Below are positions 1-64,000 of a stretch of DNA of 64,000 nt, in pieces. The position numbers and the translations under genes were made by a program. The DNA is from Barnesiella sp. An55 (GTDB lineage: Bacteria > Bacteroidota > Bacteroidia > Bacteroidales > Barnesiellaceae). The notes below the pieces were generated by a model. The model was given only the letters and a program-made list of their open reading frames with translations. It was not told the DNA's origin and did no database searches. How positions within the stretch are numbered: position 1 is the first letter of the stretch; each line of letters opens with the position of its first letter. Location of the stretch: NCBI RefSeq assembly GCF_002161555.1, contig NZ_NFHZ01000010.1, positions 1 to 64,000 on the forward strand, written 5' to 3'.

Positions 1-293
1 ACCACATGTGAAGACCCACAGAAAAAGCATTTTTTGTGCCATATTTATAATAATCTTCACAAAGATATTAAAATCAATGCTTTACTGAGGTTTCATCCTG
101 AATTTTGTCGACTAGGCCTAAACTTTAAACAGTCTCCACGCTTTCCTTTTTTATTAACAGGCTAAATCTGGGGACTATTAGCCCAAATAAACACGAAGCC
201 TATGAAACAACTATAAAATCGCCAAATCGGAACAAAAAGGGGAAATCTATTCCAAAGACCTCAATTTTAATCATTTTCATAATAATACAATAG
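1..293. other. AT-rich leader region without a recognised gene
   Basis: I see no gene I can support here. Frame 1 on the plus strand is open from the window edge to a TAA at 163-165, but the 54 residues match nothing I recognise and have no start in view, so it could be the tail of a truncated gene or chance. The DNA is much richer in A and T than the region after 1.2 kb. No good TTTG/TAnnTTTG promoter is visible in front of the gene at 294. Confidence 0.3.
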
Positions 294-680
294 ATGAAAA
301 AGATACAGATTCTATTATTATGCTGCAGCCTGTTATTTTCAATATCGTGTAGCAGCTATAAATACGGAGCCAGCACAGAGCCGACTCAAAAAAGTAATCT
401 CACTTTTGGTGTTGTAAAATCAAAAATCATAAAAGGGAGTACTACTCAAGCCGAGATATTAGAAATCTTTGGAGCACCCAACCTGGTGTCGAAAAACAAA
501 TCGAACAACGAGGTATGGAGCTACAACAAAATGAGTACCGTAAACAAACAAGGAGGTACCGATTTCCTATTTGGAGCAAGAGCGTCACAAAGTAGCAGTG
601 CTCAATCTTTCGACTTAATCATCACATTCGACTCCAACGATATAGTTTTAGACTATTCAGTGGTCTCAACCAGTTATTAA
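294..680 (+). CDS. Small lipoprotein with a BamE/SmpA-like fold
   Basis: A 128-residue protein with a hydrophobic signal sequence and a lipobox ending SISC at about residue 19, so probably anchored to a membrane facing the periplasm. The stretch KIIKGSTTQAEILEIFGAPN, followed by a W-S-Y strand (VWSYNK), is the usual signature of the BamE/SmpA/OmlA fold: a helix with a G-x-T-x-x-E pattern, then FGxP, then an aromatic beta strand. Proteins of this fold often scaffold outer-membrane complexes, but the family is broad and true BamE function cannot be claimed. It lies 19 bases before a second lipoprotein gene, so the two are probably cotranscribed. Its AT-rich codon use is unlike the genes after 1.2 kb. 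Confidence 0.75.
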   Translation: MKKIQILLLCCSLLFSISCSSYKYGASTEPTQKSNLTFGVVKSKIIKGSTTQAEILEIFGAPNLVSKNKSNNEVWSYNKMSTVNKQGGTDFLFGARASQSSSAQSFDLIITFDSNDIVLDYSVVSTSY

Positions 681-699
681 CCCTAAAAATTTTTACACA

Positions 700-1194
700 A
701 TGAAAAAATATATCGTTTTTTTACCTATTTTATTTATACTCATGTCGTGCGGAACCTCCAAACCGGCACTTTCACCTGCAGAGATAAAGTTGATGACCAC
801 CAAGCAATTCGAGGCCGATTACAACCTCGTTTTCGGTTCAGCCATTTCTCTGCTCCAATCCGAGGGCTTCTTGATAAACAGTACTGATAAAGAATCGGGA
901 CTCATTACCGCCAGCAAACAGATTGATAATAAGAATGCCGATTGGCAAATGGCTCTTTTGGGTAGTGCTACCGAAGCCTCTACTTCACAAGCCTCTTTCT
1001 TCATTCAACCGCTTAACGACAACTTGACCGAGGTTAAGTTTACGCTCTATGAAGGTAGTGTCACCTCAACTCTCAATCAATTCAGCAAGAGCACCCGAAA
1101 CAAGAACAGCATGGTCGAAGACCCCACCATCTATGCCAACTGGTTCAACAACTTGCGTAGTGAAATCGAAAGGAGAAAAGCCCTTATGCAATAA
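700..1194 (+). CDS. Hypothetical lipoprotein
   Basis: A 164-residue protein with a short signal peptide and lipobox (LMSC at about residues 14-17). The mature part begins with a low-complexity linker, then a mixed alpha/beta region with a motif like 'SLLQSEGFLINSTDKESGLI', a pattern seen in small periplasmic lipoproteins where a helix is followed by strands. I do not recognise a named family. It follows the BamE-like lipoprotein closely and shares its AT-rich composition, so the pair is likely one unit, possibly acquired. No terminator with a clear U-tract is visible before the convergent gene ending at 1225. Confidence 0.7.
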   Translation: MKKYIVFLPILFILMSCGTSKPALSPAEIKLMTTKQFEADYNLVFGSAISLLQSEGFLINSTDKESGLITASKQIDNKNADWQMALLGSATEASTSQASFFIQPLNDNLTEVKFTLYEGSVTSTLNQFSKSTRNKNSMVEDPTIYANWFNNLRSEIERRKALMQ

Positions 1195-1224
1195 GGGCAA
1201 AAGCTATTGATTTCTCATTGAACA

Positions 1225-1875
1225 TTAAAACGGCGTCTCCTCTTTCTTCCCTAAGAAGCGGGGTTGTTTGTCGGTGAGGAGGTCGAGAAACATTTTCACA
1301 CGGGCGAGGTACTCTCGTCCGTGTATTTTTATATACTTCGCCCGGCGGGCTACGTCGCGGGCATTATAACCGACTGCCGATATGCCGCTGCTCTTGGCCA
1401 GATAGATGGCCCGCTCGTTGTGAAACTTCTGCGAGATGATGGTCAGACTGTCCTGACCGAAAATTTTCTTGGCCCGCACGATAGAGTCGAGCGTACGGAA
1501 TCCGGCATAGTCAAGTACGATACGGTCGGCCGGCACCCCGTGGGCCACTAGCGAATCCCGCATGCAGGTAGGCTCATCATAATCGCGATCATGATTATCG
1601 CCGCTCACCAGAATATAGTCAATCTTGCCAGCTTGAAACAAACGGGCTGCAGCCTCGATACGATAGTCGAAATAATAATTGTGCTCACCCTCTGGAGTAA
1701 TGGGGGCTGTACCCAACAACAACCCCACCTTGCAGTGAGGTATCGCCTCGACTGTATCAAAAATCTTGTCCCCGGCATAACTCCTCACCAATCCGTCGCA
1801 TACCAGAATCACAATAAAGACAGCCATCACGGCAGCTATTACAGCCGCTACAATCCACTTTTTGTATTGTTTCAT
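1225..1875 (-). CDS. SanA/YdcF-family (DUF218) membrane protein
   Basis: A 216-residue protein with one N-terminal membrane helix (about residues 8-27) and a DUF218/SanA domain. Family signatures seen are VGLLLGTAP near residue 50, the YYFDYRIEAAARLFQAGK segment, the acidic LVSGDNHDRDYDEPTCMRDSL motif, and TIISQKFHNERAIYLA. SanA of E. coli affects envelope barrier function and vancomycin resistance at high temperature; the biochemical activity of the family is not settled. The domain should face the periplasm. It is divergent from the flavodoxin gene, and the roughly 160-base gap carries the flavodoxin promoter and a 12-base palindrome. Confidence 0.85.
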   Translation of the reverse strand: MKQYKKWIVAAVIAAVMAVFIVILVCDGLVRSYAGDKIFDTVEAIPHCKVGLLLGTAPITPEGEHNYYFDYRIEAAARLFQAGKIDYILVSGDNHDRDYDEPTCMRDSLVAHGVPADRIVLDYAGFRTLDSIVRAKKIFGQDSLTIISQKFHNERAIYLAKSSGISAVGYNARDVARRAKYIKIHGREYLARVKMFLDLLTDKQPRFLGKKEETPF

Positions 1876-1965
1876 TCTTACTCCTGTTTTATACGACGAA
1901 GATAATGAAAAATAGTAAAATCCGCTCCTTTTTCCCTCAAACTAAGTAGGTGTGAAAAGAAAACC

Positions 1966-1977
1966 CCTACATGTAGG
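1966..1977. promoter_or_regulatory. 12-base perfect palindrome next to the flavodoxin promoter
   Basis: CCTACATGTAGG is a perfect dyad ending two bases before the -33 element of the flavodoxin promoter. The half-site TAGGT also recurs on either side of it (at about 1947 and 1974). Position and symmetry suit a repressor or activator operator. The regulator is unknown; flavodoxins are classically iron- or redox-controlled. Confidence 0.4.
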
Positions 1978-1978
1978 T

Positions 1979-2010
1979 ATTGGGCAGCCCAACCAAAAGC
2001 CGTTACTTTG
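1979..2010 (+). promoter_or_regulatory. Promoter of the flavodoxin-DUF2023 operon
   Basis: ATTG at 1979-1982, a 20-base spacer, then TTACTTTG at 2003-2010 fits the Bacteroidetes primary-sigma consensus with one mismatch in the -7 box. It predicts a transcript start near 2017, which favours the ATG at 2040 over any upstream start. Confidence 0.6.
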
Positions 2011-2039
2011 AATCGTCAAACCAAACAACCGTTACGACG

Positions 2040-2540
2040 ATGAAAAGAACAGCCATATTCTACGGCTCCTCAACCGGCATGACCGAGGGAGTAGCCCACA
2101 CAATCGCCAAAAAACTGGGCATAGCCCCCAACAACGTGATCGATGTCTCTCGCCTCACGGCCGACAGCCTCGACAACTACGACGCTCTCATCCTGGGCTC
2201 CTCGACCTGGGGATGCGGCGAATTGCAGGACGACTGGTACGACGCCGTGAAAATCTTGAAAGCCGCCGACCTGAGTCAAAAGACCATTGCCCTCTTCGGC
2301 TGCGGCGACTCCGAGTCATACCCCGACACTTTTTGCGACGCCATTGGGCTGCTCTACGACGAGTTGAAAGACACAGGCTGCCGCTTCACCGGCAATCATG
2401 TGGCTACCGACGACTACTCGTTCTCCTCATCGGCATCGGTTATCGACGGCGATTTCGTGGGGCTGCCGCTCGACGAAGCCAACGAATCCGACAAAAGCGA
2501 GGCCCGCATCGACGCCTGGGTAAAAAGCCTCGACCTGTAA
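2040..2540 (+). CDS. fldA: Flavodoxin
   Basis: A 166-residue long-chain-type flavodoxin, a small FMN electron carrier that replaces ferredoxin when iron is short. The FMN phosphate loop is the N-terminal GSSTGMTEGVA (after MKRTAIFY), followed by the isoalloxazine-contacting LGSSTWGCGELQDDW loop at about 57-71 and the FGCGDSESYPDTFCDAIG loop. The start at 2040 is preferred because the promoter places the RNA start near 2017 and the MKRTAIFYGS start is the family norm. It is followed 20 bases later by a DUF2023 gene, a common neighbour of flavodoxin in anaerobes. Probably induced by iron limitation, in keeping with the siderophore locus 4.4 kb away. Confidence 0.93.
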   Translation: MKRTAIFYGSSTGMTEGVAHTIAKKLGIAPNNVIDVSRLTADSLDNYDALILGSSTWGCGELQDDWYDAVKILKAADLSQKTIALFGCGDSESYPDTFCDAIGLLYDELKDTGCRFTGNHVATDDYSFSSSASVIDGDFVGLPLDEANESDKSEARIDAWVKSLDL

Positions 2541-2560
2541 CCCCTTCAACCCACACGAAC

Positions 2561-2908
2561 ATGATGACCTGTCAATCCTTTCCAGCCGAGTTGAAAGTAT
2601 TTCTCAACCATCTGTATGAATACAAGAAGGGGGTACGCCACATGGTACTCTACACCACCAGCAAACGCTACGAAGAGTTTGCCGTGACCCGACTGGACAA
2701 ACAGCATATCGACTACTGCATACAGCCCATCGGTTGCAACAAGATAAACCTCTTCTTCGGCCGACGCGAGTGCATCGAGGTGATTCAGTCACTGGCCTCG
2801 CGCCCCTTGAACGAACTCACCCCCGAAGAGGATTTCATCCTGGGGGCCCTGCTCGGGTATGACCTCTGCGGACAATGTCAACGCTTCTGCAAACGTAAAG
2901 CCAAATAA
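2561..2908 (+). CDS. DUF2023 family protein, flavodoxin partner
   Basis: A 115-residue soluble protein without signal peptide. The sequence, with its central HMVLYTTSKRYEEFAVTRL strand and C-terminal GYDLCGQCQRFC segment, matches the DUF2023 family, which is typically encoded directly after a flavodoxin in Bacteroidetes and Fusobacteria. Function is unknown; the CxxC-x-x-x-C cluster at the C-terminus (CGQCQRFC) suggests metal binding or redox chemistry, perhaps handing electrons to or from the flavodoxin. ATG 2561 is used, with a second in-frame ATG three bases later. The unit ends at the terminator at 2996. Confidence 0.85.
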   Translation: MMTCQSFPAELKVFLNHLYEYKKGVRHMVLYTTSKRYEEFAVTRLDKQHIDYCIQPIGCNKINLFFGRRECIEVIQSLASRPLNELTPEEDFILGALLGYDLCGQCQRFCKRKAK

Positions 2909-2995
2909 ATGAACTCTTTTCTCCACACCCTCTCGATCTAATTTGCAAAAAGGGAAAAGAATACTACAATTTTGAAGTTTGTTTTTAGTTGTGAT

Positions 2996-3033
2996 AAACC
3001 CACTGTGCCGTGAGGCCCGGTGGGTTTGTTTTT
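2996..3033 (+). terminator. Rho-independent terminator after the flavodoxin operon
   Basis: AAACCCAC at 2996-3003 pairs perfectly with GTGGGTTT at 3020-3027, with a GC-rich loop region and then GTTTTT. The orientation fits the plus-strand flavodoxin-DUF2023 transcript. Between here and 3169 I see nothing else. Confidence 0.8.
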
Positions 3034-3169
3034 CGCTCCACCTCCCCATCATGCAGGGCGCCTTGTAGTCCCCACCATACACAAACGGCCTCCCCACTCG
3101 CCCGGCAAGCAGTCGGGACAGAGACAGGGAGGTCGTTTTCTCTTGGTATATCGGGGGCGATACCGTCGT

Positions 3170-4363
3170 TTATTTCAGCCGGGCGAGCACCTCTTTCATG
3201 CGGCGCATGGCCTCGGTGATATTCTCCTCAGAGGTAGCATAGGAAAGACGCAGGTAGTTGGGCGCACCAAAGGCATCGCCGGCCACGGTAGCCACATGCC
3301 CTACCTCGAGAATATACATGGCCAGGTCGGACGAAGTCACAATCTTGCGATCTCCATCGGCCTTGCCCAGGTAGCAGCTAATCTCGGGGAAGAGGTAGAA
3401 GGCACCGTCGGGGTTGTTCACCTTCAACCCGGGAATCTCGCGAGCCAACCGCACCACCAGGTCGCGACGGCGCTCAAAAGCCCGGCGCATCTCCTCTACA
3501 CAACTCTGGTCACCGGCAAAGGCAGCAGCGGCAGCCTTCTGTGCAATCGACGAGGCACCCGAGGTATATTGGCCCTGCAGCTTGTTGCAAGCCTTAGCAA
3601 TCCACAGCGGAGCCGCAATAAAGCCGATACGCCAACCAGTCATGGCATACCCCTTGGAAACCCCGTTGACAATGATCACCCGATCGCGCAAAGCGGCAAA
3701 CTGGGCGATACTCTGGTGAGCTCCCACATAGTTGATATGCTCATAAATCTCATCGGCCAGGATAAAGATTTGCGGGTGACGTTCCAGCACGGTAGCCAAG
3801 GCAGCGAGTTCGTCGTGCGAATAGACACTGCCCGTGGGGTTGGAAGGCGAGCAAAGAATAAGCATCTTGGTCTTGGGCGTGATGGCAGCCTCGAGTTGGG
3901 CGGCACTCATCTTGAAATCCTGCTCGATACCAGTCTCTACAATCACGCTCTTGCCCTCGGCCAGTTTCACCATCTCGACATAGCTCACCCAGTAGGGAGC
4001 AGGCAGCACCACCTCGTCGCCAGGATTGACAAGCGAGAGAATCGTGTTGCAAATCGACTGCTTGGCACCGTTCGACACCACAATCTGCTCGGGAGTATAG
4101 TCGAGCCCATTCTCATTTTTCAGTTTGGCACAGATGGCCTGACGCAAATCCATATAACCCGGCACGGGCGAGTAGTGCGAGAAGTTGTCGTCTATCGCCT
4201 TTTTCGCAGCATCCTTGATATGCTGGGGGGTATTGAAATCGGGTTCTCCCACACTCAGGTTAATCACATCGACTCCCTGAGCTTTCAGTTCACTACTTTT
4301 TTGCGACATCGCCAGCGTTTGCGATGGAGCAAGGGCGGCCAAACGGTCGGATACTTGATTCAT
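3170..4363 (-). CDS. Class I pyridoxal-phosphate aminotransferase, aspartate type
   Basis: A 397-residue fold-type I aminotransferase. The PLP lysine lies in VNGVSKGYAMTGWRIGF (about residue 238), the substrate-carboxylate arginine is probably in the C-terminal LRLSYATS segment, and the N-terminal LSVGEPDFNTPQHI and the SNGAKQSICN cofactor loop are typical of the aspartate aminotransferase subgroup Ib. It should catalyse aspartate + 2-oxoglutarate to oxaloacetate + glutamate in the cytoplasm; other amino donors are possible. The MNQVSD start at 4363 is chosen over an upstream frame extension of 50 residues because that stretch is not protein-like and holds a promoter -7 box (CAAAGATA on plus at 4395-4402, that is TATCTTTG on minus). 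Confidence 0.9.
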   Translation of the reverse strand: MNQVSDRLAALAPSQTLAMSQKSSELKAQGVDVINLSVGEPDFNTPQHIKDAAKKAIDDNFSHYSPVPGYMDLRQAICAKLKNENGLDYTPEQIVVSNGAKQSICNTILSLVNPGDEVVLPAPYWVSYVEMVKLAEGKSVIVETGIEQDFKMSAAQLEAAITPKTKMLILCSPSNPTGSVYSHDELAALATVLERHPQIFILADEIYEHINYVGAHQSIAQFAALRDRVIIVNGVSKGYAMTGWRIGFIAAPLWIAKACNKLQGQYTSGASSIAQKAAAAAFAGDQSCVEEMRRAFERRRDLVVRLAREIPGLKVNNPDGAFYLFPEISCYLGKADGDRKIVTSSDLAMYILEVGHVATVAGDAFGAPNYLRLSYATSEENITEAMRRMKEVLARLK

Positions 4364-4564
4364 GAGAATAGCTGTTTTAGGTTTTATACTTCTACAAAGA
4401 TAGCAAAAGGTGAGCGCAGAGGGAAACCGAGAACGCAGTTTTCGAGGTTTATCTATGCCGAACCGACTCCTATCTTCTACAAAGATAGGCAAACTCGGGC
4501 ACAAACCGACCATATTTACCCGATATTTATGTATCTTTGCACGTTTTTTAAGGTAAAGGATTTC

Positions 4565-5473
4565 ATGGATGCAATTGTCACGCAGATGATTATCCTCTTC
4601 TCACTGGTAATCGTCGGCTATTATTCAAGTAAACGGGGGATGATGGATGCAGCCTTCGACCGCAAGCTCTCGGAGCTGGTCATCAATATCACATGCCCCT
4701 GCCTGATACTCTCGTCGGTCATGGGCGACACACTCCCCGACAAGAATCTCATTCTCCCCCTGCTCGTCGTAGGGTTTGCCACCTACATCGTTCTGATAGG
4801 CGCTTCGTTTCTGCTCCCGCGGTACATGCCCGTCAAGCCCACCGACCGGGGCATTTACAGTTTCATGCTGGCCTTCGGCAACGTAGGCTTCATAGGCTAT
4901 CCCATCGTAGCCTCCATCTTCGGGCCCAGTGCCGTGTTTTATGCCTGCATCCTCAACTTCCCCAGCACGCTGTTGATATTCGTGTTTGGTACGCTCTTCA
5001 TCTCGGGCGGCCAGGACAAAATGCGTTTCGACTGGAGCACGCTCTACAGCCCGGCCATGATAGCGTCATACCTCTCCATCCTCATCGTCGTCACAGGCTG
5101 GATTCCACCCCGTGTCATCAGCACCCCCTTCCACCTGCTGGGCAACGTGACCGTACCGGCCGCCCTGCTCATCATAGGCTCATCGATTGCCCAGGTTCCC
5201 ATTCGCCGCATGTTTGGCAACCCCTCCATCTACCTGATGTCGGTCCTGCGTCTCATGCTGATACCCCTGCTCATCCTCTTCCTCTCCCGACTCTGCCACA
5301 TCGACGAGACCATAGCCAACATCAATGTTGTGCTGGCAGCCATGCCCGTCGCCTCGTATGGCACCCTGTTTTGCATCAAATATGAAAACGGCGAAGAGAT
5401 TATGGCCGAAGGGACTTTCATTACCACCCTGTTCTCGGTCATGAGTATTCCCCTGATCACCCTATTCCTATAA
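4565..5473 (+). CDS. AEC-family (auxin efflux carrier-like) membrane transporter
   Basis: A 302-residue integral membrane protein with about ten hydrophobic segments. The N-terminal MIILFSLVIVGYYSSKRGMM, the LVINITCPCLILSSV segment and the mid-protein GNVGFIGYPI motif are diagnostic of the AEC (MdcF/YfdV-like) family. Members move organic anions such as malonate or malate; the substrate here cannot be told. The start at 4565 follows a -7 box TATCTTTG at 4532-4539. It is divergent from the aminotransferase, which could hint at dicarboxylate metabolism, but this is inference. It has no obvious partner gene downstream. Confidence 0.88.
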   Translation: MDAIVTQMIILFSLVIVGYYSSKRGMMDAAFDRKLSELVINITCPCLILSSVMGDTLPDKNLILPLLVVGFATYIVLIGASFLLPRYMPVKPTDRGIYSFMLAFGNVGFIGYPIVASIFGPSAVFYACILNFPSTLLIFVFGTLFISGGQDKMRFDWSTLYSPAMIASYLSILIVVTGWIPPRVISTPFHLLGNVTVPAALLIIGSSIAQVPIRRMFGNPSIYLMSVLRLMLIPLLILFLSRLCHIDETIANINVVLAAMPVASYGTLFCIKYENGEEIMAEGTFITTLFSVMSIPLITLFL

Positions 5474-5653
5474 CAGAAGTCGAGCAAGAAAAGAAATGCC
5501 TCCCGCACCAGATTTGGCGCAGAAGGCATTTGAACAAACAAACAATGATACGATAGGATATAGGATAGAGTAAGATCGTATCATCTCTTTTCCCTTCCCC
5601 TTTTTGGCCCAATAACAAAGGGGGCCAGGAAATCATCCTGGCAAAAAAACGAT

Positions 5654-6187
5654 TTATGCGGCTTTAGTAAGGGCGGCAATAGCTTTCACACTCTCGCCGT
5701 TGTAACTCATGGGAGACATCACCGGTTCATAGTCAAACGGAATAAACTCCGAAACCTGAGCCGTGGCAAAACTTTGTTCATCGTCGATAAAGAGCGTCAG
5801 TTTGGCACCAGCCTTGTGACCTACGGCGCGGGGCAGCGAACCTATCGACTGGAAGTTACCAGTCTCGACCATCTGTTTCAGGCGCGACACCTCACCACTC
5901 TCGAAGAGAAGTTCGTGTTTTTTCATCACCTTGCCGTTTTCCCGGCACACCGCCACCTTATTGCCCACAGCCACCTTGATGAGGCCATAGATAAGGGCAC
6001 AGGCACCCACCACAATCAGGAAGAGTTTGAGCGACGATTGCGGATCGGAGATAACGGCCGAAGCTACAAAAACAGCCACGGCAATAACAATCGAGACAAC
6101 ACCGGCCATCGATACTTTTTTCTTGATTTCTACATAGGGGTTTTCGGCAAATTTAGACACAGTAGTCTCTTTCTCTTTATTTTCCAT
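5654..6187 (-). CDS. Hypothetical protein with two membrane helices
   Basis: A 177-residue protein of unknown family. It starts with a charged cytoplasmic tail (MENKEKETTVSK), then two closely spaced hydrophobic segments at about residues 27-46 and 53-70, forming a helical hairpin with a short loop. The remaining 100 residues are soluble and include ESGEVSRLKQMVETGNFQSI. I recognise no catalytic motif. It is downstream, in the same direction, of the small gene ending at 6461 and of the hairpin-rich spacer 6231-6348, so that spacer may be its leader. No U-tract terminator for the minus strand is evident after its stop. Confidence 0.65.
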   Translation of the reverse strand: MENKEKETTVSKFAENPYVEIKKKVSMAGVVSIVIAVAVFVASAVISDPQSSLKLFLIVVGACALIYGLIKVAVGNKVAVCRENGKVMKKHELLFESGEVSRLKQMVETGNFQSIGSLPRAVGHKAGAKLTLFIDDEQSFATAQVSEFIPFDYEPVMSPMSYNGESVKAIAALTKAA

Positions 6188-6230
6188 TTTCTTTCAATGC
6201 TAATAAGTTGGGTAATATGTGTTCAAAAAG

Positions 6231-6348
6231 CTATTCGGTGCCTTTCCCCACGACCATACACGGGGAGTCGCCCTGCCGTATCCCATCGATACGACAAGCG
6301 AACCAGAAGCGGCAACCGGCTTCTGTCAACTGGCAGGAGTTACCTGCC
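6231..6348. ncRNA. Hairpin-rich spacer, possible structured RNA or leader
   Basis: Within about 100 bases there are four consecutive stems: 6332-6348 (GGCAGG/CCTGCC), 6304-6325 (CAGAAGC/GCTTCTG), 6277-6293 (CGTATC/GATACG), and 6246-6249 with 6262-6265 (CCCC/GGGG). A further pairing of 6251-6254 with 6267-6270 (CGAC/GTCG) would cross the last stem as a pseudoknot. Such packing is unusual for a spacer. Strand is uncertain: on the minus strand it would be the leader of the gene starting at 6187. I could not match it to RNase P, tmRNA, SRP RNA or a cobalamin riboswitch. Confidence 0.35.
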
Positions 6349-6460
6349 CCCGCTAAATTAGCATTTGACAAAGTGAATAGAGATAATGCCCGTGTGAACA
6401 CATCTGGGCCTTATACCCCTCGTAGTCGTGCCTGATCGACTTCTCTCGAAGGGCTGTGAG

Positions 6461-6745
6461 CTAACAACAGCACTGCTGTGCCGATGCAAATACAGTGTTA
6501 CTTCCTATACGCTCGGCCACCGGCGACGAGGGGAACCGCACCGTATTCACCACGGCAATACGCTCGGCCGGAACAATGGCTACAAAATTCTGGAGCGGAT
6601 GCGAAGGAGTTTCGTGATCGACCAGCGTGTAGCTACTCGAGGTCTCGTGCATCTGCTCCACCTCGGCCACATGCAACAGCGCCGAGCCCCACCCCAATAC
6701 CAGGGCAAGCGAGAGTACAAGCAGATGTTTTACAAAACCTTTCAT
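6461..6745 (-). CDS. Small secreted protein of unknown function
   Basis: A 94-residue protein beginning MKGFVKHLLVLSLALVLGWG, a clear signal-like hydrophobic segment, followed by a short mature part rich in histidine, serine and valine and ending in three cysteines (AQQCCC). No family is recognised. A very good promoter (6750-6781, minus strand) ends only four bases before the ATG, so the mRNA would start at or next to the start codon. Either it is translated from a leaderless message, or the ORF is incidental and the promoter serves a noncoding RNA running into the structured spacer. It is divergent from xusA. Confidence 0.45.
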   Translation of the reverse strand: MKGFVKHLLVLSLALVLGWGSALLHVAEVEQMHETSSSYTLVDHETPSHPLQNFVAIVPAERIAVVNTVRFPSSPVAERIGSNTVFASAQQCCC

Positions 6746-6749
6746 GCTG

Positions 6750-6781
6750 CAAACATACACAAAAAGAATGGAAGTTACAAC
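6750..6781 (-). promoter_or_regulatory. Strong promoter for the small minus-strand gene
   Basis: Read on the minus strand: TTG at 6780-6778, a 20-base spacer, and TATGTTTG at 6757-6750, a full match to TAnnTTTG with ideal spacing. The start codon at 6745 is nearly on top of the expected transcript start. Confidence 0.7.
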
Positions 6782-6901
6782 TCATCGAGGAGCTGTTTTT
6801 CCATAACGGCACTCTCTTTCGGGCCCGGTCAACCAAATGGCAACCCACCCTCTTTAACCATGAATAGGGAGATACCGGCCCTACAATACCTATAACATGC
6901 G

Positions 6902-6934
6902 ATTGTGTGCCTTTGGGGGGGCTCCATAACTTTG
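6902..6934 (+). promoter_or_regulatory. Promoter of the xusABC operon
   Basis: ATTG at 6902-6905, a 21-base spacer containing a run of seven G, and TAACTTTG at 6927-6934, a full -7 match. The predicted RNA start near 6941 argues for the GTG start at 6967 rather than the in-frame GTG at 6907. Confidence 0.7.
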
Positions 6935-6966
6935 CAGCGAATTACCAAATAAAAACCATTTCGGAC

Positions 6967-9402
6967 GTGAAAGCTAAACTATCGACACTTTTCTCACTGT
7001 TTATCACTCTGTTACTCATATTTCCCCTGCAAGCCAAGCGTAACCATCACAAAGGGGACCACTCGGCCGGGACGCTGCTCTCGGGACAAGTCGTCGCTTT
7101 CGAGGCGGGCGAAAAGAGAGTTGTCGATTTTGCTACCATCTATCTGAAAGGGAGCCCCGTGGGTGGCACTACCGACGAACAGGGACGTTACCGGCTCAAA
7201 GCCCGGGCGGGCGAATATACCCTGGCCGTCTCGGCCATCGGCTACGAACCGTTCGAGAAAAAGGTCTCGCTCAAACCGGACCAGCACACCCAGATCGATG
7301 TAACCCTCACTCCCCGAGCCCAGGCACTCGACGAGGTGACCGTCGTCTCCACAGGAGTGAACCGCGTGAAAAACTCGGCCTACAACGCCGTGGCCGTCGA
7401 TACCCGCGAGATGCAGAACTCGACCAAGAACCTGAGCGACGCACTGGCCAAAGCCCCCGGCATGAAGCTGCGCGAATCGGGAGGCGTAGGCTCCGACATG
7501 CAACTCATGCTCGACGGTTTCAGCGGCAAGCATGTGAAAGTCTTTATCGACGGCGTACCGCAAGAGGGCGTGGGCAGCTCTTTCGGGCTGAACAATATCC
7601 CCATCAGTTTTGCCGACCGCATCGAAATCTACAAAGGGGTGGTGCCCGTAGGATTCGGCACCGACGCCATCGGCGGGGTCATCAACATCGTCACCAACAA
7701 GCAGCGACGCAACTGGTTCCTCGATGCCGCCTACTCCTACGGTTCGTTCAACACCCACAAATCGCATGTCAACATCGGGCAGAGTTTCAAAAACGGACTC
7801 ACCTACGAGGTCAACCTCTTCCAAAACTACTCCGACAACGACTACCGCATCGATGCCGATCATGTGGAGCAATGGAACGACGACGGCTCGTCGATTATTA
7901 CCGACGAGGTGTTCCGCGTCAAACGCTTCAACGACACCTATCACAACGAGGCCGTCGTGGCCAAAGCCGGGGTTACCGGCAAACCGTGGGCCGACCGCCT
8001 CATGCTGGGATTCACCTACTCACACATGTACAAAGAGATACAGACCGGCGTGCGGCAACACACCGTCTTCGGCGAGAAACATCGCCGGGGCTACTCGCTC
8101 ATGCCCTCGCTCGAATACAGCAAGCGCAACCTGCTCACCCGCGGGCTCGACCTCACTCTCACGGTCAACTACAACCGCAACATCACCACCCATATCGATA
8201 CCGCCAGCTATCGCTACAACTGGTTCGGCCAACGCCGGCCCAACACCAACGGTCGGGGCGAACAGAGCGAACAGTATGCCCGGGCCCACAACGACAACTG
8301 GAACACCACCCTCACCCTCAACTACCGCATCAACCGAGCCAATACCCTCACCTTCAACAACGTGTGGAACGCCTTCCACCGCACCAACGCCTCGCTGCTT
8401 ACCGGCACCGCCATTGAAAACGAATTTGCCAAAGAGACCCGCAAAAACATTGCCGGCCTCTCATACCGGCTCATGCCCTCCGACCGGTGGAACCTCTCGA
8501 TATTCGGCAAATACTATCACCAATACGTGTCGGGCCCCGTGGCAACCGATGCCAACGCCACCGATTATGTACAGGTTAGCCGCACCGTGCAACAGGCCGG
8601 CTATGGTGCCGCGGGCACCTGTTTCATTCTGCCCGGGCTCCAAGCCAAACTCTCCTACGAGAAAGCCTACCGCCTGCCCACCATCGAAGAGATGTTTGGC
8701 GACGAGGACCTCGAGAGCGGACAGGTGAACCTCCGTCCCGAAAACAGCCACAACGTCAACCTCAACCTCAGCTATTCCCGCACTCTGGGCAAGCACTCGT
8801 TCTACCTCGAGGGCGGTCTGCTCTACCGCAACACCCGCGACTACATCCAGCGCAACATACAGGATCTGAGCGGCGGCAAGGAAAATGCCACCTACACCAA
8901 CTATGGCAAGGTAGTGACTAAGGGCTACAACCTCTCGGCCCGATACAGCCTGGCCCGATGGCTGAGCATAGGCGGCAACTTCTCGCAAATGGACGTGCGC
9001 GACATGGAGAAGTACCAAATCGGTAGCTCAGGCAACTCCACGCCCAACCTCACCTACAAGGCCCGCATGGCCAACGTGCCCTATATGTTTGCCGACAGCG
9101 ACATCAACCTCTACTGGCACGACCTGGGCCGCAAGGGCAACCTGCTCACCCTCACCTACGACAACCAGTATCTGCACAGCTTCTGCTACAACTCCGAGGT
9201 GATAGGTACCAACAGCAGCGCCTACATGATTCCCGACCAGTTTTCGCACAACCTCTCGATCAGTTACAGCCTGCACCAGGGGCGCTACAACCTGTCGTTC
9301 GAGTGCCGCAACTTCACCGACGAGAAGCTCTACGACAACTTCAGCCTCCAGAAAGCGGGCCGGGCCTTCTACGGCAAGATACGGATTCACTTCGGCGACT
9401 GA
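6967..9402 (+). CDS. xusA: TonB-dependent outer-membrane xenosiderophore receptor XusA
   Basis: An 811-residue TonB-dependent receptor. After a signal peptide (about residues 1-24) comes a CarboxypepD_reg-like beta-sandwich (about 35-115, with TDEQGRYRLKA), then a TonB-box-like DEVTVVSTG, a plug domain ending GTDAIGGVINIVT, and a 22-strand barrel to the C-terminus. It is followed by a DUF4374 lipoprotein and a PepSY membrane protein, the exact order of the Xus system of Bacteroides thetaiotaomicron, which takes up siderophores made by other bacteria (enterobactin, salmochelin). The GTG start at 6967 is inferred from the promoter. Ligand specificity here is inferred from gene order, not from residues. 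Confidence 0.88.
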   Translation: MKAKLSTLFSLFITLLLIFPLQAKRNHHKGDHSAGTLLSGQVVAFEAGEKRVVDFATIYLKGSPVGGTTDEQGRYRLKARAGEYTLAVSAIGYEPFEKKVSLKPDQHTQIDVTLTPRAQALDEVTVVSTGVNRVKNSAYNAVAVDTREMQNSTKNLSDALAKAPGMKLRESGGVGSDMQLMLDGFSGKHVKVFIDGVPQEGVGSSFGLNNIPISFADRIEIYKGVVPVGFGTDAIGGVINIVTNKQRRNWFLDAAYSYGSFNTHKSHVNIGQSFKNGLTYEVNLFQNYSDNDYRIDADHVEQWNDDGSSIITDEVFRVKRFNDTYHNEAVVAKAGVTGKPWADRLMLGFTYSHMYKEIQTGVRQHTVFGEKHRRGYSLMPSLEYSKRNLLTRGLDLTLTVNYNRNITTHIDTASYRYNWFGQRRPNTNGRGEQSEQYARAHNDNWNTTLTLNYRINRANTLTFNNVWNAFHRTNASLLTGTAIENEFAKETRKNIAGLSYRLMPSDRWNLSIFGKYYHQYVSGPVATDANATDYVQVSRTVQQAGYGAAGTCFILPGLQAKLSYEKAYRLPTIEEMFGDEDLESGQVNLRPENSHNVNLNLSYSRTLGKHSFYLEGGLLYRNTRDYIQRNIQDLSGGKENATYTNYGKVVTKGYNLSARYSLARWLSIGGNFSQMDVRDMEKYQIGSSGNSTPNLTYKARMANVPYMFADSDINLYWHDLGRKGNLLTLTYDNQYLHSFCYNSEVIGTNSSAYMIPDQFSHNLSISYSLHQGRYNLSFECRNFTDEKLYDNFSLQKAGRAFYGKIRIHFGD

Positions 9403-9453
9403 TACCGACTCAAATACCGCAAACAACAATTATTCACTAAAACTCATACACAC

Positions 9454-10929
9454 ATGAAAAAGAACTCCTTCTTAACCACAACCCTTGTCCTCTGTGCCGC
9501 AAGCCTATGGCTCGTATCGTGCGAAGAGGATGGACCCGCCACTCCCGCAGGACTTACCGGACTCACCGAAGTATCAAAGGGCAACTATGTGATTGCCGCC
9601 TCGGTAGGCACCGGCAACAACGAGACCCACGTGTTACTCACGGCCGACCGCCTCGATGACCCCAACTACAAGGTGACTCCCACCGTACAGGGCACCCAGA
9701 ACGACGGTGCCACCTACTGGGTATTCTACGGCCAACAGTCACTCTTTGCCCTCAACTACAACCAGGGCGAGGCCGGACAAACCGCCTCGTACAGCCTCAA
9801 CGCATCCTTCGAGATGGCCAAAGACCCGCGCACCTACAAACTGAGCCGATTCACCACCTACGGCCTCTACAACGACTACATCATGACCACCTCGTCGGGC
9901 AGCGGCACCATCGATGCCCAAAGCTATACCTACACCGACAAGAACGGCCAGAGCCTCACCGAGACCTACTATCCCAAACACTTTCTGCCGGCCTACATCG
10001 ACGCCCGCAACCAGACGGCCAAAGACGGGAGCGGAGCCGGCGACATCCGCCTGCGCTCCGAGAACTTCCTCGGTAACGGCGAGTATGTAACACTTGCCGG
10101 GCTGGAGCAGGTAGGCGACTACCTCTACTCGGCCGCCGTACCCATGGGATTGAGCCAGTGGGGCTATATACAGACGGTCGATGGCCGGGCCCACGGCTAT
10201 GTGCGCGAAGGTTACGCCGACCTGGTCAAGACCGAGTCGGGAGGCTCGGGCAGCGGTGCCTACAACGCCAACGAACTGCAATGGACCCAATACCCCGACG
10301 AGTGCTGGGTGGCCATCTTCAAAGACGAGAGCCTCACCGAGCACAAAGTCGTCAAGAGCGACAAAATCAGCTATGCCTGCGGCCGCAACCGCTCGCAATA
10401 CTACCAAATGGTGTGGAAAGCCGACGACGGATACCTCTATGTGCTCTCGCCCAGCTATGCCAAAACCATGAGCGATGCCCGCCAACAGACCACCCTGCCG
10501 GCCGGAGTCGTACGCATCGACACCCGGACCTCGTGGGATGCCCTCGACTTCGACCCCACCTACTACAAAGCCTTGAAAAACCCCGACGGCACCGAAGCTG
10601 CCTTCCTGCGCAGCTGGTATATCACGGGCAACTACTTCATGCTGCTGGCCTATGATGCCCAGGGATTCAAGGGGACTGCCAACCGACTGGTCATCTTCGA
10701 CACTCAGGGCGACGGCACCCTGCGCGAAGTATCGGGACTCCCCGCCGACATCAGCGCCTTGAGCAACACCCCCTACATCGACGAAGCCGGCAACGCCTAC
10801 GTCGTGGTGGCCACATCGAGCGGATATCCCACCGTATATAAAATAGACCCCGCCTCGGCTACCGCCTCGAAAGGACTCACCATCGTAGCCACAAGCGTAG
10901 CCGGTGTGGGCCGCCTGCAAACCCGATGA
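9454..10929 (+). CDS. xusB: Surface siderophore-binding lipoprotein XusB (DUF4374)
   Basis: A 491-residue lipoprotein with lipobox LVSC at about residue 23. The acidic residues right after the cysteine (CEEDG) resemble the Bacteroidetes signal for export to the cell surface. The rest is a beta-propeller-like DUF4374 domain with repeated aromatic and Gly-Asp-rich blades and many YxxY motifs. In B. thetaiotaomicron the homologue XusB binds ferric enterobactin and hands it to XusA. It lies 51 bases after xusA. A hairpin with a U-tract follows its stop, so distal xusC may be made in smaller amounts. Confidence 0.86.
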
Positions 10930-10943
10930 CCCCGGCCAACGAG

Positions 10944-10996
10944 AAAAAAAGAGCCTGCCGATGAACCATATTCTCGCAGGTTCTTTTTAATTTTAC
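10944..10996 (+). terminator. Terminator-like hairpin between xusB and xusC
   Basis: GAGCCTGC at 10951-10958 pairs with GCAGGTTC at 10976-10983 (one G-T pair), followed by TTTTTAATTTT. It lies inside the presumed operon, 20 bases before the xusC start, with no convincing promoter between, so it probably works as a partial terminator or attenuator. Confidence 0.6.
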
Positions 10997-11016
10997 ATGT
11001 TAAAAGAGAATCACAC

Positions 11017-12177
11017 ATGAGAAAAACATTCCGCAAAATTCACCTCTGGTTGGCGGTTCCCTTCGGTCTCATTATCACAATCATCTGTTTTACAGGTGCA
11101 CTACTGGTATTTGAGGACGAAATTACACACCTTACCAACCGCAATCTCTATTATGTAGAGAATCCCGGCTCACAACCTCTGCCCGTAGGCACACTGGTCG
11201 AGAAGGTCGAGTCTCAACTGGTCAAAGGAGGCGCGATAACCGGTGTCACCATCTATCCACAACCCAACCGCACTTATCAAGTGAACCTCTCGTCACCCCG
11301 AGGCGCGGCGGTTTATATCGACCCCTACACGGGCGAAATCAAGGGTCAGTCGCAACGATCGCCCTTCTACCAGGCCGTCTTTTCGCTGCACCGCTGGCTG
11401 CTCGACAGCCAACCGGCCGACGGAGGCATCTTCTGGGGAAAACGCATTACCGGCATCAGCACCCTGTTGTTTGTCATCATCCTGCTCTCGGGCATAGTCA
11501 TCTGGTGGCCCCGCTCCCGCAAGGGGCTGAAGAATGGCATACAGATAGCCCTGCGCAAAGGGAAAGCCCGCTTTTGGCACGATCTGCACGCGGCCGGCGG
11601 AATCTACGTATTGCTGCTGATACTGGTCATGGCACTCACAGGGCTCACCTGGTCGTTCGACTGGTACAAAAATGCCTTCTACACCGTGTTCGGCGTAGAG
11701 ACGAGTGCGGCAGCCAAGCCCGCGGCAAACAGCCCGGCACAAGGGCAGAAAGTATCGCAAGGGAAATCGCCCGTAACAAAAGACACACCGGCTGCACAGC
11801 CAAGCCCCTTTGCCTGCTGGCAATCGGTCTATGACCAGCTGGCCGCCAGGAACCCCGGCAACCAGAAAATCGAAATCTCCAACGGCACGGCCAACGTATC
11901 GAACAACCGCTACGGCAATATCCGCGGCACCGACCGCTACACCTTCGACCCGCAATCGGGCCAGATTACCGGGGTATCGCTCTACAAAGAGAGCAACAGC
12001 TCGGGCAAGATAAGAGGTTGGATTTACTCGATACACACGGGAGCCTGGGGCGGAACCGCCTCGCGCATCCTCTGGGTACTGGCCTCCCTGCTGGGAGCCA
12101 CCCTACCTCTCACGGGGTACTACCTGTGGATCAAGCGGCTCTACCGCAAACGTCACAACCGGGCCACAACCCGTTAA
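11017..12177 (+). CDS. xusC: PepSY-domain inner-membrane protein XusC
   Basis: A 386-residue PepSY-associated membrane protein with four predicted membrane helices (about 9-30, 146-165, 193-215, 345-370). Conserved histidines that could hold haem are visible in FRKIHLWLAVPFG, FSLHRWLL, WHDLHAAGGIY and YSIHTGAWGG. A PepSY beta-sheet region lies between the first two helices, and an Ala/Pro/Lys-rich linker spans about 228-260. In the B. thetaiotaomicron Xus system the third gene encodes this type of protein, proposed to act as an inner-membrane reductase or permease for the siderophore-iron complex. The strong bidirectional terminator at 12216 closes the operon. Confidence 0.84.
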   Translation: MRKTFRKIHLWLAVPFGLIITIICFTGALLVFEDEITHLTNRNLYYVENPGSQPLPVGTLVEKVESQLVKGGAITGVTIYPQPNRTYQVNLSSPRGAAVYIDPYTGEIKGQSQRSPFYQAVFSLHRWLLDSQPADGGIFWGKRITGISTLLFVIILLSGIVIWWPRSRKGLKNGIQIALRKGKARFWHDLHAAGGIYVLLLILVMALTGLTWSFDWYKNAFYTVFGVETSAAAKPAANSPAQGQKVSQGKSPVTKDTPAAQPSPFACWQSVYDQLAARNPGNQKIEISNGTANVSNNRYGNIRGTDRYTFDPQSGQITGVSLYKESNSSGKIRGWIYSIHTGAWGGTASRILWVLASLLGATLPLTGYYLWIKRLYRKRHNRATTR

Positions 12178-12215
12178 GCCATCCCCCCTCATGGAGCCCA
12201 CACGATACGAAACAA

Positions 12216-12254
12216 AACGAGAAGCGCCACCCGAAAGAGTGGCGCTTCTCGTTT
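12216..12254. terminator. Bidirectional terminator between xusC and the ABC exporter
   Basis: AACGAGAAGCGCCAC at 12216-12230 pairs perfectly with GTGGCGCTTCTCGTT at 12239-12253 around the loop CCGAAAGA. T-rich sequence follows on plus and A-rich sequence precedes it, so it can stop both convergent transcripts. Confidence 0.9.
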
Positions 12255-12278
12255 ATATTATCCTCACAGTCAAACGTA

Positions 12279-14105
12279 TCAGAACTTTTGCATATCAACC
12301 AGACGTTTGTAATAGCGGTCGAGTTTGATAAGCTCGTCGTGGCAACCCCGCTCCACAATCTCACCCTCGTGCATCACGCAAATGAGGTCGGCATCCTTGA
12401 TAGTCGATAGACGGTGGGCAATCACGAGCGTAGTGCGGTTGCGCATGAGGTTCTCGAGCGCCTCCTGAACGAGCCGCTCCGACTCGGTATCGAGCGCCGA
12501 CGTCGCCTCGTCGAGAATCAAGATAGGCGGGTTCTTCAAAATAGCCCGGGCAATACTTACACGCTGGCGTTGCCCGCCCGACAAGCGGCTTCCGCGGTCA
12601 CCGATACAGGTATTGTAGCCATCCTCGGTAGCCATGATAAACTCATGGGCATTGGCAATCTTGGCCGCCTCGATTACCTGCTCCATGGTAGCATCCTCGA
12701 CCCCGAAGGTAATGTTGTTGTAAAACGAGTCGTTAAACAGGATGGCCTCCTGATTCACATTCCCCATGAGGCCACGCAAATCATGCACCCTGAAATTCTT
12801 GATATTCACCCCGTCGATATAGATACCCCCCTCGTTCACATCATAGAAGCGAGGCAAAAGGTCGGCCATCGTCGATTTACCCGAGCCCGACTGCCCCACC
12901 AGAGCTACGGTCTGCCCTTTCTTGATGGTAAGGTTCACATGCTTCACCACATTCTCGGTATTGTAGCGGAACGACACGTCGCGGTATTCGATACCCTCTT
13001 TCATGTCGGTCAGTTCGACAGGTTTCTCGGGATCCTGTATCGGGTTCACAGCCGAGAGAATAAGATCGACACGCTCCATCGAGGCCAACCCTTTTTGTAT
13101 CGAATAGGCCGCCTTCGAAAGATCTTTGGCCGGGTTGATGATGCTGTAAAAAATCACCAGATAATAGATGAACGATGCCGCATCGATGCTGCTCGTACCC
13201 GAGAGAATGAGCGAACCGCCATACCACAGCACAATGCAGATGGTGCAGGTACCCAAAAACTCGCTCATCGGGTGAGCCAGCGCCTGCCGGCGGTTAATGC
13301 GGTTGGATATCTTGTAAAACACATTGTTCTCGGTGCGAAACCACTTGATCATCTTCTCCTCGGCATTAAAGGCCTTGATGATGCGAAGGCCCCCCAAAGT
13401 CTCCTCGATAATCGACATCAACTGGCCCCACTGGTTCTGGCCCTCGAGCGAACGGCGCTTGAGTTTCTTGCCCACCTGACCCATGATATAGCCGGCCGTA
13501 GGCAGCAGGATAAGCACAAAGACCGTGAGTTGCCAACTGATGGCAAACATCGTACCCAGGCAGACAAGAATCATGATAGGGTTCTTGAACATCATATCGA
13601 GCGAAGCCATGATCGAATTCTCAATCTCTCCCACATCGCCCGACATGCGCGCCATCACATCGCCCTTCTTCTCGCTGGTAAAAAAGCCGATAGGCAGGCT
13701 CACCACCTTTTCATACACATAGTTGCGTATATCGCGCACGATACCCGACCGCAACGGAATCATGAAGTGCGAGCTCAAATAGGTAGCCGTGGTCTTGAAG
13801 AAGGTCATCACCATGAGGAATACACCCAGAATAAGCAGAGCAAAACCGGCACCCCTATCGTTGATCATCGTCGTGATATAGTAATAGAAGTTATTCACCA
13901 CCACATCCTTCAGCGAAGCCGAATCCCACTCCATGAAGGTATAGGTAGCCTGCTTGAGCTTAAACAGAATCTCGAGGATGGGGATGATGAGTGCAAAGGA
14001 GAAGAGCGTCAATATCGACGCCAGTATGTTGAAAAAGATATTGAGTATGAGGTAATATTTGTACGGGGGCACAAAGCGCCGCAGGATTGCAAAAAAATCT
14101 TTCAT
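12279..14105 (-). CDS. ABC exporter of the MsbA/ABCB type
   Basis: A 608-residue half-transporter: six membrane helices in the first 330 residues, then a nucleotide-binding domain. Seen are Walker A GQSGSGKST (about 395), signature LSGGQRQRVSIARAIL (about 510), Walker B ILILDEATSALD (about 530) and switch histidine VIAHRLSTI. Length and architecture match the lipid A flippase MsbA, which moves core lipid A across the inner membrane, but multidrug ABCB exporters look the same. The promoter at 14152-14183 faces this gene. It is divergent from a glycosyltransferase unit, which fits an envelope role. It acts as a homodimer. Confidence 0.9.
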   Translation of the reverse strand: MKDFFAILRRFVPPYKYYLILNIFFNILASILTLFSFALIIPILEILFKLKQATYTFMEWDSASLKDVVVNNFYYYITTMINDRGAGFALLILGVFLMVMTFFKTTATYLSSHFMIPLRSGIVRDIRNYVYEKVVSLPIGFFTSEKKGDVMARMSGDVGEIENSIMASLDMMFKNPIMILVCLGTMFAISWQLTVFVLILLPTAGYIMGQVGKKLKRRSLEGQNQWGQLMSIIEETLGGLRIIKAFNAEEKMIKWFRTENNVFYKISNRINRRQALAHPMSEFLGTCTICIVLWYGGSLILSGTSSIDAASFIYYLVIFYSIINPAKDLSKAAYSIQKGLASMERVDLILSAVNPIQDPEKPVELTDMKEGIEYRDVSFRYNTENVVKHVNLTIKKGQTVALVGQSGSGKSTMADLLPRFYDVNEGGIYIDGVNIKNFRVHDLRGLMGNVNQEAILFNDSFYNNITFGVEDATMEQVIEAAKIANAHEFIMATEDGYNTCIGDRGSRLSGGQRQRVSIARAILKNPPILILDEATSALDTESERLVQEALENLMRNRTTLVIAHRLSTIKDADLICVMHEGEIVERGCHDELIKLDRYYKRLVDMQKF

Positions 14106-14151
14106 ATATAGCCTGTTATACTCCGGGCAAAATCCGGGAAATTTACAGCTG

Positions 14152-14183
14152 CAAAGATAGTATATTTACATTCACGACCGAAA
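14152..14183 (-). promoter_or_regulatory. Promoter of the ABC exporter gene
   Basis: On minus, TTTC (14183-14180), 20 bases, then TATCTTTG (14159-14152). The -7 box is a full match, the -33 has one mismatch. It lies about 46 bases before the start codon. Confidence 0.6.
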
Positions 14184-14294
14184 CCCCGCCCCAAAAAGTT
14201 TTATCCGGGTAATATCATAAACGCCACACCAACAGTTTCATCCTGGCCCAAAGCCGGCATCTCGCCGAATAAAGCCATACTTTCGAGACAAATG

Positions 14295-14326
14295 CTTGCA
14301 CAGACAAAATTATTGTGATACTTTTG
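14295..14326 (+). promoter_or_regulatory. Promoter of the glycosyl-transfer operon
   Basis: CTTG at 14295-14298, a 20-base spacer and TACTTTTG at 14319-14326. The predicted RNA start near 14333 leaves a leader of about 40 bases before the ATG at 14373. Confidence 0.7.
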
Positions 14327-14372
14327 CACGAAAAGCAAAATCTGGCATTATCTTTTTAGCCGATAGCAAGTT

Positions 14373-15098
14373 ATGGAGCAAGTTCGTCACACTCTATCAA
14401 TCATTATTCCCGCATATAACGAAGAGAAAACCATTGCGGAGCTGCTGCAACGCGTGCTCGACGCCGACCTGGGCGAAGGTATGGAGCGGCAACTGATTGT
14501 CGTGAACGACTGTTCGACCGACTCGACAGGCTCCATCGTCGAAGAGTTTATCGCCGCTCACCCCCAAGCCCCCATCACCTACCTCAAGCACGACCGCAAC
14601 CAAGGCAAGGGAATGGCCGTGCGCACAGGCATCCAGGCCGTCAAGGGCGACTATGTGGTCATGCAGGATGCCGACCTCGAACTCGACCCCAACGACTTTG
14701 CCAAGATGCTGCCGCACCTGCGCTCGGGGCAGTTTCGGGTCGTTTACGGCTCGCGGTTCCTGGCCGAGGAAAACTCGCATACCTATGTGAGCTATCAATT
14801 GGGCGGCAAGGTTCTATCGATCATGACCAACCTGCTCTACGGTCAACACATCACCGACGAACCTACCTGTTACAAAATGTTCGAAGCCGACCTGCTCAAG
14901 TCGATACCGCTCGACTGCAAGGGCTTTGAATTCTGCCCCGAGGTGACCGCCAAAGTCTCACGGCTGGGCTGCAAAATCAAGGAAGTCCCCATCCGCTACT
15001 ACCCCCGCTCAATCGAAGAGGGCAAGAAACTGCGCCTCAAAGACGGCTTCAAAGCCATGGGCACCCTTCTGAAATACCGTTTCTGGAAAAAACCATAA
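14373..15098 (+). CDS. Family 2 glycosyltransferase (polyprenyl-phosphate sugar transferase type)
   Basis: A 241-residue GT-A fold enzyme. It has the N-terminal LSIIIPAYNEEKTIAELLQ nucleotide-sugar site, the VNDCSTDSTGS loop, the metal-binding MQDADLELDP motif (about 105-114) and a DEPTCYKMF acceptor segment. The close relatives are DPM1-like enzymes that transfer a sugar from a nucleotide donor to a polyprenyl phosphate on the inner face of the cytoplasmic membrane. It lacks the C-terminal membrane helices of some relatives. The next gene starts two bases after its stop, and a multi-pass membrane protein follows, so the lipid-linked sugar is probably used by those products. Confidence 0.88.
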   Translation: MEQVRHTLSIIIPAYNEEKTIAELLQRVLDADLGEGMERQLIVVNDCSTDSTGSIVEEFIAAHPQAPITYLKHDRNQGKGMAVRTGIQAVKGDYVVMQDADLELDPNDFAKMLPHLRSGQFRVVYGSRFLAEENSHTYVSYQLGGKVLSIMTNLLYGQHITDEPTCYKMFEADLLKSIPLDCKGFEFCPEVTAKVSRLGCKIKEVPIRYYPRSIEEGKKLRLKDGFKAMGTLLKYRFWKKP

Positions 15099-15099
15099 A

Positions 15100-15693
15100 A
15101 TGAAAAACAAGACTGCACAACCCGCAAAAAAACCCGCCGGAAAAGGAAAATCGGCACCCGCACCCCAATCGTGGACCGCGGGAATCACCGCCTCGTGGGT
15201 CATTAAAAACTTGCTTGCCGTGGTCATTGTCGCATTTTTGCTGAACAAACTCGTGCTCTACCCCCAGCCCGAATACAAATGGACCTACAAATGGCCCTAC
15301 GAAATGCTCACTGGCAACCTGGAAGCCACCCGTCACTACGCCGCTACCACCACCGACCAGCGGTTCGAGATGAAGCTGGGGCTCTCCTACGTCTATCTGC
15401 GCTACCTCAAGGAGAGCACCCCGCCCAATGCCGTCATCCTGCTCCCCTCCAAAGAGGCCTTCTTCCCCGAAGGACAAGAGCGCGTCTTTTCGGGCGAGCC
15501 CTACAACAAGCTGTGGGCCACACGCTTCCTCTATCCCCGCCGGGTCATCCTCACCTCCGAGCTGGGCAAAACCCCATGGAGCCAAAAGATCACTCACGTG
15601 GCCATTGCCAACGGTGTAGGATATGAATACCTCAACTACGAGGTACCCCAAAAGGCTCCTTTCGCCATATTACCCATTCACCCCAAACAGTAA
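15100..15693 (+). CDS. Hypothetical membrane-anchored protein of the glycosyl-transfer operon
   Basis: A 197-residue protein with a Lys/Ala/Pro-rich cytoplasmic tail (about 1-25), one membrane helix at about 33-50 (SWVIKNLLAVVIVAFLLNKL) and a 145-residue extracytoplasmic domain. The mature domain has a region typical of proteins that sit beside polytopic glycosyltransferases, with PPNAVILLPSKEAFFP and an aromatic-rich WTYKWPYEML, but I recognise no named family. It is tightly packed between the GT2 gene (1-base gap) and the membrane protein at 15700 (6-base gap), which strongly suggests a shared function such as helping the membrane transferase. Confidence 0.65.
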   Translation: MKNKTAQPAKKPAGKGKSAPAPQSWTAGITASWVIKNLLAVVIVAFLLNKLVLYPQPEYKWTYKWPYEMLTGNLEATRHYAATTTDQRFEMKLGLSYVYLRYLKESTPPNAVILLPSKEAFFPEGQERVFSGEPYNKLWATRFLYPRRVILTSELGKTPWSQKITHVAIANGVGYEYLNYEVPQKAPFAILPIHPKQ

Positions 15694-15699
15694 CGCACC

Positions 15700-17076
15700 A
15701 TGCTCATTGTCGGAATCATACTCACCTGCCTCCTGGGCATCCTGCTGACGGCCCTCGTCAGCCCGCGGTTTTCGTGGACCGAACGCATAGGTCTCTCGTT
15801 CCCCCTGGGAATGACCCTGCAAACCATCGTGATGGCCCTGCTCGACCTGGTGCATATCCCCCTCACGGCCACCTCGGTATTGCTGGCCCAGGCCATCGTC
15901 TTCGCCCTGCTCATGTTTCTCGTGTGGCGCTACCGCGGCATCGACAGTCTGCGCTTCACCCCCGCCATGCTCAACGACTTGAAACAGGCCAATCTGGTGT
16001 GGATACTCCTCCTGCTCGTCATCGCCTATTGCGAATACATGAACTACTCGAAGTGTATCTTCTTCCCGCCCAGCGACCGCGACAGCCTCGCCGCCTTCGA
16101 CACCCTGGGATTCGTAGCCGACCACGACCATACCTACCTGCGCATGAGCCTCTTCGATGCCGACTATAACCCCTCGATACACCGGGCCGGAGGCAGCATT
16201 GCCTACGCCCCCTTCGTACAGTTGAGCTATGCCTATGTCTATCTGCTGGGAGCCGAAACCTCCAAAGCAATACCGGCCCTCATGTACCTCTTCTTCGTTA
16301 TCGCCTTCTACGGCATCCTGCGACGCAACACGGGCAAGACCATCGCCGCCCTCACCACACTGCTCATGATGATGGCGCCCGAAATGATAGCCTTCTCGTC
16401 GCTCTCGGCCACCAACGCCATGCAAGCCGCCTTTGCCTCACTGGGCATCGCCTATACGGCCAGCTGGCTGCGTAGCCGCCACGACCACGAGCTCTATGCC
16501 GGAGCCCTGCTGCTGGGTGCCAATATGTGGTGCCGCAACGAGGGCATCGTCTTCATCGGTGCCGCCTGTATCGTCTTGCTCATCGACTGCATACGCCGCA
16601 AGAGCTACCGCAAGGGATGGTACTTCACCGGCCTGGCTCTGCTCCCGGCCGTAATCTGGTTTATCTATATGAAAGTAGGCGCACTCTATACCGAAGGGAT
16701 GGCCATCACCCATCTCTTCTGGGACGGAGAAAAGGCATCCGAAATAGCCGGCGGGTTCTGGGCCCTCTTCAGCAACCCCGTCTATTACGGCTGGACCTTC
16801 CCCGCCTTTGCCCTTCTGTTCGTAGCCAACGCCTGGTTCATGATCAAGAAATACGACAATCTGCCCCTGCTGGGCATGATTGTACTGAGCGTACTCTTCT
16901 ACGGATTAGTCATCTATCACGTGGACTATGTGTGGGATTCAATACACAACGTTCTCGCCTACTCGGCCAAACGGTTCTTCTTCTGTTTTGTCCCCATGTG
17001 CTGGTACTTCGTGGCAACCACCCACATTGCCCGCCGGGGAGCCGACTATATCGAACGGTACCTCTCCTTGAAATAG
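15700..17076 (+). CDS. Multi-pass membrane protein, likely GT-C type glycosyltransferase
   Basis: A 458-residue polytopic protein with about eleven hydrophobic segments. A loop after the third or fourth helix carries FPPSDRDSLAAFDTLGFVADHDH, with acidic residues where GT-C enzymes (PMT/ArnT/PglB-like) place catalytic acids. No family is identified firmly. Coupling with a DPM1-like GT2 and a single-pass partner suggests that it uses a polyprenyl-phosphate sugar to glycosylate protein or envelope glycan on the outer side of the inner membrane. It closes the operon; no clear terminator follows. Confidence 0.65.
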   Translation: MLIVGIILTCLLGILLTALVSPRFSWTERIGLSFPLGMTLQTIVMALLDLVHIPLTATSVLLAQAIVFALLMFLVWRYRGIDSLRFTPAMLNDLKQANLVWILLLLVIAYCEYMNYSKCIFFPPSDRDSLAAFDTLGFVADHDHTYLRMSLFDADYNPSIHRAGGSIAYAPFVQLSYAYVYLLGAETSKAIPALMYLFFVIAFYGILRRNTGKTIAALTTLLMMMAPEMIAFSSLSATNAMQAAFASLGIAYTASWLRSRHDHELYAGALLLGANMWCRNEGIVFIGAACIVLLIDCIRRKSYRKGWYFTGLALLPAVIWFIYMKVGALYTEGMAITHLFWDGEKASEIAGGFWALFSNPVYYGWTFPAFALLFVANAWFMIKKYDNLPLLGMIVLSVLFYGLVIYHVDYVWDSIHNVLAYSAKRFFFCFVPMCWYFVATTHIARRGADYIERYLSLK

Positions 17077-17401
17077 ATTGCCACCTGCGAAACCTCATCC
17101 ACCGCTTTACCATGGATGAATTCAATCTGGCAGCCTCGACTGCCGACCGAAAATAAAACCGGCTGCACCGCAGCCAAGTGCTGGATAGTGGGGGAACAAG
17201 CTCTCGTCCCCCGATAGAACTGCGGCAGGAAACCCACGGGCAACCTGCGGTTCGGTCCTATCGATTTTAGAAAAATTGACAGGAAAGAACAAACAGTCTC
17301 TAAAAAATGCAAAAAGATAGCGGGAGCATTTAAACCTTGACAAGATGTCAAGGTCATATAAACATTGAAATCTAACTGATCAATAGATTGATTTTTTTAA
17401 G
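17077..17401. other. Gene-free spacer upstream of a TonB-linked barrel
   Basis: No gene is supported in this 325-base stretch. It holds a GC hairpin (GGGGGA at about 17200 with TCCCCC), a conspicuous 9-base inverted repeat at 17334-17354, and an AT palindrome ATCAATAGATTGAT just before the next start codon. No full TTTG/TAnnTTTG promoter was found, so the barrel gene may use an alternative sigma factor or an activator. Confidence 0.4.
17334..17354. promoter_or_regulatory. 9-base inverted repeat upstream of the barrel gene
   Basis: ACCTTGACA and TGTCAAGGT flank AGA: a perfect 21-base dyad 47 bases before the ATG at 17402. No T-run follows, so a dimeric regulator's operator is more likely than a terminator. 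Confidence 0.45.
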
Positions 17402-20197
17402 ATGTGTAAGAAAGGTATTTTCATCCTGTTTGCGTGTATTTTTTCCTTGATGGCAGCCCAAAGCGCCTGGGCCCAGTTTACGATTTCGGGTACGGTAAAA
17501 GACAAGACCGACGAGTTGCCCCTCCCGCAGGTAAGCATACGCCTCCTCTCGGCCCGCGACAGCTCCTTTGTCACCGGCGTATCGAGCAAGAACGACGGCA
17601 CCTTTGCCCTCACAGTCAAGAAAGCCGGCAACTACCTGGCCGCCTTCTCGTTCCTGGGCTACAAGATCACCTACGAACCCGTGCGACTCACCGCCGGACA
17701 GTCGCGGCGCAACCTGGGCTCAATTCTGCTCGAGAGTAACGACATCCTGCTGCAAGAGGCCGTCGTCGTGGGGAAAGCCCCCGAGGTAGTGGTCAAGGAA
17801 GATACTGTCGAGTTCAATGCCGACTCTTACAAAACCCAACCCAACTCGGTTGTAGAAGACCTGCTGAAGAAATTGCCGGGTGTCGAAGTCGATAGCGAAG
17901 GCAAAATAACCCACGCCGGCAAAGAGATTACCAAGATTCTGGTCGATGGAAAAGAGTTCTTCTCCGACGACCCCAAGATAGCCACCAAGAACCTGCCGGT
18001 CGATATTGTCGAAAAGCTGCAGGTAGTCGATCGCAAGTCCGACCTGGCCCGCCTCACCGGAGTCGATGACGGCGAAGAAGAGACCGTGATCAACCTCACC
18101 ATCAAGAAGGGGATGAAACACGGTTGGTTCGGCAACGTTGCAGGCGGATACGGCCTCGACGGCCGCTACGAAGCCGGCGCCATGGTCAACCGCTTCTTTG
18201 GCGACAACCAGGTGACCATTCTCGCCGGGTCGAACAACACCAACAACATGGGATTCACCGACCTGGGTGGCAGCCGTTTCCGTCGGTTCGGCGGCATGAA
18301 CGGCATCAACACCAGCCACAACGTGGGTGTAAACTTCAACGTGGGTAAAGGCGAAGAGTTCCGCGTAGGCGGCGACGTGAGCTACAACAACAGCAACCGC
18401 AACGTGCTGCAACGCACCGAGCGGCAAAACCTCTTTGCCGACAGCACCTCCTATTACAGCGGCCACAACAAGATGAACGACCACGGGCAGAACATACGCG
18501 GTAACTTCAGGATTCACTGGGAAATCGACTCGCTCAACACCCTCGAGTTCCGACCTCGATTCGCTGTGGCCCTCTCCCGTTCCGACAGTTACGACTCGGC
18601 ACTCACCACCGCCGGAGACCTGGCCCGCAGCAAAGTCAACTTCAGCGAGAGCAACAACTTCAACAAGGGTACAGGCTACGATATCTCGGGCGAACTCATC
18701 TACAACCACAAATTCCGTTCGCGTCCGGGGCGCTCGTTCAGTATCCAGGCCGAATACAAATTCAGCGACACGAAAGAAGACGGCTGGACCAAGGCACTCT
18801 ACAAGTACTACCAACTGGCTACCGACAGTACTCTCGACCAGATGGACGACGACCACACCTGGAGCAACAGCTATGGGGCCCGACTCACCTGGACCGAACC
18901 GCTGGGCGACGTGAAGAAAGGTCGATTCCTCACCTTCTCCTACCGGTTCAACGCCAACTTCAACAACGCCGACAAATACACCTACGACATATTTACCGAC
19001 CCGCTCACGGCCCTGCCCTTCGACACCGTGCGCAACGACGACCTGAGCAACAGCTTCCGCAACAACTACTTCAGGCATCGGGCCCAGGTAGGATTCAAGC
19101 AGGTAAAACCCACCTATACCTACGATGTAGGTCTGGCCGTCGAGCCCTCATCTTCGCAATCGATCGACCGCATCAACAGCGACCGCAACATTCCCAAGCG
19201 CACCGTATTCAATGTGGCGCCCTATCTGCGCTACCGCTACAAGCTGGGCAAGCAGACTTCGCTGCGCATCGACTACCGCGGATCGTCGTCGCAGCCCACC
19301 ATGACCCAGTTGCAACCCGTAGCCGACGTGTCCGACCCCCTGCGCGTCGTTATCGGTAACCCCACCTTGAAGCCCTCGTTCAAAAACACGCTGCGCGTGC
19401 GCTTCAACGACTACGACGAGAAGACACAGCGGGCCATCATGGCCATGCTGTTCGGCGGGTTCACCACCAACAGTATCATCTCCGAGACCACCTACGATGC
19501 CACGACCGGCGGACAGACCACCACCTACCGCAATGCCAATGGCGTGTGGAACGCCTCGGGTATGCTCATGTTCACCACCCCCTTCCGCAACAAACACTGG
19601 CAACTGAACAGTTTCAGCCGTCTCAGCTACAACAACAACGTGGGCTACAACAACGGCATGCGCAACGATGCCGGTTCGTTCAATGCTGCCGAAAATCTGG
19701 GTATCGCCTTCCGGTCCGACTACTTCGACGCCGAACTGCGGGGCAACTATCGCTATGCCTTGGCTACCAACAGCATGCAGAACCAGAGAGACCAAAGCAC
19801 CCACAACTACGGAGGCACCATCAACCTGAACGGATACCTGCCCTGGTCCATCACCTTGGGCACCGACCTCACATACAGCGGGTCGTCGGGCTACTCAGCC
19901 GGCTACAACACCGAGAGCTGGCTATGGAATGCCCAGGCTTCCTACCAGTTCCTCAAAGGCAAGAACGCCACCATCGCCCTCAAGATATATGATATCCTGG
20001 GGCAACGCAACAGCATACGCCGTACGGTCACGGGTAACTACATTCAGGATGTGGAGTACAACACCCTCAACACCTACGGACTGCTCACCTTCACCTACCG
20101 CTTCAACACCTTTGGCGACAAGCGGCCCGACATGGGGCCTGGCGGTCCCCGGGGTTACGGACATCCGGGCCCGCCTCCCGGCAGACACCGGTTTTAA
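17402..20197 (+). CDS. TonB-dependent receptor-like outer-membrane beta-barrel protein
   Basis: A 931-residue outer-membrane protein: signal peptide (about 1-25), carboxypeptidase-regulatory-like beta domain (about 27-112), TonB-box-like LLQEAVVVGK, a plug-like region with VEDLLKKLPGVEVDSEGKI and KILVDGKEFFSDDPKIATKNLP, then a long barrel. This arrangement is the 'outer membrane beta-barrel protein' group common in Bacteroidetes, distinct from SusC. The C-terminus ends in an odd Gly/Pro-rich tail (GGPRGYGHPGPPPGRHRF) rather than the usual aromatic strand. The substrate is unknown and no SusD-like or binding partner is adjacent. The terminator at 20226 closes the transcript. Confidence 0.85.
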   Translation: MCKKGIFILFACIFSLMAAQSAWAQFTISGTVKDKTDELPLPQVSIRLLSARDSSFVTGVSSKNDGTFALTVKKAGNYLAAFSFLGYKITYEPVRLTAGQSRRNLGSILLESNDILLQEAVVVGKAPEVVVKEDTVEFNADSYKTQPNSVVEDLLKKLPGVEVDSEGKITHAGKEITKILVDGKEFFSDDPKIATKNLPVDIVEKLQVVDRKSDLARLTGVDDGEEETVINLTIKKGMKHGWFGNVAGGYGLDGRYEAGAMVNRFFGDNQVTILAGSNNTNNMGFTDLGGSRFRRFGGMNGINTSHNVGVNFNVGKGEEFRVGGDVSYNNSNRNVLQRTERQNLFADSTSYYSGHNKMNDHGQNIRGNFRIHWEIDSLNTLEFRPRFAVALSRSDSYDSALTTAGDLARSKVNFSESNNFNKGTGYDISGELIYNHKFRSRPGRSFSIQAEYKFSDTKEDGWTKALYKYYQLATDSTLDQMDDDHTWSNSYGARLTWTEPLGDVKKGRFLTFSYRFNANFNNADKYTYDIFTDPLTALPFDTVRNDDLSNSFRNNYFRHRAQVGFKQVKPTYTYDVGLAVEPSSSQSIDRINSDRNIPKRTVFNVAPYLRYRYKLGKQTSLRIDYRGSSSQPTMTQLQPVADVSDPLRVVIGNPTLKPSFKNTLRVRFNDYDEKTQRAIMAMLFGGFTTNSIISETTYDATTGGQTTTYRNANGVWNASGMLMFTTPFRNKHWQLNSFSRLSYNNNVGYNNGMRNDAGSFNAAENLGIAFRSDYFDAELRGNYRYALATNSMQNQRDQSTHNYGGTINLNGYLPWSITLGTDLTYSGSSGYSAGYNTESWLWNAQASYQFLKGKNATIALKIYDILGQRNSIRRTVTGNYIQDVEYNTLNTYGLLTFTYRFNTFGDKRPDMGPGGPRGYGHPGPPPGRHRF

Positions 20198-20225
20198 TCG
20201 ACTCGACTGACTTTTTCTTATACAC

Positions 20226-20277
20226 AAAAACGAAGCTGTACCCGACAACACGTCACGGTACAGCTTCGCTTTTTTTA
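20226..20277 (+). terminator. Terminator after the barrel gene
   Basis: CGAAGCTGTACC at 20231-20242 pairs with GGTACAGCTTCG at 20257-20268, followed by CTTTTTTT. A-runs on the other flank mean it could also serve the convergent gene ending at 20317. Confidence 0.88.
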
Positions 20278-20316
20278 GTATCATTTTCCCGATAGCCTCC
20301 GGGGGATAAGGTCAAC

Positions 20317-21381
20317 TCAATGCACAGTCACCATCGTGGCCCCGAATCCATATTCGCGGAACGAGGCATCCTGGCAGGTACAGTTCTTGTACTTGTCGCG
20401 CACCTCCTTGAGCAGCGCATTACGCAACACACCCTCGCCCTTGCCGTGAATAAAGACAATCTTGCGCCCCTTGGCATGGCGATACTGGTCGAGCGTCTCG
20501 CGCACCTTGTCGAGCTGATAGTTGAGAATATCCGAGTTGGAGAGCCCCGCAGTCGTGTCGAGCAGAGCCGAGGCGTGTAGGTCGATCTCGATGATACCGG
20601 GCTTCTCGGCACGACGGGTCACCGGCTTGCGCACAGGATTATCGGCACTCTTTTTCATCTTCATGGCCCGTTCAAGGTCCGAGGCGTCAAACACCATGGG
20701 GCGCACCGGCACATCGTTCTTCACGATATCGAGACACCACGACGGCTCGTCGAAGTAGAGACTCTCGCGGAAGGTATGCAACTTGTAAAACTTGGTCGTG
20801 TCGAGCCGGTACTCCACGGCCACAGGGCTCTTCAAGGCAAAATGCTTGTCTTTCTTGAAGGCGATATACTGGATGCAGATGCGCTCGAGTGCGTTGACAT
20901 CCTCTTGCCCGAACTCCTCGAGCAGCAGCTGTATGTTGGGCTCTACCACCCCGGCATAGCGCGTGCGCCACCCCTCGTCGTCGCGGCTCAGATAAGAGAA
21001 ATAGAGGTAGTAGTTGCTGTCGTTCACCAGGTAGCACGAGAAACGGGTCGTGTTCAGATGCTTGCTCTCGTCGGGCAGATAGGCCAGGGTAATGTTCAGT
21101 TTCTCCCCCTCGGGACGCTCCTCGGCCGCAAAGTCATCGGCCTCATCGGCCACCTTGGGAGTCACCGTCTTCTCGACCGGCGGCACATCCACCACCTTCG
21201 AGGCAGGCATCGGGGCACTCTTGCGGGTCGGTTCGGCCGGCTCTACCACCACACACTCCCGGGCCAGTACCGGAGTCTCGAAACCATCTTCATCGATATA
21301 AGCTATATCTTTCTCGATTTTCACCACTACCCCGCCTCCTACGGCATTGAGGTAGCGCACTCTATCACCTACTTTTACCAT
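20317..21381 (-). CDS. DUF2027 protein with C-terminal Smr domain
   Basis: A 354-residue cytoplasmic protein. The first 45 residues form a small SH3-like barrel (VGDRVRYLNAVGGGVVVKIEKD), the middle is a beta-rich DUF2027 region, and the C-terminal 80 residues are a Smr domain with IEIDLHASALLD and KIVFIHGKGEGVLRNAL, where His in DLH and the HGKG loop are the conserved nuclease-type residues. Smr domains occur in MutS2 and in stand-alone nucleases acting on nucleic acids or stalled ribosomes. The architecture is widespread and Bacteroidetes-specific; function is unproven. It is divergent from queA. Confidence 0.85.
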   Translation of the reverse strand: MVKVGDRVRYLNAVGGGVVVKIEKDIAYIDEDGFETPVLARECVVVEPAEPTRKSAPMPASKVVDVPPVEKTVTPKVADEADDFAAEERPEGEKLNITLAYLPDESKHLNTTRFSCYLVNDSNYYLYFSYLSRDDEGWRTRYAGVVEPNIQLLLEEFGQEDVNALERICIQYIAFKKDKHFALKSPVAVEYRLDTTKFYKLHTFRESLYFDEPSWCLDIVKNDVPVRPMVFDASDLERAMKMKKSADNPVRKPVTRRAEKPGIIEIDLHASALLDTTAGLSNSDILNYQLDKVRETLDQYRHAKGRKIVFIHGKGEGVLRNALLKEVRDKYKNCTCQDASFREYGFGATMVTVH

Positions 21382-21495
21382 AATTCCATTGTTTTAAAGT
21401 CTATTGCAGCCCACCGGCAACAAGCGATTTCGTTGCGGCAAACCGCACTATATTCGGCAAAGTTGCTTATTTTTGCACGATATTCAAAACAGATT

Positions 21496-22713
21496 ATGCA
21501 AAAAACACAAGATATTCGCATCGAGGATTTCAATTATCCGCTGCCCGACGAGCGCATTGCCAAGTTTCCCCTCCCGCAACGCGACCACTCCAAACTGCTG
21601 GTCTATCGCCAGGGGCTCATCGAGGAGCATCACTTCTACGACCTGCCCCAAGTGCTGCCGTCCGACAGCCTGCTGGTATTCAACAACACCCGGGTGATAC
21701 AGGCCCGTCTGCACTTTCGCAAAGAGACTGGTGCCCTCATCGAGGTATTCTGCCTCGAGCCGCTCGACCCACACGAATATGCCCTGTCGTTCCAGTCCAC
21801 CGGCTCCTGCTCGTGGCTCTGCCTCATCGGTAACTCGAAGAAGTGGAAGAGCGGTCCCCTCACGCAAGAGGTCGTGATCGACGGCAAGGCCACACACTTC
21901 ACCGCCGAGCGGGGTAATCCCCACGGCAACGCCTACGAGGTGCGCTTCTCGTGGGACAACCCCGAGGTAACCTTCGCCGCCCTGCTCGACCAGGCCGGCG
22001 AACTGCCCATCCCCCCCTATCTGAACCGGGAGACCGAAGAGAGCGACAAGACCACCTACCAGACCGTTTACTCCAAAATCGAAGGGTCGGTAGCCGCCCC
22101 CACCGCCGGACTGCACTTCACCCCCGAGGTACTGGAAGCCATCCGGGCACAGGGAATACCCGAGCTCGAACTCACCCTGCACGTGGGTGCCGGCACCTTC
22201 AAGCCAGTCAAGAGCGAGACCCTCGAAGGGCACGAGATGCACACCGAGTATATCTCGGTCAACCGCGACCTCATCGACACCCTGGCCCGCACCGACCGCC
22301 GCGTGGTAGCCGTGGGCACCACTTCGGTGCGCACCCTCGAGAGCCTCTACTACATAGGCAAGATGCTGGCCGCCAATCCCGATGCCACACCCCAGTCGCT
22401 CGTCGTGAGCCAATGGCAACCCTACGACGGCAGCCCCGAAATAGACTCACGCGAGGCCCTGCGACTCATCGTCGAGTACCTCGACCGCCACGACATGAAA
22501 CGGCTGGTCACCGCCACACAAATCATCATCGCACCGGGTTATCACTACCACATCGTGCAAGGTATAATTACCAACTTCCACCAGCCGCAAAGCACCCTGT
22601 TGCTGCTGGTATCGGCCTTTGTCAATGGACGCTGGCGCGAGATTTACGACTACGCTCTGGGACACGGCTTCCGGTTCCTCAGCTACGGCGACAGTTCGCT
22701 GCTGCTCCCCTGA
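21496..22713 (+). CDS. queA: S-adenosylmethionine:tRNA ribosyltransferase-isomerase
   Basis: A 405-residue QueA, which transfers and isomerises the ribosyl part of SAM to preQ1 in tRNA to give epoxyqueuosine. Typical motifs are the N-terminal FNYPLPDERIAKFP, RDHSKLLV, VFNNTRVIQARL, the SVAAPTAGLHFT segment and ITNFHQPQSTLLLLVSAF near the C-terminus. It is about 50 residues longer than E. coli QueA, because of insertions in the middle. The MQKTQD start at 21496 follows a -7-like TATTTTTG and matches the family N-terminus; the upstream open frame is not protein-like. Confidence 0.95.
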   Translation: MQKTQDIRIEDFNYPLPDERIAKFPLPQRDHSKLLVYRQGLIEEHHFYDLPQVLPSDSLLVFNNTRVIQARLHFRKETGALIEVFCLEPLDPHEYALSFQSTGSCSWLCLIGNSKKWKSGPLTQEVVIDGKATHFTAERGNPHGNAYEVRFSWDNPEVTFAALLDQAGELPIPPYLNRETEESDKTTYQTVYSKIEGSVAAPTAGLHFTPEVLEAIRAQGIPELELTLHVGAGTFKPVKSETLEGHEMHTEYISVNRDLIDTLARTDRRVVAVGTTSVRTLESLYYIGKMLAANPDATPQSLVVSQWQPYDGSPEIDSREALRLIVEYLDRHDMKRLVTATQIIIAPGYHYHIVQGIITNFHQPQSTLLLLVSAFVNGRWREIYDYALGHGFRFLSYGDSSLLLP

Positions 22714-22842
22714 GACGATTCGTCGCGGCAGCCACACAATAAAACGGCAAAAAAAACGTATCTATAATAGTATCGATACTTGCGACAAGCGGGGCGGCCC
22801 ACAGGAGTCGCTCGCCGTTTTGTCGTCGCTCGACAAAAAGGA

Positions 22843-24810
22843 ATGAAGATAAAGACGGTATTTTGGGGATTGGCTATTGCCGGCGTGTTGGCGTCGTGCT
22901 CGGGAGCAAAGCTAAGTGTTGCCAACGAGCAATACGCCCGGGGCGAGTTTTACGATGCCGCCCAGACCTACCGTAAAGTATATGGCAAGACCAACCCCCG
23001 CAAAGAGCGCAAGTTGCGCGGCGAGGTGGCTTTCAAGATGGGTGAGTGCTACCGCCGCATCAACATGGCGGCCCGCAGCGCGGCAGCCTACCAGAATGCC
23101 ATACGATACGACTACCCCGACAGCATGGCCCTCTTCTACCTGGCCCGCAGCCAACAGTACGAAGGCAAATACAAAGAGGCTATCAAAAACTACCAGGCCT
23201 ACCTCGAGACCGACCCGCAGAGCTCCCTGGCCAAGAACGGCATACGGGGCTGCAACCTGGCTCAACAATGGAAAGAGAATCCCACCCGCTATGTGGTCAA
23301 GAAGGCCACGATTCTCAACTCGCGCCGCAGCGACTTCGCCCCCATGTACCTGGGCACAGACTTCGACCAGATCTACTTCACCTCATCGACCGAGAAATCG
23401 CTGGGCAAAACCAAGAGTGCCATCACCGGTACCAAAAACTGCGATATCTATTTCTCCAAGAAAAATGAGCAAGGGGCCTGGCAAAAACCCGAGCCCATCG
23501 AGGGCGATGTCAATACCGACGAAGATGAAGGGGTCATCAGCTTCAGCCCCGACGGCACCACCATGTATCTGAGCAAGGCTCGCCGCGAACCCAACTCCGA
23601 CACTTCGGTCGAGATCTACACCTCGACCCGCACCGGCGCCCAGTGGAGTGTACCCAAAAAATACGAAATCACCGCCGACACCCTCTCGGCCTTCGGCCAT
23701 CCGGCCGTGTCGCCCGATGGCGAATACCTCTATTTTGTCTCCGACATGCCCGGTGGATACGGAGGGAAAGACCTGTGGCGAATCTCGCTCACCGACCAGG
23801 AGGGCTCTCTCGAGAACCTGGGCGTGCAAATCAACACCCCGAGCGACGAAATGTTTCCCTACATCCGCGCCAACGGCGACCTCTACTTCGCCTCCGACGG
23901 CCACCCCGGCATGGGCGGGCTCGACATCTTCAAGGCCCGGATGAACGACTCGGGCATGTGGCAAATCGAAAACATGAAATACCCCATCAACTCGTCGGCC
24001 GACGACTTCGGCATCACCTTCGGCGAGGAGGAGACCGGCTTCTTCTCGTCCAACCGGGGCGACGGCCGGGGCTACGACAACATTTACAGCTTCGAGCTGC
24101 CCTCGATACGCGTGTGGATAAGCGGTACGGTGCTCGACAAAGACGACGAGCCGGTGCCCGACGCCATCATCCGCATCGTAGGCAACGACGGCTCGAACCA
24201 AAAAGAGTATGCCCGCAAGGATGGCAGCTTCCGGTTCAAACTCGACCGCGGAGTGCACTATGTGATGCTGGCCTCCTGCCGCGGATACCTCAACTCGAAA
24301 CAGGAGTTTATCTCCGACGCCGAAGAGAAGGATGCCGAGTATGGCGTCAACTTCGTGCTCGCCTCCATCAGCAAACCCATCCTCATCGAGAATATCTTCT
24401 ACGACTTCGACCGGGCCACCCTGCGACCCGAGTCGGAGACTTCGCTCAACGAACTGGTAAAGATGCTCGACGACAACCCCAACGTCTCCATCGAGCTGGG
24501 CGCCCACACCGACTACAAGGGAAGCGACGTGTATAACCAGCGGCTCTCGGAGCGGCGGGCCCAGTCGGTAGTCAACTACCTCATCGAAGCCGGCATCGAC
24601 CCCCGTCGTCTGCAAGCCAAGGGCTACGGCGAGAGCAAGCCCAAAACCATCACCAAGAAACTGGCCACGCAATACCCGCAGTTCAAAGAGGGCGACGTGC
24701 TCACCGAAGAGTACATCAGCAAGCTGTCGCCCGAAGATCAGGAGATTGCCAACCAGATAAACCGACGCACCGAATTCCAAGTGCTGTCAATCACCTGGAA
24801 TCTGTACTGA
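22843..24810 (+). CDS. PorE-like OmpA-family lipoprotein (TPR, propeller, CRD, OmpA)
   Basis: A 655-residue lipoprotein with lipobox LASC at about residue 19 and no acidic surface-export signal, so it is probably periplasmic. Domains in order: TPR (about 30-140), PD40/WD40-like beta-propeller (about 165-420, with FSPDGTTMYLSK, VSPDGEYLYFVSD, FASDGHPGMGG), carboxypeptidase-regulatory fold (about 423-510), and OmpA peptidoglycan-binding domain (about 516-655, with NIFYDFDRATLRPES and RLSERRAQSVVNYLIEAGI). This is the exact domain order of PorE of Porphyromonas gingivalis, a type IX secretion component tethered to peptidoglycan. Similar proteins also occur in species without T9SS, so the role is likely but not certain. 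Confidence 0.82.
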   Translation: MKIKTVFWGLAIAGVLASCSGAKLSVANEQYARGEFYDAAQTYRKVYGKTNPRKERKLRGEVAFKMGECYRRINMAARSAAAYQNAIRYDYPDSMALFYLARSQQYEGKYKEAIKNYQAYLETDPQSSLAKNGIRGCNLAQQWKENPTRYVVKKATILNSRRSDFAPMYLGTDFDQIYFTSSTEKSLGKTKSAITGTKNCDIYFSKKNEQGAWQKPEPIEGDVNTDEDEGVISFSPDGTTMYLSKARREPNSDTSVEIYTSTRTGAQWSVPKKYEITADTLSAFGHPAVSPDGEYLYFVSDMPGGYGGKDLWRISLTDQEGSLENLGVQINTPSDEMFPYIRANGDLYFASDGHPGMGGLDIFKARMNDSGMWQIENMKYPINSSADDFGITFGEEETGFFSSNRGDGRGYDNIYSFELPSIRVWISGTVLDKDDEPVPDAIIRIVGNDGSNQKEYARKDGSFRFKLDRGVHYVMLASCRGYLNSKQEFISDAEEKDAEYGVNFVLASISKPILIENIFYDFDRATLRPESETSLNELVKMLDDNPNVSIELGAHTDYKGSDVYNQRLSERRAQSVVNYLIEAGIDPRRLQAKGYGESKPKTITKKLATQYPQFKEGDVLTEEYISKLSPEDQEIANQINRRTEFQVLSITWNLY

Positions 24811-24960
24811 TTTATTATCACGGGAACATTCGATGTGAAAGGCCATGTTCAACACCCCGATGCCGGCATCGAGTCATTCTGCTCCCCGACCCCATGCGGA
24901 ATCCGGGAGATACAGCCTGTAGTCATAAGCCCCCGCATAGGCATGCGGGGTGACGGCCCC

Positions 24961-25863
24961 CTACCGCAACTTCAACGTATCGCCCACCGAGGGTATATAG
25001 TCGTCGGGCAACTTGTTCATCTTGTAGAGGTTCTTCAGGCGGATGCCGTAACGCTGGGCAATGGAGTGCATCGAGTCGCCCGAGCGCACCACAGTATAGT
25101 CATACCCCTTCTCGGCCTTCTTCTTTTTCTTTTCGAGATAGACAATATCGCCGGTCTCGAGGGGATAGTCCTTGGGAATCTCGTTATAGCCGGCCAGTTT
25201 CTTGGCCGAGAAACCAAACTCCTGAGCGATAGACTCGAGCGAGTCGCCATCGCGAGCCTCGACATAGAGCAGCCCCCACGAGCGATAGACGGCATGCGGA
25301 TTCTCTACCACGACAGGCGGCAGATCCTGCGCCCGTATCGGCTTGAAACTCTGTCGGTCATACTGGTAGAGTTCATAGAGTTCGATAGTCTGTATCAGCT
25401 TGTTGGCATACGACCGGTCGGTAGCATAGCCACACGCTTTCAACCCCTTGGCCCAGCCCCGGTAGTCGGTCACCTTCAGTTCGAAAAGCGAAGCATAGCG
25501 CGCCCGCTTGAGGAACTTGGCGTGATCCTCAAAAGAGTCTTCGGGCGAGTTGTACTTTCTGAAGCAGTCGTCCTTGCGGTCGTCGTCGTAATAGACCCGC
25601 TTCCCCTTCCAGTCACTGTGACACTTGATGCCGAAGTGGTTGTTCGACTTGCGGGCCAGTTCGCTGCGGCCGGCCCCCGACTCGAGTAATCCCTGCGCCA
25701 GCGTGATGCTGGCCGGTATGCCATACTGTTTCTGATGCTTGATAGCCAGCGATTTATATTTTTCGATGTAGTCGAGATAAACTTTGTTTTTGTGTTGCGC
25801 CGCAAGAGGAGCCAGGGTAAAAGTCAGCAGAAGAAAGAGTACAAGGTCTCGAAGTTTCATCAT
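24961..25863 (-). CDS. Secreted glucosaminidase with two LysM domains
   Basis: A 300-residue exported peptidoglycan hydrolase. After the signal peptide (about 1-22) comes a FlgJ/AcmA-type glucosaminidase domain (about 30-165) with ASITLAQGLLESGAGRSELA, where Glu is the probable catalytic acid, and NNHFGIKCHSDWKGK. Two LysM repeats follow (about 200-246 and 255-300: DGDSLESIAQEFG and SGDSMHSIAQRYG), which bind GlcNAc-containing glycan. It should cleave GlcNAc-MurNAc bonds in the periplasm. ATG 25863 is used (ATGATG; the second is equally possible). The gene ends convergently with the PorE-like gene; an 8-base GC hairpin (24931-24950) lies between. Confidence 0.88.
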   Translation of the reverse strand: MMKLRDLVLFLLLTFTLAPLAAQHKNKVYLDYIEKYKSLAIKHQKQYGIPASITLAQGLLESGAGRSELARKSNNHFGIKCHSDWKGKRVYYDDDRKDDCFRKYNSPEDSFEDHAKFLKRARYASLFELKVTDYRGWAKGLKACGYATDRSYANKLIQTIELYELYQYDRQSFKPIRAQDLPPVVVENPHAVYRSWGLLYVEARDGDSLESIAQEFGFSAKKLAGYNEIPKDYPLETGDIVYLEKKKKKAEKGYDYTVVRSGDSMHSIAQRYGIRLKNLYKMNKLPDDYIPSVGDTLKLR

Positions 25864-25978
25864 ACGTGTAAATTCTAAAAATAGACGATAAAAATTCCCG
25901 TTCTCCAAAATTTCGCTATATTTGTATAGAATATAGAAAGCAGCCCGGCACAGCCCGATACGAATTTTTGAGTTCCCA

Positions 25979-26010
25979 TTTGTCTTTGCCCCCGCCTTTC
26001 CTTATATTTG
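25979..26010 (+). promoter_or_regulatory. Promoter of cytidine deaminase
   Basis: TTTG at 25979-25982, a 20-base spacer and TATATTTG at 26003-26010: a perfect match to the Bacteroidetes consensus. It predicts a leader of about 25 bases before the ATG at 26040. Confidence 0.85.
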
Positions 26011-26039
26011 TAGTAGCAAGTAACCCCTTAATTAGAGTT

Positions 26040-26522
26040 ATGGAAAACAAGAATATCACCACAAAGATAATGGTTTGCTCGTATGAAGAGCTCACCGAAG
26101 CCGAGAAAAAATTGATCGATGCCGCCAAAGAGGCCTCCAACCGCTCCTACGCTCCCTATTCGCGATTCCAGGTAGGAGCAGCCGTGCGCCTGGCCGGAGG
26201 GGTGATGGTCTCGGGCAGCAATCAGGAAAATGCGGCCTACCCCTCGGGAATCTGCGCCGAACGCACCACGCTCTTCTATGCCAACTCCCAATACCCCGAC
26301 CGTGCCGTCGAGGCCCTGGCCATCGCTGCACAAACGGGCGGAAAGTTCATCGAACACCCCACTGCCCCCTGCGGTGCCTGTCGCCAGGTGATACTCGAGA
26401 CCGAAGAGCGCTACCGTTATCCCATACGCATCTACCTCTACGGCACCCGCGAGACCTATATCGTCGAATCGATACGTGGCCTGCTGCCGCTCTGCTTCGG
26501 GAAAAACGATCTGCCCGAATAA
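26040..26522 (+). CDS. cdd: Cytidine deaminase
   Basis: A 160-residue homotetrameric-type cytidine deaminase that converts cytidine and deoxycytidine to uridine forms in pyrimidine salvage. The zinc site is clear: CAERTTLFYA supplies one cysteine and the catalytic glutamate, and PCGACRQVI supplies two cysteines. Substrate-binding SRYAPYSRFQVGAA-like sequence is present as NRSYAPYSRFQVGAAV. The ATG at 26040 is set by the perfect promoter just upstream. The dnaX gene follows about 150 bases later, probably with its own -7 box (TATATTTG at 26543-26550). Confidence 0.94.
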   Translation: MENKNITTKIMVCSYEELTEAEKKLIDAAKEASNRSYAPYSRFQVGAAVRLAGGVMVSGSNQENAAYPSGICAERTTLFYANSQYPDRAVEALAIAAQTGGKFIEHPTAPCGACRQVILETEERYRYPIRIYLYGTRETYIVESIRGLLPLCFGKNDLPE

Positions 26523-26670
26523 GAAATAGCGCAAAAAACCGTATATTTGTAGAGCCCATGAGCCCGGCCGCCCGTGCTGCAAAACCTCCGTGCCAACGGG
26601 GCGTTGCGGAAATGAGGCGACGCGTTGCCCGGGATTGCGACAAGCATAAAACAGAACTTGAATATTCGAT

Positions 26671-28473
<1,803 letters not shown>

Positions 28474-28501
28474 CGCCGCAACCGCCCGGTATCCCCATAC
28501 C

Positions 28502-28963
28502 TCACAGCGGAATACCGTACTCGTGCTTCACCTCGTCCATCACAAAAGTACTCATGAGCGAACCCATGCTCTCGATAGTCCCCAGCACATTGAGGATAAA
28601 CTCCTGATAATATTTCATGTCGGGGGCATGAATCTTGAGCAGATAGTCATAGTCGCCCGAGATGTTGTAACACTCGGTCACCTCAGGTATCTCCCGCACG
28701 ATGCGAGTAAACTCGGTAGCAATATCACGGTTGAGACGGCGCAGTTTCACACTGCAAAAGACCACGAATCCCCGGTTGAGTTTGCCGGGGTCGAGCACCG
28801 CCACATACTTCTTGATATAGCCGTTGGCCTCGAGGCGCTTCACTCGCTCGAATACCGGGGTGGGCGACAGATGCACCTGTGCCGCCAGCTCCTTGGTCGT
28901 GAGGCGCGAATTGTTTTGCAAGACTCGCAGAATCTGCAAGTCGGTTTTATCCAGAATCTCCAT
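28502..28963 (-). CDS. Lrp/AsnC-family transcriptional regulator
   Basis: A 153-residue regulator: N-terminal winged helix-turn-helix (about 4-60; LDKTDLQILRVLQNNSRLTT, LSPTPVFERVKRLEANGYI) and C-terminal RAM/ACT effector domain (about 65-150; GDYDYLLKIHAPDM, STFVMDEVKHEYGIPL). Family members form octamers or dimers and sense amino acids. It is divergent from metY, so metY is the likely target, with methionine or a related compound as effector; that is inference. A -7 box TATATTTG for this gene lies on minus at 29037-29030, inside an AT-rich dyad region shared with metY. Confidence 0.9.
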   Translation of the reverse strand: MEILDKTDLQILRVLQNNSRLTTKELAAQVHLSPTPVFERVKRLEANGYIKKYVAVLDPGKLNRGFVVFCSVKLRRLNRDIATEFTRIVREIPEVTECYNISGDYDYLLKIHAPDMKYYQEFILNVLGTIESMGSLMSTFVMDEVKHEYGIPL

Positions 28964-29064
28964 AGAAAGCTATTCTCCGGGAGGCGACTCCCGGGCATTA
29001 GAAAATCAGTTTCATTCTCAACATCTGCTCAAATATAGATATATTTTCTATATAATACGATTTA

Positions 29065-29096
29065 CTTGTTCCCTATTTTCCAAATAAGTAGTTTTG
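29065..29096 (+). promoter_or_regulatory. Promoter of metY
   Basis: CTTG at 29065-29068, a 20-base spacer and TAGTTTTG at 29089-29096, a full -7 match. The -7 box overlaps the dyad at 29093-29107, so a bound regulator would block or remodel initiation. Confidence 0.75.
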
Positions 29097-29107
29097 TACA
29101 GTACAAA
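29093..29107. promoter_or_regulatory. Dyad over the metY start point, candidate Lrp operator
   Basis: TTTGTAC-A-GTACAAA is a perfect 15-base dyad with a central A, covering the end of the -7 box and the expected RNA start. The adjacent gene encodes an Lrp-type regulator. A second AT dyad (TATAGA...TCTATA, about 29034-29052) lies upstream, between the two promoters. Confidence 0.5.
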
Positions 29108-29142
29108 TATTTTATTCACCATCGATAAAAACAGAACCGAAT

Positions 29143-30429
29143 ATGGACCCGAAGAAATTGCATTTCGAAACGCTGCAACTCCACGTAGGACAAGAGCAGC
29201 CCGATCCCGCCACCGACGCCCGCGCCGTACCCATCTACCAAACAACCTCCTATGTATTTGCCAACTCGGCCCACGCTGCCGCCCGCTTCGACCTGAAAGA
29301 GCCGGGCAACATCTACGGTCGCCTGGGCAATCCCACCCAAAGTGTACTCGAGCAACGGATGGCCGCCCTCGAGGGAGGAGTCGCCGCTCTGGCCGTAGCC
29401 TCGGGAGCCGCTGCCGTCACCTACGCCATCCAGAATCTGGCCGTGGCGGGCGACCACATTGTTGCCGCCAACACCATCTACGGTGGCACCTACAACCTGC
29501 TCGATCACACCCTGCCGGCCTATGGCGTGACCACCACCTTTGTCGATCCGGCCGACCTGTCGAACTTCGAGCAGGCCATACGTCCCAACACCAAAGCCCT
29601 CTTCATCGAGACTCTGGGCAACCCCAATTCGGGCATCATCGATATCGACGCCGTGGCCGAGATAGCCCATCGTCACCGCATCCCCCTTGTCATCGACAAC
29701 ACCTTCGGCACCCCCTACCTCATCCGCCCCATCGAACACGGAGCCGACATCGTAGTACACTCGGCCACCAAATTCATCGGCGGGCATGGCACCTCGCTGG
29801 GGGGACTCATCATCGACTCGGGACGCTTCGACTGGGCCGCCTCGGGCAAGTTCCCCCAACTGAGCGAACCCGACCCCAGCTACCACGGAGCCCGCTTTAC
29901 CGACGTGGCCGGCCCGGCCGCCTACGTCACCCGCATCCGAGCCGTGATTCTGCGCGACACCGGTGCCGCCATCAGCCCCTTCAACGCCTTCCTGCTGCTG
30001 CAAGGACTCGAAACCCTCTCGCTACGCGTCGAGCGTCACGTCGAGAATGCCCTGCGGATAGTCGATTTTCTGGCCCATCACCCCAAAGTCGAGCGAGTCA
30101 ACCACCCGGCTCTGCCCAACCACCCCGACCACGCCCTCTACGAACGCTACTTCCCCCACGGGGCCGGCTCGATATTCACGTTCGATATCAAAGGTGGTGA
30201 AGCCGAAGCTCACCGTTTCATCGACAGCCTCGAAATCTTCTCCCTGCTGGCTAACGTGGCCGACGTGAAATCGCTGGTCATCCACCCGGCATCGACCACA
30301 CACGCCCAGCTTACCGACCGCGAGAAAGCCGAACAGGCCATCTACCCCGGTACCATACGCCTCTCGATCGGCACCGAACACATCGACGACCTCATTGCCG
30401 ACCTGTCGCAGGCGCTCGACCAGGTATAG
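29143..30429 (+). CDS. metY: O-acetylhomoserine sulfhydrylase
   Basis: A 428-residue PLP enzyme of the Cys/Met metabolism family. The PLP lysine is in VHSATKFIGGHGTSLGG (about 205), with the family start FETLQLHVGQEQPDPATDARAVPIYQT and the SGAAAVTYAIQNL cofactor loop. It makes homocysteine from O-acetylhomoserine and sulfide, or uses other thiols. Length and the N-terminal motif fit MetY rather than the shorter MetB/MetC. It is next to an Lrp-type regulator on the opposite strand, and convergent with thrC, so homoserine-consuming enzymes for Met and Thr lie together. Confidence 0.92.
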   Translation: MDPKKLHFETLQLHVGQEQPDPATDARAVPIYQTTSYVFANSAHAAARFDLKEPGNIYGRLGNPTQSVLEQRMAALEGGVAALAVASGAAAVTYAIQNLAVAGDHIVAANTIYGGTYNLLDHTLPAYGVTTTFVDPADLSNFEQAIRPNTKALFIETLGNPNSGIIDIDAVAEIAHRHRIPLVIDNTFGTPYLIRPIEHGADIVVHSATKFIGGHGTSLGGLIIDSGRFDWAASGKFPQLSEPDPSYHGARFTDVAGPAAYVTRIRAVILRDTGAAISPFNAFLLLQGLETLSLRVERHVENALRIVDFLAHHPKVERVNHPALPNHPDHALYERYFPHGAGSIFTFDIKGGEAEAHRFIDSLEIFSLLANVADVKSLVIHPASTTHAQLTDREKAEQAIYPGTIRLSIGTEHIDDLIADLSQALDQV

Positions 30430-30463
30430 TCGGCCACCGAGCGACTCCCAACCCCAGAACAAC

Positions 30464-30503
30464 AAAACCGGCCAGATGCCCAATGGCACCCGGCCGGTTT
30501 CGT
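30464..30503. terminator. Bidirectional terminator between metY and thrC
   Basis: AAACCGGCC at 30465-30473 pairs with GGCCGGTTT at 30492-30500 and a smaller TGCC/GGCA pair lies inside. A-rich sequence precedes and T-rich sequence follows, so it suits both converging genes. Confidence 0.8.
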
Positions 30504-30540
30504 GTTATCAAATACTCTCCAACAGTAGGAAACGGTCTCT

Positions 30541-31845
30541 CTATTGCTGGTTGAGCAGGAAGTGCTTGAAGGCATTGAAGCCCACAGGCATCAGGATACT
30601 CTGCTTCTCGCCCTGCATGAAATTGCGCAACTTCTCGGGCATGGCAATCGTCTCGCCCACGGCACCGCTCACGGTATCGAGGAACTTGGCTGGCGAAGCG
30701 GTACCCAGACAGATACCCGTCTCGCCCGGTTGCAGCCCATCGATCAAAGCCTGGTAACCGCAAGCCCCGTGGGGATCGAGCAGGTACTTCTCGCGATGGA
30801 AGGTATCGTGCAACGTGCGACGAATCTCGTCGTCGGTATAGCTTATACCGCTGATATCGGCACAGATAGCCTCGTGTGAATGGCCATACAAGTCGAGTAT
30901 GCGGGCAAAGTTGCTGGGGTCGCCCACATCCATGGCATTGGCAATGGTGGCAATCGAGGGCCGCGGGGTATAGACTCCCGTGCGCAGGTATTGCAGAAAG
31001 ACATCGTTGCGGTTGTTGGCGGCAATGAAACGTTTCACGGGCAGCCCCATGCGCTTGGCAATAAGCCCGGCCGTGAGGTTACCGAAGTTGCCGCTGGGCA
31101 CACTGAATACCACCTGCTCGGGATGCTCGACCATACCGCACAACTGAGCATAGGCATAGAAATAGTAGAAAGTCTGGGGCAGGAAACGGGCCACATTGAT
31201 CGAGTTGGCCGAGGTGAGGTAAAGCTTCTCATTCAGCTCGGGGTCCATAAAGGCACTCTTGACCAACGCCTGGCAATCGTCAAAAGTACCGCTCACCTCC
31301 AGGGCCGTGATGTTGTGCCCCAGCGTGGTAAACTGTTTCTCCTGTATCTCGCTCACCTTACCCTGCGGATAGAGCACAAAGACCTTCACGCCGGGCACGT
31401 CGAGGAAACCGTTGGCCACGGCACTGCCGGTATCGCCCGAGGTAGCTACCAGCACATTGACCTGGCGGGTCTCCTGCCGGTTGAAGTAGGCAAGCAACCG
31501 GGCCATGAAGCGGGCACCCACATCCTTGAAGGCCATCGTGGGCCCGTGGAACAGTTCCAGACAATACCGGTTGTCGGCCACCTGCACCAGAGGAATATCA
31601 AAGTTGAGGGCATCGTAAACGATATCCTTCAACTTGTCGGCCTCGACATCCTCGCCAAAGAAGGCCTCGGCCACTACGAAAGAGATTTCGCGCAGGGTCA
31701 TCTCCTTCATATTCTGGTAAAAAGCCGGCGGAAACCGGCGAATCACCTCGGGCATAAAGAGCCCCTTATCCGACGCCAATCCCCTCACCACTGCATCGTG
31801 GAGCGAGACCGGCGAAGTTTTTTTGTTCGTACTGTAATATAGCAT
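30541..31845 (-). CDS. thrC: Threonine synthase
   Basis: A 434-residue fold-type II PLP enzyme converting O-phosphohomoserine to threonine. It begins MLYYSTNKKTSPVSLHDAVVRGLASDKGLFMPE, typical of the E. coli/yeast-type synthase, and has the PLP lysine in HGPTMAFKDVGARFM (about 109) and the phosphate loop VATSGDTGSAVANG. It is separated from the homoserine kinase gene by a methyltransferase on the other strand and has its own -7 box (TACCTTTG on minus, 31925-31918), so it must be transcribed apart from thrA. Neighbouring operons of this kind in Bacteroides are contiguous. Confidence 0.94.
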   Translation of the reverse strand: MLYYSTNKKTSPVSLHDAVVRGLASDKGLFMPEVIRRFPPAFYQNMKEMTLREISFVVAEAFFGEDVEADKLKDIVYDALNFDIPLVQVADNRYCLELFHGPTMAFKDVGARFMARLLAYFNRQETRQVNVLVATSGDTGSAVANGFLDVPGVKVFVLYPQGKVSEIQEKQFTTLGHNITALEVSGTFDDCQALVKSAFMDPELNEKLYLTSANSINVARFLPQTFYYFYAYAQLCGMVEHPEQVVFSVPSGNFGNLTAGLIAKRMGLPVKRFIAANNRNDVFLQYLRTGVYTPRPSIATIANAMDVGDPSNFARILDLYGHSHEAICADISGISYTDDEIRRTLHDTFHREKYLLDPHGACGYQALIDGLQPGETGICLGTASPAKFLDTVSGAVGETIAMPEKLRNFMQGEKQSILMPVGFNAFKHFLLNQQ

Positions 31846-32067
31846 AGAGTCTTTATCTTATTTTCCGTGTCATATACCCACGGAGAAAAGAGAGTTGAAA
31901 TTCTCTCGCCTCCGATACAAAGGTAAAATTTTTTTTGAGAACAGAGACTTAAAAGATTCTCTTTTTACGCCCGATATGCAGCGTTAATTCTTGAAAATAG
32001 CCAACAAATGTTTTCTTTCATTATACAAAAAGCCTTTAAGTATTTATTCTCTACCAAAATCTATACG

Positions 32068-32075
32068 TATCTTTG
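32068..32075 (+). promoter_or_regulatory. -7 box of the methyltransferase gene
   Basis: TATCTTTG fully matches the -7 consensus and lies 44 bases before the ATG. The -33 would be TTTA 21 bases upstream (32043-32046), one mismatch from TTTG. Confidence 0.5.
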
Positions 32076-32118
32076 CCCGTGCCAATAATTATAAAATTGA
32101 TTTTCCCAAAGAACCAAT

Positions 32119-32961
32119 ATGAATCTACTGCGAAAAATCTATTATGCACTATCCCCTCAAATGCGCTTTTTGGCCCGGCGCATATGCTATCTGCCCATAG
32201 ACTGCTTCGATGGCATTACCGGTAAAAGAGACCGGCTCACTCCACCCAAAGGACTGATATTCATCGGATCGGGCGATTTCCGCGAACAGGGAGAACGACT
32301 GCTCGACCTCTTGCAACAGTATGGATCTATCACTCCTCAAAGTCATATTCTCGATGTGGGTTGCGGCATTGGACGATTGGCAGTGCCACTCACCCGCTTT
32401 CTCGACAGCAAGGGCCGGTACGACGGTTTCGATATCGTAAAAAAAGGTATCGACTGGTGCAACAAGCACATTGCCCCCAACTATCCCAATTTCCACTTTC
32501 TGCACGTTGACCTGAAAAACGACCTGTACAATCTGGATACCGAGCAGCAAGCCAGCCAGTTTATCTTTCCCTATCCCGATAACACCTACGACTGCGTCGT
32601 GCTCACTTCGGTATTCACCCACATGCTTCCCGCCGATGTCAACAATTATCTCGCTCAGATTGAAAGAGTGCTAACCCCTGGAGGCAAGTGTGTCGCCACC
32701 TTCTTCCTCACCAACGATATCATCAAGCAACAGATGAAGGACGGGAAATCCTACTTCAATTTTTCCCATCAGCATGAGGGATATGCGTTGCTCGACGAGA
32801 AAGTGCGAGAGGCCAACATCGCCTTCGACGAAACCTTTCTCAAACAGATGATTACAGACAACCATTTGCACTTGAGCGGTATCTACTACGGCAGCTGGTC
32901 GAGAACAGTAGAGACTTCGCCCGACTTTCAGGATCTGCTGGTCATCGAGAAGACCGTTTAG
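32119..32961 (+). CDS. SAM-dependent class I methyltransferase, substrate unknown
   Basis: A 280-residue methyltransferase. SAM motif I is ILDVGCGIGRLAVPL (about 78-92), the acidic motif II is YDGFDIVKKGI, and the post-motif segments YDCVVLTSVFTHMLP and RVLTPGGKCVATFFL give the usual Rossmann pattern. An N-terminal basic segment (LRKIYYALSPQMRFLARRICYLP) resembles membrane-surface or glycan-linked methyltransferases. The gene has its own promoter and terminator and sits, in reverse orientation, between thrC and the homoserine kinase gene; its DNA is more AT-rich than both neighbours. It looks like an inserted cassette. The substrate could be a sugar, lipid or small metabolite. Confidence 0.82.
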   Translation: MNLLRKIYYALSPQMRFLARRICYLPIDCFDGITGKRDRLTPPKGLIFIGSGDFREQGERLLDLLQQYGSITPQSHILDVGCGIGRLAVPLTRFLDSKGRYDGFDIVKKGIDWCNKHIAPNYPNFHFLHVDLKNDLYNLDTEQQASQFIFPYPDNTYDCVVLTSVFTHMLPADVNNYLAQIERVLTPGGKCVATFFLTNDIIKQQMKDGKSYFNFSHQHEGYALLDEKVREANIAFDETFLKQMITDNHLHLSGIYYGSWSRTVETSPDFQDLLVIEKTV

Positions 32962-33011
32962 GGACATCATCTACCTGCGAAATTGCAGGGACCAATCAGG
33001 TAAGAACTTAA

Positions 33012-33056
33012 TGCGCCGCGGCTTTTTCGAGAGAAACCGCGGCGCAGTTGTCTTTT
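33012..33056 (+). terminator. Terminator after the methyltransferase gene
   Basis: TGCGCCGCGG at 33012-33021 pairs perfectly with CCGCGGCGCA at 33037-33046, followed by GTTGTCTTTT. Orientation fits the plus-strand methyltransferase and protects the convergent homoserine kinase gene. Confidence 0.85.
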
Positions 33057-33088
33057 ACAAGGATTAATTGATCGCGACAACCCAACGG

Positions 33089-34312
33089 CTACTCTCCTGA
33101 ACCGGGCCCCGCAAAAAAGGCTCGGATAAAGGCATCGCCCGACAACGTGCCATAATAGCCATCAGCAACGCTGTCCTCGTCATATACCTGCACGGCATCG
33201 GGAGTTTCACCGGGTTTATAGATCACAAACGGCACGGGAGCCGCCGTGTGGGTGCGCACCCGACAGGGCGTGGGGTGGTCGGGCAAGAGAGCGATAGCCA
33301 CCGGCTCGTCCATGTGGGCGACCGCTTCGATAAGGGGCTGCAACACCCGATGGTCGAGATATTCGACCGTGCGGAGCTTCAGCTCTACATCGCCTTCATG
33401 GCCCGCCTCGTCACTGGCCTCGATATGCAAATACACAAAATCATGTGTCGATAGTGCATCGATTGCAGCCTGAACCTTTCCCTCATAATTGGTATTGTAA
33501 AGTCCGGTCGCTCCCTCAACCTCGATTGGTTGCAAACCGGCATAGACGCCGATACCCCGAATGAGATCGACCGCCGAGATAACCACTCCACTGTGTATGC
33601 CGTAGCGCTGGGCCAGAGTCTCCATGCTGGGCTTGTAGCCCGGCGACCAGGGCCAGATGCTGTTGGCCGGGTCTTTGCCCTCGGCCACACGCCTCAAGTT
33701 CACGGGGTGCGAGGGCAGAATCTGTTGCGAGCGCACGATGAGGTCGTTCAGCCGGTCGGCCGTAGCAGCTGCCTCGGCCACGAGCGGTCGCACCATCACG
33801 TCGCGGAAGGGGGTACCGGGCACATCGTGCGGCGGGGTACAATCGACCCGCTTGTCGCCCCCCTTGAGTTTGAGCAGATGGCGATACGATACCCCCCGGT
33901 AGAAATTGGCATCGCCGCCTCCCAACTCCTGTTGCAGGAAGTCGATGAGCTCGGCCGCCTCGGCCGTGGAGATATGACCTGCCGAATGGTTCTTGATGAG
34001 GCTGTTCTCGATGCACACGAGGTTACAGCGCATGGCCATCTCGCCCGGCTCGATATCGATTCCCATACTGGCGGCCTCGAGCGAGCCCCGCCCTTCGAAC
34101 ACCCGGTCGAGGTCATATCCCAGTACCGCCAGATTGGCAATTTCGCTCCCGGGGTGATACCCGTCGGGCACCGTCTTGAGGCGGCCGCAACGTCCATGCG
34201 CAGCCAGCCAGTCCATGGCTGGCGTATGGGCCGCCTGCAAAGGAGTGCGTCCACCCAGTTGTTCTATGGGCTCATCGGCCATACCGTCGCCCAGTACAAT
34301 GATATGTTTCAT
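33089..34312 (-). CDS. ApgM-like phosphatase-superfamily protein, likely homoserine kinase
   Basis: A 407-residue alkaline-phosphatase superfamily protein of the archaeal-type cofactor-independent phosphoglycerate mutase group: N-terminal metal site LGDGMADEPIEQLGGRTPL, the nucleophile region PGSEIANLAVLGYD (Ser about 56), and C-terminal LLPDHPTPCRVRTHT and PVPFVIYKPG. In Bacteroidetes this protein stands where thrB should be and is the predicted non-orthologous homoserine kinase, feeding threonine synthase. The gap of 15 bases to thrA supports that. No GHMP-type thrB is seen in the window. A phosphoglycerate mutase role cannot be excluded from sequence alone. Confidence 0.85.
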   Translation of the reverse strand: MKHIIVLGDGMADEPIEQLGGRTPLQAAHTPAMDWLAAHGRCGRLKTVPDGYHPGSEIANLAVLGYDLDRVFEGRGSLEAASMGIDIEPGEMAMRCNLVCIENSLIKNHSAGHISTAEAAELIDFLQQELGGGDANFYRGVSYRHLLKLKGGDKRVDCTPPHDVPGTPFRDVMVRPLVAEAAATADRLNDLIVRSQQILPSHPVNLRRVAEGKDPANSIWPWSPGYKPSMETLAQRYGIHSGVVISAVDLIRGIGVYAGLQPIEVEGATGLYNTNYEGKVQAAIDALSTHDFVYLHIEASDEAGHEGDVELKLRTVEYLDHRVLQPLIEAVAHMDEPVAIALLPDHPTPCRVRTHTAAPVPFVIYKPGETPDAVQVYDEDSVADGYYGTLSGDAFIRAFFAGPGSGE

Positions 34313-34327
34313 AACAAAAGTCGTTTA

Positions 34328-36763
34328 TTATCGAATGTTGGCAATACCTATAATATCGGCAAAGACACCGGCCGCCGTCACTTCGGCCCCGGCCCCGTAG
34401 CCCTTGATCACCATGGGATACTCGCGGTAGCGCTCGGTAGTAATCGAGATCACGTTGTTGCTCCCCTCGAGGTGATAGAAGGGGTGGGCCGACTCGACCT
34501 CGTGCAAACCCACTTCGACCTCGCCGTGGTCGAGTGTGGCAACAAAACGCAACACCTTGCCCCGGGATGCCACTTGCCGGCGATACGCCTCGAACTGCGC
34601 ATCGTAGTCGGGAATCGACCGCCAAAAGTCGTCGAGGCTCCCCGTGAAATACGACTCGGGGATAAAGAGATGTCGCTTCACATCGCTCTGCTCCACCCGA
34701 TAACCCGCCTCGCGAGCCAGAATCACCAGCTTGCGTATCACATCCTGGCCGCACAGGTCGATGCGGGGGTCGGGCTCGCTGTAACCCGCCTCCTGCGCCA
34801 TACGCACAGCCCGGCTCAGCGGCACCTCGGCACTCACCACGTTGAAGATATAGTTGAGCGTACCCGAAACAACCGCCTCGATCTTGAGTATCTTGTCACC
34901 ACTGTTGATGAGGTTGTTGATGGTATTGATAATCGGGAGTCCCGCGCCCACATTGGTCTCGAAGAGGAACTTCACGTCGCGCTTGCGGGCCGTCTGCTTC
35001 AGTTCCCGATACAGGTCATACGACCCCGAAGCCGCAATCTTGTTCGATGCCACCACCGACACGTTGTGGTCGAGCAGCGACCGGTACAGCGCAGCAATAT
35101 CGGCACTGGCGGTACAATCGACAAAAACCGAGTTGAAGATATTCATCTCGACAATCTCGTCTTTGATTTTCTGGGGCGAAGCCGGCTCGCCGCAACGGTC
35201 GAGCAGGTCGAGACTCTGCTCGATATCGATACCCTCGCGGTCGAAGAGACACTTGCGCGAATTGGCAATACCCACCAACCGCAACTGCAAAGCCTTGGTC
35301 TCGAGCAACCGCTGCTGTTGCTTGCAAATCTGGCGCAGCAAGTCGCGCCCCACGGTTCCCACCCCGGCAATAAAAAGGTTGAGCACCTGGGTCTCGGAGA
35401 GGAAGAACGAGTCGTGTATCACATTGAGCGCCTTGCGCAGGCTGTCGCGGGCAATGACAAACGAGATATTGGTCTCCGACGCCCCCTGGGCACAGGCAAT
35501 CACGTTGATACCGTTACGGCCCAACACATTGAACAGCTTGCCCGCAATGCCGGGGGTATGCTTCATGTTCTCGCCCACGATGGCCACGGTAGCCAACTCC
35601 TTCTCGGCCTCGATACCGCTGATTTCGCCTACGGCAATCTCCTCCTTGAACTCCTCGCGCAGCACCCGCACGGCCAAATCGGCATCGGCGTTGCGCACGG
35701 CAAACGTCGTATTGTTCTCCGACGAAGCCTGCGACACAAGAAACACACTGATTCCCGACTGGGCCAGCCGATGGAATATGCGCGAATTGATACCAATCAC
35801 CCCCACCATGCCCATACCCGAGAGGGTGATGAGGCAGGTATCGTTGATCGACGAGATACCCTTGATGGCCTTCCCTTCGATATGGGAATGGTCGGCCGAG
35901 ATGAGCGTACCGGGAGCCGACGGATTGAACGTGTTCTTGATTAAGATAGGAATATTCTTGTGAAACACCGGATAAATCGTGGGCGGATAAATGACCTTCG
36001 CTCCGAAGTTACACAGCTCCATCGCCTCGGTAAACGACAAATGCTCAATCACATAGGCCGTATTGATTACCCGTGGGTCGGCCGTCATGAAGCCATCGAC
36101 ATCGGTCCAAATCTCGAGCTGCGAAGCCCCGAGCGCCGTAGCCAGAATGGCCGCCGTGTAGTCCGACCCGCCCCGCCCCAGGTTGGTCACGTCGCCCGTC
36201 GCGCGGTCCGAAGCGATAAAGCCCGGAACCACCGCCACCCGGGGTAGCTCGGCAAAATAACGTTTCACCAGTTTGTTGGTCTCATCGAAATCGACAATGT
36301 GTTTGCCATATTGGCGACGGGTCTTGATAAAGAAGCGGGCATCGTAGTGAACCGCCCCCTCGATAACCCTACTCACAATGAGCGACGAAAGGCGCTCGCC
36401 ATAACTCACAATCGTGTCGAGCGTCTTGGTCGAGAGATCTTTGATGAGCGATACCCCCTTGAAGATATTGCCCAACTCGCCCAGCAGTGGATCGATGAGC
36501 GCCAGCAGTTCTGCCTGCCGCGACACCTCGACGGCTTGACTCACCATCGCCTTGTGACGCTCGACAATAGCCCCGAAGAGACTCTCGTACCCATCGCCGC
36601 CCTCCACGGCCACTCGGGCCGTTTCGATAAGCCGGTCGGTGATTCCGCCCAAAGCCGATACCACAACAATGACCGGTTCGTGACAACGTTCTACTATCTG
36701 TTTGACACTCGACATGCTCTCGACCGAACCTACCGAAGTGCCTCCGAATTTCAATACTTTCAT
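34328..36763 (-). CDS. thrA: Bifunctional aspartokinase/homoserine dehydrogenase I
   Basis: An 811-residue fusion. Aspartokinase spans about 1-290 (MKVLKFGGTSVGSVESM, FVLNRGGSDYTAA-type GRGGSDYTAAILATALGA), two ACT domains about 310-455 that bind feedback inhibitors such as threonine, and homoserine dehydrogenase from about 465 (NLFIAGVGTVGRDLLRQI for NAD(P), FETNVGAGLPIINTINNL). It catalyses the first and third steps from aspartate to threonine and methionine. It heads a two-gene unit with the homoserine kinase. Upstream lies a leader ORF with threonine codons and terminator hairpins, so transcription attenuation by threonine is likely in addition to allostery. Confidence 0.95.
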   Translation of the reverse strand: MKVLKFGGTSVGSVESMSSVKQIVERCHEPVIVVVSALGGITDRLIETARVAVEGGDGYESLFGAIVERHKAMVSQAVEVSRQAELLALIDPLLGELGNIFKGVSLIKDLSTKTLDTIVSYGERLSSLIVSRVIEGAVHYDARFFIKTRRQYGKHIVDFDETNKLVKRYFAELPRVAVVPGFIASDRATGDVTNLGRGGSDYTAAILATALGASQLEIWTDVDGFMTADPRVINTAYVIEHLSFTEAMELCNFGAKVIYPPTIYPVFHKNIPILIKNTFNPSAPGTLISADHSHIEGKAIKGISSINDTCLITLSGMGMVGVIGINSRIFHRLAQSGISVFLVSQASSENNTTFAVRNADADLAVRVLREEFKEEIAVGEISGIEAEKELATVAIVGENMKHTPGIAGKLFNVLGRNGINVIACAQGASETNISFVIARDSLRKALNVIHDSFFLSETQVLNLFIAGVGTVGRDLLRQICKQQQRLLETKALQLRLVGIANSRKCLFDREGIDIEQSLDLLDRCGEPASPQKIKDEIVEMNIFNSVFVDCTASADIAALYRSLLDHNVSVVASNKIAASGSYDLYRELKQTARKRDVKFLFETNVGAGLPIINTINNLINSGDKILKIEAVVSGTLNYIFNVVSAEVPLSRAVRMAQEAGYSEPDPRIDLCGQDVIRKLVILAREAGYRVEQSDVKRHLFIPESYFTGSLDDFWRSIPDYDAQFEAYRRQVASRGKVLRFVATLDHGEVEVGLHEVESAHPFYHLEGSNNVISITTERYREYPMVIKGYGAGAEVTAAGVFADIIGIANIR

Positions 36764-36841
36764 ATCTGCACTATTCTATCGGCACAGCCTCGCCCCCCTC
36801 CTTGGGAAAAGCGAGCTACACCCGTTCAAAAAAATTGGTTG

Positions 36842-36866
36842 AAAAAAACGATATCGAAACGATATC
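36842..36866 (-). terminator. Second terminator-like hairpin in the thrA leader
   Basis: On minus, GATATCG-TTT-CGATATC is a perfect 7-base-pair hairpin followed by G and seven T. It lies 16 bases after the U-tract of the first terminator, making a tandem pair before thrA. Confidence 0.6.
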
Positions 36867-36875
36867 TATCGAAAC

Positions 36876-36917
36876 AAAAAAGCAACATCCTCCCCCCTAA
36901 GGGGTGGTACCTGTTGC
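36876..36917 (-). terminator. Attenuator terminator of the thrA operon
   Basis: On minus, GCAACA at 36917-36912 pairs with TGTTGC at 36887-36882, with CCCC/GGGG pairing inside around a TTA loop, then six T. The 5' arm contains the last Thr codons of the leader ORF and the loop holds its TAG stop. A ribosome stalled on those codons would itself prevent the hairpin from forming. Confidence 0.8.
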
Positions 36918-36959
36918 AGTCATGCAATTACCGAGTAGTATATGCAGTAGTTCGATCAT
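36897..36959 (-). CDS. Threonine-rich leader peptide of the thrA operon
   Basis: A 20-residue ORF, ATG at 36959 and TAG at 36899-36897. Its last eight residues are MTATGTTP, with four Thr codons (ACT, ACA, ACC, ACC), and the first part has two Ile codons (ATC, ATA), as the thrL leader of E. coli carries both. The ATG at residue 13 could also be the real start. It lies about 80 bases after the predicted RNA start, overlaps the 5' arm of the terminator, and is followed by thrA about 135 bases downstream. That combination is hard to explain by chance. I propose ribosome-mediated attenuation by charged tRNA-Thr (perhaps tRNA-Ile). Confidence 0.72.
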   Translation of the reverse strand: MIELLHILLGNCMTATGTTP

Positions 36960-37045
36960 GGTGTTGTCTCTTTCGGGGGCCTACCCTCGGCTGCCACCGA
37001 CAGCGAGAGGTCTGCCAGATATTATTAAAAACATCTCTTGTTTTG

Positions 37046-37078
37046 CAAAAGTAATCTTTTTTTTATTTTTCCAGCAGA
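37046..37078 (-). promoter_or_regulatory. Promoter of the thrA leader and operon
   Basis: On minus: TCTG (37078-37075), a 21-base A-rich spacer, then TACTTTTG (37053-37046). The -7 is a full match, the -33 has one mismatch. Predicted RNA start near 37039. Confidence 0.65.
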
Positions 37079-37261
37079 TTAATCGCAAAATGATTTATAA
37101 GATTCCCATTTCTTTTACAATTTTATATTTTCAGAGGGAATTTAAACAGCATTTTGAAATTGTCGTTTTGCCACAGAAGATACCGGGGAGAAAAGAGTCG
37201 CAAAGTTTTTTCCCGGCAAAATGTTATTTTCTCCCGCAAATGACTATTTTTGTAGAGCCAA

Positions 37262-37319
37262 ACAGGAGATTCCAAGCGTGGAGCAGCATCGCATCGGGAA
37301 CATCCCGGCACTCTCCTGT
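37262..37319 (+). promoter_or_regulatory. Branched 5' leader structure of ansA
   Basis: ACAGGAGA (37262-37269) pairs with TCTCCTGT (37312-37319), enclosing two hairpins, TCCA-AGCG-TGGA and CGGGA-ACA-TCCCG: a three-way junction starting almost at the predicted RNA start (after TATTTTTG, 37245-37252). It ends 24 bases before the ATG, so it could control initiation. No known riboswitch class is recognised. Confidence 0.35.
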
Positions 37320-37343
37320 CCCCACTTTGTAAAACCATTGTGT

Positions 37344-38390
37344 ATGTCTGAAAATATAACATCGGTTCTTATCATCTACACCGGTGGCACCATCGGAATG
37401 GTAGAGAACAGCAAGACGGGAAGTCTCGAACCGTTCAACTTTCACCATCTCCTCGACAAAGTACCCGAGTTGCGACAACTCGGATTCTCCATCTCGACCG
37501 TGCAATTCGAACCCCCCATCGATTCCTCCGAAATAGAACCCGACTCGTGGGTAAAACTCGTACACATCATTGCCGACAACTACGACCTGTTCGACGGCTT
37601 TGTCGTGCTGCACGGTACCGACACAATGGCCTACACGGCTTCGGCCCTGAGCTTCATGCTCGAGAACCTCAACAAGCCCGTTATCCTCACCGGCTCGCAA
37701 CTGCCCATCGGCATGCTGCGCACCGACGGTAAAGAGAATCTTATCACCGCCATCGAAATCGCCGCCGCCAAAAACAGTGCCGGCGAACCACTGGTACCCG
37801 AGGTGTGCATCTTCTTCGGCAACCACCTGTTGCGCGGCAACCGCACCACCAAAATCAGCGCCGAGAGTTTCAATGCCTTCGTATCGACCAACTACCCGCC
37901 GCTGGCCCAGGTAGGCGTGCACATCCACTACGACGAGAACCAGATCGCCCGCGTCACCCACAAACCGCTGCGCCCCCACTACCTGATGAATACCAACATC
38001 GTGGTACTGAAACTATTCCCCGGCATCTCGGAACAGACCGTGCGCTCCATCCTGGAGATTCCGGGACTGAAAGGGGTGGTGCTCGAAACCTTCGGCTCGG
38101 GCAATGCTCCGGTCAAGGAGTGGTTCCTCAACCTGCTCAAAGAGGCGGTGGACAAAGGCATCGTCATTGTCAATGTGAGCCAGTGCATGGGCGGCACCGT
38201 GCAGATGAGCCGCTACGGCACGGGCAGCAAGCTCGAGAACGCCGGCGTGGTGAGCGGATACGACAGCACGACCGAGGCCGTACTCACCAAACTCATGTTC
38301 CTCTTCGGGCACAAGTACCCCTCGAAAGTGGTCAAGGAGAACATGAACTGTTCGCTCAGCGGCGAGATTACCCTCACGCTGCACAACTAA
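37344..38390 (+). CDS. ansA: L-asparaginase, type I
   Basis: A 348-residue cytoplasmic asparaginase: asparagine to aspartate and ammonia. Catalytic threonines are in IIYTGGTIGMVEN (about 12-24) and VLHGTDTMAYTASAL (about 90-104), with the following SQLPIGMLRTDGKENL. There is no signal peptide, and length matches the AnsA type. The MSENITSVLI start at 37344 is the family norm; the earlier in-frame ATG would add a 41-residue non-conserved tail covering the structured leader. Divergent from thrA, so aspartate supply and aspartate use share one intergenic region. Confidence 0.92.
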   Translation: MSENITSVLIIYTGGTIGMVENSKTGSLEPFNFHHLLDKVPELRQLGFSISTVQFEPPIDSSEIEPDSWVKLVHIIADNYDLFDGFVVLHGTDTMAYTASALSFMLENLNKPVILTGSQLPIGMLRTDGKENLITAIEIAAAKNSAGEPLVPEVCIFFGNHLLRGNRTTKISAESFNAFVSTNYPPLAQVGVHIHYDENQIARVTHKPLRPHYLMNTNIVVLKLFPGISEQTVRSILEIPGLKGVVLETFGSGNAPVKEWFLNLLKEAVDKGIVIVNVSQCMGGTVQMSRYGTGSKLENAGVVSGYDSTTEAVLTKLMFLFGHKYPSKVVKENMNCSLSGEITLTLHN

Positions 38391-38452
38391 AAAGCAATTC
38401 TGTTTTATCGGGATGAATATACGTGTGAAACGAAGTGTAACCCACCTTCGCT

Positions 38453-38908
38453 TCACCTCTCTTTGCCCATCGTCATCCAGCCGGCCACGATGATGAGAAG
38501 AATAGCCAAAGCAAAAATCAGAATCAGAAAGAGGCTGACAGCCACCATCTGCGCCACACCCATTGTAATATAGAGGAAGAGACACATGACCAAAGTCTTG
38601 ATGCGGCCAACGATATGCGACATCTGGCGATAGACCGGCTCACGGTTCGCATCGGTTATCTCGACCGGATAGTTGCACCACTTGGGGTGACGCTGCAACC
38701 AGGTGAGCAGCCCATACAGCACCAGGGCTATTGCAGGCAACAAGAGTGCGGTCGAGGCATCGCCCCAGCGATCCACTTCGCCCTGGGCGTTAAAGTGCAG
38801 GGGCACTTCGGCCCGATTGTCGAACTGAATCCACACACCTACAACCCATGCGGCGAGCAGGAAAAACAGCGCCGGTACCTCACTCCAGAATCGTTTCATG
38901 ACAATCAC
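38453..38908 (-). CDS. DUF1648-domain membrane protein
   Basis: A 151-residue membrane protein with four hydrophobic segments. The DUF1648 signature is visible in the N-terminal VPLHFNAQGEVDRWGDASTALLLPAIALVLYGLL. Homologues include the N-terminal part of Bacillus SdpI, an immunity and signalling protein, but function here is unknown. It may start at 38899 (MKRFWS) rather than 38908. It lies 20 bases after apbE on the same strand, so it is probably the last gene of the mntP-apbE unit. A hairpin (GTGAA...TTCAC) overlaps its stop codon. Confidence 0.75.
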   Translation of the reverse strand: MIVMKRFWSEVPALFFLLAAWVVGVWIQFDNRAEVPLHFNAQGEVDRWGDASTALLLPAIALVLYGLLTWLQRHPKWCNYPVEITDANREPVYRQMSHIVGRIKTLVMCLFLYITMGVAQMVAVSLFLILIFALAILLIIVAGWMTMGKER

Positions 38909-38928
38909 GGTTTACTATCGGGTTTGTT

Positions 38929-39954
38929 CTATCTCTTCACAATCAGTTTCTGCATACCGGGAGTCACCCAGCAGTCGATACGAGCCGTATCGGTAGGGTT
39001 CTGGTAGAGGAAGAGCGCCTCTACCCCCGGCAGCGAATCGACCAATACCCGGCTGCGCTCAAGCCCCATTACCATGAAGGCCGTGGCATAGGCGTCGGCC
39101 GTCATACAGTCGGGAGCCAACACCGTAGCACTCAACAACGAGTGCTGCACGGGATAGCCCGTCACCGGGTCTATGGTGTGGGCAATGCGTTTGCCATCGA
39201 CCACGCGATAGTTACGATAGTTGCCCGAGGTGGCCAGGCCACCCTCGCTCATCTGCAATACCTCTTCGATGGTACCCGCTTCGCCCCCTTCGATCGTAGG
39301 ACGGTTCACCCCCACCCGCCAGGGTTTCCCCTCGGAATTGCGGCCGCGCACCACCACCTCGCCACCGATCTCGACCATATAGTCGTCGATGCCACGGTCG
39401 GCAAGCAGCTGACCTATCACATCACAGGCATAACCCTTGGCAATAGCCGAGAAGTTGAGCGTAACGGCCGAGTCGCTCTTGACCACATGGTGATTCTTGA
39501 GCGAGAGTTTGTCCATCCCCACGTGAGAGAGCAGGCTATCGACCTGAGTCGAATCGGGGAATATCCCCTGCTTGAACCCGAATCCCCAGGCATTGACCAG
39601 CGGCGATACCGTGGGGTCGAAAGCTCCGCCCGTGCGGCGATAGACCTGCTGCGAGGCGGCAAACACACGTTCGAACCACGCATCGGTCTCGATCGGTTCG
39701 CCCCGGTTCACCCGCGTGATGAGCGACGTGTCGTTGAAGGGCGACAGCGAGCCGTCGAACCGCAGCAACTGCTGCTTAATCTCTTCGGCCAACGACTCGT
39801 CCGATTTATACGTGATGTGATAGAGGGTACCAAAGATGAGACCCTCGTCATACTGGTAAGTCACCTTGTCGCAACGGCGCATGGTGCTGGCGACAAAAAA
39901 GACCACCAGAAAAAGCACCACGGCTACCCACGAACGTGCATATCGTCTATCCAT
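38929..39954 (-). CDS. apbE: FAD:protein FMN transferase ApbE
   Basis: A 341-residue flavin transferase that attaches FMN covalently to threonine in targets such as Rnf and Nqr subunits, outside the inner membrane. It has an N-terminal membrane anchor (about 8-24; the cysteine that follows is not in a good lipobox), the SAIAKGYACDVIGQLL and DYMVEIGGEVVVRG FAD-binding segments, GLATSGNYRNYRVVDGKRIAHTIDP, and the metal-binding TADAYATAFMVMG motif near the C-terminus. The gap to mntP is only 9 bases. The flavoprotein client is not in this window. Confidence 0.93.
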   Translation of the reverse strand: MDRRYARSWVAVVLFLVVFFVASTMRRCDKVTYQYDEGLIFGTLYHITYKSDESLAEEIKQQLLRFDGSLSPFNDTSLITRVNRGEPIETDAWFERVFAASQQVYRRTGGAFDPTVSPLVNAWGFGFKQGIFPDSTQVDSLLSHVGMDKLSLKNHHVVKSDSAVTLNFSAIAKGYACDVIGQLLADRGIDDYMVEIGGEVVVRGRNSEGKPWRVGVNRPTIEGGEAGTIEEVLQMSEGGLATSGNYRNYRVVDGKRIAHTIDPVTGYPVQHSLLSATVLAPDCMTADAYATAFMVMGLERSRVLVDSLPGVEALFLYQNPTDTARIDCWVTPGMQKLIVKR

Positions 39955-39963
39955 AACCGTCTC

Positions 39964-40530
39964 TTAAAAATAGATATGTTCCAACAGAATTTTCACCCCG
40001 AGACCGATGAGAATCACCCCACCCAGCACCTCGGCATAGTGGTGAATGTGGCGCCCGAACTGGCGACCCACCCACAGACCGGCCACCGAAAACAGAAAGG
40101 TGACACCGGCAATGACAACCGTGGGGAGCAGCATCGACATGTTGAGGAAGGCAAACGAGATACCCACCGCCAGCGCATCGATGCTCGTGGCCAGCGACAG
40201 CCCCACGAGCGTACGCGTGTCCGAAGGGTCCATGCAGCAGGGCTCCTCCTCGTTCTTGCGGGGCCACCCCTCCCAAATCATCTTGGCGCCCAGGAAAAGC
40301 AACACCCCGAAGGCTACCCAGTGGTCATACGCCTCGATATAGCTCTTGAACCCGATACCCAGACTCCAGCCGATGAGTGGCATCGCCCCTTGAAACAGGG
40401 CCATGAAACAGGCAATCTTCAACACGCGCGACCACTTGAAGGGCTTCAGCAGCACACCCGAGGTAAGTGATACGGCAAAACTGTCCATACACAGCCCCAC
40501 CGCCAAAACAAAAAGAGCTAATAGCGACAC
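39964..40530 (-). CDS. mntP: Manganese efflux pump MntP
   Basis: A 188-residue membrane protein with six helices arranged as two repeats, each with a conserved acidic site: LAVGLCMDSFAVSLTSG and LSLATSIDALAVGISFAF. This is the MntP (YebN) family, which exports manganese. A histidine/cysteine stretch in the central loop (EEEPCCMDPSD) may bind metal. Its own promoter (40557-40587) gives a leader under 30 bases, too short for the yybP-ykoY manganese riboswitch often found before mntP. Probable operon mntP-apbE-DUF1648. Confidence 0.92.
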   Translation of the reverse strand: MSLLALFVLAVGLCMDSFAVSLTSGVLLKPFKWSRVLKIACFMALFQGAMPLIGWSLGIGFKSYIEAYDHWVAFGVLLFLGAKMIWEGWPRKNEEEPCCMDPSDTRTLVGLSLATSIDALAVGISFAFLNMSMLLPTVVIAGVTFLFSVAGLWVGRQFGRHIHHYAEVLGGVILIGLGVKILLEHIYF

Positions 40531-40556
40531 AAGTTATTTCGATTATTGTTTGGGTA

Positions 40557-40587
40557 CAAAGGTACAAAAGTTCCCGGCTTGCCCAAC
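40557..40587 (-). promoter_or_regulatory. Promoter of mntP
   Basis: On minus: GTTG region ending at 40584, a 19-base spacer and TACCTTTG (40564-40557), a full -7 match. The structured region starting at 40668 lies outside the mntP transcript. Confidence 0.6.
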
Positions 40588-40667
40588 ACTCACGCCTGAA
40601 CAATTTGCGCTCGCCCTCATCCCACTTGCCGGAAGCCCGAGAGATTGTAAAACGATGCACGCCCCTG

Positions 40668-40945
40668 CTACCCGACAGTTACCCGGGGACACAATAAAGC
40701 GGGGGAATCGCAGCCGTCGGTAGTTACGGTTCCTCCGCTATCACACACATAACACAGTATATATAGAAAACACCTCACGGTGCAGAAAGGTTCACGGGAG
40801 AGGACTTTTGACGGGGTGTGACCGAGGGGAGCGAAAACCCTCGACGGAGGAACCGTAGGCCGGGTCGTACCCGGGTACCCCTGGGTTTCGAACCGGGAAA
40901 AGAGCATGTCCTCCTCTCCGACAAGCGGTTATGGCATCGCTTGCA
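40668..40945 (+). ncRNA. Candidate structured noncoding RNA
   Basis: A gene-free GC-rich stretch with many exact stems. 40725-40737 pairs with 40845-40857 (13 of 13 bases). Inside, 40741-40746 pairs with 40816-40821 and 40823-40828 with 40838-40843, giving a three-way junction with linkers of 1 to 3 bases. Upstream, 40668-40676 pairs with 40716-40723; downstream, 40860-40865 pairs with 40869-40874 and 40923-40927 with 40938-40942. A plus-oriented terminator at 41060 lies downstream, which favours the plus strand. No promoter was found. Not recognised as RNase P, tmRNA, SRP or 6S RNA. Confidence 0.4.
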
Positions 40946-41059
40946 TCCCATAAAACAAGTTCCTACCCGTTTTGTTTGCCTGCTCGAAACTATTTTTACA
41001 CACCACCTGCAACGGACTGGCGAGACTCACTCTCATCCTGTTCTTGGACCGTATATACG

Positions 41060-41116
41060 AAACGGAAGAGGGATTTCCACCTGGCAGCGGGAATCCCTCT
41101 TCCGTTTCCTTTTTAA
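41060..41116 (+). terminator. Strong terminator, plus-strand orientation
   Basis: AAACGGAAGAGGGATT (41060-41075) pairs perfectly with AATCCCTCTTCCGTTT (41092-41107), then CCTTTTT. The nearest annotated plus-strand gene upstream is ansA, more than 2.6 kb away, so it implies an unannotated plus-strand transcript. It may also help stop the minus-strand gene at 41141, though no T-run follows on that strand. Confidence 0.75.
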
Positions 41117-41140
41117 TTTAAACTGACCGGCTCCAAATGG

Positions 41141-41635
41141 TTATTTGCCCCGGCCCTTATGCTTGGCGTTCTTTCCACCGTGCCACTTCATCATGGCCCG
41201 CGGAAATTTCATTTGAGCGTTCTTGAACTTGAACATCTTCTCGCTCGACAAGAAAGTCTTGAATTTGTTGTAATACTCGCGGTCGAGTTGCGCCATCTTC
41301 TCATCTTTCTCGAGCAGAGCCTGTGCGGCCTTTTCATACTCGGTATCCGATACCGTGCTCTTCGAGTGCGCTACCTTGCGGGCAAAGTCGCGAGCCTCCT
41401 TGTCGATTTTCCACTTCTTCGACTCCAGCTCTTCATACAGGGGGAAGAACTGTTTGGCCTCCTGCTCGGTGAGTTTCATCTGCTCCTTCATGTAATCGCG
41501 ACGGAACTGGCAGAACTGCTCATATTTTGCCTTGCGTTGCTCTTGGGTTTCGGCACCCGCTTTGTTTTGTGCCACCAGCGACACCGGCATTCCGCTCAAC
41601 ACGATTACCCACAATACTAAAATCACTTTTTTCAT
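41141..41635 (-). CDS. Spy/CpxP-like periplasmic stress protein
   Basis: A 164-residue exported protein (signal peptide about 1-22), highly charged and helical. Its EQMKLTEQEAKQFFPLYEEL segment resembles the LTxxQ-type motifs of the Spy/CpxP group, ATP-independent periplasmic chaperones and stress sensors. The C-terminus is Lys/His/Gly-rich (KWHGGKNAKHKGRGK), which could bind metal or anionic surfaces. An upstream ATG (41641) adds two residues. It is the third gene of an ECF sigma operon, so it is probably a target or part of the sensing loop. Confidence 0.75.
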   Translation of the reverse strand: MKKVILVLWVIVLSGMPVSLVAQNKAGAETQEQRKAKYEQFCQFRRDYMKEQMKLTEQEAKQFFPLYEELESKKWKIDKEARDFARKVAHSKSTVSDTEYEKAAQALLEKDEKMAQLDREYYNKFKTFLSSEKMFKFKNAQMKFPRAMMKWHGGKNAKHKGRGK

Positions 41636-41658
41636 AACCATCTCTCGTCCATAGTTGT

Positions 41659-42027
41659 TTAATAATCGCCCTCGGTATATAACATTTCATATGCCGTGTA
41701 ATCATCGACATAGTGGGCAATCCATTCATCTTCGACCGTGCTCTCTTCGGGAGCCGAGGCCGTCATCTCCACCTGGGGAGTCTCGCCTTTCTCGACCGAG
41801 AATATACCGGTAAACATCTTCATCATGAGCCATACGCCCGCAAACATGGCAGCCATATAGACCCACGGCCTTACCCTGAGCCACAACGTAGGCTGCTCGG
41901 GCAACGGGATTTCCCGCTCGGGCAGGCTATCGACCATCTTCTCGGTGAAATCGGCAAAATAGTCCTCGGGGACCTTCATACCGTGTTTACGGCCGATCTC
42001 ATCTAATAGGGGAGTCTTCTTTTCCAT
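41659..42027 (-). CDS. Single-pass membrane protein, probable anti-sigma factor
   Basis: A 122-residue protein: a cytoplasmic N-terminal part of about 50 residues with VPEDYFADFTEKMVDSLP, one membrane helix (about 55-73) and an acidic extracytoplasmic C-terminus (EESTVEDEWIAHYVDDYTAYEML). Size, topology and position directly after an ECF sigma gene suit an anti-sigma factor, although no ZAS zinc motif is visible. It lies 43 bases after the sigma gene and 23 before the Spy-like gene. Confidence 0.65.
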   Translation of the reverse strand: MEKKTPLLDEIGRKHGMKVPEDYFADFTEKMVDSLPEREIPLPEQPTLWLRVRPWVYMAAMFAGVWLMMKMFTGIFSVEKGETPQVEMTASAPEESTVEDEWIAHYVDDYTAYEMLYTEGDY

Positions 42028-42070
42028 AGCTACACCTTTTGTTTGTTAGACGCAAATTGAATGAAAAGGT

Positions 42071-42622
42071 TTAAATGTGTGCTTGCAGATATTCTTCTAT
42101 TTTTTTGGCGGCATGGTGATACGAGGCTTTCAATGCACCCACCGAGGTTCCCATAATCTCCGACATCTCCTCATACTTCATCTCGTCGAAGTAACGCATG
42201 TTGAAGACCAGGCGCTGCTTCTCGGGCAGTTGCACGATGGCCTCCTGCAAAAGCCGCTGAGCCCGGTCGCCATCGAAGAACTCGTCGCTCTCGATATTGA
42301 GCAGCAGGAAGTTGTCGGCATCGTCGGCCTTGAGATTGCGCTGCTCGCGCTCCTTGGCCAGGAAGGTGAGGGTCTCGTTCACGGCAATGCGATAGAGCCA
42401 GGTCGATAGCTTGGCATCGCCCCTGAAGTACTCGATGCTGCCCCACGCCTTCAAAAAGGTATTCTGCAATAAATCGTTGGCGTCGTCGTGCGAGAGCACC
42501 ATCTTCCGTATCTGCCAGTACAGCGGCTTGCTGTACTGCGCCACCACCTGGGCAAAGGCCTGCCGCACCGTGGCTGGGTTTTGCAACTGCTCGACGACAA
42601 TATCTTCGTTATATTCCTGCAT
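42071..42622 (-). CDS. ECF-type RNA polymerase sigma factor
   Basis: A 183-residue sigma-70 family group 4 factor. Region 2 has LSHDDANDLLQNTFLKAWGSIEYFRGDAKLSTWLYRIAVN (about 44-85) and region 4 has QLPEKQRLVFNMRYFDEMKYEEMSEIMGTSVGALKASYHHA (about 130-172). The ATG at 42622 is preferred to a GTG 39 bases upstream. In front lies a -7-like TATCTTTA (minus, 42649-42642), and GGAAC (42671-42667) 17 bases earlier could be an ECF -35 box, allowing autoregulation. Forms an operon with a probable anti-sigma and a Spy-like protein, so envelope stress is the likely signal. Confidence 0.88.
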   Translation of the reverse strand: MQEYNEDIVVEQLQNPATVRQAFAQVVAQYSKPLYWQIRKMVLSHDDANDLLQNTFLKAWGSIEYFRGDAKLSTWLYRIAVNETLTFLAKEREQRNLKADDADNFLLLNIESDEFFDGDRAQRLLQEAIVQLPEKQRLVFNMRYFDEMKYEEMSEIMGTSVGALKASYHHAAKKIEEYLQAHI

Positions 42623-42832
42623 AATCTCTGCTTTGTGGGTATAAAGATACACAGAGCCCACGGTTTGTTCCTAACATATCTTGTTCTTTTTTGTTATTTT
42701 TATTATTCGATTCTTGTCATAAAGTTTTTTATTCCATTACATTTGCCCTCGAACCGGGAACAGGTCCCATCCCGCTCGTCGGGCCCGGGGACGATATTTT
42801 CCCCTCATATCTTTTAGTTAGATTGCAATCTT

Positions 42833-43627
42833 ATGGAAACTGATGCGATTCTCCTGGCCTTCCTGCTCACGATGATAGCCGGCCTCTCGACCGGTGTGGG
42901 GAGCCTCATCGCCTTTTTTGCCAAGCGCACCAACACCAAGTTTCTCTCGGCCGCCCTGGGTTTCTCGGCCGGTGTGATGATCTATATCTCGTTCATGGAG
43001 CTGATGCCCGAGGCCCTGGGCATGCTGGGCGAGCAGTTGAGCCCGCGCATGGCCCACATCTACATATTGTTGGCCTTCTTTGCCGGCACCTCGTTTATCG
43101 CCCTCATCGACTTCCTCATCCCCGAGGATGAGAACCCGCACGAGGTTCACCGGGTCGAAGAGCTCTCGAACCAGCAACGGCTACAACGCACCGGTGTGCT
43201 CATGGCCCTGGCCATAGGCATACACAACTTCCCCGAGGGACTCGCCACCTTTGCCTCGGCCCTGGGCAACCTCGACATTGCCATCCCCATTGTCGTGGCC
43301 ATCGCCATTCACAACATACCCGAAGGCATTGCCGTGTCGGTACCCATTTACCAGGCAACCGGCAGCCGCAAAAAGGCCTTTTGGTACTCGCTACTCTCGG
43401 GTATGGCCGAACCGGTGGGAGCCCTCATCGGATTCCTCTTTCTGCTCCCCTTCTGGACACCCCTCATCCACGCCCTGCTGCTGGCTTTTGTCTCGGGCAT
43501 CATGGTCTTCATCTCGTTCGACGAGCTATTGCCCGGCGCCGAGAAGTATGGCCATCACCACTACGGCATAGGCGGTGTCATTACCGGCATGGCAGTGATG
43601 GCCTTCAGCCTGCTGCTCTTCCTGTAA
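42833..43627 (+). CDS. zupT: ZIP-family metal transporter ZupT
   Basis: A 264-residue ZIP transporter importing divalent metals (zinc, iron, manganese) with eight helices. The metal-site motifs are visible: ALAIGIHNFPEGLATF (about 126-141) and AIAIHNIPEGIAVSVPI (about 157-173), with EPVGALIGF afterwards. A cytoplasmic loop (about 99-118) is acidic but lacks the long His stretch of some relatives. It is monocistronic or leads into the TonB receptor at 43749, which has its own promoter. Together with mntP it suggests local concern with Mn/Zn balance. Confidence 0.92.
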   Translation: METDAILLAFLLTMIAGLSTGVGSLIAFFAKRTNTKFLSAALGFSAGVMIYISFMELMPEALGMLGEQLSPRMAHIYILLAFFAGTSFIALIDFLIPEDENPHEVHRVEELSNQQRLQRTGVLMALAIGIHNFPEGLATFASALGNLDIAIPIVVAIAIHNIPEGIAVSVPIYQATGSRKKAFWYSLLSGMAEPVGALIGFLFLLPFWTPLIHALLLAFVSGIMVFISFDELLPGAEKYGHHHYGIGGVITGMAVMAFSLLLFL

Positions 43628-43652
43628 AGGAGAAAAATCACTATTAGTGAGG

Positions 43653-43684
43653 ATTGCAAGGCCCGTTTTTCTGCCGTTACTTTG
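43653..43684 (+). promoter_or_regulatory. Promoter of the TonB receptor gene at 43749
   Basis: ATTG at 43653-43656, a 20-base spacer and TTACTTTG at 43677-43684 (one mismatch), the same variant as at the flavodoxin promoter. The leader that follows can fold: GGG (43700-43702) with CCC (43724-43726), and ACAC (43707-43710) with GTGT (43716-43719). Confidence 0.6.
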
Positions 43685-43748
43685 TCCCCGTTAATCAAGG
43701 GGAACGACACAACCCGTGTGAATCCCTGCAGCAAGGTAAACAAGATTT

Positions 43749-46142
43749 ATGAAACATTTTCTGCTCCCGGCCTTAGGGCTTCTCCTCCCGCTGGCGGCTA
43801 CAGCCGACCCCATTCCCGCGACAACCGATTCGCTAGGCAACCGCATCTACAACCTCAACGCGGTCACCGTCATCAGTAACCCCAAGTGGGAATCCAACCT
43901 GCTCGAGTTTCCCGGTGCCATATCGTATATCGACACCGAGCAAATCGACCGCATGAACATCCACTCGGTCAAAGATATCTCGACCCTCGTGCCCAACCTC
44001 TTCATCCCCGACTACGGCTCGAAGCTCATCTCCTCGGCCTACATCCGAGGCATCGGCTCACGCATCAACTCGCCCGCCGTAGGGCTCTATGTCAACAACG
44101 TGCCCTACCTCGACAAGAGTGCCTTCGACTTCGACTTCAGCGACATTGCCCACATCGAGGTATTGAAAGGCCCGCAAGGCACCCTCTACGGTCGCAACAC
44201 CATGGCGGGACTCGTCAACATCAAAACCCTCTCGCCTCTCGACAAGCAGGGCTCCAAAGTAAAACTGAGTTTCGGCAACTACAACTTGTGGGGAGTTGCC
44301 GCCTCGACCAGCCAAAAGATTACCAACGACCTTGCCATTGCCGTGAACGCCCGCTACCGGAGCGACGACGGCTACTTCAAGAATCAATACACCCGCAAGA
44401 ACAGCGGCAGCACCCAGTCGGGGGGCGGACGCGTGCAGATTGACTGGCGCGTGAACCAACGCTGGAAATTGAGCCTCAGCGGTGACTACGAAAGCAGCGA
44501 CCAGCAAGGATACCCCTATGCCTACTACAACAAGGCGCAAGGCACGACCGGCGACATTGCCTACAACGACGAGGCCTCGTACCGTCGCGACCTCTTCACC
44601 TCGGGCCTCTCGGCACAGTACATCCACGACCGGTTCATCTTCACCTCGACCACCGGCTACCAGTACCTCGACGACGACATGCACCTCGACCAGGACTTCA
44701 CCCCCCTCTCGATATTCACCCTGCAACAAAAACAGAAGATGCACGCCGTCTCGCAGGAGTTTGCCTTCAAGTCACACCAGGGCAAGCGGTGGGAATGGGT
44801 TGGCGGCCTCTTCGGCTTCTACCAGGATATCAACACCCTGGGACCCGTCGATTTCAAACAAGACGGCATCGACCTGCTCATCACCAAACAGACCAACGAC
44901 CAGCTGGCCGCACTCAAGCAGAATCCGGCCCTGGCCGGGATGCCCGACATCACCGTTGCCATCGATAACCCCAACCTCTACATCGACGGCTCCTACAAGA
45001 CGCCCACCTATGGGGCCGCCGCCTTCGGGCAGGCCACCCTCAACCGCATCTTCCTCGACGGGCTGTCGGCCACCGTGGGTTTGCGCATCGACTACGAGCG
45101 GGCCCGCATCTACCACCACACCCATGCCACAGCGCCCCTCTCGGGCAACGCCCAAGTCTCGATCAATGCCGGCGGACACCCCATCAACATCACCCAGCCC
45201 TTTGCCCTGCCACTGGGCATCGACGGTCGCGAGTCGATGGAGACCCTCGAGCTCTCGCCCAAGTTTGAATTGAAATATGCCATCGGCAACAAAAGTTTCG
45301 TCTATGCTTCGGCCACACGGGGATACCGCTCGGGAGGATACAACTTCCAGATGTTCTCCAACCTCATCCAGTCGCAAATACGCAGCAGCATGATGAGCGA
45401 GCTGATGAAGAGCATGGGAGGCGGCGGCAGTGGCAGTGGTAGCGGAAACGCCCCCTCCATACCCTCGACCGGCAGCTCGACCGATGTGAACAGCGCCATC
45501 TCCTACAAACCCGAGCACAGCTGGAACTACGAGATTGGCGGCCGCTCGCAACTCATCGACCGTCGCCTGTTTGCCGACCTGTCGCTCTTCTACATCGACT
45601 GTCGCGACCAGCAGATTGCCGCCGTGAGCGGATATGGCCGTGTGACCAAAAACTCGGGACGCACCGCCAGCTACGGACTCGAGGCCTCGTTGCGGGCCAC
45701 CCCCACCGACCACCTGTTGCTCTCGGCCAGCTATGGCTACACCCACGCCACATTCCGCGAATATAACGACGGTGAAAACGACTACAAAGGCAACTTCGTG
45801 CCCTTTGCTCCGGCTCACACCCTCGCCCTCACCGGGGCCTACTCCCTGCCTATCGACCGGGAGACCGACGTGACCTTCGAACTGCAATACCTGGGACAGG
45901 GAAAAATCTACTGGACCGAAGCCAACGATGCCGCCCAGAACTTCTACGGACTGGTGAATGCCTCGATTGTCCTCTCGGGCAAATATGCCGACCTCAAACT
46001 CTGGGGCCGCAACCTGCTGAACAACCACTACCAGGCCTTCTATTTCGAAACGATGAATGCCGAGAACCTGGCATCGCCCAACAGCTTCGTACAATGCGGA
46101 CGACCCATCACCTTCGGAGCCGACATCACCATCAAATTCTAA
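43749..46142 (+). CDS. TonB-dependent outer-membrane receptor
   Basis: A 797-residue TonB-dependent receptor without the carboxypeptidase-like N-terminal domain of SusC or XusA. After the signal peptide (about 1-20) come a TonB-box-like NLNAVTVISNPK, a plug (about 45-150, ending LYGRNTMAGLVNIKT) and a barrel. A Gly/Ser-rich insertion (GGGGSGSGSGNAPSIPSTGSS, trimmed in the middle of a probable surface loop, about 556-585) stands out. The close position after zupT suggests a metal complex as ligand, but this is inference. The hairpin at 46184 ends the transcript. Confidence 0.88.
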   Translation: MKHFLLPALGLLLPLAATADPIPATTDSLGNRIYNLNAVTVISNPKWESNLLEFPGAISYIDTEQIDRMNIHSVKDISTLVPNLFIPDYGSKLISSAYIRGIGSRINSPAVGLYVNNVPYLDKSAFDFDFSDIAHIEVLKGPQGTLYGRNTMAGLVNIKTLSPLDKQGSKVKLSFGNYNLWGVAASTSQKITNDLAIAVNARYRSDDGYFKNQYTRKNSGSTQSGGGRVQIDWRVNQRWKLSLSGDYESSDQQGYPYAYYNKAQGTTGDIAYNDEASYRRDLFTSGLSAQYIHDRFIFTSTTGYQYLDDDMHLDQDFTPLSIFTLQQKQKMHAVSQEFAFKSHQGKRWEWVGGLFGFYQDINTLGPVDFKQDGIDLLITKQTNDQLAALKQNPALAGMPDITVAIDNPNLYIDGSYKTPTYGAAAFGQATLNRIFLDGLSATVGLRIDYERARIYHHTHATAPLSGNAQVSINAGGHPINITQPFALPLGIDGRESMETLELSPKFELKYAIGNKSFVYASATRGYRSGGYNFQMFSNLIQSQIRSSMMSELMKSMGGGGSGSGSGNAPSIPSTGSSTDVNSAISYKPEHSWNYEIGGRSQLIDRRLFADLSLFYIDCRDQQIAAVSGYGRVTKNSGRTASYGLEASLRATPTDHLLLSASYGYTHATFREYNDGENDYKGNFVPFAPAHTLALTGAYSLPIDRETDVTFELQYLGQGKIYWTEANDAAQNFYGLVNASIVLSGKYADLKLWGRNLLNNHYQAFYFETMNAENLASPNSFVQCGRPITFGADITIKF

Positions 46143-46183
46143 GCCATCCATCCGGTGGGGCAACATCCCCATCCCATCAATAG

Positions 46184-46223
46184 ACAAGAGCGAGCCCCCA
46201 CCTCCTGGGGAGCCCGCTCTTGT
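46184..46223. terminator. Terminator between the TonB receptor and the GH109-like gene
   Basis: ACAAGAGCGAGC (46184-46195) pairs with GCCCGCTCTTGT (about 46212-46223, one mismatch) with a CCCC/GGGG pair inside; T-rich TTCGTCTTTC follows. It lies between convergent genes. Confidence 0.7.
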
Positions 46224-46269
46224 TCGTCTTTCTTCGCTATAATAATTACATATATCTATTTACTCCTGT

Positions 46270-47619
46270 TCATTCGGCAAAAGTAAGACCTTGCAACTTC
46301 TCCCACTCGCCCCGGGTGAAATCGGGAATCTGCACCGGTACCGAACCGTGACGTACCGAATAGTCGGTCAGTTCGACCAGGCTCGACCACTCGGCGGCAT
46401 CATATACATCCATATCGAGAGGCAGACCGTTCTTGAGGCAGTGAATCAAGCGGTAGTCCATGATAAAGTCCATACCACCGTGGCCACCCACCTTACGAGC
46501 CATTTCGCCAATCTCCTTGCAGAAGGGGTGTTCATAAACCTTGAGCAGCGAGTCGAGTGCCTGTTGGCTCAAATATTCGTGAGCATTGGGCTCGAGGGCA
46601 ATACCCGTGAGCGGATACTTCTGGGCAAAACCCTTCGTACCGCTGATGAGGTGGATGCGGTTGTAGGGACGCGGGCTGGTCACGTCGTGCTGAATCATAA
46701 TCGTTTTACCCTTGGCCGTGCGGATGAGGGTCGTGTTCATGTCGCCCATGTCGATGTGAGCCGTATCCTCACCGGCAATGCCATGTTCGGCAGCATAGAG
46801 ATTCATACCCCGCTGTGCCGACGACATTGATACCAAGGTAGCCATGCGGTCGCCGCGGTGGATATTCAAGATCTGGGCGATGGGACCCAGTCCATGCGTA
46901 GGATAAGGATTACCGGCAGCTATCTTTTCGGCTTTCAGTCGCCACATATTTTTATAGCCGGTAGCCGTCGTGTCGTAATTATATTCGCGCAAGTCGTGGA
47001 TATAGGCACCCTCGGCATGCATCACCTCGCCAAACACACCCTGCTGGGCCATGTTGAGCGTAGCCATTTCGAAGAAGTCGTAGCAGCAGTTCTCGAGCAT
47101 CATGCAGTGCCTGCGGGTCTGCTCGGCCGTGTTCACCAAATCCCAGCACTCGGCTATTGTCATGGCAGCCGGGACCTCGACAGCCACATGTTTGCCCTGC
47201 TTCATGGCATAAACTGCCATGGGTGCATGCGAATGCCAGTCGGTGCAGATATAGACCAGGTCGATATCTTTGCGTTGGCACAACTCTTTCCAGGCCTCTT
47301 CGCCCACATACATGTCGGCCGGCGGACAACCGTGCGAAGTGAGCGTTTCATTCGCCGCCAGCACATTGGCCGAGTCGAGGTCGCACACCGCCATCACCCG
47401 GGCATCGGGCAGATAGACATAACGCTCGATAGCCCCTTTTCCACGGGCTCCGATACCGATAAACCCGACACGCACCGTATCGAGCGGTTCGCAAGCCAGT
47501 TTCAAGACACTCTCTTGTCCCGCGGGTCTGGCGGGTTCTTCAAACGGATTTTTGGGAGATGTCGCGCACGCACTGCACAACAGCAGCAACGACAGCGCAT
47601 AAAAGCACACTTTTTTCAT
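46270..47619 (-). CDS. Lipoprotein oxidoreductase-like glycosidase, GH109 type
   Basis: A 449-residue lipoprotein (lipobox CSAC at about 16-19) of the Gfo/Idh/MocA fold. The NAD-binding loop is VGFIGIGARGKGAIERY (about 52-68); VEVPAAMTIAECWDLV, the MLENCCYDFFEM segment, NPYPTHGLGPIAQILNIHRGDRM and KVGGHGGMDFIMDYR match family GH109, whose members cleave alpha-N-acetylgalactosamine by an NAD-dependent redox mechanism. Exported lipoprotein GH109 enzymes are common in Bacteroidetes that use mucin or blood-group glycans. A 16-base palindrome lies 34 bases before the start codon. It is not in a SusCD operon. Confidence 0.82.
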   Translation of the reverse strand: MKKVCFYALSLLLLCSACATSPKNPFEEPARPAGQESVLKLACEPLDTVRVGFIGIGARGKGAIERYVYLPDARVMAVCDLDSANVLAANETLTSHGCPPADMYVGEEAWKELCQRKDIDLVYICTDWHSHAPMAVYAMKQGKHVAVEVPAAMTIAECWDLVNTAEQTRRHCMMLENCCYDFFEMATLNMAQQGVFGEVMHAEGAYIHDLREYNYDTTATGYKNMWRLKAEKIAAGNPYPTHGLGPIAQILNIHRGDRMATLVSMSSAQRGMNLYAAEHGIAGEDTAHIDMGDMNTTLIRTAKGKTIMIQHDVTSPRPYNRIHLISGTKGFAQKYPLTGIALEPNAHEYLSQQALDSLLKVYEHPFCKEIGEMARKVGGHGGMDFIMDYRLIHCLKNGLPLDMDVYDAAEWSSLVELTDYSVRHGSVPVQIPDFTRGEWEKLQGLTFAE

Positions 47620-47652
47620 GGCAATCTATTTTAAGCATAAATAATGAATCAC

Positions 47653-47668
47653 AGCACTTCGAAGTGCT
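47653..47668. promoter_or_regulatory. 16-base perfect palindrome in the GH109 leader
   Basis: AGCACTTCGAAGTGCT is a perfect dyad between the probable GH109 promoter and its start codon. It could be a repressor operator in the DNA or a hairpin in the leader RNA. Confidence 0.4.
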
Positions 47669-48219
47669 CAAACCTCGACCCCAAAACACAAACAGATTTG
47701 CTCCGGGAATCGGGAGGTTGCACTTCCTTTAATAGCTCTATGCAGTAAAGTTATATAAAATAACGGTGCATTGTCAAGTTCAACAACATTTTTTATCCAT
47801 CGAAAGGTTGCGAAAGGAACCCGAAATCCAATCGCTCTAAAACTCATTATCCCCCCGAACTGAGAAAAACGAGGCGAAGCCGACCCTGTTTGGGGCCATC
47901 AAGCGGAAACGCCCTTCTCACCGGCCTCACACACCTTTAAAATCAAATCAATGGCTCGCATCCTTCCACAAAGGGAAACCGCTCTCCACATCCCCCGCCA
48001 TCGCCTCCTGCACCAGTAGTCCGACGCCACCGCCCAAGACAATACGAGCCTGTAAAATAGCACATATAATAAACATAATCAACATCTTACAAATCAAGCA
48101 CACTCTTTTGGAAATAGCTTTGTAATCCCTACGTATCCCCGCCGAAAAGTTTGTAATTGTGAAAATATGAATCTAATACTTAAAAATGATTCAAAGCCGA
48201 AAAAAAGTAGAAATTTTAG

Positions 48220-48250
48220 TTTTCGAATTCAAAATAGAACATTATATTTG
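48220..48250 (+). promoter_or_regulatory. Promoter of the SusCD locus
   Basis: TTTT at 48220-48223, a 19-base spacer and TATATTTG at 48243-48250. The -7 is a full match, the -33 one mismatch. The predicted leader of about 180 bases before susC is unusually long and AT-rich. Confidence 0.65.
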
Positions 48251-48435
48251 TACAAGTAAAACACAAAAAAATAAAGCATAAACACTTAAAATAATAAAAA
48301 TTAAGAAACAATTTTCACCTGAGTCTTAATCGTGATAAACCTTAAAAAAGACATAGACAAAGGCTCGGACCATGAAATAAAACACATATATAGAAAGTAA
48401 TTATTAACCTTGATTATTAACAAACAAGCAGTATT

Positions 48436-51400
48436 ATGAGAAGACAGGTGCTACTTCTGTTATTTTCCCTATTTGCTATAGTTGGTTTCGCTCAGCAACG
48501 CACCGTAACCGGTACCGTTGTATCGGCCGAAGACGGGTTGCCCATCATTGGGGCATCGGTTCTCGTCAAAGGCACCTCTCAAGGAACGTCAACCGACTTG
48601 GACGGAAAATATTCTATTAAAGTAAACGACAATGCAAGCCTTACATTCAGCTATGTAGGCATGCAGGCTCAGACGGTTCAAGTCAACGGCCAATCGGTTA
48701 TCAATGTAACGCTGCAAGGCTCCTCCTCCCAAAGACTGGAAGAGGTAGTGGTAACGGCCATGGGTATCCGTGAGGAGAAAAAGAAACTGAACTTCGCCGT
48801 TCAAAGCCTGAATGCCGACGAAGTAACCGCCGGACAGTCGGCCAACTTCGTCAACTCCCTGCAAGGAAAGATCGCCGGTGTATCGGTATCGGGTAGCGGT
48901 GGTTCGCCCAACGCCAGTTCACAGATTATCATCCGGGCCATCTCGTCCATCAACTCGGGACAGAACAACGAGCCTCTGTTCGTCATCGACGGTATGCCCA
49001 TGCGAGGTGGCGGTACATCGGCCGGCGATATCAACCCCAACGATATCGAAAACATGACCGTGCTGAAGGGTGCCGCTGCATCGGCCCTCTACGGTTCGGA
49101 GGCCGCCAACGGTGTAATCTTGATCACCACCAAGAGCGGTAAGAGCGGACAGATTGTCGTAAACGGTAGCGCCAGTGTACAGATAGACAACAGTGTGAGG
49201 GTTCCCAAAATTCAACAGAAGTATGTACCCGGCTCGCTCGGCTTCTATAAGGAAAACAGCGTAAGCGGCGGCTGGGGTCCCATGCTGAAACCCGGTGAAC
49301 GCATCTACGACAACGTGGGCAACTTCCTGGGCACGGGCCTCTACCAGAAATACGATGTAAACGCATCGGGTGGTACCGACAAGTTCACCGCCTATGCCTC
49401 GTTCAACTACACCTCGACCGACGGTGTGGCTCCCGAAGATTACCGCGACCGCATGGGTGCCTTGATCAAAGCCACCTTCACCCCCACCAAATGGGTCAAA
49501 ATCAACGCTTCGCTGAACTACATCGACACCAAGTCGCGCTCCTTCGGCAACAACATGAGCAGCGTATATACCTGGCCTATCAACAACGATATGCGCAACT
49601 ACAAGACCCCGCTCGGTAAACCGGTTTACAGCAGCGCCGACGGTGGTCGCTACGACAACTGGGACGCCCTGACCGATGCCGACAAGATTACCGCCGGCGT
49701 GAGTCCCTACTGGGGCCGCTACGAAGACTGGGGCCAATCGCAATCGTCGCGTATGATACTGAACGGATCGATCGAATGGACCCCCATCAAAGACCTCACC
49801 TTCACCGGTAAGATTGCCTATGATAAGGGTTACACCACGTCCGACTCCTACGGGAAGCCCCGCTTCGACAAAGACGAACTCGACGAGAGCGTAATCTCGA
49901 AATACCTCTACAAATACGGTTCCTATACCTTCGAGCCCAGCCGCGGCGAACTGCTCACCGTACAAGGGCTGGCCACCTACAACGTAGATCTGTTCAAAGA
50001 CCTCAACATGAGCATCCTAGCCGGTGCCGAAATCATGGTCAACAACAGCTACGAAGCCACCATGGCCGGGCAAGAGTTTGTACTCGAGGGCGACTATTAC
50101 AGTTTCAACAACACCAACACCGAGAACTGGATGAAGACGGGCGACTACCCCATCAACTACTTCCGTTCGAAGAAAAACAAATACGGCTACTTCGGTGAAC
50201 TGCGGTTCGACTACAAAGGCATCGCCCAGTTAAGCGGAACCGCCCGCTACGACGGCTCATCCACCCTCAAGCAAGCCGAGAAATCCTCCTACTTCTACCC
50301 CTCGGTAACCGCCGGTTTAATCTTCAGCGAACTCTTCCACCTGAGCAACGACTGGTTCAGCTACGGTAAGATTCGCGGTAACTGGGCACAAGTAGGTAAG
50401 GATGCCACCCCCAACAAGTTTACCAAAGCCTATCGCGAAGGCTCCACCTTCCCCGACGGCGGTTACAGTATCGACCCCACCTCGTCCTACGCCATCACCC
50501 TCGAACCCGAGATGACCAAGTCGTGGGAGATTGGTGCCGACCTGCGATTCTTCGACAGCCGCACCCGACTCGACGTGGCCTACTACTCGACCATGGTCGA
50601 TAACCAAATCGTAACCGTGCGCGTGTCGCCCGCCTCGGGAACCATCCTGCAAGTGCGCAACGAAGGTAGTATCGAAAACCACGGTATCGAAGCCACATTG
50701 AGCCAAGACATCTTGCGAAGCCGCGATTTCGAATGGACCGCCAACCTCAACTTCGGTTTGAACCGCGGCGTCGTAAAATCGTTGCCCGAGGATGTAAGCG
50801 AGATTCAAGGCACCCAGTTCAGCGATATCTACACCACCGCCTACCTGCATGGATCGACCACCGGTATCTCGGGTAAAGACTACATGCGGTCGCCCGACGG
50901 TCAAGTGCTCATCGACGAAGATGGCTACCCCATCATCGACCCCGCCAAGAGCGTCTATATCGGTAACCGTGAACCCGACTTCCTGCTCGGTTTGAGCAGT
51001 ACCTTCCGCTGGAAAGACCTCTCGATATCGTTCCTGCTCGACGGTCGCGTAGGTGGCGACGTATATAACGGCACAGCCCGTTCGCTCTTCACCAACGGCA
51101 TGCACAAGTCGCTCGAGAACTATCGTAACCGCGAGGTAGTGGTAAAAGGCGTTGTCGCTCAACCCGACGGCACCTATGTTCCCAACACCAAGCCTATCGT
51201 ACTGAACCAGACCAACCTGAACACCTACTTCTACGGCGTAAGCTCCAACTTCATCGAAGACGGTTCTTACCTGCGTCTGAGCTACGTAACCGTAGGGTAC
51301 GACTTCTCGCGGTTCCTCAAGAAAGGCAACCCCTACATCAAGGGTCTCAGAGCCTCGATCACCGGCCGCAACCTCTTCCTGTTGACCCGCTACTCGGGCT

Positions 51401-51513
51401 CCGATCCGCAAATCTCGACCTCGGCAGCCTACGGTACCGGTACGATGGGTATCGACAACATGTCCATCCCGGCCACGCGCAGTTTCAACTTCACTATCAA
51501 CGCAACATTCTAA
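48436..51513 (+). CDS. SusC/RagA-family TonB-linked outer-membrane protein
   Basis: A 1025-residue SusC-type transporter: signal peptide (about 1-19), carboxypeptidase-like domain (about 22-100; VTGTVVSAEDGLPIIGASVLVKG is its standard opening), TonB-box-like LEEVVVTAMGIREEKK, plug (about 115-235; FVIDGMPMRGGG, ALYGSEAANGVILITTK) and a large barrel ending FNFTINATF, the usual terminal aromatic strand. With the SusD lipoprotein 13 bases downstream it should form a 'pedal-bin' importer for oligosaccharides or peptides, energised by TonB. It heads an eight-gene run through to the end of the window. Confidence 0.95.
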   Translation: MRRQVLLLLFSLFAIVGFAQQRTVTGTVVSAEDGLPIIGASVLVKGTSQGTSTDLDGKYSIKVNDNASLTFSYVGMQAQTVQVNGQSVINVTLQGSSSQRLEEVVVTAMGIREEKKKLNFAVQSLNADEVTAGQSANFVNSLQGKIAGVSVSGSGGSPNASSQIIIRAISSINSGQNNEPLFVIDGMPMRGGGTSAGDINPNDIENMTVLKGAAASALYGSEAANGVILITTKSGKSGQIVVNGSASVQIDNSVRVPKIQQKYVPGSLGFYKENSVSGGWGPMLKPGERIYDNVGNFLGTGLYQKYDVNASGGTDKFTAYASFNYTSTDGVAPEDYRDRMGALIKATFTPTKWVKINASLNYIDTKSRSFGNNMSSVYTWPINNDMRNYKTPLGKPVYSSADGGRYDNWDALTDADKITAGVSPYWGRYEDWGQSQSSRMILNGSIEWTPIKDLTFTGKIAYDKGYTTSDSYGKPRFDKDELDESVISKYLYKYGSYTFEPSRGELLTVQGLATYNVDLFKDLNMSILAGAEIMVNNSYEATMAGQEFVLEGDYYSFNNTNTENWMKTGDYPINYFRSKKNKYGYFGELRFDYKGIAQLSGTARYDGSSTLKQAEKSSYFYPSVTAGLIFSELFHLSNDWFSYGKIRGNWAQVGKDATPNKFTKAYREGSTFPDGGYSIDPTSSYAITLEPEMTKSWEIGADLRFFDSRTRLDVAYYSTMVDNQIVTVRVSPASGTILQVRNEGSIENHGIEATLSQDILRSRDFEWTANLNFGLNRGVVKSLPEDVSEIQGTQFSDIYTTAYLHGSTTGISGKDYMRSPDGQVLIDEDGYPIIDPAKSVYIGNREPDFLLGLSSTFRWKDLSISFLLDGRVGGDVYNGTARSLFTNGMHKSLENYRNREVVVKGVVAQPDGTYVPNTKPIVLNQTNLNTYFYGVSSNFIEDGSYLRLSYVTVGYDFSRFLKKGNPYIKGLRASITGRNLFLLTRYSGSDPQISTSAAYGTGTMGIDNMSIPATRSFNFTINATF

Positions 51514-51526
51514 CACACAAGGAGCC

Positions 51527-53203
51527 ATGAATAAATATAAATATATCATATTATCATTGTTAATCGGCCTGATGGGTACAACCAGTTGCGAAGACTGGCT
51601 GTATGAAAACATCAACGAGGACGCCGCTCACGAAGTGTTGCCCGAACAGGTATTCCCCATCGTTCTGTTCTACTCGGCTCAGTTGCAATTCGACCATGCC
51701 GAGTACGGCACCTACCTCTCCCAAACCCTCACCACCGGTGGCCGCAGCCAAACATCGAGCTTCGCCTATAAAGCCGGTTGGGGCGACTTCCTGACGATGA
51801 ACCGCCACCCGCAATGGCGTCGTCACTTCTACGACATCGGCGCCAATGCCAAAGAGATTATCGACGGTGCCCACGAAGCCGAAGCCTGGAACCTCGAAAT
51901 GATGGCACGCACCCTGCGCCTCATGTCCACCCAGATGACTACCGACCTCTTCGGCGATATGCCCCGTAGCGAAGCCTACGCATCGAACAGTCCCAAATAC
52001 GATACCCAACAGAGTATCTACGACTGGATGTACCAGGAGGCCGACGAACTCATCGCCATGTATGAGAATCCCGCCTATACCGAGGCTGCCACCAACATAC
52101 CCATCGACCAGTCGATCGACCGCGTATTCGCCGGCGACCTCAACAAGTGGAAACACTACACATATGCCCTCAAGGCCCGTCTGCTCCTGCGCAAACTGCC
52201 CAACTGGAGCAACAACGCCGCCACCTGCCAGGAGATTATCACCGCTGTGGACAAAGCCCTCGACGGCTGGCAAGACGTGCTCTACCGCTTCGACGGTGGC
52301 AACGGCGCCCAAAACTGTCCCTGGGGCGAAGCCTTCAGCCAGTCGGAACAAGGCGGTCTCGGCTGGGAAGGCCGTGGCAACATGCTGGGTTCGGCCATCC
52401 CCACAGCCTACTTCATGGAGAATATCCTGGGTGTATTCGAGAGCCACGGTAACGTCAGCGGATGGGCCAAAGACCCCCGTATCCTCGCCTTCATGAGCGC
52501 CCGACAAGGCCCTGCCGGCACCAACGATACGGGCGAAGAGATGCGCTATCTCGACACCAACATCGGTATGGACGTATCGTACAAAGTAGAAAACTACCCC
52601 AACCTCTTCCCCGAAGTCGATGGCAAGAAAGTTTCTATCTACACCCAGAACACCGGCTATGTGCCCCTCTTCCTCGAAGAAGAGTTGCTCCTCATCAAAG
52701 CCGAGGCTACCTATTGGGCTGGCGACAAACCCACAGCCCGCGCCCTCACCATGCAGGCTGCCGAGGTCAGCTTCGAGCGCTTCAACCTCGCCTCGATTTA
52801 CGGCAGCAGCTACAACCGCTACCGCAACAACTACCTGGGTAACGAAAGCGGGTCGGGCAAGTATGTAACCGACTATTTCCCCGCCGACGGGTTCAACATC
52901 GGCCACATCATGCGGCAGAAATACGTATGCCTCTACCTGCAACCCGAGCAGTGGACCGACATGCGCCGCTACAACTACAGTTGCGAAGAGAACGGTCGTC
53001 AATACGACAACGTATATGTATATCCCGGACTGAAACGGCCCAACAACATCTACGAAGCTCACTGGGGCGACGATCCCAAAGCCTGGATCAACCGCATCAA
53101 CTACGACCCCGAGACCGAGGAGAAATACAACAAGGCCGAACTCGAAAGACTGGGAGCCTACAAGAACTACCAGTGGTTGCGCAAACCTATGATTTGGCAA
53201 TAA
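51527..53203 (+). CDS. SusD/RagB-family surface lipoprotein
   Basis: A 558-residue lipoprotein (lipobox TTSC at about 18-21, then the acidic EDW surface-export-like signal). The helical SusD core is recognisable from the TPR-like segments (LRLMSTQMTTDLFGDMPRSEAY, DRVFAGDLNKWKHYTYALKARLLLR) and the C-terminal LEEELLLIKAEATYWAGDKPTARAL and QPEQWTDMRRYNY motifs. It caps the SusC barrel and captures the ligand. It belongs to the divergent SusD group often seen outside classic starch or xylan loci. Ligand identity cannot be read from sequence. Confidence 0.93.
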   Translation: MNKYKYIILSLLIGLMGTTSCEDWLYENINEDAAHEVLPEQVFPIVLFYSAQLQFDHAEYGTYLSQTLTTGGRSQTSSFAYKAGWGDFLTMNRHPQWRRHFYDIGANAKEIIDGAHEAEAWNLEMMARTLRLMSTQMTTDLFGDMPRSEAYASNSPKYDTQQSIYDWMYQEADELIAMYENPAYTEAATNIPIDQSIDRVFAGDLNKWKHYTYALKARLLLRKLPNWSNNAATCQEIITAVDKALDGWQDVLYRFDGGNGAQNCPWGEAFSQSEQGGLGWEGRGNMLGSAIPTAYFMENILGVFESHGNVSGWAKDPRILAFMSARQGPAGTNDTGEEMRYLDTNIGMDVSYKVENYPNLFPEVDGKKVSIYTQNTGYVPLFLEEELLLIKAEATYWAGDKPTARALTMQAAEVSFERFNLASIYGSSYNRYRNNYLGNESGSGKYVTDYFPADGFNIGHIMRQKYVCLYLQPEQWTDMRRYNYSCEENGRQYDNVYVYPGLKRPNNIYEAHWGDDPKAWINRINYDPETEEKYNKAELERLGAYKNYQWLRKPMIWQ

Positions 53204-53251
53204 ACAAGAGAGAAAAAGAATTGAGGTATTCAATAAATAACGACATTCGAT

Positions 53252-54082
53252 ATGAAAAACAAAGTAAAAATAGCATCTCTGCTGCTGGCAATCGTGGGAC
53301 TGTCGGGGTGTGAAGTCAACGACCCCATCAACGATTGGGCAGACCTGGGACAACAAACCGCATACGTTTACTGGGAGCTGAAAGATGCCGCCAACGCCGG
53401 TAGTGAACTCGACTTCAGAGTCTATTACTACACCGACGGCAGCACCGTCGAAAGCGCTCAGGTATGGTATGGCGTCAGCAGCACCATTACCCGTGCCGTG
53501 ACCTGCCCCTACATCAGTTATACCTACACCGAGACCGAGAGCAACGAGGTGGTAGCCTCGCACCTGGTCAAGGAGTTCGACCCCGCCACCGTATCGTGGG
53601 ACGATGCCAAATCGTCCTACATACTCGACTCGACCTTCCCCATATCGGCCTCATGGGCCAGTGTTACCTGGGCCAACGTGGGCGGCAGCGACTTCACCGA
53701 AACGCTGTTCCAGACCTACTTCCCCGGCGAGTATGAAACCAACTTCCGCACGGCGCTCAACACACAAATCGCCACCGACTACCATGGCAACATGAAAAAG
53801 ATTGTGGTCGATGGCTTCATGAAGATGACCGCAGAGGAATTTGAAACCCTCTTCACCACTTCGACCGACGCCGAAGGCAAAACGGTTTACAACATCACCG
53901 ACGAAAACAAAGCTACCCTCGACGGTATCGTGGCTGCCCTCAGCACCCCCGAGCTCCTCTTCGACGGCAAGGAATACGGCGTGAACTACAACTGTGCCTA
54001 CACCCTCTCGGCCCGGTTCCAGATTACCGACTCGAAAGGCGTGAAGAGCAATACCGATATTAAAAACATTACTGTCAACTAA
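53252..54082 (+). CDS. Surface-type lipoprotein of the SusCD locus, function unknown
   Basis: A 276-residue lipoprotein (lipobox LSGC at about 17-20, followed by acidic EVND). It is beta-rich, with no family recognised; the region YVYWELKDAANAGSELDFRVYYY reads like an Ig or FN3 strand pattern. Its position directly after SusD, where SusE/F-like surface glycan-binding proteins stand, makes a ligand-binding role likely. The next gene starts only 5 bases after its stop. Confidence 0.7.
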   Translation: MKNKVKIASLLLAIVGLSGCEVNDPINDWADLGQQTAYVYWELKDAANAGSELDFRVYYYTDGSTVESAQVWYGVSSTITRAVTCPYISYTYTETESNEVVASHLVKEFDPATVSWDDAKSSYILDSTFPISASWASVTWANVGGSDFTETLFQTYFPGEYETNFRTALNTQIATDYHGNMKKIVVDGFMKMTAEEFETLFTTSTDAEGKTVYNITDENKATLDGIVAALSTPELLFDGKEYGVNYNCAYTLSARFQITDSKGVKSNTDIKNITVN

Positions 54083-54087
54083 TAGAA

Positions 54088-55752
54088 ATGCAAAGAACGA
54101 TGAAAGCACTAAGAAACATAGGTTTGACGGTAGTCTTGCTGGCCTCGTTGTCTGCCTGCGTAGAAAACGATCCCACCTACAATGTATATCCCAGTGACGA
54201 TGTAGCCTTCACCTACCGCGTCACCAACGAAGGATACGAACTCGACTACCTGGTAGGGTCCACCATACAGTTCACCAACACTTCGGCTCTCTCGGGGGCC
54301 TGCACCTGGGAATTTGGCGACGGCGAAACCTCGACCGAGCCCAACCCCACGCACACCTACAACCTGCCGGGACAATATGAAGTGAAACTCACCGTGGGCG
54401 GCGAATTCACCACCCGCCCGTTGCTCATCAACGACATCAAGCCCACCATCGTGGCCAAGACCGAAAACGATGCCGTGTGTGTGATCAACGACGTAGAGGT
54501 AACCCTCGAGGTTACACTGCGTAATCCCGCCGCTTCGGCCCAACCCGAATATACCTGGGTATTGCCCGAGGGAACCACGCTGGTCGATCACCCCAAAATC
54601 ACCAACAACACCTACGTGGGTGAAAACCCGGGCCGACTCACCTTCAAGAACATCGGTTCGCAAACCATCACCTTGAAGACCATGCTCGGCGGCCGCGCTC
54701 TGCAAGATGTGAAAGCCAACGTACAGGTAGGGACTCCCAACGCTTCGAAAACCCTCTACTATGCTGTCAAGAGCGGCAACATCATGGCCTACAAGCTCGA
54801 CTACACGGTACCCGAGGGTAGCAGCAACTCGCCCTTCGACCTGGGCGTGAAGTCGGGAGCCCATCCTCTCAACCTGCTCTTCCACAACGACCTGCTCTAC
54901 ATACTCGACTGTGGTACCCAGTTTACCTACATCAACGATATCGAAAATAACCGCGGCGACGGCAAAATCACCGCCGTAGCCAAGGATGGCAGCAGCATGG
55001 AAACCGTACTCTCCAACGTAGGCAACACCGCATTCAACGACCCCTTCTACGGATGGATCGACAGCGAGATGCTCTACTTTGCCGACCGTAACACGGGTAT
55101 CCGTCGCATCGGTGTCAACGAGCGCAACCTCGCCCTCAGCACCAGCGACGCCAAGTTCGACTACTTCGTCATGAACAACCGCCTCGAATACTACGGAAAC
55201 CCCTGGCAATACGGAGCCATGAACGCCTGCTTTGCCAAAGTCGATGGACTCTGGTACTGGGGCAAGACCTATGGCGGCGGCGGTATCTTCCGCTTTGCCG
55301 ACAGCGACATCAGCACCGTAGATATCAGCCGGGGCAGCAATCCTCCCTACGCCGTCGTCTTCCCCGACGAGTTCGTGAAGTCGTTTGTCATCGACACCAA
55401 CAACCACATACTCTACGCCATCATCCGTGACAAAGGCCTCTTTGCCGTACCGATGGCCGACATCAGCGCCAACGACGCCTCCAAAGCCAATACCAAGGCC
55501 GACAACAAATACCTCGTGGCCAGCTTCAAGGCCGACAGCGAAGGTAGTGTAGGCGAATATATCGACGTTTGTCAGATGGTTCTCGACAACAGCGACGGCT
55601 CGGTTTACTTTGGTCTGCGTGCCGAAGAAGGCAGCGCCGAACCCTCGGGTATCAAACGCTGGAACCCCGCCACCCGTCAGCTCGAAACCATCGTATCGGG
55701 TGTCAACCCCTACGGTATAGCTCTGAACGATAATCTGTCAAACCTGTTCTAA
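54088..55752 (+). CDS. PKD-domain lipoprotein with C-terminal beta-propeller-like region
   Basis: A 554-residue lipoprotein (lipobox LSAC at about 21-24, then VENDP). A PKD domain lies at about 50-115, with the diagnostic CTWEFGDGETSTEPNPTHTYNLPGQYEVKLTV; a second Ig-like region follows to about 215. Residues about 225-554 have repeats like LYILDCGTQFTYIND, LYFADRNTGIRRI, and HILYAIIRDKGLFAVPM, the pattern of a beta-propeller. Probably surface-exposed and glycan- or protein-binding. The start may be 54100 (MKALRN). A perfect GC hairpin (55771-55798) separates it from the hydrolase gene. Confidence 0.75.
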   Translation: MQRTMKALRNIGLTVVLLASLSACVENDPTYNVYPSDDVAFTYRVTNEGYELDYLVGSTIQFTNTSALSGACTWEFGDGETSTEPNPTHTYNLPGQYEVKLTVGGEFTTRPLLINDIKPTIVAKTENDAVCVINDVEVTLEVTLRNPAASAQPEYTWVLPEGTTLVDHPKITNNTYVGENPGRLTFKNIGSQTITLKTMLGGRALQDVKANVQVGTPNASKTLYYAVKSGNIMAYKLDYTVPEGSSNSPFDLGVKSGAHPLNLLFHNDLLYILDCGTQFTYINDIENNRGDGKITAVAKDGSSMETVLSNVGNTAFNDPFYGWIDSEMLYFADRNTGIRRIGVNERNLALSTSDAKFDYFVMNNRLEYYGNPWQYGAMNACFAKVDGLWYWGKTYGGGGIFRFADSDISTVDISRGSNPPYAVVFPDEFVKSFVIDTNNHILYAIIRDKGLFAVPMADISANDASKANTKADNKYLVASFKADSEGSVGEYIDVCQMVLDNSDGSVYFGLRAEEGSAEPSGIKRWNPATRQLETIVSGVNPYGIALNDNLSNLF

Positions 55753-55770
55753 CAGAAAGATAGCAATCCA

Positions 55771-55798
55771 TCCCGCCGGCCTTCACCGGCCGGCGGGA
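55771..55798 (+). other. Perfect GC hairpin inside the SusCD locus
   Basis: TCCCGCCGGCC (55771-55781) pairs with GGCCGGCGGGA (55788-55798), 11 of 11, loop TTCACC. It is followed by ATTAAATAAC, not a real U-tract, 27 bases before the next ATG. It may stabilise the upstream mRNA or partly terminate, lowering expression of the enzymes relative to SusC/D. Confidence 0.6.
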
Positions 55799-55825
55799 TT
55801 AAATAACAGAAACCACCGATTCAAA

Positions 55826-58594
55826 ATGAAATACATCGCCAAAATATCCATCGCGCTTCTCACCCTCTGCCTGGCCATCCCGGCAGTTGCCCAAACACCC
55901 AAGAAAGAGGTGCGGGCTTTCTGGTTATCGACCGTGTGGCGCCTCACCTGGCCCCAGACGACCGTGATTACCGAGACCGGCAACACCCAGCAGATACAAA
56001 AGCAGAAAGACGAGCTCACCATGCTGCTCGACTCGGTGAAGGCTGCCAACTGCAACACCGTCTATTTCCAGGTGCGAGGCCGTTGCGATGCGATGTATCG
56101 CTCGTCCTACGAGCCCTGGTCGAGCGACCTGGTAGCTACCCGGGGCATGGACCCGGGATACGACCCCCTCGCGTTTGTCATTGAGGAAGGTCACAAACGC
56201 GGTATCGAGGTTCACGCCTGGTTCAACCCCTACCGCTACGAGAGTGTGCTCAACCAATGGGACGGCACACCCCTCAACTATCGCGAATCTCACCCCGACT
56301 GGCTGCTCGACTACTCGGGTAGCGGCTCTATCCTCAACCCCGCGATGCAAGAGGTGCGCGACCACATTACAGCCATCATCCAAGAGGTAGTTCACAACTA
56401 CGACATCGACGGTGTCGTATTCGACGACTACTTCTACATGTCGGGCACAACCGATGCCATGGACAACGATCTCTACCAGACCCAGAACTCCGACAACCTC
56501 TCGCGAGGCGACTGGCGCCGGCAGAATGTCAACAAGCTCATTGCCCAGGTCTATCAAATGATTCAATCGGAGAAACCCTACGTGCGGTTCGGCATCTCGC
56601 CCGCCGGCGTGTGGTGCACCGATGCCTCCATCGCCGAGAAATACGGCGTCACCCCCACCCCGGCCGGTTCGGGTTGGGCCTACAACGATATCTACTGCGA
56701 CCCCATGGCCTGGATTCAGGAAGGTACCATCGACTACATCTCGCCGCAGATCTACTGGACCATCGGGTCAAGTAGCGACTACACGACGATTGCCGCCTGG
56801 TGGAGCCAGATTGTCCGCCAGTTCGGTCTTCATTTCTATTCGAGCCACTCGGCCTCAGACCTCAGCTCGGCCAAGATGCCTTCGCTCGACCGCAGCACCA
56901 CGACTCAAGCCGGTCAACTCCTGCTCAACGGCGAGCAGGTTCCCAGCCAGTCGCTCTCCTCTATCGAACGCACCATCGCTCGGGAAACCCTGGCGAACGC
57001 CCCTATCATCGACGGCGCCACCGCCTCCTTCAAAGGCTCTGAGTTGGTAAACCAAATCAAGGTAAACCGCACCTTCGACGAAACCGGCGCACCCGGTAGC
57101 GTATTCTACAACATGCGCAAGGTGACCCACACCTCGGGCATGCTGGCCCTGCTGCGCGCCGATGTCTATAAATACCCCGCCCTCGTGCCCGCCATCAGCT
57201 GGAAAGCCACGACCAATCCCGGTCTCGTCTCCAACATGGCCTACAACAACGGCACCCTCTCGTGGAACGGAGTCGAAGACATGCGCTATGCCATCTATGC
57301 CGTGCCCACCGGCACCGCACAGGCCTCCGCCTGCCACGATGCCCGCTATCTGCTGGGGCTCTCCTACGAAGCCAGCTACACCATACCCGCCGACCGCCGC
57401 TCGGGCTACACCTATGCCGTAGCCATCGTCGATCGCTATGGCAACGAGTTTGCCCCCCTGTTCCTGGGAGCATCGGCAGGTACCGCCACCACCGTGTCGC
57501 TCACCAGCCCGGCCAACGGCGCATCGGCCATCGGCGACTTCGAGTTTGCGTGGAGCAGCGTGCCCGATGCCTCATACTACATCGACATAGCCCGCGACAA
57601 CGCCTTCAACGACCTCATCCTCTCGCGCGAGGTAGCCACCAACAAGTTTGCCTCGAGCTACCTCCCCGATCTTGAGAAAGGCTCCTACTATTGGCGAGTT
57701 CGCACCCGCCAGGCCAACTGTACCGACGCCACCTCGGCCACATACAGTTTCAACGGAGGCCCGTTCGAAATCGAATCGCCCGTGAGCGGAGCTACCCAAG
57801 TGTCGATCACTCCCACCGTCACCTGGACCACCTATCCCGAGGCCTCCGAATACCGCCTCGAGATCAACACCTACGACGACTTCCGCGCGATGGGTGTAGC
57901 TCTCGACCAACGATACAGCAGTAACAGCGCCACACTGGCTCAAGGCGTTTTGGTGGGCAATACCAAATACTATGCCCGCGTAACGGCCTATGCCGGCGAC
58001 ATCGAATACACCAGCCCCGTGACCTACTTCACCACCGAAGAGGCAATCCCCGGTGTGCCCGTCATCCTCTTCCCCACCCAGGGAGCTACCGTCGAAGGAG
58101 TCACCCTGCAAGTGCGCTGGGCCGAAGAGCCGCTGGCACACAGTTTCCGCATCGAACTGCACACCGACGACACCTTCTCTCCGGCACGCAGCGTGAAACG
58201 CCAGTCGGTCGATGCCTTTGTCTATGAAACCGAGTTCGACAACCTCACCGACGGCGTGTGGTACCTGAGGGCCCGCTCGGAGTATGCCGGCGGCGAAACC
58301 GAATATTGCAACACCATCTCGTTCACCTATAAGCACACGTCGGGCATCGACCTCACCCGGGGCGATGGCAAATGCCAGGTAATCTCGGGCAGCGGTGCAG
58401 CCCTCGTAGTGGGCCGTCAGGCTCAACACATCGGCATCGATGTGGTCAACCTGTCGGGACAGACGGTGGCCCAGTTCGTGCAGGAGAATGTCGCCCAGGG
58501 CGACCGCATCGCACTCGATATGCTCCCCCGCGGGGTATATCTGCTCGATGTTCGCATCGACGGGCAACGCGAGGTACTGAAACTTGTTAAATAA
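55826..58594 (+). CDS. GHL10-family glycoside hydrolase with FN3-like repeats and T9SS-type tail
   Basis: A 922-residue secreted enzyme. After the signal peptide (about 1-22) comes a TIM-barrel GHL10 (DUF187-type) domain, about 27-370: VRAFWLSTVWRLTWP, IEVHAWFNPYR, DGVVFDDYFYMSG with its paired aspartates, and RFGISPAGVW. Relatives include E. coli DigH (YddW), which cuts denuded peptidoglycan strands, and Bacillus YngK. Three FN3/Ig-like domains follow (about 550-845; PANGASAIGDFEFAWSSVPDAS, and VTWTTYPEASEYRLEI). Residues about 850-922 read as a type IX sorting domain (VVNLSGQTVAQF, LPRGVYLLDVRIDGQ). Substrate likely a wall glycan; inference. Confidence 0.85.
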   Translation: MKYIAKISIALLTLCLAIPAVAQTPKKEVRAFWLSTVWRLTWPQTTVITETGNTQQIQKQKDELTMLLDSVKAANCNTVYFQVRGRCDAMYRSSYEPWSSDLVATRGMDPGYDPLAFVIEEGHKRGIEVHAWFNPYRYESVLNQWDGTPLNYRESHPDWLLDYSGSGSILNPAMQEVRDHITAIIQEVVHNYDIDGVVFDDYFYMSGTTDAMDNDLYQTQNSDNLSRGDWRRQNVNKLIAQVYQMIQSEKPYVRFGISPAGVWCTDASIAEKYGVTPTPAGSGWAYNDIYCDPMAWIQEGTIDYISPQIYWTIGSSSDYTTIAAWWSQIVRQFGLHFYSSHSASDLSSAKMPSLDRSTTTQAGQLLLNGEQVPSQSLSSIERTIARETLANAPIIDGATASFKGSELVNQIKVNRTFDETGAPGSVFYNMRKVTHTSGMLALLRADVYKYPALVPAISWKATTNPGLVSNMAYNNGTLSWNGVEDMRYAIYAVPTGTAQASACHDARYLLGLSYEASYTIPADRRSGYTYAVAIVDRYGNEFAPLFLGASAGTATTVSLTSPANGASAIGDFEFAWSSVPDASYYIDIARDNAFNDLILSREVATNKFASSYLPDLEKGSYYWRVRTRQANCTDATSATYSFNGGPFEIESPVSGATQVSITPTVTWTTYPEASEYRLEINTYDDFRAMGVALDQRYSSNSATLAQGVLVGNTKYYARVTAYAGDIEYTSPVTYFTTEEAIPGVPVILFPTQGATVEGVTLQVRWAEEPLAHSFRIELHTDDTFSPARSVKRQSVDAFVYETEFDNLTDGVWYLRARSEYAGGETEYCNTISFTYKHTSGIDLTRGDGKCQVISGSGAALVVGRQAQHIGIDVVNLSGQTVAQFVQENVAQGDRIALDMLPRGVYLLDVRIDGQREVLKLVK

Positions 58595-58660
58595 CCAACT
58601 GAAATATATTGATTTATACAATATAGTTTTAATCTATTTATTCATTTAAATTTATCTATC

Positions 58661-60121
58661 ATGAAAAAATTACTACTTGGGATTGCTGCCGTATGTATGG
58701 CAACATCGATGTTCGCTCAAGACGAACTTGTGAAAGATCCGGCAACCTACCAACCGGTGAGTGGGTACTCCATCGAGAACCTGTGGATACAGTCGGTATT
58801 GACAAATAACAAGCCCGAGGCTCTTCCTGCCGGCGTAGCTCGTGGTATGGCGATAAAAGACAGTGAACTGCTCTTCCCCTACCGTAGCAATTTCACCGGT
58901 ATCAAAGTCTATGATTTGAAAACGGGTGCCTTCAAGAAAGATATCCAATTCGATACCGAGAAATTCAAAGTAAGCTACTCCTACACCAAAGTCGATACTA
59001 CTGTCAACGCCCCCGGCGACACGACTTTCACCCCGACTCCTATGGAAGAGCAAAAAGTGCCTGGCTTCCTGTGCAACGATATCCAGGTTGACGATGCCGG
59101 CAACGTAATCGTATTCAACATGTCAACTTCGCTGAGTGGCGAAGCGATCGGCTTGTGGAAAATCGATATGGCAACGGGCGAACCCACCAAAGTCATGGAG
59201 CTCAAGAATGCCGAAGGTTTCCTCGATGGATACCGCGTTGACTACTTTGCTGTAAAGGGTGATGTAACGAAAGACGCTATCGTCATGTTTGCACCAACCG
59301 AAAAAAATGTAGCTATCCGTTGCGACATCAAGGACGGCCAATTGGCTGAACAAACGGGCGACTTCGCAGGCTTCACCTTCAAAGTTATCGAAATTAAAGA
59401 GTATGCTCCAAAAGATTCTAAAGACAACGGAACAGCTCCCCGTATCGTTATTATTGACAACGACTACTTCTACCTCGACGGGTTCAACAGCGGTGCTGCA
59501 CTTTACGACATGAGTGGTTCACTTATCGAAAGCGTATATGACGCACCCGAAGAATGTGCTCTCGTGAACGTAGGTAACAACGGTATTGCCGAGTTTACCC
59601 TCAACAACAAGCCTTTCTGCATCTATATCATCTCCAACAACGTAGTAACCCCGGCTCAAGCCTGGAAGATTATAGAGATGGGCAAAGGCATTACGTTTAC
59701 CGGTGCAACCTATTACTGGACAATCCCCGAGGGTGGTATGGGAACCGACTCGAATGCCAACCGTAATGGTCTGCCCCGCATTGTCAAAGTTCATGATGGC
59801 AATGGTCTCGAAGCTGCCTACATCGCCGTATATGCCGAAAACAGTGGTATAGCTGTTTACAAAATGACTCCCGAAGGTTACGACGAAAACAGCGAATTGG
59901 GTGTTTCCCGCGTAGCTGCCGACAACGTGAAAGTATTCGTAAACGGTGACATGATCCAATTCTCGGGTGCTGCCGACGCCGTAGTTTACAACCTGGCCGG
60001 CCAGAAAGTAATGGAAGCCAATGGTGTAGAAACGATGGCTGCTCCTGCCGTGAAAGGTATCTACATTGTAAAAGCTGTTGTTGACGGTGTACAGAAAGTT
60101 CAAAAAGTGGTTGTAAAATAA
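58661..60121 (+). CDS. Secreted propeller-like protein with T9SS-type C-terminal tail
   Basis: A 486-residue exported protein: signal peptide MKKLLLGIAAVCMATSMFAQ (cleaved around residue 20), a beta-rich central region of repeated blades (LLFPYRSNFTGIKVYDLKTGA, VVDYFAVKG-like YRVDYFAVKGD, FYLDGFNSGAALYDM) and a C-terminal domain about 425-486 (VYNLAGQKVMEANG, KGIYIVKAVVDG, KVVVK) that fits a type IX sorting domain. Its DNA is more AT-rich and uses GGT, CGT and GCT codons more than its neighbours, as highly expressed Bacteroidetes genes do. Family not recognised; binding rather than catalysis is likely. Terminator at 60169. Confidence 0.72.
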   Translation: MKKLLLGIAAVCMATSMFAQDELVKDPATYQPVSGYSIENLWIQSVLTNNKPEALPAGVARGMAIKDSELLFPYRSNFTGIKVYDLKTGAFKKDIQFDTEKFKVSYSYTKVDTTVNAPGDTTFTPTPMEEQKVPGFLCNDIQVDDAGNVIVFNMSTSLSGEAIGLWKIDMATGEPTKVMELKNAEGFLDGYRVDYFAVKGDVTKDAIVMFAPTEKNVAIRCDIKDGQLAEQTGDFAGFTFKVIEIKEYAPKDSKDNGTAPRIVIIDNDYFYLDGFNSGAALYDMSGSLIESVYDAPEECALVNVGNNGIAEFTLNNKPFCIYIISNNVVTPAQAWKIIEMGKGITFTGATYYWTIPEGGMGTDSNANRNGLPRIVKVHDGNGLEAAYIAVYAENSGIAVYKMTPEGYDENSELGVSRVAADNVKVFVNGDMIQFSGAADAVVYNLAGQKVMEANGVETMAAPAVKGIYIVKAVVDGVQKVQKVVVK

Positions 60122-60168
60122 GCCCTTCGTGCTATAAACCTCTCATTTAGAATTTAACTTGTAAGGGA

Positions 60169-60215
60169 AGGGCGGTATATGTAATCTCTTATGTATATCG
60201 CCCTTTCTCTTTCCC
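60169..60215 (+). terminator. Terminator after the secreted propeller-like gene
   Basis: AAGGGCGGTATAT (from about 60169) pairs with ATATCGCCCTT (ending about 60212, one bulged G), followed by TCTCTTT. It separates the first six genes of the locus from the phosphodiester glycosidases. Confidence 0.75.
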
Positions 60216-60359
60216 CGACCAAACGAAACGGGTTTTCAATCTATCCATATTCCCGCTCACCGGTAGAGTAGGAAAAACAACAACGACGCCACAACCTTTG
60301 CCCCACAAGGGGTTATCGATGGCTCATCTATCTCTTAATCTTACATCACGGTTTGCCTT

Positions 60360-62798
60360 ATGAAAAAGATATTTACTCTTCTCTTCCTATTCACCCTGCT
60401 GCCTCTGCTGCTCAACGCCAAAGGTACGGTAACCATCGGCGGCAGTTCCTATACGGCCGATACCTTGGCCCATTACAAAGTAGGCCCGGGCACCTACCAC
60501 ACCTATGTACACTACTCAGGGCCCAAAGACATGAGGGCCTTCTATCTCGAAATAGACGCTACCAACCCCTACATATCGTTCCAGTCGGTACTGGGACGCG
60601 ACTCGATTGTCACCTGCGAAGGCATCACCAGCATGGCCGCCCGCAAAAGCCAACCCGGCAGCCGCTACTTCGCCGGTACCAATGCCGACTTCTTTGCCAC
60701 CTCAGGAGCCATAGGCACGCCTGTACACGGCTTCGCCTCGGGAGGAGAACTGGGCAAAGTACCCGTATCGTCGGGTCCCCAAACCTCATTCACCCATAAC
60801 GACGAGTGCTACATCTCTTTCGTAACCTTCTACGGCCAGGTCACCTACAACAATACCCCTTATGGCATCCACAACGTGAACGGTTCGCGCGGTACCGACC
60901 AACTGGTACTCTACAACCGCTACGTCGGTCACTATACCCACACCAACGCCTACGGCTATGAAGTGCCAGTGAGCCTTGCCGACGGCGAGACCTGGGGTCT
61001 GAACCGTGCGGTGAAGATAGTCGTATCGGGAGCCGGCAGTGCGGCCGGTAACATGGAGATTGCCGAGAACGGAGCCGTTCTCTCGGGACACGGTGCTTCG
61101 GCCGATTTCCTCAGAACCCTGCAACCCGGCGACGAACTGGAGTTGAAAGTGCTGCTCCAACTTGAAGACGGCACCTACCCCGACATCAACTGCATGATTG
61201 GCGGCGACCGCAAGATTCTGGAAAACGGACAGGTGCTCGACAACGACTGGGCCGAACTCCACCCGAGAACCTCGATCGGCTACTCGGCCGACCGCAGCAA
61301 AGTCTATATGCTGGTGGTTGACGGCCGTCAAGGCGGATACTCCGACGGTGCCACGACCAAGCAGATGGCCGACATGCTCAAGCTGGCCGGTGCCGCCACC
61401 GGCATGAACCTCGACGGAGGCGGTTCGAGCGGCATGTACATCGAGAAGTATGGTCTGGTCAACAGCCCCAGCGACGGTCGCGAACGGGCCGTGAGCAACG
61501 GATTATTTGTCGTATCCAATGCCCCCGACGACAACAACATCGCCGAAATCCTCTGTACCCAGGAATATTGCGTCCTGCCCAGGTATGGAATGTTCACCCC
61601 CCACTTCATGGGCTACAACCAATATGGCTACCTCATCAACACCGAGGTGACCGGCGTCACCCTGCGTTGCGACGAATCACTGGGCTATATCAAAGACAAT
61701 ACCACGCTCGTGGCTTCGGGCGAGGGCCACGGTAAACTCTATGCCAGCTACAACGGCATCGAGACCTCGATCGATATCATTATCGGTGACCCCGAAGGTC
61801 TCTCTCTCCGTCTCGACTCGGTCATCAACGACGGCCTCTACGAATATCCCATCGAAGTAACCGCACTCGTCAACAACGAGCCGATGAACGTTGCCCCCGA
61901 CGCTTTCGACTGGACCGTACAGGACCCCACCATCTGCAGCGTAACCAACGGTAACCTGAAGGGTCTGGCCAACGGCAAGACTCTGGTCTATTGCCGGCAG
62001 AACGACTTCAACGACACCCTCGCCGTTACCGTACAGATACCTGCCAGCCGCAACCTGCCCATCGACAACTTTGCCGATGCCTCGTCGTGGGAGATTACCA
62101 GCTCGGCCCTGAACGACATCGCCATCGTGCCCACCGCCGAAGGTACCGAACTGCGCTACACCTTCGGTTCGGGCCGTGCTCCCTACCTGCAACTGGCCAA
62201 GGATATTGCCCTGTACAGCCTCCCCGACAGCCTGCGTATCACCCTCAACACGGGCGAAACGCTGGTAAGCAAGATTTCTCTCACGATGAAAGAGAACGCG
62301 GCGAAGACCTCGACCCTCACCGAGTTTGAGGATATTCCCCAGAATACCGACTATGCCATCTCCATCCCCATGGACGGTTATTTCGAAAACTACCGCGACA
62401 TGTCGCACTATCCCGTGATGTTCAAGAGCCTGAAGCTCTTCATCACCGGTTCGTCACAGACGGCCGGTAATCAATACGTCCTCAAGCTCAAAGAGTTCTC
62501 ACTCATCTACGACGGCATCACGGTGAATGTATCGAACCCCGAGGTAGCCTCCATGCTGCGGGTATATCCCAACCCCGTGAAGACAGGCGACTCCCGGGTT
62601 TACTTCGTTCTCCCCGAGAGTGCCCAGGTAAGTTGCGAGCTCTACAACCTGGACGGCCAGCTGCTCAACCAGGCCGACCTGGGCCTGATGCCGGCCGGCG
62701 AAATAGCCCTGCCCACCGGCAACCTGGCCAGTGGCACCTATCTGCTCACCATTCATCGCAACAACCAGGCAGATACGGTAAAACTGATCATTCGATAA
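60360..62798 (+). CDS. Phosphodiester glycosidase (NAGPA/DUF2233) with T9SS type A tail
   Basis: An 812-residue secreted protein: signal peptide (about 1-19), an NAGPA/DUF2233 domain (about 25-385), Ig/BIG-like beta region (about 390-570), a carbohydrate-binding-like domain (about 570-715) and a type A sorting domain (about 731-812: MLRVYPNPVKTGD, CELYNLDGQLL, ASGTYLLTIHR). The NAGPA motifs are HPRTSIGYSADRSKVYMLVV, DGRQGGYSDG and GMNLDGGGSSGMY, the conserved phosphodiester-glycosidase signature shared with the human uncovering enzyme, which removes GlcNAc from GlcNAc-1-phospho-mannose. Here it likely removes sugars linked through phosphodiesters in a microbial or host glycan. Confidence 0.86.
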   Translation: MKKIFTLLFLFTLLPLLLNAKGTVTIGGSSYTADTLAHYKVGPGTYHTYVHYSGPKDMRAFYLEIDATNPYISFQSVLGRDSIVTCEGITSMAARKSQPGSRYFAGTNADFFATSGAIGTPVHGFASGGELGKVPVSSGPQTSFTHNDECYISFVTFYGQVTYNNTPYGIHNVNGSRGTDQLVLYNRYVGHYTHTNAYGYEVPVSLADGETWGLNRAVKIVVSGAGSAAGNMEIAENGAVLSGHGASADFLRTLQPGDELELKVLLQLEDGTYPDINCMIGGDRKILENGQVLDNDWAELHPRTSIGYSADRSKVYMLVVDGRQGGYSDGATTKQMADMLKLAGAATGMNLDGGGSSGMYIEKYGLVNSPSDGRERAVSNGLFVVSNAPDDNNIAEILCTQEYCVLPRYGMFTPHFMGYNQYGYLINTEVTGVTLRCDESLGYIKDNTTLVASGEGHGKLYASYNGIETSIDIIIGDPEGLSLRLDSVINDGLYEYPIEVTALVNNEPMNVAPDAFDWTVQDPTICSVTNGNLKGLANGKTLVYCRQNDFNDTLAVTVQIPASRNLPIDNFADASSWEITSSALNDIAIVPTAEGTELRYTFGSGRAPYLQLAKDIALYSLPDSLRITLNTGETLVSKISLTMKENAAKTSTLTEFEDIPQNTDYAISIPMDGYFENYRDMSHYPVMFKSLKLFITGSSQTAGNQYVLKLKEFSLIYDGITVNVSNPEVASMLRVYPNPVKTGDSRVYFVLPESAQVSCELYNLDGQLLNQADLGLMPAGEIALPTGNLASGTYLLTIHRNNQADTVKLIIR

Positions 62799-62808
62799 AC
62801 TTCCACAT

Positions 62809-62863
62809 AGCGCCACGCTTAACCTCCGAGATACACTCCACTCTTCCGTGCAAGCGTGGCGCT
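62809..62863 (+). terminator. Long-stem hairpin between tandem phosphodiester glycosidase genes
   Basis: AGCGCCACGCTT (62809-62820) pairs perfectly with AAGCGTGGCGCT (62852-62863) around a 31-base loop; only CATTCTTCCC follows, so termination may be partial. Confidence 0.55.
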
Positions 62864-62928
62864 CATTCTTCCCGACAGGCGCATCCCGCCCCTCCCCGCA
62901 CAACGACCTTTTTTTAATCTGGACACAT

Positions 62929-64000
62929 ATGAAAAAAGCTTTACTCATAACCCCTCTACTACTTCTCTACGGAGCCGGCACAAGCGCCACCATCAACGTG
63001 GGCGGCGTAGCCAAGCAAGTCGATACGCTCGAGTGCCGTTCGGTGGGCCCCGGTGTAGAATATGTGCGCATGCACATGCCCGAGTATCCCCTCGATGTCT
63101 ATACCCTCACCATCGACCTCAGCAACCCCTACAACGATGTGAATACCTTCATCGGTAAAGATCATGCCGGCTCTACCGAAGCCATGACCCAGGCCTATAC
63201 CCGTCTATCGACACCGGGCCACCGCACCATCGGGTCGGTCAACGGTAACTTCTGGATTGTCTCGGGACAAGGCATGGACGACCTGCTGGGCCAACCCCAC
63301 AGCGGCTGCATGGTGAACGGCGAGTTTGCCACCGAACCCAACAACTGGAATCGCGGCAACCGCGGCGAAGGCCTCGAGCGCCTGCAAGAGATTGCGTTCG
63401 TCATGCTCGACGAAGAGAAGAAGATGTGGATTGACGATATTTACTTCGAAGCCCAAGTGACCAACGCCGCCAACGAGAGCTTTGCCATTGCCGAGATTAA
63501 CCGCATCCGCAACGAAAACGAGATTGTACTCTACAACCACTTCACCGGGGTAACCGAAAGCACCATCGACGGCGTCGATGTCATTGTCGAACCCGTCGAA
63601 GGCGAGACCTGGGGTTCGAACAAAGCGGTGAAATGTGTCGTCACCCGCATCGTACCGGGCACGGGTGGCACCGCGCTCGAAGGGGCCGAATATGCCCTCT
63701 CGGGAGCCGGTACAGGAGCCGACTTCCTGAACAAACTGCAAGTAGGCGACCAGGTGACCATAAGCACCTCGATCAAAACCCGCACCGACAATCTGGTGCC
63801 CATGGCCCGCCAGATGCTCACCGGCAATGCTCTGGTGATGCGCGAAGGCCAGCTCACCCCCCGAAACGAAAACGAAACCTACAACTCACAAACCTACTCC
63901 CGCACGGGCATAGGCATGTCGCAAGACGGCAAAACACTCTACCTCATCGTCATCGACTACAAGTCGAGCACCTCGGTAGGATGCAACACCGCCACCATGT
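62929..64000 (+). CDS. Second phosphodiester glycosidase (NAGPA/DUF2233), cut by window end
   Basis: A partial gene: 357 codons from the ATG at 62929 with no stop before the window ends. Signal peptide about 1-20 (LLITPLLLLYGAGTSA), then a domain closely parallel to the preceding NAGPA protein: INVGGVAKQVDTL, VGPGVEYVRMHM, GSVNGNFWIVSGQGMDDLLG, and GIGMSQDGKTLYLIVIDYKSS at the end. This is the start of the catalytic signature; the GGGS loop would follow outside the window. A tandem paralogue of the first gene; whether it too has a T9SS tail cannot be seen. Confidence 0.83.
   Translation, partial: MKKALLITPLLLLYGAGTSATINVGGVAKQVDTLECRSVGPGVEYVRMHMPEYPLDVYTLTIDLSNPYNDVNTFIGKDHAGSTEAMTQAYTRLSTPGHRTIGSVNGNFWIVSGQGMDDLLGQPHSGCMVNGEFATEPNNWNRGNRGEGLERLQEIAFVMLDEEKKMWIDDIYFEAQVTNAANESFAIAEINRIRNENEIVLYNHFTGVTESTIDGVDVIVEPVEGETWGSNKAVKCVVTRIVPGTGGTALEGAEYALSGAGTGADFLNKLQVGDQVTISTSIKTRTDNLVPMARQMLTGNALVMREGQLTPRNENETYNSQTYSRTGIGMSQDGKTLYLIVIDYKSSTSVGCNTATM

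Follow-up and report, generated by a model that had tools for sequence, protein, structure and literature searches.

In E. coli, a short leader ORF rich in threonine codons, thrL, precedes a threonine (thr) operon that is headed by a fused aspartokinase/homoserine dehydrogenase gene. Both features recur at the locus described here, which lies in a stretch of 64,000 nucleotides from Barnesiella sp. An55 that was analysed as a whole and is called the window, but the layout is different. In thrL, the threonine codons (positions 106-138 of the locus) and the stop codon (154-156) precede the terminator arm at 181, whereas the last threonine codons of the window leader lie within the terminator arm and its stop codon lies in the loop; there are four threonine codons as compared with eight. 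The window leader gave no match at the gathering score to the Rfam model for threonine operon leaders, which we take to be RF00506. Neither the window nor any of 10 related loci gave a match to an Rfam 15 family at the gathering score, and at E ≤5 the window leader had three sub-threshold matches only, all to unrelated families.

Other described systems share part of the design. The trp leaders of Bacteroidetes (bacteroid-trp RNA) are likewise leader-type control elements of an amino-acid operon in the same phylum, but for another amino acid. In pyrBI attenuation, too, the ribosome itself stops a terminator from closing, but UTP is sensed and amino-acid control codons are not known to be involved. 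Prevention of terminator hairpins by ribosomes is described in the accessible portion of PMC5021804. The his leader peptide found before hisS/hisZ in bacilli, also outside the Proteobacteria, has a codon-rich leader ORF and a 5′ terminator, and differs in amino acid and phylum; neither 'Bacteroid' nor 'threonine' occurs in the main text of that paper (PMC2965389). Leader-like small ORFs in general have been treated in B. theta, with no mention of threonine in the accessible part of the article (PMC7366714), and the word is also absent from the accessible text of PMC8632094 and PMC4833913. A threonine attenuator in Bacteroidetes was found in none of the literature matches listed, in a search outside of which most subscription papers lay, and none of the open-literature matches listed described control of thr genes in gut Bacteroidales. 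The locus is best read as an attenuator of Bacteroidales with a layout unlike that of E. coli thrL, its general kind being already known.

More specifically, the element is probably (at a probability of about 0.8) an attenuator of thr operon transcription that responds to threonine and is mediated by the ribosome. The sequences show directly its parts, how they are conserved, the bias towards Thr and the link with threonine genes, and computation supports a co-adapted helix; leader translation, termination, the response to threonine and the order of these events are what we infer. The parts and genes are as follows:

37053-37046, minus strand: promoter-like -7 element TACTTTTG, from the sequence and kept in 9/9 genus sequences
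36975-36960, minus strand: segment A′ (CGAAAGAGACAACACC), antiterminator candidate abutting the leader start, from folds and a double change in a sister species
36959-36897, minus strand: leader ORF, 20 codons plus stop, MIELLHILLGNCMTATGTTP*, from the sequence, with Thr-rich counterparts in relatives
36889..36907, minus strand: core hairpin H1, CCaCCCC-TTA-GGGGGGaGG, containing the last Thr codons and the stop codon
36876..36917, minus strand: putative intrinsic terminator, a local GCAACA/TGTTGC stem around H1 followed by T6, from sequence and folds
36866-36850, minus strand: second hairpin GATATCG-TTT-CGATATC, with T7 at 36848-36842, possible second terminator, from a terminator scan
36781..36823, minus strand: third hairpin near the thrA start, found by eye
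34328..36763, minus strand: thrA, bifunctional aspartate kinase/homoserine dehydrogenase (NCBIfam NF006959, 1029.2 bits, cut-off 726)
33089..34312, minus strand: apgM-type gene, proposed homoserine kinase, thrB equivalent (TIGR02535, 551.8 bits, cut-off 446.3)
30541..31845, minus strand: thrC, threonine synthase (TIGR00260, 295.8 bits, cut-off 167.1)

We take TACTTTTG to be a -7 element of the TAnnTTTG type, as in Bacteroides-type promoters. Between this promoter-like element and the operon lies the short ORF, with the Thr codons ACT, ACA, ACC, and ACC within its last eight and Ile at codon positions 2 and 7. The terminator-like sequence GCAACAggtaCCaCCCC-TTA-GGGGGGaGGaTGTTGC occupies 36917-36882 of the minus strand and is followed by T6 at 36881-36876. 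Its 5′ arm coincides with the last Thr codons and its loop with the stop codon, and the local hairpin has a predicted energy of -16.0 kcal/mol, as compared with -5.3 kcal/mol for the second hairpin. A simple terminator scan of the window reports the second hairpin and not the first, perhaps because of the internal loops of the latter. At the place of the second hairpin, several genus sequences have a different hairpin by eye, and a T-run is present in some only. The stem of the third hairpin varies among genus members, seemingly in a concerted manner by eye. All of these elements up to T7, which the earlier note had read from the minus strand (promoter, 20-codon ORF, Thr-codon terminator with the stop in its loop, second hairpin), are present at the coordinates that it gave. 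Its further suggestion of a pairing between a GGTGG loop and CCACC of the terminator fared less well, as GGTGG was absent by eye from the other eight genus sequences. In the window, the sequence ACCACCCCTTAGGGG has one occurrence when up to two mismatches are tolerated (0.10 expected). The 17-mer ACCACCCCTTAGGGGGG has a single, exact occurrence in the 3.03 Mb genome with up to two mismatches allowed, which proves little by itself since the backward control also matches once.

Threonine is the product of a branch of the aspartate pathway, here in bacteria that are abundant in the human gut. The apgM-type gene also scored above the cut-offs of NF003242 and TIGR00306, and phosphoglycerate mutase models score as well. 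A methyltransferase-like gene (32119-32961, plus strand) separates it from thrC, while the two genes adjoin in L241-L246. On the other side, a divergent type I asparaginase gene (37341-38390, plus strand) has its intergenic region in common with the thr leader.

In the proposed mechanism, the leader RNA contains a short ORF, and the last Thr codons of this ORF would themselves serve as the 5′ arm of an intrinsic terminator. With charged Thr-tRNA in good supply, the ribosome would reach the stop codon and depart, H1 and the adjoining stem would close beside the U-tract, and transcription would stop before thrA. When charged Thr-tRNA is scarce, the ribosome would halt on the Thr codons and cover the 5′ arm, so that no terminator would form and thrA would be transcribed. 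For the window, this would leave the 3′ arm free, and it may then pair with the segment that precedes the leader start and hold the terminator open. The earlier note had considered a separate antiterminator not strictly needed; a candidate for one does exist, namely the segment before the ATG when paired in this way with the 3′ arm of the terminator.

Conservation was analyzed in the genus and beyond. Promoter, Thr-containing leader, and H1 were all kept by eye in the nine genus sequences (the window and eight others). In eight of them, a T-run of at least 5 lies within a few bases 3′ of H1, the exception by eye being L089; by sequence, a putative intrinsic terminator stands between leader and first gene in the window and in 8/9 genus members. 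That four of the last eight leader codons specify Thr, as the earlier note had remarked, is true of the window and is not a fixed property, since genus leaders have 2-5 Thr in their last eight residues. One of the records, L006 (JAMPAQ010000001.1), is titled Pseudoflavonifractor; its thrA is 72% identical to that of the window, and it is probably a mislabelled metagenome bin.

For the wider survey, 154 distinct upstream regions were assembled from 80 named loci, 41 relatives, and an even sample of the order. Duplicates, regions shorter than 150 bases, and eight regions with an unclear start (L103, L106, L108, L109, L110, L115, L119, and L122) were left out before counting, as was L040 from the Bacteroidaceae type; L173 was retained despite a wrong position and scored as a miss. 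The detector required an ATG-started ORF of 8-45 codons entering a C3-5/G3-6 hairpin at whose edge lies a Thr codon. It matched 64 of the 154 regions as compared with 19 of 3080 dinucleotide shuffles. On the reverse strands it matched 9/154, and eight of these nine were in regions that also matched forward, as expected from the near-palindrome. Dropping the hairpin condition and asking for an ORF with at least four Thr in six codons gave 19/154 matches, as compared with 14/3080 shuffles and 1/154 reverse strands. One Thr-rich leader is nevertheless missed by the detector (L105, MKHQLHTIITITTTRPQTS).

Within the order sample, a fused ThrA reached the cut-off in 80 of 218 genomes, 77 were mapped, and 70 regions were usable and non-duplicate. 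Detector matches were found in 25 of these 70 regions and 16 of 39 families, and none in the remaining 45 regions and 23 families. The records fetched for Alistipes, Muribaculaceae, Cryptobacteroides, and Paludibacter also had no detector match. Where thrA and apgM lie apart in this sample, no leader was found before apgM (0/4: L259, L272, L273, and L275) or in the corresponding thrA regions, in a count that leaves out L260 (no usable start), G139, G169, and G079.

Adding 63 regions of the family f58, treated here as Bacteroidaceae because its upstream regions equal those of Bacteroides records (L055, L071, L074, and L079), brought the matches to 96/217. All but one were kept (L206, with one Thr, was dropped), giving a set of 95 leaders; examples of the peptides from relatives are MTLKRYYTYTLCNGVTATTTTP, MFRISFHITTTTTPWGVK, MMFWQLHITTTTTTTPAGV, and MNKYYQHTVTSMWTMTLRG. 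Thr makes up 24.4% of the codons 5′ of H1 in the leader frame, as compared with 6.3% and 4.1% in the other frames, and ACA, ACC, ACT, and ACG are all in use. A Thr codon precedes H1 in 94/95 leaders, although the detector partly selects for Thr, so that the shuffle comparison (19/3080) is the test. Enrichment and conservation of codons for the end product are features of the ORF. Ile accounts for 4.2% of leader residues as compared with 25.4% for Thr, and there is therefore no sign of Ile control. We also noted by eye a recurrent His codon in a CATA context, several codons before the leader end, in many leaders. The T content after H1 is in slight excess (5.41 of 8 positions, as compared with 5.00 in the control).

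The strongest single result comes from a covariance model built from 27 Bacteroides-type leaders (alignment A2) and run on 151 f58 genomes at E ≤0.01. It matched 44 genomes, once in each. The other 107 had no match, with strict filters (over 40 genomes) under which a miss is not proof of absence. In 38 of the 44, the match lies in the orientation of thrA, 54-211 nt upstream of it; 19 of these went into building the model and carry no weight alone, while the other 19, as well as the six matches elsewhere, are independent. In all six of the latter, which lie away from thrA, the next gene scored above the TIGR02535 cut-off (proposed homoserine kinase) and was followed by thrC, identified by TIGR00260 in four cases (L241, L242, L243, and L246) and by likeness in the other two (L244 and L245). 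The leaders are clearly rich in Thr in five of the six, MINNTLHIITTGTGTTTTLRG and MNEYYLHTTASRGSTTGTTGGYTRRCISTGTTLWG being examples; in L244, no leader that starts with ATG and has the set length was found by the script. Since these six matches precede the thrB-thrC pair where thrA lies elsewhere, the element tracks threonine genes and not one neighbour, even when the operon has another first gene. The comparison of thrA upstream regions called for in the earlier note thus supports its proposal of a leader-peptide Thr attenuator with the control codons inside the terminator: Thr codons and hairpin are kept in relatives, and model matches precede threonine genes only.

Folding was applied to the leader RNA. 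The region 37047-36842 has a lower fold energy than 200/200 shuffles (z -3.06). In its minimum-energy fold, the segment before the ATG pairs with the terminator 3′ arm and U-tract, the H1 core is kept, and the local terminator is absent; segment A′ is able to pair with 36890-36875 in this manner. When the window RNA was ended at the U-tract, the local terminator formed without a ribosome, and masking of the last Thr codons made the 3′ arm pair with the segment that precedes the ATG. When the U-tract was part of the fold, this far pairing appeared under all five ribosome masks, for which footprint sizes were assumed and loss of H1 is by construction and not a result. The mask at the stop codon was among them: a ribosome there covers the terminator too, with the same alternative fold, so the threonine-replete state would need quick release or a polymerase pause. 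A terminator located a few bases after a gene is almost fully repressed, according to the accessible portion of PMC4824070. Without a ribosome, H1 formed in eight of the nine genus sequences, the exception being L002, and masking of the last Thr codons gave the far pairing in three only (the window, L002, and L086), the 3′ arm of L089 having been misplaced by the script. In the sister species L002, a double change (CAACACC/GGATGTTG as compared with CAACGCC/GGACGTTG) keeps the core of the pairing between the segment before the ATG and the 3′ arm. RNAalifold applied to the genus leaders did not yield a clear common terminator fold.

Across the leader set, the leader start is able to pair with the segment right after H1. 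Own partners were compared with swapped ones, in permutation counts that are not true probabilities because the sequences are related. For 53 Bacteroidaceae-type leaders, own partners gave -8.92 kcal/mol and swapped partners -8.06 kcal/mol (0/1000 permutations; 3/1000 when each distinct 3′ segment was represented by a single row, n=30), with 22/1000 at -40..-4, 30/1000 at -75..-35, and 78/1000 at -110..-60. For the 42 other leaders, pairing of -75..-35 with +0..+20 gave -7.06 vs -6.02 kcal/mol (0/1000); the count was 103/1000 for -75..-4 with +0..+14 (113 with unique rows), 0/1000 for -75..-4 with +0..+20, 317/1000 at -40..-4, and 415/1000 at -110..-60. The helix between the leader start and the bases after the hairpin appears to be co-adapted. 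Pair counts in A2 lend it mild support: 71.4% of the outer-helix cells are paired and 10/500 shuffles reach the covariation score of the whole structure, in an alignment whose 3′ arm is misaligned by one base in some rows. As a separate candidate, a hairpin in the Bacteroides 5′ UTR with a 3′ arm able to pair with the leader start was seen by eye in several species; it was altered or absent in others and was set aside.

The long-range helix admits a variant of the attenuator with the opposite sign, in which this helix would be the terminator stem and the ORF its loop, so that a ribosome anywhere on the ORF would block termination. In Bacteroides-type leaders, the helix (e.g. TACTATCC/GGATAGTA) runs directly into TTTTGTGTTTC, and a competing local stem was not noticed by eye. 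The pairing in the window, by contrast, absorbs the U-tract and competes with a stable local hairpin, as an antiterminator would. We regard the variant as a serious contender, if one short of an even chance.

Leader forms differ between clades. The 53 Bacteroidaceae-type leaders were picked by the motif CT[AG]CG[TC]G after H1, which is present in 31 of the 32 f58 detector matches with at least two Thr (the exception is L224). In leaders of this type (e.g. L175 and L215), H1 is followed by a hairpin with a UACGU-type loop, GTGTTTC-TACGT-GATACAC, that overlaps a U-rich tract and often precedes a second hairpin such as GCTTACGGACGTAAGC by eye. While its loop and inner pair are conserved by the choice of motif, three outer pairs are formed in 53/53 leaders, a fourth in 37, and a fifth in 20, with some compensatory changes, including G-C/C-G and U-A exchanges at one outer pair. 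Parabacteroides-type leaders (L012, L020, L024, L029, L053, L120, and L121) keep the peptide around YYTWAL..TPWGV and have no U-run directly after H1; by eye, a later hairpin with a T-run is present in five of the seven. Possibly, the terminator of this type has moved off the Thr codons and the later hairpin and T-run may do the work.

Such leaders bear on a reading that we consider improbable, in which the leader senses the ribosome but acts on Rho-dependent termination, mRNA stability, or thrA translation, with H1 gated by the ribosome and not serving as a terminator. The Parabacteroides type and some other leaders indeed keep H1 and the Thr codons without a direct U-run, and more hairpins are present downstream; the T-run after H1 in 8/9 genus sequences and, by eye, the U-rich tract after the outer helix of Bacteroides leaders speak instead for termination.

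Parts of the peptide look conserved within clades, by eye YYxHT in Bacteroides and YYTWAL in the Parabacteroides type, which would fit a nascent leader peptide that stalled the ribosome in response to a small molecule, with codon starvation uninvolved. By eye, peptides of different clades resemble each other little except for Thr, and an RNA arm overlaps the early codons that are conserved, which leaves such peptide-dependent arrest very unlikely. An ordinary terminator crossed by a chance ORF is hardly credible: a C-rich arm by itself yields Thr or Pro codons in some frame, but Thr lies 5′ of H1 in nearly all leaders with all four of its codons used (in part through detector selection), shuffles seldom match, and model matches precede a relocated threonine operon.

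Returning to the ribosome-mediated threonine attenuator, a broader picture can be drawn tentatively, and taken jointly its components are rather unlikely all to hold. The leaders may form one family in which the leader start and the bases immediately beyond the leader end form a helix, with the ORF as the loop of the switch, the last Thr codons in the CCCC/GGGG hairpin, and, in Bacteroidaceae, the hairpin with a UACGU-type loop following. One fold would then read the position of the ribosome throughout the ORF, early stalls opening the outer helix and late stalls the inner hairpin. Many species would have no dedicated antiterminator, and the element would have moved between thrA and thrB-thrC operons. 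Such a family would be an undescribed regulatory RNA, with detector matches in 16 Bacteroidales families of the sample.

If the main reading is right, the logic of E. coli thrL would operate in the Bacteroidales in another layout, with no detected relation to the Rfam model of thrL, and the leader would provide a simple RNA switch well suited to studying the coupling of transcription and translation in the phylum of the Bacteroidales.
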